NCBI GenBank assembly: GCA_016213015.1
Contig: JACRCE010000036.1
Span: 1 to 45,077, forward strand
Direction of reading: 5' to 3'
DNA: 45,077 bases
Source of the DNA: Deltaproteobacteria bacterium
GTDB taxonomy: Bacteria > Desulfobacterota > GWC2-55-46
Shown: positions 1-45,077 of the stretch, one piece after another
Layout: each line of letters opens with the position of its first letter
How positions within the stretch are numbered: position 1 is the first letter of the stretch
Notes under the pieces: model-generated
The model's database searches: none
Seen by the model: only the letters and a program-made list of their open reading frames with translations
Told to the model about the DNA's origin: nothing
Position numbers and translations under genes: made by a program

Positions 1-699
<699 letters not shown>

Positions 700-725
700 C
701 GGGTGAGAAATATGCAATTGACCGT

Positions 726-746
726 GGGCCTTATAAGATATGGCCC
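726..746 (+). other. Short hairpin between hemB and ahbD
   Basis: The arms GGGCC (726-730) and GGCCC (742-746) enclose an AT-rich centre that can add a TAT/ATA pairing. No T-run follows, so it is a weak terminator candidate at best. It may be an mRNA stability or processing element between the two haem genes. The role is inference. Confidence 0.35.
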
Positions 747-802
747 TCTTGAGATAAAATAAACGATAACACATAGACCTATAAAGATAAGGAGTAACAT
801 AC

Positions 803-1999
803 ATGCACGGTGAAAAACCAAAGGGACATCCGGGGGGACATCCCGGCGCTGGACACGGACACGGCGCTTTCGGCAAAGGCGGCGGCCCTGCCGTTACGGA
901 CAAATCAGGCGGCAGGAAGTGGCTGCCTAAGCTCATAGCGTGGGAGCTTACGAGGTCTTGTAACCTCGACTGCATACACTGCCGCGCCGCGGCGCGTTTC
1001 GGCAAGTATCCGAATGAGCTTACGACAGAGGAGAACATGAAGTTTCTTGAGGACGTGGCCTCCTTCTCAAGCCCCATAATGATAATGACCGGCGGGGAGC
1101 CGATGTTGAGGGACGATATATGGGATCTGGCTAAACACGGCACGAAGCTCGGCCTCAGGATGGTGATGAGTCCTTGCGGTTTCCTCGTAACCGAGGAGAC
1201 GGCAAGGAAGATGATAGATTCCGGTATTCAGCGCGTGAGTTTTTCCATTGACGGCGCGACAGAGGAGAGCCATGACAACTTCAGGCGCGTTCGCGGCGCG
1301 TTCGCGTCCGTCATGACCGCCATCGAGAACGTGAAAAAGGTCGGCCTCGACTTTCAGGTGAATACCACCGTCACCAAACATAACCTCGCGGATCTGCCGA
1401 AGATACTGGACCTCGTGATAAGCCTTGGGGCAAAGGCGCATCATCCGTTCCTCCTTGTGCCGACCGGCAGGGGCGCGGATCTGAAGGATCAGGAGATAGC
1501 GCCGGAGGACTACGAGAAGGCGCTTACGTGGTTTTACAATATGCGCGAGAAGGTGCCTATCCAGTTCAAGCCGACGTGCGCCCCGCATTACTATAGAATC
1601 TTCAGGCAGCAGGAGAGCGCCAAGGGCATAAGCGTAACGCCTGAGACGCACGGCCTCGACGCCATGAGCAAGGGTTGCATGGGCGGACAGAGCTTCGCCT
1701 TCGTGTCCAACACGGGCAAGGTGCAGATATGCGGCTTTCTTGAGACCGAGTGCGGTGATATAAGGAAGGAGTCGTTTGTGAAGATATGGGACACCTCCAA
1801 GGTGTTTCAGCAGATGCGCGCATGGGACGACTACAACGGCAGGTGCGGGTACTGCGAGTTTCGCAAGGTGTGCGGCGGTTGCAGGGCCAGGGCATTCGCC
1901 TTTACCAAGGACTACATGGACGAGGAGCCGTTTTGCACCTATCAGCCTTCCGAGGCCGCGAAAAAGGCGAGGGATGCGAAAAAGGCCGCTAACGAGTAA
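803..1999 (+). CDS. ahbD: AhbD-like radical SAM/SPASM haem synthase
   Basis: A 398-residue radical SAM enzyme. The AdoMet [4Fe-4S] cluster motif is C53xxxC57xxC60, followed by the GGEP motif at 97-100. A cysteine-rich C-terminal SPASM/twitch region (C292, C310, C317, C348, C351, C357, C360, C378) should hold an auxiliary cluster. The family includes AhbD (decarboxylation of iron-coproporphyrin III to haem), NirJ and PqqE-like proteins. AhbD is favoured because the gene sits just after hemB and the length and Cys layout fit, but NirJ/AhbC relatives cannot be excluded by eye. The first 30 residues are a His/Gly-rich tail (HPGGHPGAGHGHG) absent from the catalytic core. The start is the ATG at 803, with an AAGGAG site 8 bases upstream (789-794). 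Confidence 0.85.
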   Translation: MHGEKPKGHPGGHPGAGHGHGAFGKGGGPAVTDKSGGRKWLPKLIAWELTRSCNLDCIHCRAAARFGKYPNELTTEENMKFLEDVASFSSPIMIMTGGEPMLRDDIWDLAKHGTKLGLRMVMSPCGFLVTEETARKMIDSGIQRVSFSIDGATEESHDNFRRVRGAFASVMTAIENVKKVGLDFQVNTTVTKHNLADLPKILDLVISLGAKAHHPFLLVPTGRGADLKDQEIAPEDYEKALTWFYNMREKVPIQFKPTCAPHYYRIFRQQESAKGISVTPETHGLDAMSKGCMGGQSFAFVSNTGKVQICGFLETECGDIRKESFVKIWDTSKVFQQMRAWDDYNGRCGYCEFRKVCGGCRARAFAFTKDYMDEEPFCTYQPSEAAKKARDAKKAANE

Positions 2000-2013
2000 G
2001 GCGGTTATATGTG

Positions 2014-2079
2014 GACGGTTATCGGTTAGCGGTTTAAGGATAATTATTCTCTCGCCTTCACCGATAACCGATAACCGTC
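2014..2079. repeat. Dispersed inverted repeat, family A, copy 1
   Basis: The arms at 2014-2033 and 2060-2079 match as an inverted repeat at 19 of 20 positions, around a core reading TTAAGGATAATTATTCT. A second copy with the same spacing is at 20884-20945. A further half-arm (CCGATAACCGATA) follows at 2090-2102, just before the RDD gene. The structure suggests a REP-like or MITE-like intergenic element that would form a long hairpin in RNA. It lies between ahbD and the RDD gene. Confidence 0.8.
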
Positions 2080-2115
2080 TTTGTCTTTACCGATAACCGA
2101 TACGGGGTTTTGGCG

Positions 2116-2616
2116 ATGGGGGAAGACGTCTCGTTCAACAATGCCGAGCACGGCGCGGATAACGGCGCTCAGGCGACGGCAATAAGGGCCGACTTAGTAG
2201 AGCGCTTTATTGCCAAGTTCATTGACGCGCTCATCGTCCTTGCCTTCATGGCCTTTCCGACGATAGCGGGAGATATTGCAGGCGCGGTTTACATACTCAT
2301 CTCCGACGGTCTTATGTCGGGCAGGAGCATCGGCAAGCGGATAATCGGATTGAAGACGGTCAAACAGGCCGATAGCGCCGTCGCGTGCGATATCCGTTCA
2401 TCCATCGTTAGAAATGCGGAGTTCGCGGCCATCATCGTCCTGTATATCGTCCTTGGCTGGATACCGTATCTTGGCAAGGCGATTGTGTTTCTCCTTGCCG
2501 TTGCATTGGCCGGGGCGGAGATGCTTCTTATCTATACGGATGAGCGCTCTGGGATGCGGTTTGGAGACCGCGTAGCCGACACCGTCGTCGTTCCATTAAA
2601 AGGCCGTGATGCTTAA
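2116..2616 (+). CDS. RDD-family integral membrane protein
   Basis: A predicted inner-membrane protein of 166 residues. The RDD signature is visible near the N-terminus as an arginine (RFIAKFIDAL) followed by the paired acidic positions of the first helix. Three hydrophobic segments follow, with the typical SIGKRIIGLK loop between helix 2 and helix 3 and FGDRVADTVVV at the end. Family members are small membrane proteins of mostly unknown function, some linked to ion transport. ATG 2116 is preferred because GGGG lies 8 bases upstream; an in-frame TTG at 2110 would add two residues. It is flanked by dispersed repeats on both sides and stands apart from the dcw operon promoter. Confidence 0.8.
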   Translation: MGEDVSFNNAEHGADNGAQATAIRADLVERFIAKFIDALIVLAFMAFPTIAGDIAGAVYILISDGLMSGRSIGKRIIGLKTVKQADSAVACDIRSSIVRNAEFAAIIVLYIVLGWIPYLGKAIVFLLAVALAGAEMLLIYTDERSGMRFGDRVADTVVVPLKGRDA

Positions 2617-2617
2617 A

Positions 2618-2642
2618 GTCCGTGACCGTGAACCGTGACCGT
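2618..2642. repeat. CCGTGA-heptad repeat, family B, copy 1
   Basis: A run of CCGTGA(C/A) units begins 2 bases after the RDD stop codon. A 25-base stretch is identical to 27309-27333, upstream of the SpoIID gene. Both copies are followed some tens of bases later by a TGTGATGCGT motif. It is a dispersed intergenic repeat; its function is unknown. Confidence 0.75.
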
Positions 2643-2764
2643 GAAAGACGTAGCGCTCTAAAGTCTGTGATGCGTTAAAACGATAACCCTTTCAGTCAGC
2701 CTAACAGCCCTCCAATTAGTCGTTTTCCAGCGGAATTTCATCTGATTTTTCGGTCAATTTTTAC

Positions 2765-2793
2765 TTGACAAAAACATGAAGCAGGAATATAGT
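2765..2793 (+). promoter_or_regulatory. Sigma-70 promoter of the dcw cluster
   Basis: A perfect -35 hexamer TTGACA (2765-2770), a 17-base spacer and -10 TATAGT (2788-2793) place transcription start near 2800. It is the best promoter seen in the window and lies directly in front of the mraZ operator and gene. It probably drives most of the tightly overlapped mraZ-to-ddl run. Confidence 0.85.
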
Positions 2794-2801
2794 CTACCCA
2801 A

Positions 2802-2856
2802 GGCGTGGTATAAAGTGGTATAAAGTGGTATGAATCCGTCTTCAAGTGGGATGTGG
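2802..2856 (+). promoter_or_regulatory. MraZ-box operator array
   Basis: Two perfect tandem AAAGTGGTAT units (2812-2821, 2822-2831) follow a degenerate first unit GGCGTGGTAT (2802-2811), giving an exact 10-base period. A further AAGTGGGATGTGG is at 2844-2856. MraZ proteins bind GTGG/TGGG direct repeats upstream of their own operon, and the AAAGTGG-plus-three-base period resembles the Mollicutes-type box. The array sits just downstream of the transcription start, so bound MraZ should block the promoter or early elongation. Confidence 0.8.
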
Positions 2857-2893
2857 ACGCATCGGTTGCCTATCATGTAAGGAGTTTCCCGAG

Positions 2894-3328
2894 ATGTTCA
2901 GGGGCAGATTTGAACATTCGATTGATTCCAAAGGCAGGTTGAGCATCCCGTCAAGGTTCAGGGAGACGCTTGCCGAGCGGTACGACGCTCGCCTTGTCGT
3001 TACGGCCTACGACAACTTGCTTTTGGCCTATCCGTTCGCCGAATGGCAAAGGCTCGAGGACAAGGTCAGGGAGCTTGCAGAGTTCAAAAAAGACACGCGA
3101 TCGTTTCTGAGATTTTTCTACTCCAGCGCCGTGGACTGCGCCATAGACAAGCTCGGCAGGGTGCTCATACCGCCTACGCTAAGGGAGTATGCGCGCCTTG
3201 AAAAGGACGTGGTTCTCATCGGTACGCTCAGGAACATCGAGATATGGAACAAGGCCGACTGGGAGAAGGCGCGGTCGGGCGTATCGGTGGAGGAGATAGC
3301 CTCAACGCTTGACCGGCTCAATATATGA
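2894..3328 (+). CDS. mraZ: Transcriptional regulator MraZ
   Basis: A 144-residue DNA-binding regulator of the division and cell wall cluster, with two SpoVT/AbrB-like repeats. The signature DSKGRLSIPSRFR is at residues 11-23 and the second, DKLGRVLIPPTLR, is at 85-97. Members form ring-shaped oligomers that bind tandem GTGG-type boxes; such boxes lie directly upstream, so autoregulation is likely. The frame is open from a GTG at 2846, but that codon is inside the operator and gives a non-family extension. ATG 2894 has AAGGAG (2879-2884) 9 bases upstream and yields the canonical MFRGRFEHSID start. Its stop overlaps the rsmH start by 4 bases. Confidence 0.97.
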   Translation: MFRGRFEHSIDSKGRLSIPSRFRETLAERYDARLVVTAYDNLLLAYPFAEWQRLEDKVRELAEFKKDTRSFLRFFYSSAVDCAIDKLGRVLIPPTLREYARLEKDVVLIGTLRNIEIWNKADWEKARSGVSVEEIASTLDRLNI

Positions 3329-4269
3329 CGCCTGCATTTTCGCATCTGAGCGTCATGCCGTTGGAGACGATAGAATATCTTGCCTGCGTTCAGGGCGGCG
3401 TTTACGTTGATTGCACGGTCGGCGGAGGCGGACATGCCGCGTTGATACTTGAGGCCGTCGGGCCGTCCGGTCTGCTTATCGGCATTGACCGCGACGATGA
3501 CGCCATTGAGTCGGCAAAAACGACGCTCTCCTCGTTTGAAGGCAACGTAAAATTTGTGAAGGCGAATTTCAACGGTTTGCGCGCCGCGCTCGACTCTCTC
3601 GGCATTGAAAAGGTGGACGGCGTTTTATTCGACCTTGGCGTTTCGTCATATCAGTTCGACTCGCCGGAGCGCGGCTTCAGCTTCCGGCTTAACGGGCGGC
3701 TGGATATGAGGATGGACAAGACACAGGCGCTTTCAGCTTTTGAAATTGTAAACGAATACGAAGAGGCTGATATTGAGCGCATCCTCAGGGAATACGGCGA
3801 GGAGCGGCACTCAAGGAGGATTGCAAGGGCCATCGCGCGCGCGAGGGCTGGAGGGAATATCGAGACGACAGGCGCGCTCGCGGAGATTGCTTCAAGGTGT
3901 TATCCGGCAAGATGGAATCGCGCTGAGAGGATAGACCCGGCCACGCGCACATTTCAGGCGTTGAGGATAGCGGTCAACGGCGAGCTTGAGGCGATAAGGC
4001 CGGCCATTGTCGCCGCCGTCGCGTCACTCAAGATTCACGGCAGGTGCGTGGTCATATCCTTTCACTCCCTGGAGGACAGGATCGTGAAGGAGGCGTTCAA
4101 GGAGTTTGCGCTGGCATGCGTCTGTCCGCCGCGCTCTCCCGTCTGCGTATGCGGCAAGCGCGCCTCAGCGAGGATAATCACAAAAAAACCGGTAAGGCCG
4201 CTTGAGGTTGAGGTCTTCGCGAATCCGCGCGCGAGAAGCGCCAAACTCAGGGCCGTTGAACGGATTTAA
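3325..4269 (+). CDS. rsmH: 16S rRNA (cytosine-1402-N4)-methyltransferase
   Basis: A 314-residue AdoMet-dependent enzyme (formerly MraW) that methylates N4 of C1402 in the 16S rRNA decoding centre. The AdoMet-binding motif DCTVGGGGHA is near residue 31, the IDRD acidic loop follows, and DGVLFDLGVSS is near residue 98. The C-terminal region has the family pattern FHSLEDRIVK and a late KPVRPLEVE segment. The length is typical. The start ATG overlaps the mraZ stop (ATGA), which implies translational coupling. Confidence 0.97.
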   Translation: MTPAFSHLSVMPLETIEYLACVQGGVYVDCTVGGGGHAALILEAVGPSGLLIGIDRDDDAIESAKTTLSSFEGNVKFVKANFNGLRAALDSLGIEKVDGVLFDLGVSSYQFDSPERGFSFRLNGRLDMRMDKTQALSAFEIVNEYEEADIERILREYGEERHSRRIARAIARARAGGNIETTGALAEIASRCYPARWNRAERIDPATRTFQALRIAVNGELEAIRPAIVAAVASLKIHGRCVVISFHSLEDRIVKEAFKEFALACVCPPRSPVCVCGKRASARIITKKPVRPLEVEVFANPRARSAKLRAVERI

Positions 4270-4280
4270 TCGGTGGGAAC

Positions 4281-4598
4281 ATGCAGGACATCTTGTTCGG
4301 TCAAGACGTGCGGGTCAGGAGGAATTTGAGGAACATGCGGTTCCTCTATCTTGCCGTCGTGGTGGGCGCGCTTTTTCTCGGCGTTGTCATGGTCTTCATC
4401 TGGTGCAGGATGAAGGTGGTAAATATCGGCTATGAGATATCAAAGGCGAGCGTCGAAAAAAAGGCGCTCATGGACAAGAATAGCCGGCTGAGGATAGAGC
4501 TTGGGAAGTTAAAGTCGCCTGAGAGGATAGAGCGCGTCGCCAGAGCCGAACTTGGCCTCATCTATCCGGCCTCGGAGCGCATAGTGACGGTGCGATGA
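4281..4598 (+). CDS. ftsL: Cell division protein FtsL
   Basis: A 105-residue bitopic membrane protein of the FtsQLB divisome subcomplex. It has a short basic cytoplasmic tail, one transmembrane helix (about residues 21-41), then a coiled-coil with a leucine-zipper-like pattern and a family-style end (RIERVARAELGLIYP). FtsL is poorly conserved, and the call rests on size, topology, that C-terminal motif and position between rsmH and ftsI. It begins 11 bases after rsmH and overlaps ftsI by 4. Confidence 0.9.
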   Translation: MQDILFGQDVRVRRNLRNMRFLYLAVVVGALFLGVVMVFIWCRMKVVNIGYEISKASVEKKALMDKNSRLRIELGKLKSPERIERVARAELGLIYPASERIVTVR

Positions 4599-6562
4599 AG
4601 AATAAAGCGCCAAAGAAATCGTACGTGAGGCCGCGCATCATACTGTGCGCCGCCATGTTTTTCGTCTTCTTTGCGGTCATATTCGCCAAGGCCGTTCAGC
4701 TTCAGGTGGTAGAGGGGGAGCGTTTCAAGAAGCTGGCCGAGCGCCAGCACACCAAGACCGTAAGCATACAGCCCAAGAGGGGCGAGATATACGACAGGAA
4801 TTCGAGAGAGCTTGCGCTCTCCCTTGAAGTTGACTCGGTGTACGCGAACCCGGACAAGGTGCGCGACCATCGGATGGCCGCAAGGGCGCTTGAGCCGGTA
4901 TTGTCGGTAAAGAGGGCCGAGCTGGAAAAAAGGCTTGCCTCAGACGCCGGATTCGTGTGGCTTAAAAGACAGGTTGATCTCAGCGACGACCAGCGCAAGA
5001 CCTTGGACGGCATCAAAGGCATAGGGCTTACGCGGGAGAGCAGGCGCTATTACCCTAACCGCGGCCTTGCCGCCAATATCATCGGTTTTACCGGCGTTGA
5101 CGCCAACGGGCTTGAGGGCGTGGAACTGCGCTATGACGGCATGCTTCGGGGCGCGTCTGTAAGCCGCGTCGGCGAAAAGGACGCAAAGGGCAGGGTCCTT
5201 CTTTATGAGGACATGGACAAAGGGCATCAATCGTCCGGTCAGGTGGTTGAGCTGACCATCGACAAGAGCATACAATTCATAGCCGAGAAGGCGCTGAAAA
5301 AGGCGGTTGAGGGCGCACAGGCAAAGGGCGGCATGGCCGTGGTCATGGAGCCGTTCACCGGCGAGGTGCTCGCAATGGCCGCGCTTCCTTCGTTCGACCC
5401 GAACGAGATAAAGAGGTTCAACCCTAAGGAGTGGCGCAACAAGGCCGTGGTGGACGCATTCGAGCCGGGATCCACGCTCAAGCTCTTTCTCATAGCGGGC
5501 GCGCTTGAGGAGAACACGGTCAAGCCGAACGATCTGTTCTTTTGCGAAAACGGAGCGTATCGCGTGGCCGACAGGGTTTTTCACGACGCCGAAAAACACG
5601 GCTACCTTACGGTCTCGGACGTTATCAAGCATTCAAGCAACATCTGCGCCGCCAAGATAGGCGCAAAGCTCGGCAAGGGCGGCCTTTATAAGTATATGAA
5701 GTCTTTCGGCTTCGGGGAAAAGACCGGCATAGACCTGCCCGGAGAAACCTCCGGCGCGCTCAAGCATTACAAGAACTGGTCCGGCGTCAGCACGGAGACC
5801 ATATCGTTCGGGCACGGGGTGGCGGTTTCGGGCATTCAGCTTGCAAACGCCGTGTCCGCCATAGCCAACGGCGGATTCCTTATGAAGCCTTACATCGTGC
5901 GGTCGGTCAAGGACAAGCACGGGAAGGCCGCCGCGGAAACCGCCCCGTCCGTGGTAAGGCGCGTCATATCGGACGAGACGGCCGGCAAGCTTACTAAGAT
6001 GCTCATAGGGGTTACAGGGGCCGGTGGAACCGGCGCAAAGGCCGCGATAGAGGGGTTTGAAGTCGCGGGTAAGACCGGCACGGCGCAAAAGCCGGACCTG
6101 AAGAACGGCGGGTACGAGAAGGGCGCGTACATGGCCTCCTTCGTAGGGTTTATACCGGCAAAGAATCCGAGGCTCGTGATACTGGTCGTGGTTGACGAGC
6201 CTCAGGGAGAGTATTACGGCGGAGCCGTCGCCGCGCCCGCGTTCAAGGAGATAGCCGAGGAGAGCCTTGCTTATCTCGGCGTCTTTTCTTCGCTGCGCGG
6301 CAAGGCATTAACCGGGACGGCTTCCGGCGACGTCTCGGCGAATGTAACGACCGGCGTGTACAAGGCCGTTTCATCTCAAGCACAAGGAGACGGCTTGGCA
6401 AGCGGCGCCAAGGCCGTTGTGCCGGATTTCACGGGTAAGACCATGCGTAGCGTGCTCAGGATGGCCAAGGCCGCGTCCCTTGACGTGGACGTGGTCGGGA
6501 GCGGAACAGCCGTATCGCAAATGCGCGGCGCGAACGGCAAGGTCGTAGTGCGTTTTGAATGA
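4595..6562 (+). CDS. ftsI: Septal peptidoglycan transpeptidase FtsI/PBP3 with PASTA domain
   Basis: A 655-residue class B penicillin-binding protein. A transmembrane anchor lies at about residues 14-33, then the dimerisation (pedestal) domain beginning with PKRGEIYDRN. The transpeptidase domain has the three active-site motifs: S293xxK296 (PGSTLK), S347SN349 and K493TG495 (GKTGTAQ). The C-terminal ~60 residues (VVPDFTGKTMRSVLRMA and on) form one PASTA domain, a peptidoglycan-binding module. PASTA-bearing PBPs are absent from enteric bacteria but seen in several other lineages. FtsI cross-links septal peptidoglycan with FtsW, encoded downstream. It overlaps ftsL and murE by 4 bases each. Confidence 0.96.
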   Translation: MKNKAPKKSYVRPRIILCAAMFFVFFAVIFAKAVQLQVVEGERFKKLAERQHTKTVSIQPKRGEIYDRNSRELALSLEVDSVYANPDKVRDHRMAARALEPVLSVKRAELEKRLASDAGFVWLKRQVDLSDDQRKTLDGIKGIGLTRESRRYYPNRGLAANIIGFTGVDANGLEGVELRYDGMLRGASVSRVGEKDAKGRVLLYEDMDKGHQSSGQVVELTIDKSIQFIAEKALKKAVEGAQAKGGMAVVMEPFTGEVLAMAALPSFDPNEIKRFNPKEWRNKAVVDAFEPGSTLKLFLIAGALEENTVKPNDLFFCENGAYRVADRVFHDAEKHGYLTVSDVIKHSSNICAAKIGAKLGKGGLYKYMKSFGFGEKTGIDLPGETSGALKHYKNWSGVSTETISFGHGVAVSGIQLANAVSAIANGGFLMKPYIVRSVKDKHGKAAAETAPSVVRRVISDETAGKLTKMLIGVTGAGGTGAKAAIEGFEVAGKTGTAQKPDLKNGGYEKGAYMASFVGFIPAKNPRLVILVVVDEPQGEYYGGAVAAPAFKEIAEESLAYLGVFSSLRGKALTGTASGDVSANVTTGVYKAVSSQAQGDGLASGAKAVVPDFTGKTMRSVLRMAKAASLDVDVVGSGTAVSQMRGANGKVVVRFE

Positions 6563-8109
6563 AAGGCGGTTTGGTGAGAGTATCCGATCTTGCAAGGTCA
6601 CTCCGCGAGGCAAAGCTGGACTGTGCGCTTATCGGCGACGGCGCGGTTGACGTCGGCTCGGTATGCTTCGATTCGAGAGATGTTAGAAAAGGCAACTGCG
6701 CGCTTTTTGCCGCCCTTCACGGAGAGCGCGTTGACGGAGGCGCGTTCACAGCGGCTGCGGTCAAAAACGGCGCTGTCGCGGTGCTGGCTCAAAGGCCGGC
6801 TCATGGGCTATCCGTCCCGCAATTGATCGTAACCGACGCAAGGGCCGCCCTTTCAAAGGCGTCGCACCTTGTTTACGGCGAGCCGTCGGAAAGGCTCGTC
6901 GTCATAGGCGTAACCGGCACGAACGGCAAGACCACCACCACCTATCTCGTGGAGGCGATATTGAAGGCCGCAGGTCTTAAACCCGGGGTCATCGGCACCG
7001 TGAACTATCGCTACGGCGGCATGGTGTTCGACGCGCCGCATACGACGCCTGAGGCGAGCGAGTTGCACTGCATCTTAAAGGACATGGTGGAGGCGGGCAT
7101 GACGCACTGCGTAATGGAGGTGTCTTCCCACGCGCTCTCTCAAAAGAGGGTGGAAGACTGCGTCTTCAAGGCGGGCGTATTCACCAACCTTACGCATGAG
7201 CATCTCGACTATCATCACACGATGGACGAGTACTTCGATGCAAAGGGCATACTGTTCAAGAGGCTTTTGAAAGTATCCGGCGGGGTTCCGGTAATCAACA
7301 TTGACGATGCTTGGGGGAGCCGCCTTGCGGGCGAGTTGGATAATGCCATGACCTTCTCAATCGGCAAGGCCGCTGTAATAGTCCCTGAGAGTTTCACCCT
7401 TGGGGATTCCGGCATCGAAGCGGTGTGCGATACTCCGGTTGGCGCAGTCGCGATACGCTCAAGCCTCGTCGGAGAATATAATCTGCAAAATATCCTTGCC
7501 GCCATCGGCGCGACAATCGCCGTGGGCGTCAAGCCGTCCGCGATAGAGGCGGGCATCGCAAGTCTCAAGAGGGTGCCGGGCAGGCTTGAGAAGTCGGCCT
7601 CTGCCGCGGGAATCGGGATCGCCGCTTACGTTGACTACGCGCACACGGGGGACGCGCTCAAGCGCTCGCTTGAGGCGCTCAGACAAGTGGCCAAGGGCAG
7701 GATCATCACGGTCTTCGGTTGCGGCGGAAACCGCGACAAGGGCAAGAGGCCGGAGATGGGCGGGGTATCGGCCTCTCTGTCCGACATGACGATAATAACG
7801 TCGGATAATCCGAGGGACGAAGATCCGTTGGAGATTATCAAAGAGGTTGAGGCGGGCGCGATAAAGGCCGGAGCAAGAAGATGCGCCGAAGGCGAGGCGC
7901 CGGAGGCAAAGGCGTATATCGTCATGCCCGACAGGAAAGAGGCCATTCGATGCGCGGTGTCCATTGCAGGGGAAGGCGACACCGTGCTTGTTGCCGGCAA
8001 GGGACACGAGGTTTACCAGATAGCGGACGGGGTAAGCTCCCATTTCAACGACATGGAGGAGCTTGATTCAGCTATAGCCGCGAATAAGAAGGCCGCGTAT
8101 GAAACTTAA
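6559..8109 (+). CDS. murE: UDP-MurNAc-tripeptide synthetase (meso-DAP-adding)
   Basis: A 516-residue cytosolic Mur ligase that adds the third amino acid to UDP-MurNAc-L-Ala-D-Glu using ATP. The N-terminal domain binds the UDP moiety. The central ATPase domain has the P-loop [11 protein letters not shown] at 117-127. The C-terminal domain carries D416NPR419, the signature of enzymes specific for meso-diaminopimelate; lysine-adding enzymes have a different motif here. The organism should therefore have DAP-type peptidoglycan. The start overlaps the ftsI stop by 4 bases and the end overlaps murF by 11. Confidence 0.96.
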   Translation: MKGGLVRVSDLARSLREAKLDCALIGDGAVDVGSVCFDSRDVRKGNCALFAALHGERVDGGAFTAAAVKNGAVAVLAQRPAHGLSVPQLIVTDARAALSKASHLVYGEPSERLVVIGVTGTNGKTTTTYLVEAILKAAGLKPGVIGTVNYRYGGMVFDAPHTTPEASELHCILKDMVEAGMTHCVMEVSSHALSQKRVEDCVFKAGVFTNLTHEHLDYHHTMDEYFDAKGILFKRLLKVSGGVPVINIDDAWGSRLAGELDNAMTFSIGKAAVIVPESFTLGDSGIEAVCDTPVGAVAIRSSLVGEYNLQNILAAIGATIAVGVKPSAIEAGIASLKRVPGRLEKSASAAGIGIAAYVDYAHTGDALKRSLEALRQVAKGRIITVFGCGGNRDKGKRPEMGGVSASLSDMTIITSDNPRDEDPLEIIKEVEAGAIKAGARRCAEGEAPEAKAYIVMPDRKEAIRCAVSIAGEGDTVLVAGKGHEVYQIADGVSSHFNDMEELDSAIAANKKAAYET

Positions 8110-9517
8110 ACTGAACGACATAGTCATGGCGACCAAGGGAGCGTCGAGTTGCGCCAATCGGGACGAACTGATAACCGGCGTGTCCACCGATTCGCGGAGC
8201 ATAGTCGCGGGCACCGTCTTTTTCGCGTTGAAAGGGCCGCGCTTCGACGGCCACGCCTTTGTGCGGGACGTCCTGAGAAAGGGCGCGGTAGCCGCGGTCG
8301 TTAAGGAGCATGCGGCGGTAGACCTTGCCGCGTCTCTTGAAGCGGCCCCGCTCATCGTCGTCAAGGATACGCTGGCTTCGCTCGGCAATCTGGCATCTTA
8401 CGTCAGAAGGTTGCATGGAACGCCGGTCGCGGCGATAAGCGGGACAGCGGGCAAGACCACGACAAAGGAGATGCTTGCCGCGATCCTGAAAAGGTCGAGG
8501 CGGGTCTTGAAGACCGAAGGCAACAAAAATAACCTCATCGGGCTTCCGCTTACGCTCATGGAACTGGATGAGTCCTTTGACGCCGCCGTGGTCGAGCTTG
8601 GTATAAGCGAGTTTTATGAGATGCAAAGGCTCGTCGAGATATGCGTCCCGGACGTGGCGGTCATAACGAATATCGGCAGGGCGCATCTTGCCACCCTCGG
8701 CGATATCGAGGGCGTGGCAAGGGCAAAGGCCCCGCTTTTCACCGCCCTCCCGCCGACGGCGGTGAGGGTGGTCAATCTTGACGACCCAAGGGTCGTCAAG
8801 TCGGCTCAGGGCGGCAAGAACATCGTTACATACAGCCTGAATCAAGACGCCGACGTCAGGGCGAGGAAGTATACCGTTGACAAAGGCTTCGAATCGATCG
8901 AAGTGATTTACGACGTGAGGGGCGCTGAGGTGAAGATAAGGTTTCCCTCCCCCTCGATGGCGTATGTGGTAAACGGCGCCGCCGCGCTTGCGGCCGCCCT
9001 GCCGTTCGGCGCTAAGACGGACGAGATGATCGCCGGGTTGAACGGCTTCCAGCCGATTTACGGACGCATGAGCGAGTGGCGCTCTCAAGGCGTAACGTTG
9101 CTTGACGACACCTACAACGCCAACCCGGAGTCGGTCGCCTCGGCGCTCAGGACGCTTGCCCTTGCCAAGGGTAGGAGGGTCGCGGTGATAGGGGCCATGC
9201 TTGAACTCGGAGAGGCCGCCGTCGAGGAGCATGCGGCCGTCGGCCGGATGGCCGCCTCCCTCGGAATAGATATGCTCGTTACGGTCGGCGCGTTGGCCTC
9301 TGCCGCAGGCCGCTCGGCGCTTGAGGCCGGCATGAATAAAGAGTCGGTTTTGAGCTTCAAGGACAACGCCGCCGCCGGTGAGGGGCTTAAAGAAGCCATC
9401 GAAAGCGGCGATACCGTGCTTGTGAAAGGCTCAAGGGGCGCTTTGCTCGAAGAGGTGGCGGAGGGAATAAAGCGTTTTGTCGCAGGTGACGCGACGCGGA
9501 GATTTGTCGGTCATTAA
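8099..9517 (+). CDS. murF: UDP-MurNAc-tripeptide:D-Ala-D-Ala ligase
   Basis: A 472-residue Mur ligase that adds D-Ala-D-Ala to complete the UDP-MurNAc-pentapeptide. The P-loop is ISGTAGKTTTK, starting at residue 113. The conserved TEGNKNNLIGLP segment and the DDTYNANP motif, diagnostic for MurF, are both visible. ATG 8099 lies 11 bases inside murE, giving a tightly coupled pair. The reverse strand carries a 386-codon open frame over this gene, which is a codon-bias shadow rather than a gene. Confidence 0.96.
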   Translation: MKLKLNDIVMATKGASSCANRDELITGVSTDSRSIVAGTVFFALKGPRFDGHAFVRDVLRKGAVAAVVKEHAAVDLAASLEAAPLIVVKDTLASLGNLASYVRRLHGTPVAAISGTAGKTTTKEMLAAILKRSRRVLKTEGNKNNLIGLPLTLMELDESFDAAVVELGISEFYEMQRLVEICVPDVAVITNIGRAHLATLGDIEGVARAKAPLFTALPPTAVRVVNLDDPRVVKSAQGGKNIVTYSLNQDADVRARKYTVDKGFESIEVIYDVRGAEVKIRFPSPSMAYVVNGAAALAAALPFGAKTDEMIAGLNGFQPIYGRMSEWRSQGVTLLDDTYNANPESVASALRTLALAKGRRVAVIGAMLELGEAAVEEHAAVGRMAASLGIDMLVTVGALASAAGRSALEAGMNKESVLSFKDNAAAGEGLKEAIESGDTVLVKGSRGALLEEVAEGIKRFVAGDATRRFVGH

Positions 9518-9533
9518 CAGGGAAAAGGAATAG

Positions 9534-10610
9534 ATGCTCTACTATTTTTTATATCCGCTTGCAAAGTACCATACGGTATTCAACGTATTTCAGTATATTA
9601 CGTTCAGGACCATCTACGCGGCCATAACCGCGCTCATCCTGAGTTTTCTCGTAGGGCCTTATCTCATAGAAAGGCTCAAGTCAATGAACGTCGGAGAGGT
9701 GGTAAGAAAGGACGGTCCGCCGAATCATCTCGGCAAGGAAGGCACCCCGACGATGGGCGGGGCGATCATACTGCTCGTGCTTGTCGTTTCCGTGCTCCTC
9801 TGGGCGAACCTCGCGAACCCTTACGTCTGGGCGCTTTTGTTCGTAACCATCGGCATGGGGGTCATAGGTTTCATTGACGACTACAGCAAGGTGATAACGA
9901 GAAAGAAGGGCGGCATGAAGGGCAGGACCAAGTTTCTGGCGCAGGCGGCCGTGGCCTCGGCAGCGACGCTTTATATCTACTATTACCTGAACGTGGATAC
10001 GTCGATCACCATCCCGTTCTTGAAGGACGCAAGGCTCGATCTGAAGATGTTCTATGTCCCGTTTGCGGTATGCGTCATGGTCGGCGCCTCCAACGCCGTG
10101 AATCTTACCGACGGGCTTGACGGCCTTGCCATAGGCCCCATGATAATGGCCGCGGCGACGTACATGCTCTTGGCCTATCTCGTGGGGCACGTCAAGATTG
10201 CCAACTACCTTCACGTCATGTACGTGCCGAGGGCCGGAGAGCTTGCCGTGTTCGCCGGCGCGATGGTCGGCGCCTCGTTAGGCTTTTTGTGGTTCAATAC
10301 CTATCCGGCGCAGGTCTTCATGGGCGACGTGGGTTCTCTGTCGCTCGGCGGCGCGCTTGGAACGCTGGCCGTGATAACCAAGAACGAGGTGCTTTTACTG
10401 CTCGTGGGCGGGATATTCGTGCTGGAGGCGCTCTCAGTGATAGTTCAGGTGGCTTCCTTCAAACTTACCGGCAAGAGGGTATTCGCAATGGCGCCCATCC
10501 ATCATCACTATGAACTCAAGGGCTGGCCTGAACCTAAGATAATAGTGAGGTTCTGGATAATATCCATAATACTGGCGCTTATGGCCATAAGCACGTTGAA
10601 GATACGGTGA
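9534..10610 (+). CDS. mraY: Phospho-MurNAc-pentapeptide transferase (lipid I synthase)
   Basis: A 358-residue polytopic inner-membrane enzyme, with about ten hydrophobic helices, that transfers phospho-MurNAc-pentapeptide to undecaprenyl phosphate, forming lipid I. Family landmarks in order are [36 protein letters not shown] and the histidine loop APIHHHYE, which mark the Mg-dependent active site facing the cytoplasm. The length is canonical. The gene starts 16 bases after murF behind a modest GGGAAAAGGAA ribosome site. Confidence 0.97.
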
Positions 10611-11995
10611 AAATAAACGGACTCGAGAGGGCAAAGACGCAACTCAAAGGCGCGCGCGTCGTTGTCGTCGGGCTTGGGCAGACCGGACTATCCTGCGCGA
10701 GGTTTCTTGCGGGGCGCGGAGCAAAGGTAACGCTTGCAGACGATTCGAGTATTGACAAGCTGGACAAGGCAAAGGCGCTGATTGAGGCCTGCCCTGATAT
10801 TGATATAAAGGCCGGAGGCGCTGAGTCCGTTGATCTAACCGGCGTCTCGCTTGTCGTGGTAAGTCCGGGTGTGCCTTACGCTCATCCCCTCCTGAGCGAG
10901 GCGAGGAGGCGCGGAGCCGAGGTCATAAGCGACATAGAGCTTGCATGGCGATTCATCGACGCGCCTGTGCTGGCCGTGGCCGGCACGAACGGCAAGACAA
11001 CGACGACCACGCTCCTTGGAAAGACGCTGAAAGATGCCGGATACAAGGTCTTTGTCGGCGGCAATATCGGCACGCCGGCCATAGAGTGCGTTGAAAACGG
11101 CGAGGGTTACGATCTGTGCGTGCTTGAGATAAGCAGTTTTCACCTTGAGACGACTTTGGCCTTTAACCCGCATATAGCGGCGCTTTTGAACATAACCGAA
11201 GACCACCTTGACAGGTACGATAGTTTCGAGCATTACGCGAACACCAAGTTTCGTTTGTTCGAGAATCAGACGCCAAAGGATTTTAGCGTCGTGAATATAA
11301 ACGACCCGGTGATAGCAAAGAGGGCAGCCGACGGCCTTGGGCGCGGCTTAGTCGTGCCGTTCACGGTTTCAGGCGAGGTTGACAAAGGGCTTTTTCTGAG
11401 GCCGGGCGAGATAGTGTACAGGCCGAGCAATGCTCGGGAGGAGATTTATCCGACCTCTCGTTTTAAGCTGACAGGGCTTCATAATATGGAGAACATAATG
11501 GCCGTTATCGCCATGGCGCGGCTTGCCGGGGCGTCTCAGGAGGGTGTGCTTGAGAGCATATCCGGCTTCAAGGGGCTTGCCCACAGGATGGAGTTCGTGA
11601 GAACCGTCGGCAACGTAACGTACATAGACGATTCAAAGGGCACGAATATCGGCGCGCTTGAGACGGCGCTTAGGGGCATGAACTCTCAGGTGGTGCTCAT
11701 CATGGGAGGCAGGGACAAGGGCGGCGACTACGGCGCGCTGGCAATGCTTGTAAGGGACAAGGTCAGGGCAATGGTTCTCATCGGAGAGGCGAGGTTCAAG
11801 ATACAGGATGCCCTTGGCGGCCTGACGGATGCGCTTATGGCTTCGACGCTCGATGAGGCCGTGGCAATGGCCCGTTCAAAGGCGATTGCCGGAGATACGG
11901 TGCTCTTATCCCCGGCCTGTTCGAGTTTTGACATGTTCAAAAGCTACAAAGAGCGCGGTGATCTGTTCAAAGAGATAGTGGGGAAACTCAAGTGA
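10607..11995 (+). CDS. murD: UDP-MurNAc-L-alanine:D-glutamate ligase
   Basis: A 462-residue cytosolic Mur ligase that adds D-glutamate to UDP-MurNAc-L-Ala. A Rossmann-like N-terminal domain ([15 protein letters not shown]) binds the UDP group. The ATPase P-loop is [12 protein letters not shown]. The conserved [10 protein letters not shown] and the late [10 protein letters not shown] segment fit MurD. It uses a GTG start overlapping the mraY stop by 4 bases (GTGA) and in turn overlaps ftsW by 4, so these three genes are likely translated in a coupled way. Confidence 0.96.
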
Positions 11996-13095
11996 TAAGG
12001 CCGGCCGACACGGACAAGCTCCTTATAATATCCTTCGTCTTTCTCGTTGCAGTCGGTATTGCAATGGTTTATTCGACGAGCTATATCTGGGCCACGTCGC
12101 GCTTCGGTGATGGGTATCTTTTTTTCAGGAAGCACGTCGTTTATGCGGCCATCGGGCTCGTCTGCTTCGTCGCCGGGGCCAAGATACCTTACGGCGCGCA
12201 CAGAAAGCTCGCGTATCCGGCTCTGATAATTGTCATTATAATGCTGATAGCCGTGCTCATTCCGGGCGTAGGATACGTTGCCGGAGGGGCGAGAAGGTGG
12301 TTGAGGTTGGGGCCTGTCGCATTTCAGCCATCGGAGGCGGCAAAGATGGCGCTCGTGTTTTTCATGGCCATGAACCTTGCCAAGAAGCAGGAGAGGATAA
12401 AGGGGTTCTGGGCAGGGTTTGCACCGAACATGCTCATCCCCGGCGTGGTCATAGCGCTCATCATGCTTGAGCCGGACCTTGGCACCGCCTTGTGCGCCGC
12501 GTTCCTGATGTTGCTAATGAACTTCATCGGCGGCGTAAGGATGAGGTATCTCGTCATTGCCGCGCTTGCCGCTCTTCCGGTCGTCTATTTTTTTGTCATG
12601 AAGAACTTCGGTTACATGATGACGAGGATTATGGTTTATATTGATCCATGGAAGGACCCGGAAGGCAAGGGCTTCCAGATGGTGCAGTCCTTCATCGCCT
12701 TCGGCTCAGGCGGCATAGACGGAGTGGGCATCGGCGAGAGCAAACAAAAGCTCTTTTACCTGCCCGAGGCGCACACGGACTTCATATTTTCCGTCATAGG
12801 CGAGGAGACCGGTCTGATAGGCGCTGGACTCGTCATCGTGTTTTATGCGCTTTTCTTGTACAGCGGCGCGCGCATCGCATTGAAGAGCAAGGAGTTGCAC
12901 GGAAAGTTTCTCGCGATCGGCGTAACGTTCATGATAGTCATGCAGGCCGCGATAAACATGTCCGTCGTGCTCGGGCTTTTGCCGCCCAAGGGACTGCCTC
13001 TGCCGTTTATAAGCTACGGCGGGACCTCCCTCGTGGTAAGCATGTTCGCCGCCGGGATACTTCTTAACATAAACATGAGGAACAACGAGGCGTGA
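11992..13095 (+). CDS. ftsW: Septal peptidoglycan glycosyltransferase FtsW (SEDS)
   Basis: A 367-residue polytopic SEDS-family protein that polymerises lipid II glycan strands at the septum with its partner FtsI. Ten hydrophobic segments are apparent. Landmarks are GGARRWLRLGPVAFQPSE, the extracellular EPDLGTA segment, EAHTDFIFSVIGEETG and the C-terminal LPLPFISYGGTS, all typical of the FtsW/RodA group. The dcw position favours FtsW over RodA. It uses a GTG start that overlaps the murD stop; murG begins immediately after its stop. Confidence 0.95.
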   Translation: MIRPADTDKLLIISFVFLVAVGIAMVYSTSYIWATSRFGDGYLFFRKHVVYAAIGLVCFVAGAKIPYGAHRKLAYPALIIVIIMLIAVLIPGVGYVAGGARRWLRLGPVAFQPSEAAKMALVFFMAMNLAKKQERIKGFWAGFAPNMLIPGVVIALIMLEPDLGTALCAAFLMLLMNFIGGVRMRYLVIAALAALPVVYFFVMKNFGYMMTRIMVYIDPWKDPEGKGFQMVQSFIAFGSGGIDGVGIGESKQKLFYLPEAHTDFIFSVIGEETGLIGAGLVIVFYALFLYSGARIALKSKELHGKFLAIGVTFMIVMQAAINMSVVLGLLPPKGLPLPFISYGGTSLVVSMFAAGILLNINMRNNEA

Positions 13096-14217
13096 ATGAG
13101 AAGGACGACGGACGCCGGCGGGGCGTCTTTAACGCTTGTGATGGCCGGCGGCGGAACAGGAGGGCATCTTTTTCCGGCAATTGCGCTTGCAGGCGAGTTC
13201 AAGTCGAGATGCCCGGACGCAAGGATAGTCTTCATAGGCGGCAAAGGCGGCATAGAGGAAAAACTGGCGCATGGTCTGGGTTATGAGCTAAGGCTCCTTG
13301 ACGTGGAGGGGGTAAAGAACAGGCGCGGTTTGAGGCGGATAAGGGCGCTTGCAAAGGCGGCAATGGCCGTGGTCGAGGCAGTCGGGATATTGAGGGAGAT
13401 TCGACCGGACGGGGTAATCGGAAGCGGCTCCTACTCGTCCGCGCCGGTGGTGAGCGCGGCGCGTCTTCTCGGCATAAAGACCGCCATAATGGAGCAAAAC
13501 GCCATGGCCGGCCTTACCAACAGGGCGCTTGGCAGGTTCGTTGACAGGGTGTATATCTCATTTGCCGAGGCGAGGCGTTTTTTCCCGATGCTTAGAACGG
13601 TTGTAAGCGGCAATCCGGTAAGAAGGGAAATACTCGGCAAGGCGCCGATTGACGCCGTCGGGAAGGGCGACAAATTTTCGATACTCGTGTTCGGCGGGAG
13701 TCAGGGCGCGACGGCGATAAACACCGCCTTCGTGGACGCGACCGAGTATCTGACCGATATATGGCCGGGACTGGCCGTTGTGCATCAGACCGGCAAGGAC
13801 GGGTATGATCAGGTCGAGAGCGCTTACAGAAGGAAGGGATTGAAGGTGGAGGTCATGAGGTTCATCGACGATATGGCCGGGGCGTACCGTAGCGCGGACC
13901 TTGCCGTATGCAGGGCGGGCGCAACCACGCTCGCCGAGCTTACCGCCCTTGGCGTGGCCTCCGTGCTGATACCGTATCCGTTCGCCTCGGACGACCACCA
14001 GAGCGTGAACGCAAGGTGCATGGCTTCATCCGGCGCGGCAATGGTCATAGAGCAGGACAAACTTACCGGCGCGGCTCTTGCGACGGCGATCAAGAGGTTT
14101 TACGGATTTCCGGGAGAGTTGAAGGCCATGCGCGAAAAGGCGAAGGGCATGGGCAGACCAAACGCGGCAACAACGATAGCCGATGATTTTCTGAAGGTGA
14201 TGAACAAGGGGGCGTAA
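13096..14217 (+). CDS. murG: Lipid II synthase MurG (GT-B glycosyltransferase)
   Basis: A 373-residue membrane-associated enzyme that transfers GlcNAc from UDP-GlcNAc to lipid I, giving lipid II. The glycine-rich loop GGGTGGHLFPAIALA is near residue 17. A second glycine-rich loop, FGGSQGATAIN, opens the C-terminal UDP-binding domain, followed by the conserved RAGATTLAELTALG segment. It has a short N-terminal extension (MRRTTDAGGASLT) before the usual first strand. The ATG is directly adjacent to the ftsW stop. Confidence 0.96.
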   Translation: MRRTTDAGGASLTLVMAGGGTGGHLFPAIALAGEFKSRCPDARIVFIGGKGGIEEKLAHGLGYELRLLDVEGVKNRRGLRRIRALAKAAMAVVEAVGILREIRPDGVIGSGSYSSAPVVSAARLLGIKTAIMEQNAMAGLTNRALGRFVDRVYISFAEARRFFPMLRTVVSGNPVRREILGKAPIDAVGKGDKFSILVFGGSQGATAINTAFVDATEYLTDIWPGLAVVHQTGKDGYDQVESAYRRKGLKVEVMRFIDDMAGAYRSADLAVCRAGATTLAELTALGVASVLIPYPFASDDHQSVNARCMASSGAAMVIEQDKLTGAALATAIKRFYGFPGELKAMREKAKGMGRPNAATTIADDFLKVMNKGA

Positions 14218-14220
14218 CGG

Positions 14221-15609
14221 ATGTACAGGGGCAGGATAAAGCGGATACACTTCATAGGCATAGGCGGGGCCGGCATGAACGGCATCGCCGAGGTGCTTAT
14301 AAACATGGGCTACGAGGTCAGCGGCTCGGACCTCGCCTCAACCGACGTTACGAGAAGGCTTGGCAGTCTCGGCGCGGTTATCCGCGCCGGACATAAAGCG
14401 GAAAACGTTGTCGGGGCGCAGTGCGTGGTTTATTCCTCGGCCGTTAAAAAGGACAACCCCGAGATGATCGAGGCATCGGCGCGGCAGATACCGGTCATAC
14501 CGAGGGCCGAGATGCTCGCCGAGCTGATGCGGCTAAAGTACGGCGTGGCCATAGCGGGCACGCACGGCAAGACCACCACAACGTCGATGGTGTCGGCGAT
14601 ACTTGCCTCGGCCGGGATGGACCCGACTATAGTAACGGGCGGCAAGTTGAACAGCCTTGGGGCTAACGCAAGGCTCGGCACCGGGGACTTTCTTGTCGCG
14701 GAGGCCGACGAGAGCGACGGGAGTTTTTTGAAGCTTACGCCGACCATCGCGGTGGTAACGAACATAGACCGCGAGCACATGGATCATTGGGCAACGATGG
14801 ACGAGGTAAGGCTTGCGTATCTCAGCTTCATCAACAAGGTTCCGTTTTACGGATGCGCTGTGCTGTGCCTCGATCATCCGGTCATACAGGGGCTTATCCC
14901 CGCCATAACGCGCAGGTTCCTGACTTACGGGTTGACGGCGCAGTCCGATACCAACGCAAGGCGCATGCGCTTCGACGGCATGAAGACCGCGTTCGAGGTC
15001 TGGCAGGGTCGCGGCCTCCTCGGAGAGATAACGTTGAATCTTCCCGGCGAGCATAACGTCTACAACGCCCTTGCCGCGCTGTCCGTGGGGCGCGAGTTGG
15101 AGATAGACTTTGGGCACATAAAGGCCGGGCTTGAAGGCTTCACCGGCGTTGAGCGGCGGTTTCATGTAAGGGGCGTCGCACGCGGCATAACCGTGGTGGA
15201 CGACTACGGCCACCACCCTGAGGAGATAAAGGCCGCGCTCAGGGCCGCCAAGCTCGGCTTTAGCGGCAACAGGGTCGTCGTCGTGTTTCAGCCGCACAGG
15301 TACACGAGGACAAAAGACCTCTTCAAGGAGTTTTTATCGGCCTTCAACGACGCGGACAAGCTCATATTGACCGAGGTCTACGCGGCGGGCGAGGACAAGA
15401 TAATCGGCGCCACCGGAGAGGCGCTCTACGACGGCATAAGGGCTTACGGGCATAAGGACGCTTCTTATGTGCCTGATACAAGCGCGCTGGCCGATCATCT
15501 GTCAAAGGTTTCTCTCGAGGGCGACTTGGTTATAACGCTTGGCGCGGGCGACGTGTGGAAGGCGGGGGTTAAGCTCCTTGATCTGTTGAAGGGGAGAGAC
15601 AAGGCATGA
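14221..15609 (+). CDS. murC: UDP-N-acetylmuramate:L-alanine ligase
   Basis: A 462-residue ligase that adds the first amino acid to UDP-MurNAc. The N-terminal [17 protein letters not shown] dinucleotide-like motif and the ATPase P-loop [12 protein letters not shown] are MurC-specific variants. DYGHHPEEI and the FQPHRYTRT segment in the C-terminal domain complete the family picture. It starts 3 bases after murG and overlaps murB by 4. MurC and MurB bracket the first cytoplasmic steps, but here, as in many clusters, they come late in the operon. Confidence 0.96.
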
Positions 15610-16529
15610 GCGACAAAAAAAAATCCACGCAGTATTCGCTCTTTTTCATACAGCGCTTCAAGGGCAAGGTGCTGTTCAACGTGCCAATGAGCGAATACAC
15701 GTCTCTTAGGATAGGCGGCCCGGCCGACGTAATGGCCTTTCCACAGGACGACGCGGACCTTAAAAACCTCATTACCTTTGCCGAGGACAAGGGTTTCCCG
15801 TACCAGATACTCGGCAACGGAACGAACCTCTTGGTGCGCGACGGAGGCATAAGAGGGGTCGTGATAAACATGTGCGAGGGCTTCAAGGAGATCATCTGGC
15901 AGGACGACATGAGGGCCGTTGCCGGGGCAGGCGCTACGCTTGCATCGCTCCTCAACGGGTCGCGGGACAGGGGCGCATCAGGGCTTGAGTTCGCGGTCAA
16001 CATACCGGGCACTGTCGGCGGCGCAGTCGTGATGAACGCCGGCGCTTACGGCGTTGAGATAAAGGACGTATGCGAGGCGATAGAACTGATAGGCAGGAAG
16101 GGCAAACCGGCGCTCGTCAAGAAGGAGGACGCGGGATTTGCCTACAGAAAGAGCGATCTCCCGAAAGGCGCGGTGGTCGTAAGGGCGCATCTGAAGTTCG
16201 AGAGAAATACGGTTGAGGAGATACGAAAAAAGATTGACGAATACCGCGCAAAGAGAAGGGCTGCAGCGGCCATCCACATGCCCAACGCTGGTTCCATATT
16301 CATAAACCCGGAAGGGCATATCGCCGGAAGGCTCATAGAAGAGGCAGGGTTGAAGGGTGAGAGGATCGGGGGCGCCGAGGTCAGCGAGGCGCACGGAAAT
16401 TATATCGTCAATCGCGGCAATGCGCGGGCAAAGGACGTGCTTGCGCTCATGGCGCTCATAAGGGACAGGATATACGGCACGAGGGGCATCGTGCTGGAGC
16501 CGGAGATAAAGGTGATCGGCGAGGACTGA
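15606..16529 (+). CDS. murB: UDP-N-acetylenolpyruvoylglucosamine reductase
   Basis: A 307-residue FAD-dependent, NADPH-using enzyme that reduces the enolpyruvyl group to give UDP-MurNAc. The FAD-binding segments are [13 protein letters not shown] and [18 protein letters not shown]. The late GSIFINPEG motif has Ser instead of the Cys of some homologues and matches the type II MurB pattern, as does the short length without the extra loop of the E. coli enzyme. The start overlaps murC by 4 bases, and ddl begins directly after the stop. Confidence 0.95.
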
Positions 16530-17450
16530 GTGGTAAGAACGCTTAAAAATAAAAGGATAGGCGTGCTCATGGGCGGCTTCTCGGAGGAGCGGGAGATTTC
16601 CCTCAAGACCGGACGCGCCGTCTTTGACGCGCTGTTATCGCTTGGATACGATGCCGTGGCAATTGACGCGGGAAAGGACCTGCCTGAGCGCCTTGTTTCG
16701 GAGCGCGTTGACGTCGCCTTTATCGCTCTGCACGGGCGCTTCGGCGAGGACGGTTGCGTTCAGGGTTTGCTGGAGGTCATGGGCATACCGTACACGGGGT
16801 CGGGGGTGCTCTCATCGAGCCTGTGCATGGACAAGGCCGCGGCAAAGAAGGTGATGTCGTTCAACCGCGTTTCAACCGCGCCGTTCGTGGTGGCGAGGCA
16901 AGGAGACGCATTTAGCGCCAAGCGCCCGCGTCTGCCCGTGGTGGTCAAGCCCTGTCGTTCAGGATCGGCCATAGGCGTGAGCGTCGTAAGGAAGAAAAAA
17001 GAGTTGGCTCCGGCCATTAAAGAGGCTCACCGGCACGGGCCTGAGATACTTATCGAGAGTTACATCAAGGGCAGAGAGCTTACCGTAGCCATACTCGACG
17101 GACAAGCGCTGCCGATAGTGGAGATACGTCCGAGGAGCGGCTTTTACGACTACAACGCCAAGTACACCAAGGGGCTTACCGACTTCATCGCGCCCGCGGC
17201 ATTGCAAAAAACCGAGGCGGCCGGAGTTGTAAAGCACGCGCTTGCCGCCTATAACGCGCTTGGTTGCTCCGGCGGCGCGCGGGTTGACGTGATGCTTTCC
17301 GAGGCGGCCAGGCCGTATGTGCTTGAGGTCAACACCATACCCGGGCTGACGGAGATGAGCCTTTTCCCAAGGGCCGCGTCCGCAGTCGGCATTGATTATC
17401 CGTCGCTCGTGGAGCGTATGCTTTTGTCGGCGTTTGTTGACAGGGGTTGA
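16530..17450 (+). CDS. ddl: D-alanine:D-alanine ligase
   Basis: A 306-residue ATP-grasp enzyme that makes D-Ala-D-Ala for MurF. The N-terminal LMGGFSEEREISLKTG and the HGRFGEDGCVQGLLE motif carry substrate-binding residues. The ATP-grasp core includes VVKPCRSGSAIGVS and ends in YVLEVNTIPGLTEMSL with the metal-binding Glu and Asn. It starts at GTG 16530, next to the murB stop. The D-Ala-D-Ala terminus implies intrinsic susceptibility of the precursor to vancomycin-type binding, as in most bacteria. Confidence 0.96.
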   Translation: MVRTLKNKRIGVLMGGFSEEREISLKTGRAVFDALLSLGYDAVAIDAGKDLPERLVSERVDVAFIALHGRFGEDGCVQGLLEVMGIPYTGSGVLSSSLCMDKAAAKKVMSFNRVSTAPFVVARQGDAFSAKRPRLPVVVKPCRSGSAIGVSVVRKKKELAPAIKEAHRHGPEILIESYIKGRELTVAILDGQALPIVEIRPRSGFYDYNAKYTKGLTDFIAPAALQKTEAAGVVKHALAAYNALGCSGGARVDVMLSEAARPYVLEVNTIPGLTEMSLFPRAASAVGIDYPSLVERMLLSAFVDRG

Positions 17451-17458
17451 GGGATATA

Positions 17459-18271
17459 ATGTACATTCACGCAAGACAGGCGATAAAGGGGCGCGGCAAT
17501 AAAAGATTAAGCGAGCCGCTTTCAAAGAGAACGAGGCGGTTTTTTTCCGGGGCCGTGAAGACGGCGGCGATAGCCGTCGTCATCGGGGCTGCCGTATACG
17601 GCGCATGGTGGATTCGCGCTATCGCAACGGCGTCGCCGTATCTTGCGATAAGTTCGATCAAGGTAAGCGGCGTCGAGAGGATTACCAGGGGCGAGGTGTT
17701 GAGCGCGTCAGGCATCCGCACAGGGGACAATATGTTCGGTTTTTCCGCGTCCGAGGCCGAGGCGAGGATAAAGGATAACCCTTGGGTGAATGAGGCCGTT
17801 GTTCGGAGGACGTCGCTTGGCGCGGTGAGCATCGAGATAAGCGAGAGAAGGCCCGTAGCGCTCATAAGGCTTGACGACCTTTACGTTATGGATGCGTCGG
17901 GCACGGCCTTCAAGAGGTATAGCGGGAGCGACGCCCTCGACCTGCCCGTCATAACAGGGCTTGAGAGGGCCGAACTCAAGGAGGACGCAACCGGCCTTTC
18001 GGCGTGGGTCGTCGCGCTCCTGAGCGCTCTTTCCCAAAGGCGCGGGTTCAGCATCGCCGACGTATCGGAGATACACGCGGATAAGGTCTTCGGCCTGAGC
18101 GTCTATACCGACGATGGCGTGAGACTCGACCTTGGGGTCGGGCGGTTCGAGGAAAAGCTTTCGGCTTACGAGAAGATATTGAAGTCAAGGGGTTCCTTGA
18201 GGGGCATAGAGGCGATAGACCTGAACAATACGCGCGGCGTCGTAGTGAAGTTCGCGGACATGGTGGTTTAA
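17459..18271 (+). CDS. ftsQ: Cell division protein FtsQ
   Basis: A 270-residue bitopic divisome protein. A basic cytoplasmic tail is followed by one transmembrane helix at about residues 33-51. A POTRA domain begins near residue 63 (ISSIKVSGVERITRGEVL and on) and is followed by the beta domain. FtsQ recruits FtsL/FtsB and signals to FtsW/FtsI. The frame also allows a TTG start at 17447 overlapping the ddl stop. ATG 17459 is preferred because GAGGG lies 5 bases upstream and TTG initiation is weaker. Confidence 0.92.
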   Translation: MYIHARQAIKGRGNKRLSEPLSKRTRRFFSGAVKTAAIAVVIGAAVYGAWWIRAIATASPYLAISSIKVSGVERITRGEVLSASGIRTGDNMFGFSASEAEARIKDNPWVNEAVVRRTSLGAVSIEISERRPVALIRLDDLYVMDASGTAFKRYSGSDALDLPVITGLERAELKEDATGLSAWVVALLSALSQRRGFSIADVSEIHADKVFGLSVYTDDGVRLDLGVGRFEEKLSAYEKILKSRGSLRGIEAIDLNNTRGVVVKFADMVV

Positions 18272-18292
18272 GCAAGGAAGGGGGCGCTCGGG

Positions 18293-19522
18293 ATGGGGAA
18301 AAGGGAAAATCTCATAGTCGGACTCGACATAGGCACCACCAAGATATGCGCCGTTGTCGGAGAGAAGACCAAGGACGGCATTGAGATAATAGGGGTCGGA
18401 AACCATCCATCCAAGGGCTTGAGAAAGGGCGTGGTGGTCAACATAGACTCCACAGTGGAATCCATAAAGCGCGCGGTCGAGGAGGCGGAGCTGATGGCCG
18501 GGTGCAAAATAAACAGGGTCTACTGCGGCATAGCGGGCGGGCACATAAGGGCCTTTAACAGCCACGGGGTCATCGCCGTAAAGAACAGGGAGATAACTCA
18601 GGCCGACGTCGACAGGGTCATCGAGGCGGCCCAAGCCATAGTGATACCGCCGGACAGGGAGGTCATACACGTCATCCCGCAGGAGTTCATAGTTGATGAT
18701 CAGGAGGGCATACAGGAGCCGGTCGGGATGCTCGGCGTAAGGCTTGAGGTCAAGGTGCACATAGTTACCGCGGCCGTTACGTCGGCTCAGAATATAATAA
18801 AGTGCGCCAATAAGGCGGGTCTCGACGTGGCCGACATAGTGCTCCAGCAGATAGCGAGCGCCGAGGCGGTCTTGAACTCGGATGAGCGCGAGATCGGCGT
18901 GGCGCTCGTGGACATAGGCGGCGGCACGACCGATATAGCCGTGTACCACAACGGCGCGATAAAATACACGACGGTCATATCCCTTGGAGGCAATCAGGTT
19001 ACAGGCGACATATCCGTTGGGTTGCGGACGCCGGTCTCCGAGGCGGAGAAGATAAAAAAACAGTGGGGCTCCGCGGTTTCGGCGATGGTTCCCAAGGACG
19101 AGAGCATAGAGATACAGTCGGTCGGCTCCAACAGGCCGAGGGCCGTTTCAAGGTATACGTTAAGCGAGATAATCGAGCCTCGCATGGAGGAGATGCTCGA
19201 GCTTATAAAGCGCGAGATAATGAAGTCCGGCTACGATAGTTTCATCACCTCCGGCGTCGTGCTCACCGGCGGGGCCGCTGCCCTCGACGGCATTACCGAG
19301 CTTGGGGAGCAGGTCTTCGGCCTGCCCGTAAGGCGAGGCTTTCCGGCGAACATAGGCGGACTTACCGACGTGGTGAGAAGTCCTGCCTTCGCAACCGGGG
19401 TCGGTCTTGTCCAATACGGAAGCAAGCACTTCGCGGCGACGCAGTTTAAGCGCGGCAGCGAGAACACCATCTTCAACAAGCTGAGCGCGAGGATGAGGAT
19501 ATGGATAAAGGATTTTTTTTAG
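18293..19522 (+). CDS. ftsA: Cell division protein FtsA
   Basis: A 409-residue actin-like ATPase that tethers FtsZ filaments to the membrane. The phosphate-1 motif VGLDIGTTKICAVVG, the SHS2/1C domain and the phosphate-2 motif VDIGGGTTDIAVY are visible, with VLTGGAA as the adenosine motif. The extreme C-terminus (KLSARMRIWIKDFF) is an amphipathic membrane-targeting helix. A strong AAGGAAGGGGG ribosome site precedes the ATG. It is followed by a 171-base gap with a long hairpin before ftsZ. Confidence 0.97.
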   Translation: MGKRENLIVGLDIGTTKICAVVGEKTKDGIEIIGVGNHPSKGLRKGVVVNIDSTVESIKRAVEEAELMAGCKINRVYCGIAGGHIRAFNSHGVIAVKNREITQADVDRVIEAAQAIVIPPDREVIHVIPQEFIVDDQEGIQEPVGMLGVRLEVKVHIVTAAVTSAQNIIKCANKAGLDVADIVLQQIASAEAVLNSDEREIGVALVDIGGGTTDIAVYHNGAIKYTTVISLGGNQVTGDISVGLRTPVSEAEKIKKQWGSAVSAMVPKDESIEIQSVGSNRPRAVSRYTLSEIIEPRMEEMLELIKREIMKSGYDSFITSGVVLTGGAAALDGITELGEQVFGLPVRRGFPANIGGLTDVVRSPAFATGVGLVQYGSKHFAATQFKRGSENTIFNKLSARMRIWIKDFF

Positions 19523-19602
19523 GCGGTCGTCTACATCGGAGAGGCATTATAAAATGGCGCTGTGCCGGTCTAACATGGTGCTGAAAAACCCAATGCTGAC
19601 GA

Positions 19603-19670
19603 AGGTTGCTCAAAAAGCCGCAGTTTCGAGCGACGAGACAACAAAGCAGATGCGGCTTTTTCAGCAACCT
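19603..19670. repeat. Long hairpin between ftsA and ftsZ
   Basis: The arms at 19603-19622 and 19651-19670 pair at 19 of 20 positions around a 28-base loop. The right arm ends 23 bases before the ftsZ ATG and just before its AAGGAGG ribosome site (19679-19685). It may be a MITE-type insertion or remnant (sequences ending in a TCAGCAACCTGCTAA-like motif are common intergenic repeats). It may also be a processing or attenuation site that sets the FtsZ:FtsA ratio. The structure is plain; the role is inferred. Confidence 0.8.
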
Positions 19671-19693
19671 GCTAACACAAGGAGGCGGACTAT

Positions 19694-20857
19694 ATGATTG
19701 AAATGGCGGACGGTTTCAACAAAGGCGCGAAGCTCAAGGTCATAGGCGTTGGCGGAAGCGGCGGCAACGCGGTAAACACGATGATAGAGAGCGGCCTTGA
19801 CGGCGTCGACTTCATCGCGGCGAACACGGACGTGCAGGACCTGAGGAGGAGCCTTGCAAACGTGAAGATACAGCTTGGAGCCGAGCTTACCAAGGGCCTT
19901 GGTGCCGGGTCTAACCCTGAGGTCGGCAGGAACGCGGCTATCGAAAGCAGGGATGCGCTCATGGAGGCGCTTGTCGGCGCGGACATGGTCTTCATCACGG
20001 CCGGCATGGGCGGCGGCACAGGCACAGGGGCCTCGGCCATAGTGGCCGAGGCCGCGAAGGCCACCGGGGCCCTCGTCGTGGCAGTGGTAACAAAGCCCTT
20101 TGCCTACGAGGGCGCGAAAAAGATGCGTTCCGCCGAGGACGGTCTGAAGCGGCTTAAGGAGGCGGTAGACACGGTCATTACAATACCCAATCAGAGGCTT
20201 TTGTCGGTCACCGAAAAAAGCACGCCGATAAAAGAGGCATTCAAGAAGGCCGACGAGGTGCTTTTTCAGGCCATAAAGGGCATCTCGGACGTGATAACCG
20301 AGCAGGGACACATGAACGTGGACTTCGCCGACGTAAGAACCATAATGGGCGAGATGGGACAGGCGCTCATGGGATCGAGCGTGGCGAGGGGAGAGAACAG
20401 GGCCATAGACGCCGCAAGAAAGGCCATCTCGTCGCCTCTCCTCGAGGACATATCCATCAGCGGCGCAAGAGGCGTGCTTGTGAACTTCACTGGCCCCGCG
20501 GACTTGGGGTTGCATGAGGTCGAGGCGGCCATGAGCCTCATTCACGAGGAGGCGCACGCGGACGCCACCATCATCCACGGCATTGTCTTCGACGACGGGG
20601 CGGGAGATGATTTGAGGGTTACGGTCATTGCAACCGGGTTCGGCAAGAGCGAGGCAAGGGGGCACTTCAAGGACGGCATCCAACCGGCGCTTATACTCGG
20701 GGACGCGGACATGTCGTCTATCATGCGAAAAGGCGGGGACAAACTGCCTGAGCTTAGAAGCGGCGAGATAAGACGGCTCGGAAAGGCCGGCGGCTTCAAC
20801 GTGGAGGACGAGGACAGGTACGATACGCCGACATTTTTGAGAAAACAGGCGGATTAA
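19694..20857 (+). CDS. ftsZ: Cell division GTPase FtsZ
   Basis: A 387-residue tubulin homologue that polymerises at midcell to form the Z ring. The GTP-binding motif VGGSGGNAVN is near residue 19. The tubulin signature GGGTGTG is at 106-112 and the T7 synergy loop with NVDFADVRTIM lies near 210. A variable linker leads to the conserved C-terminal peptide DTPTFLRKQAD that binds FtsA. It is the last dcw gene, and the promoter-distal position plus the upstream hairpin suggest separate control of its abundance. A 402-codon reverse-strand frame over it is a shadow. Confidence 0.98.
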   Translation: MIEMADGFNKGAKLKVIGVGGSGGNAVNTMIESGLDGVDFIAANTDVQDLRRSLANVKIQLGAELTKGLGAGSNPEVGRNAAIESRDALMEALVGADMVFITAGMGGGTGTGASAIVAEAAKATGALVVAVVTKPFAYEGAKKMRSAEDGLKRLKEAVDTVITIPNQRLLSVTEKSTPIKEAFKKADEVLFQAIKGISDVITEQGHMNVDFADVRTIMGEMGQALMGSSVARGENRAIDAARKAISSPLLEDISISGARGVLVNFTGPADLGLHEVEAAMSLIHEEAHADATIIHGIVFDDGAGDDLRVTVIATGFGKSEARGHFKDGIQPALILGDADMSSIMRKGGDKLPELRSGEIRRLGKAGGFNVEDEDRYDTPTFLRKQAD

Positions 20858-20883
20858 GGGGCTTCTCAAAGCAGTTACCGGTG

Positions 20884-20945
20884 GACGGTTGTCAGTTGCC
20901 GGTTTAAGGATAATTATTCTTTCGCCTTCATCGGTAACCGTGTGC
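20884..20945. repeat. Dispersed inverted repeat, family A, copy 2
   Basis: This matches 2014-2075 with identical spacing, including the leading GTGGACGGTT and the core TTTAAGGATAATTATTCT; the arms are more diverged than in copy 1. It lies between ftsZ and the first radical SAM gene and overlaps the only plausible upstream start codon of that gene (GTG 20942). Confidence 0.75.
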
Positions 20946-22762
20946 CGATAATAGCCTTCAAAGGCAGCCGGGTTGTAAACAAGCGCGTCTTATGCGATAA
21001 TTCAAACTTCAAGCTGGTACGGAGGTTTGAACTCATAAGCTGGGCGCTTAAAAACAAGGTTTTGAAGAGGCTGGACAGGGAGCGCGGATGGGTGCGCAAA
21101 GAACCCGGCGGACGCCTTGCGGTCTGTCTTGTATACCCCAACGTTTATTCGCTTGGCATGGCCAATCTGGGCTTCCAGACCGCCTGCCATTTTTTCAACG
21201 CTCTGGACAACTGCGTGTGCGAAAGGGCGTTTCTGCCGGAGCCTTCGGATATTGAAGAGTTTGCCCGGACCAACACGCCTCTTTTCTCTTATGAGAGTCA
21301 AACCCCTTTGAAGGAGTTCGACCTCGTCGCTTTTTCCATTCCATTCGAGCAAGACTATCTGAACATACCGGTAATACTCAGGATGAGCGGCATCGAGATC
21401 GAGACGGCCGTCCGTCCTGTCGGAGCGCCCTTGCTCATGGCCGGAGGCGCGGCAGTATCCTTAAACCCCGAGCCGCTCGCCGATCTTTTCGACGCATTCC
21501 TGATAGGCGAAGCCGAGGGCGGCGTTGAGGCGATTGCCTCGCGTCTTTGGACGTTGAAGGGGAGCAGGACGGATAAAAGAGACGCGCTCCTCGCGCTTGA
21601 CGAGCTGGACTATGTTTACGTGCCCGCGCTTTACGAGTTCAGTTTCGAGGGCGCGGATATAACGGGCGCAAGGCCGGTCAACGGCGCGAAGAGCAAGGTC
21701 ATGGCACGGAAGAACATGAGCCTTGACGCTTATCCCCTTCCCGCGTCCTTCATATCGGCGCCGGAGGCTGAGTTCTCAGGCGCGCATCTCGTGGAGATAG
21801 AGCGCGGCTGTCCAAGGGGTTGCAGGTTCTGCGTTGCCGGGTTTTTGTACCTGCCTCCAAGGTGGAGGGACTTAGGAGAGGTGAAGGCCGCCGTAACCGA
21901 GGGCATCGAGCGGGTCCACAAGGTAGGTCTCGTCGGGGCCGCGGTGAGCGAGTACCCGCAATTAAAAGACGTTCTCGACTGCGGGATGCGGGCGCGCGGC
22001 TCCATGACGCTCTCGTCCCTGCGCCTTGACATGTTGGATGCGCCGCTCTTGCATAGACTCAAGGCCGCAGGTTATTCAACCATTACGGTCGCGCCTGAGG
22101 CCGCCGGCGAGAGGATGAGGGCGGTTATCAACAAGGGGATGACCGGGGAGCAAATAATGGAGTCTGTCCGGCTCATAACCGAGGCCGGATTCGCAAAGCT
22201 CAAGCTCTACTTCATGATAGGTCTGCCGACCGAGACCGACGAGGACGCGCGGGCCATCGTTGACATGGCGATTGGCGCCCGGGCCGTGATGAAAAAGGGG
22301 GCCGTCGCGCTGAGCGTAAATGCGTTCATACCAAAGCCTTTTACGCCATTCCAATGGCACGGGTTCGAGGATATGGATTGTCTTAAGCGAAGGATCAGTT
22401 TGATAAAGGACGGCTTGAAAAAAGAGCGCGGCATAACCGTTAACGTGATGTCGACGAGCGAGGCTCTCGTTCAGGCATATCTTGCAAGGGCGGACAGGCG
22501 GGCCGGTGATTTTATCAAACAGTCCGTCCGAGACGGTCTGAAGGCAGCAATGAGGGCGCATGATAAAGAGATGCGCTCATCGGTGTCGTTATCAAGGCAG
22601 GCCGACTCGATACTGCCATGGGACTTCATTGACCACGGCCTTAATAAAGCGTATCTTTGGATGGAATATCAAAAAGGGCTTCAGGGCGCTGCTACGCCGC
22701 CGTGCGACGTGGGCAGGTGTTTCAGATGCGGGGTGTGTCTACCTTTCTTGCAAGAAAGGTAA
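20942..22762 (+). CDS. B12-binding radical SAM protein of unknown substrate
   Basis: A 606-residue frame at most. A cobalamin-binding-like N-terminal domain (VCLVYPNVYSLGMANLGFQT; MAGGAAVSLNPEPLADLFDAFLIGEAEGG) precedes a radical SAM domain with C290PRGC294RFC297. Toward the end is a four-cysteine motif, C588-x4-C593-x2-C596-x2-C599. It is a paralogue of the next gene, sharing domain order and the same Cys spacing, but lacks that protein's DUF2344 tail. The start is uncertain. GTG 20942 is inside a repeat, and homology to the paralogue begins only around residue 40, so a later start such as TTG 21062 is possible. The last seven codons and the stop come from a 22-bp palindrome. Confidence 0.8.
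   Translation: MPIIAFKGSRVVNKRVLCDNSNFKLVRRFELISWALKNKVLKRLDRERGWVRKEPGGRLAVCLVYPNVYSLGMANLGFQTACHFFNALDNCVCERAFLPEPSDIEEFARTNTPLFSYESQTPLKEFDLVAFSIPFEQDYLNIPVILRMSGIEIETAVRPVGAPLLMAGGAAVSLNPEPLADLFDAFLIGEAEGGVEAIASRLWTLKGSRTDKRDALLALDELDYVYVPALYEFSFEGADITGARPVNGAKSKVMARKNMSLDAYPLPASFISAPEAEFSGAHLVEIERGCPRGCRFCVAGFLYLPPRWRDLGEVKAAVTEGIERVHKVGLVGAAVSEYPQLKDVLDCGMRARGSMTLSSLRLDMLDAPLLHRLKAAGYSTITVAPEAAGERMRAVINKGMTGEQIMESVRLITEAGFAKLKLYFMIGLPTETDEDARAIVDMAIGARAVMKKGAVALSVNAFIPKPFTPFQWHGFEDMDCLKRRISLIKDGLKKERGITVNVMSTSEALVQAYLARADRRAGDFIKQSVRDGLKAAMRAHDKEMRSSVSLSRQADSILPWDFIDHGLNKAYLWMEYQKGLQGAATPPCDVGRCFRCGVCLPFLQER
22740..22761. repeat. Perfect 22-bp palindrome at the end of the first radical SAM gene
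   Basis: TACCTTTCTTG and its exact inverse complement abut without a spacer. It encodes the final residues of the upstream protein and ends at its TAA. A related palindrome (ACCTTTTTT core) is at 27010-27041 at the end of the RNase G gene. Both are followed by the same AACTTT(T)AATAGGGAATA sequence, so they appear to be parts of one composite repeat (family C). Confidence 0.8.
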
Positions 22763-22770
22763 GGCCCCCC

Positions 22771-22805
22771 GATAGAGACATTCCCTCGATAGAGACATTC
22801 GAGGG
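22771..22805. repeat. 13-bp direct repeat and 7-bp-stem hairpin
   Basis: GATAGAGACATTC occurs at 22771-22783 and again at 22788-22800. CCCTCGA (22783-22789) and TCGAGGG (22799-22805) form a hairpin with a 9-base loop. This segment separates the palindrome from the AATAGGG part of the family C repeat and is missing from the copy at 27 kb. There is no T-run, so terminator function is doubtful. Confidence 0.55.
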
Positions 22806-22824
22806 CAGGCTTGGGCAGGCTCCG

Positions 22825-22893
22825 AACTTTAATAGGGAATAAACAGCAAGGCTTACGACTTCAAGCGTTGCCCAAGCCGCGTTTTATGCGGCT
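22825..22893. repeat. Family C repeat, distal part, copy 1
   Basis: AACTTTAATAGGGAATA, then GCAAGGCT, ACGA and GTTGCCCA blocks, align with 27045-27102. The copy ends in a small hairpin AGCCGC/GCGGCT (22875-22893) that is only partly kept in the other copy. It occupies the space between the two radical SAM genes and ends just before the second gene's ribosome site. Confidence 0.7.
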
Positions 22894-22911
22894 GACAGAG
22901 GTTTGAGTTTC

Positions 22912-25488
22912 ATGAACGCAATAAACATAAAAGACCTTCTCACAATGGTGAGGAAGCCGTCGCGCTACATGGGGGGCGAGGTCAATTCAGTGAAAAAAGA
23001 CCTCTCGACCGTGCGTCTTACCTTCGGCCTTGCCTTTCCCGACGCATACGAGGTAGGGATGAGCCACCTTGGGATTCAGATACTCTATCAGGCGCTCAAC
23101 GCAATGGATAATATAGCTTGTGAGAGGGTCTTTGCCCCGTGGCTCGACATGGAAGCCCTCTTGAAAAGGCTCGGCCTGCCGCTTGCAACGCTTGAGTCCG
23201 CTATCCCGCTGGAGAGCCTTGACGTGATCGGCTTTTCCTTGCAGTACGAGCTGTCCTACACCAACGTGCTTAACATGCTGGAGCTTGGCAACGTCCCTCT
23301 TTTTTCCTTAGACAGAGGCGAGGGGCATCCGTTCGTCATAGGCGGCGGGCCATGTGCCTTCAACCCCGAGCCTATCGCCGACTTTTTCGACGCCTTCCTT
23401 CTCGGCGACGGCGAGGAGGCTGTCATCGAGATGGCTGAGGCGATTATCGCGTCAAAGGCGGCGGGCGAGGACAGACATTCAACGCTCAAGCGGCTTGCAG
23501 CGATACAGGGTGTGTACGTGCCGTCGTTTTTCAGCGTCTCGTACAACGCGGACTCCACGGTCAGGGAGATTTCACCCCTGCACGAGGGTTACGAGGCCGT
23601 GGTTAAGCGAACGATAGCCGACATGAACGGACTGCCCCGGCCCTCAAGGCCGGTTGTGCCGTTCATGGAGACGATCCACGACAGGGTCAGCGTCGAGATA
23701 AACCGGGGTTGCACGAGGGGATGCAGGTTTTGCGGCGCCGGGAGTATTTATAGGCCGTCGCGTGAGCGGGAACCGGATGAGGTAATCAGGATAGTAGACG
23801 AGACGCTGATGAGCACCGGCTATGACGAGGTGTCGCTCCTGTCCCTGTCAGCCGGGGACTATACGGCCATCGAGGGGTTGATGAGCGCCCTTATGGCCCG
23901 GTACTCGTCCGGCTCAGTGGCCGTCTCTTTGCCGTCCATGCGCGTTGGTACGCTTTCGGCCTCCCTTGCAACCGAGATACGAAAGGTCAGAAAGACCGGT
24001 TTTACGCTTGCGCCGGAGGCCGGAAGCGACAGACTGCGTGTCATTATAAACAAGGGCATAAACGAGGAGGATCTGAAACGGTGTGCCAAGGACGTCTTTT
24101 CTCTCGGTTGGAAGGGCATGAAGCTGTACTTCATGGTTGGCCTTCCAACCGAGACCGATGAGGACATATCCGCCATCGTCTCCCTCGCCGTGTGCGTCAG
24201 GGAGATAGGCAAGGCCGTCTCCAGCGGAAAAGCGCCGGATATAAACGTCTCTGCCGCCTGTTTCGTGCCAAAACCGCATACGCCCTTTCAGTGGGAGCCA
24301 CAGTTGTCCCCGGACGAGTCCGCAAGGAGGCTTTTCAGTCTTAAAAGGGAACTGACCCGAAGGAAGCTCGGTTTCAAGTGGGGCGATTCCGGCATGAGCC
24401 TGCTTGAAGGCGTGTTTTCAAGGGGGGACAGGCGATTATCAAAGTTGATACTTGCCGCCTTCAGGAAAGGGGCGCGGTTCGACGGCTGGACCGAGCAGTT
24501 CAACCTCAAGCTATGGCAGGAGGCGTTTTCAGAGTGCAACATCGACATGCGGTTTTATACCGAGAGAAGGCGCGGCTTTGACGAGGTTTTGCCCTGGGAT
24601 CATCTCTCCTCAGGCGTTACAAAGGAGTTTTTACTGCGGGAGTACGAACAGGCCGTCAATGGCAAGGGCGTTGAGACAAAGGACTGTAAGGTTTTCAACT
24701 GTACAAACTGCGGGGTCTGCGACCATAAGGTCATAAAGAACGTGTCCGCAAAAGAAGCGATTATGCGGAGCAACGCGCCTGCCCCTCAGCCAGCCTCTAT
24801 CGCGTACAGGTTGAGGTTCAGATTCTCAAAGACTGGGCCCGCCCGCCTCCTAAGCCACTTGGAACTCATAAACGCCCTCCTCCGGGCCGCAAGAAGGGCC
24901 GGTCTTCCGCTGGCCTATTCACAGGGCTTTCATCCGCTGGCTAAGCTGAGCTTTGCCTCGTCCCTTCCGGTGGGGCTTGAGAGCGAGGCGGAGGTCATGG
25001 ACATGGAGTTGCGGCCGGAGAACGGAAAGATACTTCCAGATGAGGCGTTATCAAGGCTCAACAGGCAAAGTCCGATTGGCATAGAGTTCCTTGAATGTGA
25101 GGAGGTTCCCTTGAAATCAGGCTTCCCCTCTGCTATGATGACTGAATATGTCTTGACGTTGACTGATGCCTCCAAGAGATTGAAAGCAGTCGGTTTACAT
25201 ATAGATTTTGACGATATTAACGGGATTGTAAGGGATTTTCAGGCAAAAGATGCATGCGTCGTCGCCATTGAAAAGGCGGATAAGACTATCAGTGTTGACA
25301 TAATGCCGATGGTTCACTCGCTCGAAGCCTTGGGCAACGGCCGAATAAGGTTTTTGCTCAGGCAAAGCGCGGGCTCCGGCGTTAGGCCGGTTGCCGTGGC
25401 GCAAGGCATTTTGGGCCTTTCCGCTCAAGTTGCCTCCCTCATTCCCATCCGAAAGAAGCGCGGCATTTGTGTCGCCCATTCGCTTTAG
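22912..25488 (+). CDS. B12-binding radical SAM protein fused to DUF2344 (radical SAM-linked domain)
   Basis: A 858-residue protein. A cobalamin-binding-like domain (FPDAYEVGMSHLGIQILYQ; GGGPCAFNPEPIADFFDAFLLGDGEE) is followed by a radical SAM domain with C267TRGC271RFC274. The four-cysteine motif C592-x4-C-x2-C-x2-C comes next, then from about residue 630 a DUF2344 'radical SAM-linked' domain (RLRFRFSKTGPARLLSHLELINALLRAARRAG, split here: RLRFRFSKTG then SHLELINALLRAARR). Such fusions often lie next to RNase G and ribosomal genes, and their substrate is unknown. ATG 22912 is preferred over TTG 22903 because AGAGG at 22897-22901 gives workable spacing only for the ATG. Part of the DUF2344 region (about 25.1-25.3 kb) is visibly more AT-rich. 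Confidence 0.88.
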   Translation: MNAINIKDLLTMVRKPSRYMGGEVNSVKKDLSTVRLTFGLAFPDAYEVGMSHLGIQILYQALNAMDNIACERVFAPWLDMEALLKRLGLPLATLESAIPLESLDVIGFSLQYELSYTNVLNMLELGNVPLFSLDRGEGHPFVIGGGPCAFNPEPIADFFDAFLLGDGEEAVIEMAEAIIASKAAGEDRHSTLKRLAAIQGVYVPSFFSVSYNADSTVREISPLHEGYEAVVKRTIADMNGLPRPSRPVVPFMETIHDRVSVEINRGCTRGCRFCGAGSIYRPSREREPDEVIRIVDETLMSTGYDEVSLLSLSAGDYTAIEGLMSALMARYSSGSVAVSLPSMRVGTLSASLATEIRKVRKTGFTLAPEAGSDRLRVIINKGINEEDLKRCAKDVFSLGWKGMKLYFMVGLPTETDEDISAIVSLAVCVREIGKAVSSGKAPDINVSAACFVPKPHTPFQWEPQLSPDESARRLFSLKRELTRRKLGFKWGDSGMSLLEGVFSRGDRRLSKLILAAFRKGARFDGWTEQFNLKLWQEAFSECNIDMRFYTERRRGFDEVLPWDHLSSGVTKEFLLREYEQAVNGKGVETKDCKVFNCTNCGVCDHKVIKNVSAKEAIMRSNAPAPQPASIAYRLRFRFSKTGPARLLSHLELINALLRAARRAGLPLAYSQGFHPLAKLSFASSLPVGLESEAEVMDMELRPENGKILPDEALSRLNRQSPIGIEFLECEEVPLKSGFPSAMMTEYVLTLTDASKRLKAVGLHIDFDDINGIVRDFQAKDACVVAIEKADKTISVDIMPMVHSLEALGNGRIRFLLRQSAGSGVRPVAVAQGILGLSAQVASLIPIRKKRGICVAHSL

Positions 25489-25527
25489 CCTTGGGGCTTC
25501 ACCGCCATAAGGCAAAAAAAGGATTAC

Positions 25528-27012
25528 ATGACAACCGGAGTAAAAGAGATACTCATCAACACCAATCCGTTTGAAAAACGGGTTGCCATCGTCGAGAACG
25601 GACGGCTTGTGGAGTTTTATGTGGAGAGGGCCAAGGACAGGGTCATCACCGGCAACGTTTATAAGGGCAGGGTCGTACGCGTCCTGCCCGGGATGCAGTC
25701 CGCGTTCCTTGAGGTCGGCCTTCAGAGGACCGCCTTTTTGCACGTGTCCGACGTGACTGAACCGTTTGACGAGGACGATGACGACGAGGACGATGCCGAT
25801 AACAAGGGCAGGCGCAAACAGAGCCTGCAGAGGATACAGGACGTCGTAAAAGAAGGGCAGGAGATGATGGTGCAAGCGGCCAAGGAGCCGATAGGCACGA
25901 AGGGCGCGCGACTTACCTCGTACATCTCCCTTCCCGGGCGCTACCTTGTGTTCATGCCCGCTTATGACAAGATATCCATATCAAGGAGGATATCGAGCGA
26001 GAAGGAAAGAAGAAGGCTCAGGGAGATCGTGGCCAAGCTCAAGTCCCCTGGACACGGCTTCATCATACGCACGGTCTGCGAGGGCATGGCGGCCGAGGAC
26101 GTGCAGGCCGACATGGACTATCTCGTGAGGCTGTGGAAGAGCATCCAGAGAAAAAAAGAGAAGGTGTCCGCCATAGGCGCCCTTTACGAGGAGCCTGACC
26201 TGACGCTGAGGGTCATAAGGGATTTGTTTTCAACGGGCGTGGATAAGCTCGTTATAGATTCCAAGGAAGAGTACGACAGGGCCATGAAGTTCGTTGAGGA
26301 GTTCATGCCCGGGCTTTCCGACAGGGTTAAGCTCTACGAGGGTGAAGAGGAGATATTCGACGCGCACGGCATCGAGATAGAGATGACCGACGCCCTTGAG
26401 AAGAAGGTCTGGCTTCGCTCCGGCGGCCATATAGTGATCGACCAGATGGAGGCCCTTACCGCCATAGACGTCAATACCGGCAAGTACGTGGGCAAGAAAT
26501 CCTCGGACGAGACTATCTTAAAGACCAACCTCGAGGCGGTAAACGAGGTGGTCTATCAACTGAGGCTCAGAAACATCGGCGGCATAATCGTCATAGATTT
26601 TATTGACATGTCAAAGGCCGCAGACAGGGAAAAGGTCTACAACGCGTTGAAGGACGCCTTGAAGACCGATAAGGCGCGCACGAATATATTGAAGATTTCG
26701 GAACTTGGCATAGTTGAGATGACGAGGAAAAGGATACGGGAGAGCCTGACCCAGTCGTTGTGCGCCCCGTGTCCGTACTGCGACGGGAACGGGCTCGTCA
26801 AATCCAATGATACCATAATGATGGACATATACAGGGACCTTGCAAGGGAGTTGAAGACCGGCGTAAAACTCACGCTCTACGTAAGCCCGGGCATAGCCGC
26901 GCATCTCGCCTCCGACAGGAGCGCCCTTGACGCCCTTGAAAAGAGATTCAGGAAAAAGGTGCTCGTAAAACAGGACGACTCCTTTCACCTCGAACGCTTT
27001 GAGATCGCATGA
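25528..27012 (+). CDS. rng: Ribonuclease G (RNase E/G family)
   Basis: A 494-residue endoribonuclease for 16S rRNA 5' maturation and mRNA turnover. The S1 RNA-binding domain spans about residues 35-130 (GNVYKGRVVRVLPGMQSAFLE) with an acidic loop (DEDDDDEDDADN) inside it. The DNase I-like catalytic domain has the metal-binding aspartates D314 (TAIDVNTGK) and D357 (IVIDFIDM). The Zn-link C412xxC415xxC418 follows MTRKRIRESL. The short C-terminus without a scaffold domain marks it as RNase G rather than RNase E. Its TGA stop is the first codon of a 32-bp palindrome. Confidence 0.95.
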   Translation: MTTGVKEILINTNPFEKRVAIVENGRLVEFYVERAKDRVITGNVYKGRVVRVLPGMQSAFLEVGLQRTAFLHVSDVTEPFDEDDDDEDDADNKGRRKQSLQRIQDVVKEGQEMMVQAAKEPIGTKGARLTSYISLPGRYLVFMPAYDKISISRRISSEKERRRLREIVAKLKSPGHGFIIRTVCEGMAAEDVQADMDYLVRLWKSIQRKKEKVSAIGALYEEPDLTLRVIRDLFSTGVDKLVIDSKEEYDRAMKFVEEFMPGLSDRVKLYEGEEEIFDAHGIEIEMTDALEKKVWLRSGGHIVIDQMEALTAIDVNTGKYVGKKSSDETILKTNLEAVNEVVYQLRLRNIGGIIVIDFIDMSKAADREKVYNALKDALKTDKARTNILKISELGIVEMTRKRIRESLTQSLCAPCPYCDGNGLVKSNDTIMMDIYRDLARELKTGVKLTLYVSPGIAAHLASDRSALDALEKRFRKKVLVKQDDSFHLERFEIA

Positions 27013-27041
27013 CTCACCTTTTTTGTAAAAAAGGTGAGTCA
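27010..27041. repeat. 32-bp palindrome at the RNase G stop codon (possible bidirectional terminator)
   Basis: Perfect 15-base arms (27010-27024, 27027-27041) are separated by GT. The left arm opens with the rng stop TGA. The stem is AT-rich at its tip and is followed by A5-C-T4, so it could act as a terminator, though the downstream T-run is weak. It is related to the 22740 palindrome and belongs to family C. Confidence 0.75.
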
Positions 27042-27044
27042 AAA

Positions 27045-27102
27045 AACTTTTAATAGGGAATAGACGGCAAGGCTGACGATTACCTTATGTTGCCCACGCG
27101 GC
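27045..27102. repeat. Family C repeat, distal part, copy 2
   Basis: Here the AACTTTTAATAGGGAATA block follows the palindrome with no insertion, then the GGCAAGGCT, ACGATT and GTTGCCCA blocks align with 22825-22880. It ends just before the DUF2065 start codon and covers where its ribosome site should be. Confidence 0.7.
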
Positions 27103-27110
27103 ACGAACCC

Positions 27111-27299
27111 ATGACCACGATACTTACGATATTGGGCGCGCTCCTTGTGCTTGAGGGCATACCGTACTTCGCCTTTCCGGGAAGGGCAAGGCAATGGGCC
27201 ATGATGGTGCAGGAGGTGCCTGAAAAGACGCTCCGCATAATGGGGTTTATCGCCATGTTGTCCGGGCTTGTGATACTCTTCGTCGTCCGGTTCGCTTGA
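27111..27299 (+). CDS. DUF2065-type small membrane protein
   Basis: A 62-residue protein with two hydrophobic helices, LTILGALLVLEGIPYFAFPG near the N-terminus (written as two parts: LTILGALLVLEG, IPYFAFPG) and IMGFIAMLSGLVILFVV at the end. They are joined by a short amphipathic segment with VPEKTLR. This fits the DUF2065 family of short inner-membrane proteins, whose function is not established. ATG 27087 in the same frame would add eight residues read from the family C repeat. ATG 27111 gives the family-like start, although no clear ribosome site is visible. Confidence 0.75.
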   Translation: MTTILTILGALLVLEGIPYFAFPGRARQWAMMVQEVPEKTLRIMGFIAMLSGLVILFVVRFA

Positions 27300-27308
27300 T
27301 AAGACCGT

Positions 27309-27333
27309 GTCCGTGACCGTGAACCGTGACCGT
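27309..27333. repeat. CCGTGA-heptad repeat, family B, copy 2
   Basis: These 25 bases are identical to 2618-2642. An inverted, diverged counterpart (ACGGTCGCGGACAGCGGTCA then CGGTCTTTATC) lies at 27391-27420 inside the SpoIID gene, so the two can pair across its start codon. TGTGATGCGT at 27359-27368 also recurs downstream of copy 1. Confidence 0.75.
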
Positions 27334-27360
27334 AAAGGATTGCCGTGAAAGGCCATAAAT

Positions 27361-28485
27361 GTGATGCGTGAAAAAGATAAGAGTATTTTACGGTCGCGGA
27401 CAGCGGTCACGGTCTTTATCTTTTTCGTCGTTTGCCTCCTTTCATCCGGTTGCGCCTCTGTCCCGTCGTCAAGGCGCGGTCTTGAAGAGGGCATAAAGGC
27501 GCTCGTCCTCAGGGACGCAAAGGCTTTTGAAATTAAAGGCAGGGGCGAGACCATCGGCATCGCCTTGTCCGGCAACGGAGAGGCCATGATAGACGGCGTT
27601 GAAAGGACTCTGCCCATAACGTTTACCCCAAAGGGCGAATTCTTGTACCTGAACAACGCCCCGTATCGCGGTACGCTTGTGCTCATGCGCGGAAAGAAAG
27701 GGCTTGCCGTTGTAAACGACGTGCCGCTTGAGGCGTATGTGGCGGGCATCATCAATAACGAGATATCATCCAAGTGGCCGAAGGACGCGGTAAAGGCGCA
27801 GGCAATCATAGCAAGGACTTACGCGCTCCATCAGAAGAAAAAACGCTTGTCCGAGCCGTATCACGTCGAGGCCACGGTCATGGGTCAGGTATATAACGGC
27901 GCAGGGGGCGAGGACGCGGCCTCTATCGAGGCGGTGCGCTCAACCGACGGGGAGATGCTGTTCTACGACGACGCTCCGGCATTGACCGTGTACCACTCCA
28001 ACGCCGGAGGCATGACCGATTCGTCAAAGGAGATATGGCGCTCCCATCACCCGTATCTCGTGTCCGTCCCCAGCGAATACGACTTGAAGGATGGGAAGTT
28101 CAACTGGGAGTTGGAGATAACCGGCACGGCGTTCGGGGTAAGCCTCGTAAAGGCCGGATATTCCATAGGCGCGGTCGCGTCGATCGTTGTAGAGGCAAGG
28201 ACTTCAGCCGGCAGGGTTAAGACCATCAGCATTATTGACGCGCAAGGCGCTTCCATCCGCCTGAGCGCCGAGGATTTGAGAAAGGCGCTTGGGTACTCCG
28301 TGGTAAAGAGCGCCATGCTCGAGGTCTCGGCCTCTGACGGCTTGTTCGTCTTCAAGGGCAAAGGCGCAGGCCACGGGGTAGGGCTTTCGCAGTGGGGAGC
28401 AAAGGGCATGGCCGAGGCCGGCTATTCATACAAGGAAATACTCAAACACTACTATCCGGGCGCCGAACTCGTAAGGATGTATTGA
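27361..28485 (+). CDS. SpoIID/LytB-domain lipoprotein
   Basis: A 374-residue predicted lipoprotein. A hydrophobic signal with lipobox LSSGC (lipidated Cys31) is followed by a SpoIID domain. The domain has the NNEISSKWPKDAVKAQAI region with its conserved glutamate, then ARTYAL, YHSNAGGMT and the late GHGVGLSQWGAKGMA. SpoIID proteins of sporulators degrade glycan strands stripped of stem peptides; in non-sporulators such proteins are thought to act in cell wall remodelling. GTG 27361 has AAAGG 8 bases upstream, and ATG 27364 is the alternative. Unusually, codons for the signal peptide (RSRTAVTVF) coincide with an inverted copy of the family B repeat. Confidence 0.87.
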   Translation: MMREKDKSILRSRTAVTVFIFFVVCLLSSGCASVPSSRRGLEEGIKALVLRDAKAFEIKGRGETIGIALSGNGEAMIDGVERTLPITFTPKGEFLYLNNAPYRGTLVLMRGKKGLAVVNDVPLEAYVAGIINNEISSKWPKDAVKAQAIIARTYALHQKKKRLSEPYHVEATVMGQVYNGAGGEDAASIEAVRSTDGEMLFYDDAPALTVYHSNAGGMTDSSKEIWRSHHPYLVSVPSEYDLKDGKFNWELEITGTAFGVSLVKAGYSIGAVASIVVEARTSAGRVKTISIIDAQGASIRLSAEDLRKALGYSVVKSAMLEVSASDGLFVFKGKGAGHGVGLSQWGAKGMAEAGYSYKEILKHYYPGAELVRMY

Positions 28486-28486
28486 C

Positions 28487-30992
<2,506 letters not shown>

Positions 30993-31031
30993 GACGGTTT
31001 ACAGCCCGTTACAACGTTATAAAAACGGAGT

Positions 31032-31050
31032 CGCTCCCCGCGCGGGAGCG
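31032..31050 (+). other. GC-rich stem-loop in the secD leader
   Basis: CGCTCCC (31032-31038) and GGGAGCG (31044-31050) form a perfect 7-bp stem with a 5-base loop, 12 bases upstream of the secD ATG. The GGAG in the right arm is the only strong purine-rich block nearby. Folding could therefore limit ribosome access to secD. Structure seen; regulation inferred. Confidence 0.5.
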
Positions 31051-31062
31051 TGGATCAAAACA

Positions 31063-32646
31063 ATGAAAAGCATCTTTTGGCGCATCATATTGCTTGCGGT
31101 ATTTGCCGTGGCCGCGACGGCGTTGTTCCTGCCGTCAACGCCTTTGAGTCCGCGCCTGCCAGACTTCTGGGTGAAAAACGTCTCGAAGATAAATCTCGGG
31201 CTTGACCTTCAGGGAGGCACTCACCTTGTCCTGAGCGTCGATCAGGACAAGGCCGTCGAGAACCACGTCAAGAGGCTTGCCGAGAGCGTGGAGGACGCGC
31301 TCAAGAAAAAGAACGCCGCTTATTCGTCCGTTGTTCGCGACGGCGCCACTGGCGTTGCCGTGTCGTATCCGGATGAGGCCGCGGCTGCATCCATCAAAAA
31401 AATCGTTGGCGACGACTTCGGAATATTCGAGGTCTCCGGCGCCAAGGACAATCGCATCGTCTTTACGCTTGAGGCAAAGGAGGCGGCAAGGCTCAAGGAA
31501 TGGGCGCTATTGCAGTCGCTTGAGACGATCCGCAACAGGATAGACAAGTTCGGCGTGGCCGAGCCGCTCATACAAAAGCAGGGGGCAAACGAGCTTGTCG
31601 TTCAGCTTCCGGGCCTCAAAGACCCTGACAGGGCCATCCAGCTCATAGGCAAGACCGCGGTATTGGAGTTCAGGCTGTTGGACGAGACGATTGACGCGGG
31701 CAGAGCCGCCAATACCATGTTCATACCGCCCGACGACGAGATACTATATCAGACGGAGCGCGTCAAGGGAGCGTCAGGCTCAACTCCCTATGTCGTAAAG
31801 AAGGAGACGCTTCTTACCGGCGAGTTCCTTACCGACGCGAGGGTGGCGATAGACACCCGGTATAACGAGCCTTACGTGTCGCTCACCTTCGACGCGCCGG
31901 GCGCGCGCATATTCGAAAGGATTACCTCCCAGAACAAGGGCAAGAGGCTGGCCATCGTGCTTGACGGCAAGGTGCATTCAGCCCCGGTCATCAACGACGT
32001 GATAAGCGGCGGCAGGGCGCAGATAACCGGCAGGTTCACTCACGAGGAGGCGAGCGACCTGGCCATCGTCCTTAGGGCAGGCGCGCTTCCGGCGCCCGTA
32101 ACCGTCGTGCAAAACGTTACCGTGGGGCCCTCTCTCGGTCAGGATTCGATAAACGCGGGCGTAAGGGCCGCTCTGCTCGGCGCAGGCGCGGTGCTCGTCT
32201 TCATGCTGATCTACTACAAATTCTCCGGCCTTGTCGCGGACTTTGCCGTATCGCTCAATATAATAATGCTCCTTGGGGTAATGTCCGCGCTCAACGCCAC
32301 GCTTACGCTTCCGGGCATCGCGGGCATCATCCTGACCGTAGGCATGGGCGTGGACTCGAACGTGCTGATATTCGAGAGGATAAAGGAGGAGCTCCGTAGC
32401 GGCAGGACCCCGCGCTCCGCGGTCAACGCGGGCTACGACAGGGCGTTGTGGACCGTCATCGATTCGCACGTTACCACGCTTATAACAGCGGCCGTGCTGT
32501 TCCAGTTCGGCAGCGGCCCGATAAAGGGTTTTGCGGTTACGCTCTTTGTGGGCATACTGATCAATCTGTTTACCGCGCTCGTGGGCACAAAGGTGGTCTT
32601 TGACATTATGAACGACAAGTTGAGGGTCAAAGGCTTGAGCATATAA
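31063..32646 (+). CDS. secD: Protein translocase subunit SecD
   Basis: A 527-residue membrane protein that, with SecF, uses the proton gradient to pull exported proteins through on the periplasmic side. The first helix is near the N-terminus, followed by KINLGLDLQGGTHL (D1), a large periplasmic P1 domain, and five further helices. Late motifs are GMGVDSNVLIFERIKEE and an SHVTTLITAAVLFQFG segment typical of RND-like SecD. The ribosome site is weak (GGA) and close to the leader hairpin. It is followed 23 bases later by secF. Confidence 0.96.
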   Translation: MKSIFWRIILLAVFAVAATALFLPSTPLSPRLPDFWVKNVSKINLGLDLQGGTHLVLSVDQDKAVENHVKRLAESVEDALKKKNAAYSSVVRDGATGVAVSYPDEAAAASIKKIVGDDFGIFEVSGAKDNRIVFTLEAKEAARLKEWALLQSLETIRNRIDKFGVAEPLIQKQGANELVVQLPGLKDPDRAIQLIGKTAVLEFRLLDETIDAGRAANTMFIPPDDEILYQTERVKGASGSTPYVVKKETLLTGEFLTDARVAIDTRYNEPYVSLTFDAPGARIFERITSQNKGKRLAIVLDGKVHSAPVINDVISGGRAQITGRFTHEEASDLAIVLRAGALPAPVTVVQNVTVGPSLGQDSINAGVRAALLGAGAVLVFMLIYYKFSGLVADFAVSLNIIMLLGVMSALNATLTLPGIAGIILTVGMGVDSNVLIFERIKEELRSGRTPRSAVNAGYDRALWTVIDSHVTTLITAAVLFQFGSGPIKGFAVTLFVGILINLFTALVGTKVVFDIMNDKLRVKGLSI

Positions 32647-32669
32647 TCCGCACTTTGAACGGAGATTTG

Positions 32670-33587
32670 ATGGACATCTGGGGCGAAACACACATTGATT
32701 TTCTCGGCAAGCGTCGGATAATGTTCCTTATATCCGGCCTGCTTTGTATCCTCGGTCTTGTGGCCGTCGCAGCCATCCCGCTTGGGAAGGCGAATCTCGG
32801 GACCGACTTCGCGGGAGGCATTGCCATACAGTTCAGGTTTGAAAGGCCGCCCGCGCTCGACGCGGCGCGCTCGGCCTTGGCCGGGGCCGGTTTTGCGGAG
32901 GCGTCCATTCAGAGCATTTCCAACGGAGAAAAGCTCCTCGTGCGGCTTAAAAGATCGGATACCGACCTGAGGGCAACGTCAAAGGCCATCGGCGAGGCGT
33001 TTTCAAAGGCCGCGCCGGACAACCCGTTTACCGTAGACTCCACCACCGAGGTAGGCCCCACGGTCGGGAAACAGCTCCAGCGGGACGCGCTCTGGGCAAT
33101 CGGAATCTCCATGCTCGTCATCCTCGCTTATGTGGCATGGCGGTTCGAGTTCAGGTTCGGGGTGGCGGCCGTAGTCGCCACGTTCCATGACGTGCTTGTG
33201 GTCATGGGGCTTTTGTTCGTGCTCAACAAGGAGATGAACCTCCTTATAATAACAGCCCTCCTCACGCTTGCCGGGTATTCGCTCACCGACACGGTGGTCG
33301 TGTTCGACAGGATACGCGAGAACATGGCAAGGCGCGGCAAGGAGGAGTTCATGCCGCTCGTCAACAGGAGCATCAACGAGGTCTTGAGGCGCACCCTTGT
33401 TACGTCCATTACCACGCTCCTTGCGCTCGTCGCGCTCCTTTTTATCGGCGGAGAGGTCATTCATGACTTCTCGTTCACGCTCTTTGTAGGCATCCTCATC
33501 GGCACATACTCCTCCATATTCATCGCAAGCCCGGTGCTTCTGTTCTGGAAGGACGCAAAAGCGCATCTGAAAAAACCGCAGACGTAA
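32670..33587 (+). CDS. secF: Protein translocase subunit SecF
   Basis: A 305-residue, six-helix partner of SecD. D-type motifs are GTDFAGGIAIQF after helix 1, then LTLAGYSLTDTVVVFDRIREN and a final SSIFIASPVLLFWK. ATG 32670 has GGAG (32661-32664) 5 bases upstream and matches the family start (MDIW...IDFLGKRR). The in-frame TTG 32655 is less likely. It ends the queA-tgt-yajC-secDF run. Confidence 0.96.
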   Translation: MDIWGETHIDFLGKRRIMFLISGLLCILGLVAVAAIPLGKANLGTDFAGGIAIQFRFERPPALDAARSALAGAGFAEASIQSISNGEKLLVRLKRSDTDLRATSKAIGEAFSKAAPDNPFTVDSTTEVGPTVGKQLQRDALWAIGISMLVILAYVAWRFEFRFGVAAVVATFHDVLVVMGLLFVLNKEMNLLIITALLTLAGYSLTDTVVVFDRIRENMARRGKEEFMPLVNRSINEVLRRTLVTSITTLLALVALLFIGGEVIHDFSFTLFVGILIGTYSSIFIASPVLLFWKDAKAHLKKPQT

Positions 33588-33630
33588 ACGTCCGCGGATG
33601 GCTTGTAAACCCCCTGCTATTGGATTTGAC

Positions 33631-33664
33631 TTGTAAGCAATGGTTTCAAGTGGTACTATACCAC
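33631..33664 (+). promoter_or_regulatory. Candidate promoter with overlapping inverted-repeat operator
   Basis: TTGTAA (33631-33636), a 17-base spacer and TACTAT (33654-33659) make a moderate sigma-70-type promoter for the diguanylate cyclase gene. The -10 lies inside the inverted repeat GTGGTA-CTA-TACCAC (33650-33664), a plausible repressor site. No regulator is identified. Confidence 0.4.
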
Positions 33665-33753
33665 AAGAAGCAAAGAATAATCGTCGCTGGATTGCGGACA
33701 AATAAGTCTTGTAATCGGCCGGCGCCATAGTACGGCTTGAGAGGTGAGGTAAG

Positions 33754-35256
33754 ATGATACAACAAGGCGCGCGACCGCTTCTCGGCATAGCAGAGGTTCT
33801 CCTGTGGCGCGAATTTCAAGAGGCTCTCTCCGCCTTTGCAGGCTTCCCGCTTATCCTCTATGACGGCCGAGGCGGCCAGTACGCGCACCTCGACGCTTAT
33901 TCGGACATCCACACCGCGATGAGGCCGGTCATTGCGCCGGGGTGCACTCCAGCGTGCGTTGCCGCGTCTAAAAAGGCCGTTCAAGAGGCGATTGAAAAAG
34001 GGACGCTTCAGACTACATCCTGCCACGCCGGTCGGCACATATTCGCTCTCCCGGTGCCTCTTGATCTGAACGGCGCTTTTGTCGTCATCGGCGGCCCTGT
34101 GAATACGCCGGAGGCGTTCAGTCTTCCATGGCGCGGGTCTGGACGCGCGATAACCGACATCATACAAGGTCTTTCAGCTCCATTTCTCAAAAGCCTTTAT
34201 GCGATGAGCCTTGGCAGGACGCGCTTGCCCGAATTGGACATAGACAGGAAACTGGCAAGAGGCGTTCATACCCTTGATCAGGTATGCAGGTCAATCACGC
34301 CGGTGCTCGACAAGGAGGAACTCTACGACGCCATACTCGATAGGTCTTCCGAGCTTGTCGGCGCCGAGAGAGGCTCTCTTATGCTTGTTGACAGGAAGCG
34401 GAACGTGCTTTCCGTCAAGACGGCAAGGGGGGCAAGCAGCGGTTTTGTCAGGAACGTTATTGTTCCGCTCGGCGATGGGATAGCCGGCGCCACCGCGGTA
34501 ACCGGCGTTCCAATCATAGTAAGGGACATCGAAAGGGAATCTCCGAAACGGGCGAACAGGACATGGTATAGGACAAAGTCATTTCTTTCAGTGCCGCTGC
34601 GCCTCGACAACCGCGTCCTCGGGGTCATCAACATGGCGGACAAGCGCGAGGCCGACGTCTTTACCGACTCGGATATGCAGATATTGAACACCTTCGCCAA
34701 CTACGCCTCCATCGCTCTGGAGCGCGGCACGTACCACGCCATGAGCGAGGAGTTCAAGGCGCTGTCCATGGCCGACCCGCTGACCGGCATGTTCAACAGG
34801 AGATTTTTTACGGAGAGGCTCTACGAGGAACTCGAAAGGGTCAAGCGCCACAAGGAGTTCTTCACCGTTTTCTTCATAGACATAGACGACTTCAAGTTTT
34901 TCAACGACACTTATGGCCACAGGACAGGGGATGAGATATTGAAGGCCGTGGCAAACGTCATCAAGGAAGCGGTCAGGACAATGGACGTGGTGGCGAGATA
35001 CGGAGGCGAGGAGTTTGCCGTCATGTTGCCGCATACCGTGAAAAAAGACGCCTTTGTAATAGCCGAGAGGGTGAGAAAGGGCGTGGAGGAGTTGAATAAA
35101 AACCTCGAGACCGTACACGAGACCGTTACGTGCTGCGTCGGCGTATCCGAACTGCCGGGGGACGCCGATACCATAGAAAACGTCATCCATAAGGCCGACA
35201 CCGCCATGTACCTTGCCAAGAAGACCGGGAAGAACAAGGTGGTGGTGTACGAATGA
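33754..35256 (+). CDS. PocR-GAF-GGDEF diguanylate cyclase
   Basis: A 500-residue soluble signalling protein. Residues ~10-150 resemble the PocR sensory domain, with C64xxxC68 and a C90-H91-A-G motif. Residues ~185-325 form a GAF domain. The GGDEF domain begins with DPLTGMFNRRFF (341-352) and carries G417GEEF421. The inhibitory-site motif R408TMD411 stands five residues before it, so c-di-GMP feedback inhibition is expected. It should convert GTP to c-di-GMP. PocR domains are thought to bind small ligands or metal-linked cofactors through their cysteines. It is monocistronic apart from a small downstream gene. Confidence 0.92.
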   Translation: MIQQGARPLLGIAEVLLWREFQEALSAFAGFPLILYDGRGGQYAHLDAYSDIHTAMRPVIAPGCTPACVAASKKAVQEAIEKGTLQTTSCHAGRHIFALPVPLDLNGAFVVIGGPVNTPEAFSLPWRGSGRAITDIIQGLSAPFLKSLYAMSLGRTRLPELDIDRKLARGVHTLDQVCRSITPVLDKEELYDAILDRSSELVGAERGSLMLVDRKRNVLSVKTARGASSGFVRNVIVPLGDGIAGATAVTGVPIIVRDIERESPKRANRTWYRTKSFLSVPLRLDNRVLGVINMADKREADVFTDSDMQILNTFANYASIALERGTYHAMSEEFKALSMADPLTGMFNRRFFTERLYEELERVKRHKEFFTVFFIDIDDFKFFNDTYGHRTGDEILKAVANVIKEAVRTMDVVARYGGEEFAVMLPHTVKKDAFVIAERVRKGVEELNKNLETVHETVTCCVGVSELPGDADTIENVIHKADTAMYLAKKTGKNKVVVYE

Positions 35257-35290
35257 GACCGGTCGGCATGCTGAAAGCGATGGAGCTTTT

Positions 35291-35437
35291 ATGGGAAAGA
35301 TATACAAGGACAAAAAATCAAAAGGCTGCGCTCTGTGCAAGCCTCATAAACATGGATGGGCTGCGAAGAAAAAACCGAAGATAGCCGCGCTCGAGAGAAC
35401 AATGGAAAAAGAAGCGAAAGAAGCGGGTAAGTTTTAA
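35291..35437 (+). CDS. 48-residue basic CxxC protein, function unknown
   Basis: MGKIYKDKKSKG starts a very basic peptide with CALC (a CxxC) followed by KPHKHGW. This KGCxLCKPHK pattern recalls short hypothetical proteins seen in several proteobacterial genomes. The CxxC and His could bind zinc and the charge suggests RNA or DNA contact, but no function is known. GGAG (35282-35285) lies 5 bases before the ATG. The frame extends upstream to 35213 into the cyclase gene, which is not credible. Its TAA stop is the first bases of the MITE-like element that follows. Confidence 0.65.
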   Translation: MGKIYKDKKSKGCALCKPHKHGWAAKKKPKIAALERTMEKEAKEAGKF

Positions 35438-35582
35438 GGAAGCTCCGATTAATTCCCTTTCTTTCTGTCATTCTGAGGAGCGAAGCGACGAAGAATCTCG
35501 TAACTATTCGATTTTTCTAAAGAAGCAGATTCTTCGCTTCGTTCAGAATGACACCATCGTAGAATAAATCAGAGGTTCCTTA
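35435..35582. mobile_element. MITE-like element M1, copy a
   Basis: A 148-base non-coding element. The left end TAAGGAAGCTCCGATTAATT and right end AATAAATCAGAGGTTCCTTA are imperfect inverted repeats starting in TA. The interior holds TGTCATTCTGAGGAGCGAAG and its partly inverted counterpart, a motif very common in bacterial intergenic DNA. The terminal TA fits elements mobilised by IS630/Tc1-mariner transposases. No such transposase is in the window. Confidence 0.8.
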
Positions 35583-35691
35583 AGGAAGCTTCGATTCCTT
35601 TTCTTGTGATTTGCTGATTTGCCGCTGAGCTACAGGATTCTTCGTTCCGCGTAAATGACGAACCAAGAATTAATCGGAGAGCTTCTCCTTA
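35581..35691. mobile_element. MITE-like element M1, copy b (degenerate, in tandem)
   Basis: It begins at the TA that ends copy a, with TAAGGAAGCTTCGATT, and ends with AATTAATCGGAGAGCTTCTC then CTTA. The interior retains GATTCTTCGTTCCGCGTAAA, resembling copy a. It is a shorter (111-base), diverged copy placed head to tail and sharing a single TA, as expected if one element inserted into the TA at the end of another. Confidence 0.6.
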
Positions 35692-35711
35692 ACAAAATTC
35701 GGAATATCCCT

Positions 35712-36869
35712 TTACAGCCCGATCTTGGCCAGCCTTTTCATCGCATACTCTCTTATCGCATTAGGCTTCGGCAACCTTGCCGTCGGCTTGCCGTTTTTTA
35801 TGAGCTGGACAAAGAGGCTCTCCCTTCTGCCCTTGCAAGGGCATCTGTCGTTTTTAGAGCCGAGCGGGACAACGCATCTTTCATTGCAGCGGGCGCAGCG
35901 CAGCACGTCCTTTGCCCCGCTCCACTTGCCGCGTTTGGCGAACGGGAGGCCGTCCACCTCCATTATGTCCATCGCAAAGTCCACCACAGGCGCGTTGGAG
36001 ATGCAGGTGCCTACGCCGAATGCGTCAACCACCGGCTTTAATTCCAATATCTCCTTTTCGTCAAGCCCGCCGCTGGCAAAGAGTTTTACGTGCTTAAAGC
36101 CCCTTAGGTCAAGCTCCCATCTGACCTCCTGAAATATCCTTAAAAAATCCCCGCGTCTCGATGCGGGCGTATCGAGACGCATTGCCCAGAGCTTCTTGCC
36201 CATTGCCGAGGCAACGCGGATCGCCTCGAACTTTTCGTCATGGAAGGTGTCTATGAGCGCCACCCGCTTAACCCTTTTATCGATTACCTCATCAAAGGCT
36301 TGTATCGCCTTTACCGTATCTCCGAGTACAAGCACGAGGGAGTGCGGCATGGTACCCATAGGGTCTATTTCAAGAAGTTTTGCGCTGGAGGTTACGGCCA
36401 CACCGTCGCAGCCGCCTATGTACGCGGCGCGTTCTATCATAGGCGCGATTGCCGGGTGCATGCGTCTTGCGCCGAAGCTGACGACGGCCCTGTCCCCGGC
36501 GGCGCGTTTAATCCGCGCGGCCTTTGTGGCAACGCCCGTAGCCTGACAGAGAAGACCGAGCATGGCCGTCTCGAACACGCAAAAATCCGTGTACATGCCC
36601 TCTATCTCCATCACGGGTTCCCACGGGAAAAAAATCTCGCCTTCACGGAAGGAACGGATGTTTACCTTCCTCCCTTCCATCAAACGGGCAAGCTCTTCCA
36701 CGCCGGTAAGCACGGCCCATTGCCAGCCCTGCGGCAGATGTTTTGCGAAAAACTCGGCGCGCACACGACGGTCAACGCCGGTTTTTTTCAGTATCTCGAG
36801 GGTGCGCGCAAAGTAGACGTCGGTAACAACGCCGTTTTTAATGTCTTTGTCGTCGGCAGTGTGGAACAT
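35712..36869 (-). CDS. Nicotinate phosphoribosyltransferase
   Basis: A 385-residue enzyme of NAD salvage that joins nicotinate to PRPP. Landmarks are TDVYFARTLEIL at the start, SFGARRMHP (the basic and His active-site motif), GTMPHSLVLV, DTFHDEKFEAIRVA and the phosphate-binding LFASGGLDE...FGVGTCIS. The last ~60 residues hold a four- to six-cysteine cluster (CARCNERC, CPC), a zinc-ribbon-like tail seen in the archaeal-type subfamily. The ATG has GGAG about 6 bases upstream. Between its start and MITE copy c lies a solo tail of the RE3 repeat. Confidence 0.92.
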   Translation of the reverse strand: MFHTADDKDIKNGVVTDVYFARTLEILKKTGVDRRVRAEFFAKHLPQGWQWAVLTGVEELARLMEGRKVNIRSFREGEIFFPWEPVMEIEGMYTDFCVFETAMLGLLCQATGVATKAARIKRAAGDRAVVSFGARRMHPAIAPMIERAAYIGGCDGVAVTSSAKLLEIDPMGTMPHSLVLVLGDTVKAIQAFDEVIDKRVKRVALIDTFHDEKFEAIRVASAMGKKLWAMRLDTPASRRGDFLRIFQEVRWELDLRGFKHVKLFASGGLDEKEILELKPVVDAFGVGTCISNAPVVDFAMDIMEVDGLPFAKRGKWSGAKDVLRCARCNERCVVPLGSKNDRCPCKGRRESLFVQLIKNGKPTARLPKPNAIREYAMKRLAKIGL

Positions 36870-36902
36870 GGGGGTCTCCGTTGTTTACGAGGGAGAGGGA
36901 TT

Positions 36903-36920
36903 TCAGGTTGCTTCTAAAAA
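36903..36920 (-). repeat. Solo tail of repeat RE3
   Basis: On the minus strand this reads (A)ATTTTTAGAAGCAACCTG, close to the 3' tail of both RE3 copies (…AATTTTTAGAGGCAACCT at 37346-37364 and at 44890-44908). It is cut off by MITE copy c, which may have inserted into an older RE3 copy here. Confidence 0.55.
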
Positions 36921-36921
36921 T

Positions 36922-37066
36922 TAGGGAAGGTCTGATTAATTCTTATTTTGTCATTGCGAGCCGCGCTTTCGCGGCGCGGCAATCTCTAAGTTGTTGATTT
37001 CCTTGAAGACGAGATTGCTTCGCGGAGCGAGAATGACGGGTCGGCGAATTAATCAGAGGTTCCTTA
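36922..37066. mobile_element. MITE-like element M1, copy c
   Basis: A 145-base element. The left end is TAGGGAAGGTCTGATTAATT plus C, and the right end is GAATTAATCAGAGGTTCCTT plus A. The interior includes TCATTGCGAG, a GC hairpin (CCGCGCTTTCGCGG), then GACGAGATTGCTTCG and GAATGACGGGTCGGC. Read on the minus strand it is collinear with copy d, except for the central hairpin. Confidence 0.85.
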
Positions 37067-37090
37067 GATAGTTTTTTCGAGTTCAAGCCT

Positions 37091-37156
37091 CAGCACCACT
37101 TTGTTGCACGAAGAGACTTGGGAAACAACATCCTTTCATAATCCAAAGTGGTGCTG
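37091..37156. mobile_element. Palindromic element PE2, copy A
   Basis: A 66-base element. The ends CAGCACCACTTTG (37091-37103) and CAAAGTGGTGCTG (37144-37156) are perfect 13-bp inverted repeats. The interior is TTGCACGAAGAGACTTGGG… and is not itself palindromic. It is nearly identical to copy B at the ends and resembles copy C internally. Read in the frame of the small ORF that follows, it gives …STTLLHEETW…FHNPKWCWA. Confidence 0.85.
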
Positions 37157-37160
37157 GGCG

Positions 37161-37346
37161 ATGGAAGCGAAAATAAAAAGCGGAGCATATATGATAATAT
37201 GTAAGCATTGGGCCAACCGCAAAAGCGCGGTTCGCCCCGGCAAGGAAGCTCACGCTCTCTTTGAAGCCCGTCTTATTGCGCCTTCGGCGCAAGCCGTCGG
37301 GCAACCGGTGTATTTTCGTCCTGACGCGGAAATCGGAAAAAAATAG
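37161..37346 (+). CDS. Small repeated ORF (RE3 copy 1), 61 residues
   Basis: From ATG 37161 the frame encodes MEAKIKSGAYMIICKHW… ending GQPVYFRPDAEIGKK. No family is recognised. Its last ~35 codons recur on the minus strand at the window's right edge, where the two copies differ mainly at third codon positions, which argues that the sequence is or was protein-coding. The frame is open upstream through PE2 copy A (TTG 37101). The hairpin TTGCGCC-TTC-GGCGCAA (37286-37302) marks where PE2 sits in the other copy. A GGAG at 37182 is inside the ORF, so no good ribosome site supports ATG 37161; it may be a fragment of a longer gene. Confidence 0.4.
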   Translation: MEAKIKSGAYMIICKHWANRKSAVRPGKEAHALFEARLIAPSAQAVGQPVYFRPDAEIGKK

Positions 37347-37364
37347 CAATTTTTAGAGGCAACC
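37239..37364 (+). repeat. Repeat RE3, copy 1
   Basis: From GGCAAGGAAGCTCACGCTCT to TTTTTAGAGGCAACCT this stretch matches the minus strand of 44890-45073, apart from PE2 in the latter. Homology continues about 18 bases past the ORF stop, through the AAAAATAGCAATTTTT palindrome, so the unit is a DNA repeat that carries coding sequence. Confidence 0.75.
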
Positions 37365-37365
37365 T

Positions 37366-38199
37366 TCACGGCTTGTAGTACATTATCTCCTTTGCAAACG
37401 TCGAGAAAAGCCCGGTAACCCTTTGCACCTCTTTGCCCGTGAGCGGCTTAAACCCTTTTGCTATCTCCGCGTTGTCCCGTACCTGCTCGACGTTGTCGCA
37501 GCCGATGACGGCGGTTGACACGCTCTGAGTCAGGGCATAGCTGAAGAGCAGTTTTTTCGGCGCGTCGAGCTGTCCGCGCAGATAGACCTTCATGGCCATT
37601 ATGCCGACGTCCTTTGCGCCCGCAACGGGCACGATCTCCTCCAAGAAGCAGTTGTACGACGGCTCAGCCGGATTGACCGGTATGAGCACCGTGTCGAAAT
37701 CGAACGCCTCAAGGCACTGTTTCGTTACTACGGGCGAATGGTGTCCGGTTACGCCGAGAAACCTGACAAGCCCCTTGTCCTTAGCCTCGACAAGGGCTTC
37801 AACCGCCCCGCCGGGGCCGAATATCTGGTTAATCTCGTCCGCTGTCCTCACGTCGTGTAGCTGCCACAGGTCGAGGTAATCGGTCTTCATTGCAACAAGG
37901 GTTTCCTGAAGGTGCGCCAGCGCTCCGGTCTTGTCCCTTGCATGTGTCTTGCTGGACAGGAACACGTCTTTGCGTCTGTGCTTTAGCGCGCTTCCATAAT
38001 AGGACTCGCTTCCGGCGTAGGCCCTCGCCGACTCCATGTAGTTGACGCCGAGGTCGAGGGCCGTGTTGATGACCGCGTCAGCGGCCTTTTCACTGCCGAA
38101 GGTTCTTAATACGCCCTCGCCGCCAAGCCCTAAGATGGAGACTTCAACCTCCGTCTTGCCGAGCCTTCTTCTTGGGATTGACGTGTTTTTATTCTTCAT
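37366..38199 (-). CDS. Aldo/keto reductase
   Basis: A 277-residue NADPH-dependent oxidoreductase of the (beta/alpha)8 AKR superfamily. The catalytic set is Y61 (ESARAYAGSE), K84 (LSSKTH) and H115 (LWQLHDV). The usual aspartate before the tyrosine is glutamate (E56). The physiological carbonyl substrate cannot be told. A TG-G-TATAAT extended -10 ends only 7 bases before the ATG, and no ribosome site is seen, so the message may be leaderless. Confidence 0.92.
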   Translation of the reverse strand: MKNKNTSIPRRRLGKTEVEVSILGLGGEGVLRTFGSEKAADAVINTALDLGVNYMESARAYAGSESYYGSALKHRRKDVFLSSKTHARDKTGALAHLQETLVAMKTDYLDLWQLHDVRTADEINQIFGPGGAVEALVEAKDKGLVRFLGVTGHHSPVVTKQCLEAFDFDTVLIPVNPAEPSYNCFLEEIVPVAGAKDVGIMAMKVYLRGQLDAPKKLLFSYALTQSVSTAVIGCDNVEQVRDNAEIAKGFKPLTGKEVQRVTGLFSTFAKEIMYYKP

Positions 38200-38206
38200 G
38201 GATGAG

Positions 38207-38215
38207 ATTATACCA
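38207..38215 (-). promoter_or_regulatory. Extended -10 promoter of the aldo/keto reductase gene
   Basis: On the minus strand TGGTATAAT stands 7 bases before ATG 38199, with a weak TTAGAC 17 bases further up. Transcription should start at or within a base or two of the A of the start codon. Confidence 0.6.
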
Positions 38216-38250
38216 GTAACATTAAGAGAGTCTAATATAATCTTTGAGGG

Positions 38251-38919
38251 CTACTCCTTCCTGAAATATTTTCCGCCGTGTATCATGGATGAAAAAAGGC
38301 CGGTCTTTTCCCGTATCTCATGGACGACAAGCCCGCCAAGGTGGGCGCAGATGAAGAACAGGATGTAGAAAAAGCCGAGGACATGCACCACCTCGATTAC
38401 GGCGTCAACTCCTTTAATCGTCTCCTTGCCGATGGCGTCCACGATAATATTTCCGGGGAAGGTCTTGAAATCAAGCCCCGACAGTATGACGCCGGTAACT
38501 ATCTGGCTCGTAAGAACGACAAACAACACGATGTAGAAGAGCGAGGCGAGCGGGTCATGCCCCACGGCGTGTGCGGCCCTGCCGCGAAAACCGCTCAGGT
38601 ACCATTTTATATTGTGTCCGATGGAGCGCCAGCGTTCCTTGTTGTAAGGGATGATGTCCAGCCACCTTGAGTATTCGTTGCCAATGAAGCCCCATAGCAC
38701 ACGCAGGAGGAAGGTTATAACGAACAGATGACCGACGTAGGCGTGCAGTTTTTTTACCGGCGCGCGGAGCGCCTTTTCAACGCCCAATATCTCCATGCCC
38801 TCCTTGCCAAGCATGAGCAGGACGAGCGTGATGACGAGACCGGCGTTCACCCAGTGAAGCACGCGGATGGGCCGGTCCCAGACCTCGGTCAGCACCCGTT
38901 CCCTGTCGGATGAGTCCAT
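38251..38919 (-). CDS. Cytochrome b561-type membrane protein
   Basis: A 222-residue di-haem b-type cytochrome with four main transmembrane helices, of the family that includes Ni/Fe-hydrogenase and thiosulfate reductase b subunits. Haem-ligand histidines are in VLHWVNAG, LHAYVGHLF and VVHVLGFFYILFFICAHLGG. The basic loop FRGRAAHAVGHDPLAS between helices is typical. It passes electrons between quinones and a partner protein, but no partner gene is adjacent. A strong AAGGAGG site lies 5 bases before the ATG. Confidence 0.9.
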   Translation of the reverse strand: MDSSDRERVLTEVWDRPIRVLHWVNAGLVITLVLLMLGKEGMEILGVEKALRAPVKKLHAYVGHLFVITFLLRVLWGFIGNEYSRWLDIIPYNKERWRSIGHNIKWYLSGFRGRAAHAVGHDPLASLFYIVLFVVLTSQIVTGVILSGLDFKTFPGNIIVDAIGKETIKGVDAVIEVVHVLGFFYILFFICAHLGGLVVHEIREKTGLFSSMIHGGKYFRKE

Positions 38920-39071
38920 ATTGCCTCCTTATAAAGCAAGGGTATTAGGCTGTAGACTATATTCCAAGCAGCCTGCGGCCTTTCTTTTACATGGTTTGCG
39001 TCGGCATCAGATTCGAGTTTAGCGCCAGAATCGACAGGCGTCAATTAAAGTAAGGCTGTTAGCCGTATTCC

Positions 39072-39252
39072 TAAGGAAGCTCTGATTAATTCGCCGACCC
39101 GTCATTATCGCGCAGCGTAGAATCTCGTCTTCAAGGAAATCAACCCAGCACCACTTTGTTGCACGAAGGAATTTGCCAAGGAACACGCTTTCATAATCCA
39201 AAGTGGCGCTGGGCTCGCAATGACAAAATAAGAATTAATCAGAGGTTCCCTA
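39072..39252. mobile_element. MITE-like element M1, copy d, carrying nested PE2
   Basis: A 181-base element filling most of the 351-base gap between the cytochrome and response-regulator genes. The ends are TAAGGAAGCTCTGATTAATT plus C and GAATTAATCAGAGGTTCCCT plus A (20 of 21 positions pair). It aligns with copy c in reverse: GCCGACCCGTCATT, AATCTCGTCTTCAAGGAAAT and GCTCGCAATGACAAAATAAG are shared. Where copy c has its central ~30-base hairpin, this copy has PE2. Elsewhere in the gap, AAGGCTGTTAG (39050-39060) and CTAACAGCCT (39250-39259) flank it in inverse orientation. Confidence 0.85.
39146..39211. mobile_element. Palindromic element PE2, copy B (nested in M1 copy d)
   Basis: A 66-base element. 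CAGCACCACTTTG (39146-39158) pairs with CAAAGTGGCGCTG (39199-39211), with one substitution. TTGTTGCACGAAG and TTTCATAATCCAAAGTGG are shared with copy A, with a diverged centre. In the copy A frame it reads STTLLHEGICQ…FHNPKWRWA. Confidence 0.85.
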
Positions 39253-39270
39253 ACAGCCTACAGCCTTCTT

Positions 39271-40344
39271 TCAGTCCTGATGCTCTTTGAATATCTCGTC
39301 AAAGCCGTCTGCAATCCCGGCAAACGCCTCAAGCAGTTCGGGGTCGAAGTGGCCGGGCATCGTTCTGCCGTCGCCCTCGAGGATAATCTTCAATGTCTTT
39401 TCATGCGTAAACGGCTCCTTGTACGGCCTTTTGCTCCTCAGGGCGTCGTACTGATCCACGAGCATCGTTATCCGCCCTTCGATTGGAGTATCCGCGGCCT
39501 TCAAGCCTCGCGGATACCCGTGCCCGTCCCACCTTTCATGGTGATTGAGCGCGATAACGGCCGCCATTTGTATGCTCGGATACGGCGACTTATCGAGCAT
39601 CCTGTGGCCGATGGTGGTATGGGTCTTCATTATCTCCCATTCGTCCTTTGACAGGGGCCCTGGTTTCAAGAGCACGCTGTCCGGGATGCCGATCTTTCCA
39701 AGGTCGTGCATGCAGGCGGCAAAGGTAATCCTCTCCACGAATTCATCGGGCATGTCAAGCCGTTTTGCCATGAGGCCGGAATAATATCCTATCCTTTTGA
39801 TGTGCGCCCCGGTTTCCGGGTCCCTGAACTCGGACACCGAGGTAAGCCGCTCCACAAGCTCCCTGCTGGTGTTCTCGAGGAGTTTCAACGCTTCCGAGAG
39901 TTCCCTTGTCCTGCTCACGACCTCTTTTTCAAGATTCGCCTTGTAGTCCCTCTCCAAGAGCACGAGCCTGTGATGCTCCACCGCCTTTTCAACGGCGTGT
40001 ATCAGGTATTCCGGCTTGTACGGCTTGATGATGAAGTCGAACGCGCCCTGCTTGACCGCGTCCACGGCAAGGTCCATCTCCGCGTAGGCCGTCATCAGGA
40101 TAACCGGCATGTCCTTGCTCATGGAGCGAACCGCCGTAAGGAGGTCTATCCCGGTCATGCCCGGCATCTTTATGTCCGTCAGCACCGCGTCGAACCTTTG
40201 CGCCTTGAGCTTATAGAGCGCCTGCTCCGCGTTCATACAAGACACGACTGAAAAATGCTCGCCGCCGAGGAGCATCGATACGCTTTCAAGCACGTAGGCG
40301 TTGTCGTCCACGACAAGCACGGCTCCATGATTTTCATCTGTCAT
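39271..40344 (-). CDS. Response regulator with HD-GYP c-di-GMP phosphodiesterase domain
   Basis: A 357-residue RpfG-type protein. The receiver domain (1-125) has the acidic pair D13-D14, phospho-acceptor D57 (LTDIKMPG) and K107. A coiled linker follows, then the HD-GYP domain: H213D214 (CMHDLGKIGIPD), HHE 268-270 and G276YP278. This should hydrolyse c-di-GMP when activated by phosphorylation. The frame extends upstream into the kinase gene, but ATG 40344 overlaps the kinase TGA by 4 bases (ATGA) and gives the family start. It is therefore the likely output partner of the kinase. Confidence 0.94.
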   Translation of the reverse strand: MTDENHGAVLVVDDNAYVLESVSMLLGGEHFSVVSCMNAEQALYKLKAQRFDAVLTDIKMPGMTGIDLLTAVRSMSKDMPVILMTAYAEMDLAVDAVKQGAFDFIIKPYKPEYLIHAVEKAVEHHRLVLLERDYKANLEKEVVSRTRELSEALKLLENTSRELVERLTSVSEFRDPETGAHIKRIGYYSGLMAKRLDMPDEFVERITFAACMHDLGKIGIPDSVLLKPGPLSKDEWEIMKTHTTIGHRMLDKSPYPSIQMAAVIALNHHERWDGHGYPRGLKAADTPIEGRITMLVDQYDALRSKRPYKEPFTHEKTLKIILEGDGRTMPGHFDPELLEAFAGIADGFDEIFKEHQD

Positions 40345-43300
40345 CTGTCGAGCGCCTCCCTTATCTTTCGCAGAAAATCTCCCGGCGCCACCGGCTTTGA
40401 CATGAAGTCCGCCTTGCCTGCGGATAGATGCTCGGCAAGCGCGGTATCCGCGGCATAGCCGCTGACGAACAACGCCCTCGCGTCGGGTTTGAGGCGTTTT
40501 ATCTCCTCGTAGGCCTCGATGCCGTTCTTCTTGGGCATGATCACGTCGAGGATTGCAAGACGCACCGCGTCCTTGTGCTCCGCGAACTTGGCGCAAGCGT
40601 CCTCGCCGTTTATGGCCTCGATGACCTTGTACCCGAACTCTTCAAGTATGTTCTTGGTAACCGTTCTGACCTCTTCCTCGTCTTCGGCGAGGAGTATGGT
40701 CTCGGTACCGCCCTCCATTGCGGCGCGCCTCTTTTTAATGGACTCCTTGGCGGCCGGAATGGGCGCGAGCGGCAGATATATCTTGAAGACAGAGCCTCTG
40801 CCCGGCTCCGAGTATACGTTAATGAAGCCGTTGTGCTGTTTGACCGTGCCGTAGACTATGGCCAGTCCGAGCCCGGTGCCTTTGCCCAACTCCTTTGTGG
40901 TGAAGAACGGTTCGAATATCTTTTTCCTCGTCTCCTCGTTCATGCCAGCGCCGGTATCCTCAAAGGCGATGAGCGCGTAAGTCCCGGGATCGCCGTAGCC
41001 GTGCGCCCTTGTGAAGTCGTTGTCAACCTCCACCATGCTCGTGGTTATGGTTAGCTTCCCGCCTCGTTGCATGGCGTCACGCGCGTTCGTGGCAAGGTTG
41101 AAAAAGACCTGTTCTATCTGAGCCGCGTCGGCCATGACGACAAGTTCAGGCCCGGTAAGGGAGCTTTTAAGCTCTACGTCCTCGCCGATGACCCTTTGGA
41201 GTATCTTCTCCACACGTCTCAATGCTTCGTTGACGTCAATGGGCTGAAGGTTCACGACCTGTTTTCTGCTGAAGGCGAGGAGCCCTTGCGTGAGGCTTGC
41301 GGCCCTGTCCGAGAGGGTAAGGATATTGTCGACGTAGCCCCTTACAACCGGGTCGTCCCCGCGCTTTCTGAGGAGGATATTCCCGTAACCTATCGTGGCC
41401 GTGAGTATATTGTTGAAGTCATGGGCAATGCCGCCCGCAAGACGGCCGACGGCCTCTATCTTCTGCGAGTGTCTCAACTGGTCTTCCAGCGATTTTTTCC
41501 TTGTTATGTCCTCGATGAAGCCGTCCATATAAGCATTCCCGTCTTTGTCCTTTTTTATCACCGCGTTTACCGAGGCCCATATCCTTCTGCCCTTGCATGT
41601 AATCATCTCAAGCTCTTCGTCCTTCAGAAATCCGTATTTCCGCAGCCTTCCGGTTACGTCGGCGCGTCTGGCCGGGTCATGGTAGAAGTCCGCGGAGGCG
41701 CGCTTGAGCAGGTCGTCCCTTGATGAGGCGTCCATCATGGAGACAAGGGCCGGGTTCGCCTCGATTATCCGCCCGTTGCCTTCTATCGAGGCCCTGTAAA
41801 CGCCGATGGTAAGGTTATTGAGGAGTCCCTCGTAGCGTTCACGGAGTTCGTTGTTGGTCTCCTCCATCAGTTTTTTCTTCAAGGCGCTCCCAAGCTGGGC
41901 CGCCACGGCCGATACTATTTCTATCCTGTGAGCGTCTTCGTGGCTGGCCCTTTCCATGAAGAAGACGAGCACGGCCAGTGCGTTGTCGTCGTCGGCTGAG
42001 ATGGGTACGCCGAGGCAGGCGTTGAACCCGAGGGCCTTGGCCACGTCGGCGCGAAAGAATATGGCGCCGTCGGCGGATACGTCCCGTATCAATTCCGGTC
42101 TTCTCGTTGCCCACACCCTGCCGGGAAGCCCCACGCCCGGCGAGAAAAGAAGCGCCTTGGAGCTCTCTATCAGGGCGCTGATATCATTGCCGTCGGAGTC
42201 GCACCCGAACTCGTATTGGAGGGAGGCGTGGTCAGGCGCCGGAACCCATGCCTCTCCGAAACCCCATCCCATTGTTCGGCATACCATGATGATGGTCTGC
42301 CTGAGCGAGTAACGAAAGTCTTTGGCAACGTTGATGCTCATGGACAGACGCTGGAGGAGCCGCATCTCCTCCTCCATATGCTTTCTTTCGGTAATGTCCG
42401 TTGAGATACAGCAGACGCCCGCGTTTTCGCCGTCCGGCCCGAAAAGAGGCACCTTCACGGAGATATACGAATGCATGCCGTCGGTCTGCCGCGCCTCCTC
42501 GTCGAACTCCATGGGCCTTCTCGCCTCTATAAGTCTCAAGTCGTTGGACCGGAAGGCCGAGGCCGCTTCCGCGGGGAATATATCCGCGTCGGTCTTTCCT
42601 TTTATATGCTCCATTGACACGCCGAAGACGTCCTCGAACCTTTTGTTGACGAGTTTGTATGCCCCGAGCGCGTCCTTCAGGTATATGACGGCAATGGAGT
42701 TGTCAATGATCGTTCTGAGCGTTTTTTCGCTCTCCGTCAGGAGGGCGTTCCTTCTGGCGACCTCGCCAGCCATGCTGTTGAAGGACTCGGAGAGCGCGCC
42801 TATCTCGTCGCCGGACGCGATAGGCACGGCTACGTTGTAATCGCCGCCCGCCATTGCCGCGCTTGCGGCGCTGATGGCCTTGAGCCGTTTTATTATGGAC
42901 TCGAAGAACGCGGCAAAGAGCGCGGCAAGGAGCGTTGCAACGACAAGGGCGCTTATGATCGCGCCGGTGCGTATGGCCGCGAGCGGGGCAAGCACCGCCT
43001 CGGCCTCGACCTGAACTACGAGGGTCCAGCGCATATCGGGTATGCACTTAGCGCTAAAGGCAACGCTCCTCCCGCCAAGGCCGGTATAAAAACCCGTTGT
43101 CCCGTTATTGGAGCGGAGGCAGTCCCTTATCGGCGCAACGTCGAACTTCCTTCTTATTGCGTCGTCCTCGCCGCCCTGCGGATGATTGAACTGCGGCTTG
43201 GTTATCAGCGTCATTTTATCGTTGACAAGGAATATGTTCATGGTGGTGAGTCTGTTGTTACCGCTCGTCAGGCCGCCCGACTCCTTGGCGCCACTCAGCA

Positions 43301-43886
43301 CCTTGTCCAACTCCGTCATGTCAATGAAGTTCACGAGCACGCCGAGGGGTTTGCCGGTGCGCTTGTCCGTTATCGGGGCCGATACCGCGAGCGCGCCGAG
43401 TTTATCGGAGCCGTGTTCATGCGCCTCGGCGACGCTCACGGCCTTCTTGCCGTCCTTGAAGAATTTTTCGTCGGCCGCAGACCTTCCAAGTGAGGCCGCC
43501 TTTGTTGACGCGATGATTCTGCCGTCAAGAGAGACCACGCTTATTCTGCTTATGGTCTTATCCAGCGTCAATTTGTTCCTTATAAGGTGCTTATTTAACG
43601 GCGCGGCAATGGAGCCGTTCTTACCGGCGTCTGCACGGCGGGCAACCTCATCTCTTATGAAGCCGTCGCTTGCAAAGTCCGCGGCGCGCCTTTTCGACAT
43701 CTCCAGAAATTGATATACCTGCCCCTCATAAGCCTCGGCGATGACGCTCAGATTGGCAAGGCTGTTTTTCTTGATATGTTCGCTGTTTCGGGCGTAGGTT
43801 ATGAAAAAGGTGACAACGATGGGCAGGACGACTACCATTGTGCCGATAACGGCCTTTTGCAGGAGGGTTAGGCGCAGTTTCTTCAT
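40341..43886 (-). CDS. Hybrid sensor histidine kinase (Cache-HAMP-PAS-GAF-PAS-HK-REC)
   Basis: A 1181-residue membrane kinase. TM1 is at ~12-31, a periplasmic double-Cache-like sensor at ~35-295 and TM2 at ~308-328. HAMP is at ~330-383, PAS at ~385-500 (GVCCISTDITERK), GAF at ~515-670 and a second PAS at ~685-795. HisKA follows with H822 (GGIAHDFNN), then an ATPase domain with N934 (LATNARDAM), DTGAGM and GKGTGLGLAI. A C-terminal receiver has D1114 (AILDVIMP) and K1164. The open frame continues to TTG 44021, but a candidate -10 lies inside that extension, so ATG 43886 is preferred. Confidence 0.92.
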   Translation of the reverse strand: MKKLRLTLLQKAVIGTMVVVLPIVVTFFITYARNSEHIKKNSLANLSVIAEAYEGQVYQFLEMSKRRAADFASDGFIRDEVARRADAGKNGSIAAPLNKHLIRNKLTLDKTISRISVVSLDGRIIASTKAASLGRSAADEKFFKDGKKAVSVAEAHEHGSDKLGALAVSAPITDKRTGKPLGVLVNFIDMTELDKVLSGAKESGGLTSGNNRLTTMNIFLVNDKMTLITKPQFNHPQGGEDDAIRRKFDVAPIRDCLRSNNGTTGFYTGLGGRSVAFSAKCIPDMRWTLVVQVEAEAVLAPLAAIRTGAIISALVVATLLAALFAAFFESIIKRLKAISAASAAMAGGDYNVAVPIASGDEIGALSESFNSMAGEVARRNALLTESEKTLRTIIDNSIAVIYLKDALGAYKLVNKRFEDVFGVSMEHIKGKTDADIFPAEAASAFRSNDLRLIEARRPMEFDEEARQTDGMHSYISVKVPLFGPDGENAGVCCISTDITERKHMEEEMRLLQRLSMSINVAKDFRYSLRQTIIMVCRTMGWGFGEAWVPAPDHASLQYEFGCDSDGNDISALIESSKALLFSPGVGLPGRVWATRRPELIRDVSADGAIFFRADVAKALGFNACLGVPISADDDNALAVLVFFMERASHEDAHRIEIVSAVAAQLGSALKKKLMEETNNELRERYEGLLNNLTIGVYRASIEGNGRIIEANPALVSMMDASSRDDLLKRASADFYHDPARRADVTGRLRKYGFLKDEELEMITCKGRRIWASVNAVIKKDKDGNAYMDGFIEDITRKKSLEDQLRHSQKIEAVGRLAGGIAHDFNNILTATIGYGNILLRKRGDDPVVRGYVDNILTLSDRAASLTQGLLAFSRKQVVNLQPIDVNEALRRVEKILQRVIGEDVELKSSLTGPELVVMADAAQIEQVFFNLATNARDAMQRGGKLTITTSMVEVDNDFTRAHGYGDPGTYALIAFEDTGAGMNEETRKKIFEPFFTTKELGKGTGLGLAIVYGTVKQHNGFINVYSEPGRGSVFKIYLPLAPIPAAKESIKKRRAAMEGGTETILLAEDEEEVRTVTKNILEEFGYKVIEAINGEDACAKFAEHKDAVRLAILDVIMPKKNGIEAYEEIKRLKPDARALFVSGYAADTALAEHLSAGKADFMSKPVAPGDFLRKIREALDR

Positions 43887-43994
43887 AATGGCCTGTTGCC
43901 TGTTTTTTGTCGCTATTCCTTGGATGAGGGCGCAAAGGTCTTGATTGCGTATGAACGGTGCAGAGAATGACACGAGTCGTAAATCTTTTTTGAT

Positions 43995-44021
43995 TTTATA
44001 GTAGTTACGGATTAAAAGCAA
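43995..44021 (-). promoter_or_regulatory. Candidate promoter of the kinase/HD-GYP operon
   Basis: On the minus strand TTGCTT (44021-44016), a 15-base spacer and TATAAA (44000-43995) form a plausible but short-spaced promoter, downstream of a terminator for the preceding operon. Start choice at 43886 would leave a leader of about 100 bases. Confidence 0.35.
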
Positions 44022-44050
44022 GGTGAGACGGCCATGAAGGTAAAAAAATT

Positions 44051-44077
44051 GCGAAAAAGGCCGTGAACAGCGGCCGT
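44051..44077 (-). terminator. Rho-independent terminator after the MTH1187-family gene
   Basis: On the minus strand GGCCG-CTGTTCA-CGGCC is followed by TTTTTCGCAATTTTTTT. The stem is short but GC-only, and it lies about 45 bases after the stop of the MTH1187-type gene, closing the archease operon before the kinase gene. Confidence 0.7.
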
Positions 44078-44120
44078 GTAAAAACGAACTTTTTATGGAG
44101 TACGGTTAACGACCACGGTA

Positions 44121-44432
44121 TTACTTCTTCACCTTCCTTCCAAGCCTTTTTTCAACGCTTTCGATCTTGCCGGTTATCCTGTGCTTTGCGCCCTTTCTGT
44201 AGTCTATCTTGACGTTCGTTGATATGCGGTTACAGTCCTTCTGCATCCTTTGGAAGCATTTTTTAACGACGGCGAACGCCTCGTCCCAATCCCCTTCGAT
44301 GACCGTGCCCATCGGATTAGCCCTGTACTCAAGGCCGCTTTTAGAGATGATGTCAATCGACCTTGAGACGTATTTGCTTACGCCCTCGCCCTTGCCTATG
44401 GGCGTCATGCTGAACTCTAAAAGAACGGACAT
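44121..44432 (-). CDS. MTH1187/YkoF-like (thiamine-binding) family protein
   Basis: A 103-residue ferredoxin-like-fold protein. MSVLLEFSMTPIGKGEGVSKYV and GLEYRANPMGTVIEGDWDEAF match the MTH1187 family pattern (split here for length: MSVLLEFSMTPIG, then YRANPMGTVIEGDWDEA). Related YkoF proteins bind thiamine precursors, and many stand-alone members are of unknown role. The basic C-terminus (KRLGRKVKK) is notable. A strong AAAGGAG precedes the ATG. It is 17 bases downstream of archease and probably co-transcribed with it. Confidence 0.85.
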   Translation of the reverse strand: MSVLLEFSMTPIGKGEGVSKYVSRSIDIISKSGLEYRANPMGTVIEGDWDEAFAVVKKCFQRMQKDCNRISTNVKIDYRKGAKHRITGKIESVEKRLGRKVKK

Positions 44433-44449
44433 GGTATAGTCTCCTTTAA

Positions 44450-44884
44450 TTACACATCAAGAACAACGGTTGCCTTCCAAGTCCCATCATCGGTCTTTGT
44501 AACGCTCAGGGCGTGGAGCGTTACGGCCTTCACGTCAATGCCAAGGACGTGCTTTGAGGCGTCTATGCGCTCGCCGGCCAGCGTTGCCTTGAGGTTGAAG
44601 ACGCAAGCGTCTTTCTCGATTGAAATCGTCGTTACCCTAAGGAGGAGTCCCCTTGCGTCCTTTAGGAATATAAGCTCGTTGAGGAAGTCGAGGAGCAGAA
44701 GGTCAAGGCCGTTGTTTGTAAGCGCGATGACCGTCTCCTCGTTCGCCCTTATGGCCGATATGTCCTGAGTCATAACGCCTTCGGTCGCATCCGCGGCAAC
44801 GGAAAAGACCTCCTCCACGCTTGCCCCAAGAGCCTCAAAGGCGACGTCGGCCGTCGTCATCTCGTCAAGATACCTGAAAGGCAT
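44450..44884 (-). CDS. Archease (RtcB RNA ligase cofactor)
   Basis: A 144-residue archease-family protein. The N-terminal MPFRYLDEMTTADVAFEALG corresponds to the family's DHTADxxxxA region; the C-terminal half has the HVLGIDVKAVTLHAL and KATVVLDV segments. Archease activates the RtcB RNA ligase by promoting its guanylylation and turnover; rtcB is not in the window. The first Asp and the His of the usual DHTAD motif are replaced (MTTAD), which may alter the metal site. The ATG follows directly after the RE3 tail, whose AGAGG may serve as the ribosome site (spacing 9). Confidence 0.85.
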   Translation of the reverse strand: MPFRYLDEMTTADVAFEALGASVEEVFSVAADATEGVMTQDISAIRANEETVIALTNNGLDLLLLDFLNELIFLKDARGLLLRVTTISIEKDACVFNLKATLAGERIDASKHVLGIDVKAVTLHALSVTKTDDGTWKATVVLDV

Positions 44885-44896
44885 TTTAGGTTGCCT

Positions 44897-45076
44897 CTAA
44901 AAATTGCTATTTTTCCCAATTTCTTTGTCAGGGCGAAAATACACCGGTTGTCCGTCGGCTTGCGCCCAGCACCACTTCGTGCCGAAAAAGTGTATCGTTT
45001 GACAAGTCTCGTATTGCGAAGTGGTGCTGGGCGCAATAAGACGGGCTTCAAAGAGAGCGTGAGCTTCCTTACCGGG
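44897..45076 (-). CDS. Partial small ORF in RE3 copy 2, with in-frame PE2 insertion
   Basis: Reading from the window edge, 59 codons run PGKEAHALFEARLIAPS, then 22 residues from PE2 and its edges, then AQADGQPVYFRPDKEIGKNSNF and TAG (44899-44897). Compared with copy 1, PE2 replaces a TTC in the TTGCGCC-TTC-GGCGCAA hairpin with 63 bases, a net gain of 60 bases or 20 codons, so the frame survives. A one-base difference near the end shifts the stop and adds SNF. It is followed 13 bases later by archease. The true start is outside the window. Confidence 0.4.
   Translation of the reverse strand, partial: PGKEAHALFEARLIAPSTTSQYETCQTIHFFGTKWCWAQADGQPVYFRPDKEIGKNSNF
44967..45029. mobile_element. Palindromic element PE2, copy C (nested in RE3 copy 2)
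   Basis: A 63-base element. Including flanking bases, GCGCCCAGCACCACTTCG (44962-44979) and CGAAGTGGTGCTGGGCGC (45017-45034) are perfect 18-bp inverted arms. On the minus strand the interior (ACGAGACTTGTCAAAC…) resembles copy A (ACGAAGAGACTTGGGAAAC). In the ORF frame it reads STTSQYETCQT…FGTKWCWA, akin to copy A. Confidence 0.85.
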
Positions 45077-45077
45077 G

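What the first reader, a model, noticed from the sequence alone, without database searches (positions are those of the whole stretch)
44897..45077. In-frame replacement of a hairpin triloop by PE2 in a repeated ORF
RE3 copy 1 has TTGCGCC-TTC-GGCGCAA (37286-37302). In copy 2 the TTC is exactly replaced by the 63-base PE2, keeping both hairpin arms and the reading frame (+20 codons). The precise site suggests insertion targeted to hairpin tips, as if a structured single strand was the target.
Basis: seen in the sequence. Interest (0 to 1): 0.68.

Follow-up and report, generated by a model that had tools for sequence, protein, structure and literature searches.

The report
Mobile palindrome occupying RNA and DNA hairpin tips
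A short palindromic repeat found by the hundred in one group of groundwater bacteria sits again and again at the tips of pre-existing hairpins, including those of the essential RNase P RNA and of riboswitches; the case in this window is a real example, but one old event that was copied along with its host repeat.

Summary
At 44960-45036 (minus strand) the TTC is exactly replaced by a 63-bp palindrome (PE2, 44967-45029). All filled copies of the host repeat (RE3) carry one PE2 subtype, so here the replacement is one old event that spread with RE3. The 'ORF' is not a gene: the host hairpin is a covarying structure and the frame is incidental.

The hairpin-tip idea survives better than expected. 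PE2-family elements (CAGCRCCACTT...AAGTGGYGCTG; 127 exact matches here, present in 10 of 63 genomes of the class) lie at hairpin apices far more often than re-paired flanks or background closers predict. They occupy apices P3, P12 and P19 of this genome's RNase P RNA, RNase P apices in five other genomes, the P3a tip of a TPP riboswitch (empty in two same-genus genomes), a cobalamin riboswitch loop, and both REP hairpins. The basal stem is kept, the apex replaced; no general target duplication.

No Y1/TnpA-REP enzyme correlates with PE2, and genome G043 shows no general apex preference, so targeting versus selective retention is open. Palindromic repeats in RNase P RNA were known in Rickettsia; systematic apex occupancy appears new.

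The parts
37276..37292 (+). Empty host hairpin TTGCGCC-TTC-GGCGCAA in RE3 copy 1
   Evidence: helix with compensatory changes in 4 of 7 pairs and 100% of cells paired across 10 module copies
44960..45036 (-). Filled host hairpin: arms 45030-45036 and 44960-44966 around PE2; host stem and PE2 stem form one continuous 20-bp helix
   Evidence: folds at -61.9 kcal/mol (133 nt, z -7.4)
44967..45029 (-). PE2, 63-bp subtype, CAGCACCACTTCG...CGAAGTGGTGCTG
   Evidence: this subtype was found only at the module hairpin
44889..45077 (-). RE3 copy 2 (MITE-like repeat with terminal inverted repeat GGTTGCCTCTAAAAATT), cut by the contig end
36906..37364 (+). RE3 copy 1, with a REP and a 66-bp PE2 nested in its 5' part
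37210..37308 (+). About 100-base structured module of RE3; carries the hairpin that receives PE2. RE3-like repeats of relatives lack it, and it also occurs on its own
   Evidence: (query 88-188 missing in relatives); no Rfam match
37091..37156 (+). PE2, 66-bp subtype, in RE3 5' part between GAGTTCAAGCCT and GGCGATGG (not an evident hairpin tip)
39146..39211 (+). PE2, 66-bp subtype, at the truncated tip of a REP (AAATCAACC|PE2|GGCTCGCAATGAC)
36924..37067 (+). REP with empty tip (TGTCATTGCGAGCCGCGCTTTCGCGGCGCGGCAATCTC), the empty counterpart of REP::PE2

Best explanation
PE2 is a small non-autonomous palindromic mobile element (62-67 bp, ends CAGCRCCACTT / AAGTGGYGCTG) that has become embedded at the tips of existing hairpins. 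At such sites the basal host stem, ending in YC|GR, is kept; the loop with some apical pairs is lost; and PE2's own stem continues the host stem. This is shown for REPs, the RE3 module, RNase P RNA and a TPP riboswitch. At the reported site it happened once in the hairpin of a ~100-base structured module, and that copy then spread with RE3. Inferred, not shown: insertion is guided by an extruded hairpin (single strand or cruciform) and done by an enzyme encoded elsewhere that is not a Y1 transposase. Selection certainly also removes copies that break stems.
For: Clean empty/filled pairs: RE3 GCGCC-TTC-GGCGC versus GCGCC-PE2-GGCGC, standalone module TGC versus PE2; REP CC-GCGCTTTCGC-GG versus CC-PE2-GG; same-genus TPP riboswitch GAGTC-CTGATGGTTATCGG-GAGACCC versus GAGTC-PE2-GAGACCC. 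Apex enrichment: perfect complementarity of at least 5 bp in 28 of 79 relatives' sites versus 4.85 expected by re-pairing flanks, 0 of 5000 permutations reaching it; anchored stem score 3.25 versus 2.05, 0 of 2000; background closers 1.7-3.4% versus 35-41%. RNase P RNA: copies at P3, P12, P19 in this genome and in G044; P3 and P9 in G057; P12 in G010 and G003; nested PE2-in-PE2 at P3 in G043. About 0.24-0.59 expected for 8 exact-pattern copies seen. In G044 the RNase P copies come from two PE2 subfamilies that also have copies elsewhere, so they are separate events. A further copy lies in the L4 loop of a cobalamin riboswitch. The host hairpin has compensatory changes. No general target-site duplication.
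Against: G043 sites other than RNase P show no apex preference (1 of 18). More than half of G003/G004 sites have no perfect stem of 5 bp. Terminator-like T-runs are not clearly enriched at stemmed sites (9 of 28 versus 11 of 47). Conserved RNA genes tolerate insertions only at variable tips, so position within RNase P or riboswitches can reflect selection. No enzyme was identified. The RE3 5' site (37091-37156) is not at a tip.
Confidence: 0.45

Rival explanations
1. Random insertion plus selective retention: PE2 lands anywhere non-coding, and copies persist mainly where they do no harm, that is at loops of hairpins and variable helices.
For: The RNase P positions are variable helices; many G003/G004 sites and nearly all G043 sites are not at tips.
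Against: RNase P genes carry many times more copies than their share of non-coding DNA. In G057 only 4 exact-pattern copies exist in the genome, yet one is in RNase P P3 and one in the TPP riboswitch. The recent G044 subfamily has 2 of its 3 known copies in RNase P tips. Apex excess of 12-20 fold over background closers.
Confidence: 0.27
2. Apex exchange by ectopic recombination or template switching between hairpins that share a GCC/GGC foot, with no transposase; palindromes simply replace one another's tips.
For: Loss of the old apex together with gain of PE2; the module's other hairpin and the TPP tip of G056 carry unrelated palindromes at the same place; C12:6353 looks like a recombinant between two PE2-bearing sites; the three RNase P copies of this genome are closest to each other.
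Against: Conserved exact ends across many genera and new unique sites suggest true mobility; the shared foot is only 2-3 bp at many sites.
Confidence: 0.18
3. Arm creation after insertion: template switching across the long palindrome copies one flank onto the other and makes the flanks complementary, so the hairpin is a consequence of PE2, not its target.
For: Perfect arms start exactly at the PE2 junction at many unique sites; T-runs typical of terminators are not clearly enriched there.
Against: Cannot explain hosts whose stem exists without PE2: RE3 and standalone modules, REPs, RNase P, TPP and cobalamin riboswitches.
Confidence: 0.1

Closest known systems
Rickettsia palindromic elements (RPE)
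   Same: Long palindromic repeats with terminal inverted repeats inside genes; reported inside RNase P RNA (M1) and tmRNA (PMC2229807, citing Ogata et al. 2002)
   Different: 105-146 bp, known mainly for in-frame insertion into protein genes; no sequence comparison made here; systematic apex occupancy is not stated in the review read
IS elements that target REPs (ISPsy8, IS1397, ISKpn1, IS621)
   Same: ISPsy8 inserts at the symmetry axis of a REP hairpin (PMC1525189)
   Different: Full insertion sequences, ISPsy8 with a direct repeat of the target; PE2 is about 65 bp, codes for nothing, shows no general duplication and replaces the apex
REP/REPIN sequences moved by TnpA-REP (RAYT)
   Same: Short palindromes in high copy in non-coding DNA
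   Different: No GTAG/CGTC tag conserved in PE2; no Y1 transposase in this genome or in three other PE2-bearing genomes
Mitochondrial GC clusters, double-hairpin elements and repetitive hairpin-forming elements
   Same: Mobile hairpins found in non-essential parts of rRNA and other genes; Allomyces elements lack target duplications (PMC2800124, PMC4478555)
   Different: Organelles, unrelated sequence; yeast GC clusters have short direct repeats
Small dispersed repeats of cyanobacteria (Elhai et al. 2008, from memory)
   Same: Very small, structured, nested mobile repeats
   Different: 21-27 nt; no link to hairpin tips of conserved RNAs recalled

Membership tests
MITE (non-autonomous DNA transposon) | Terminal inverted repeats, short, no coding capacity, high copy number | tested here: met
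   11-12 bp perfect ends, 62-67 bp, 127 exact-pattern copies in the genome
MITE (non-autonomous DNA transposon) | Target-site duplication | tested here: not met
   No general direct repeat at junctions; one suggestive CACGT repeat around a nested copy in G043
MITE (non-autonomous DNA transposon) | Autonomous parent with the same ends | not tested
   No long element was sought systematically; single ends were seen
REP/REPIN moved by TnpA-REP | Cognate Y1 (PF01797) transposase in the genome | tested here: not met
   0 matches in own genome; none in G004, G018, G044
REP/REPIN moved by TnpA-REP | GTAG or CGTC tag at the hairpin foot | tested here: not met
   Foot is YC|GR with no conserved tag (flank counts)
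Rickettsia palindromic element-like | Palindrome inside conserved genes, protein or RNA | tested here: met
   RNase P RNA, TPP and cobalamin riboswitches
Rickettsia palindromic element-like | Sequence homology to RPE families | not tested
   RPE sequences were not compared
   Host is a covarying structured module; standalone copy C75:11506 has a stop; PE2 lengths are not multiples of 3 in general

The most novel reading that the evidence does not exclude
A bacterial mobile hairpin that moves by structure-guided replacement of hairpin apices, adding its stem to the stems of host RNAs and so remodelling essential RNAs such as RNase P and riboswitches, by an enzyme that is not a Y1 transposase and leaves no target duplication.
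Probability: 0.35. Interest if true: 0.85.

Novelty: new variant of a known kind. Interest (0 to 1): 0.64.

Why it matters
If insertion is aimed at hairpin tips, this is a target rule based on nucleic-acid shape, in an element so small that it adds only a stem. It would explain how helices of conserved RNAs grow or are swapped (RNase P P3, P12 and P19; riboswitch side loops), and would be a natural route to domain insertion in RNA. Even under selective retention, the family gives many natural empty/filled pairs in which to study how RNase P and riboswitches tolerate helix replacement.

Tried and rejected
Rfam search for the RE3 module: no family (the microRNA hits are G-rich palindromes by chance). 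Y1/TnpA-REP as cognate enzyme: absent or uncorrelated. Target-site duplications: none in general. Terminator-loop targeting: T-runs not clearly enriched, so terminators are not claimed as a class. Coding role of the RE3 ORF: not supported. Empty paralogues for other host repeats in the fetched loci: none found, as those loci were chosen for PE2. Kerfeldbacteria hit L083: single, 70 bp, probably chance; not followed. Whether some PE2 copies lie inside protein genes was not resolved, because long stop-free stretches are common at this base composition.

Full report
OBSERVATION. The window is contig C112 of a 2.27-Mb, 117-contig genome. Flanks are nearly identical, the TTC is exactly missing, and the host and PE2 stems stack into one 20-bp helix.

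WHAT RE3 IS. RE3 is a MITE-like repeat with ends GGTTGCCTCTAAAAATT. Relatives in the family and order carry the same repeat without a ~100-base block (query 88-188). In this genome that block is a structured module which also exists alone. Its PE2-receiving hairpin is paired in 100% of cells, with compensatory changes in 4 of 7 pairs over 10 copies. It matches no Rfam family. The open frame is therefore incidental; a standalone copy has a stop.

ONE EVENT OR MANY. Filled RE3 copies (C112 end, C25, C23, C54 twice, C90, C92, C29:79137, C105) share one 63-bp PE2 subtype as far as they are held. That subtype was seen nowhere except the module hairpin, including a 92%-identical copy in the standalone module at C21:26053, whose empty counterpart is C75:30007 with loop TGC. 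So this site reflects one, at most two, events copied with the host.

PE2 GENOME-WIDE. PE2-like elements with exact ends number 127 in this genome, 48 in G003, 30 in G043, 21 in G004, 19 in G010, 11 in G044, and fewer in four others; 53 of 63 genomes of the class have none. G003 and G043 correspond by shared contigs to MAGs titled Deltaproteobacteria bacterium NC_groundwater_1636 and 1635. In this genome PE2 replaces the tip of the common REP (CC-GCGCTTTCGC-GG to CC-PE2-GG, both orientations), sits at the second REP hairpin (L175), and sits in a further repeat, nearly always as GCC|PE2|GGC. One recurrent host (RE3 5' part, GAGCCT|PE2|GGCGATGG) is not at an evident tip.

STATISTICS. In relatives, flanks are complementary for 5 bp or more from the junction at 28 of 79 sites, against 4.85 when flanks are re-paired at random (0 of 5000). 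Scoring only bases beyond the nearly constant YC|GR gives 3.25 against 2.05 (0 of 2000). The -2/+2 pair switches from C-G to T-A together, so it probably belongs to the target. Background YC...GR closers in the same loci reach 5 bp in 1.7% (G003) and 3.4% (G004), PE2 sites in 35% and 41%. G043 shows no such excess.

CONSERVED RNAs. RNase P RNA of this genome (C75:49144-49688) is 545 nt instead of about 380, with PE2 copies at P3, P12 and P19; G044 has the same three tips, G057 P3 and P9, G010 and G003 P12, G043 a nested pair at P3. Helix names are read from the Rfam alignments and general knowledge of the RNA; only basal stem pairs remain below PE2. Ordinary tips are seen in G004, G013, G001 and others. 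P12/P19 and P3 of G044 derive from different PE2 subfamilies with copies elsewhere, so these are separate insertions. The number in RNase P is well above expectation from length (a rough Poisson estimate that assumes non-coding insertion and treats possibly shared descent as separate). The TPP riboswitch of G057 has PE2 at P3a where same-genus G051 and G054 have short tips, and G056 has an unrelated palindrome there. A cobalamin riboswitch of G004 has PE2 in its L4 loop.

MECHANISM. Shown: apex replacement with the basal stem kept; no general target duplication; no Y1 transposase in several PE2-bearing genomes. Inferred: hairpin-guided insertion or apex exchange. Retention by selection is the main rival; arm creation by template switching is another, valid only for unique sites. 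G043, where most of the closely similar copies are not at tips, is the strongest fact against universal targeting.

LITERATURE. RPEs in RNase P RNA and tmRNA (PMC2229807), ISPsy8 at the REP symmetry axis (PMC1525189) and mitochondrial mobile hairpins (PMC2800124, PMC4478555) are precedents. In the papers searched no description of this family or of general apex occupancy was found; the library lacks most subscription journals.

Noticed in passing
G000:C75:49144-49688 (L310): RNase P RNA of the window's genome enlarged to 545 nt by three PE2 stems at P3, P12 and P19; the three are closer to each other than to other copies.
   Followed up: yes
L023 (C29:58692), L028 (C108:39): In these RE3 copies the other hairpin of the module is replaced by an unrelated G-rich palindrome, again keeping the base of the stem.
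   Followed up: partly
L316 (G056 TPP), L299 and L303 (G054, G057 RNase P P12): Other, unrelated inverted repeats also sit at hairpin tips of a TPP riboswitch and of RNase P P12.
   Followed up: partly
L311 (G043 RNase P P3): PE2 nested within PE2, with CACGT repeated on both sides of the inner copy: the only target-duplication-like case.
   Followed up: partly
window 37210-37308 and C75, C50, C74, C99, C21: About 100-base structured module with covariation, no Rfam match, inserted in RE3 and also present alone; function unknown.
   Followed up: partly
G004 L240, L243, L249, L251, L268: PE2 copies enlarged to 92-174 bp by further repeats in their own interior.
   Followed up: no
contig ends of G000 (e.g. 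C4, C6, C7, C18, C19, C43, C49): Many contigs end at or within about 50 bases of a PE2 copy, so the repeat breaks the assembly and copy number is a lower bound.
   Followed up: no
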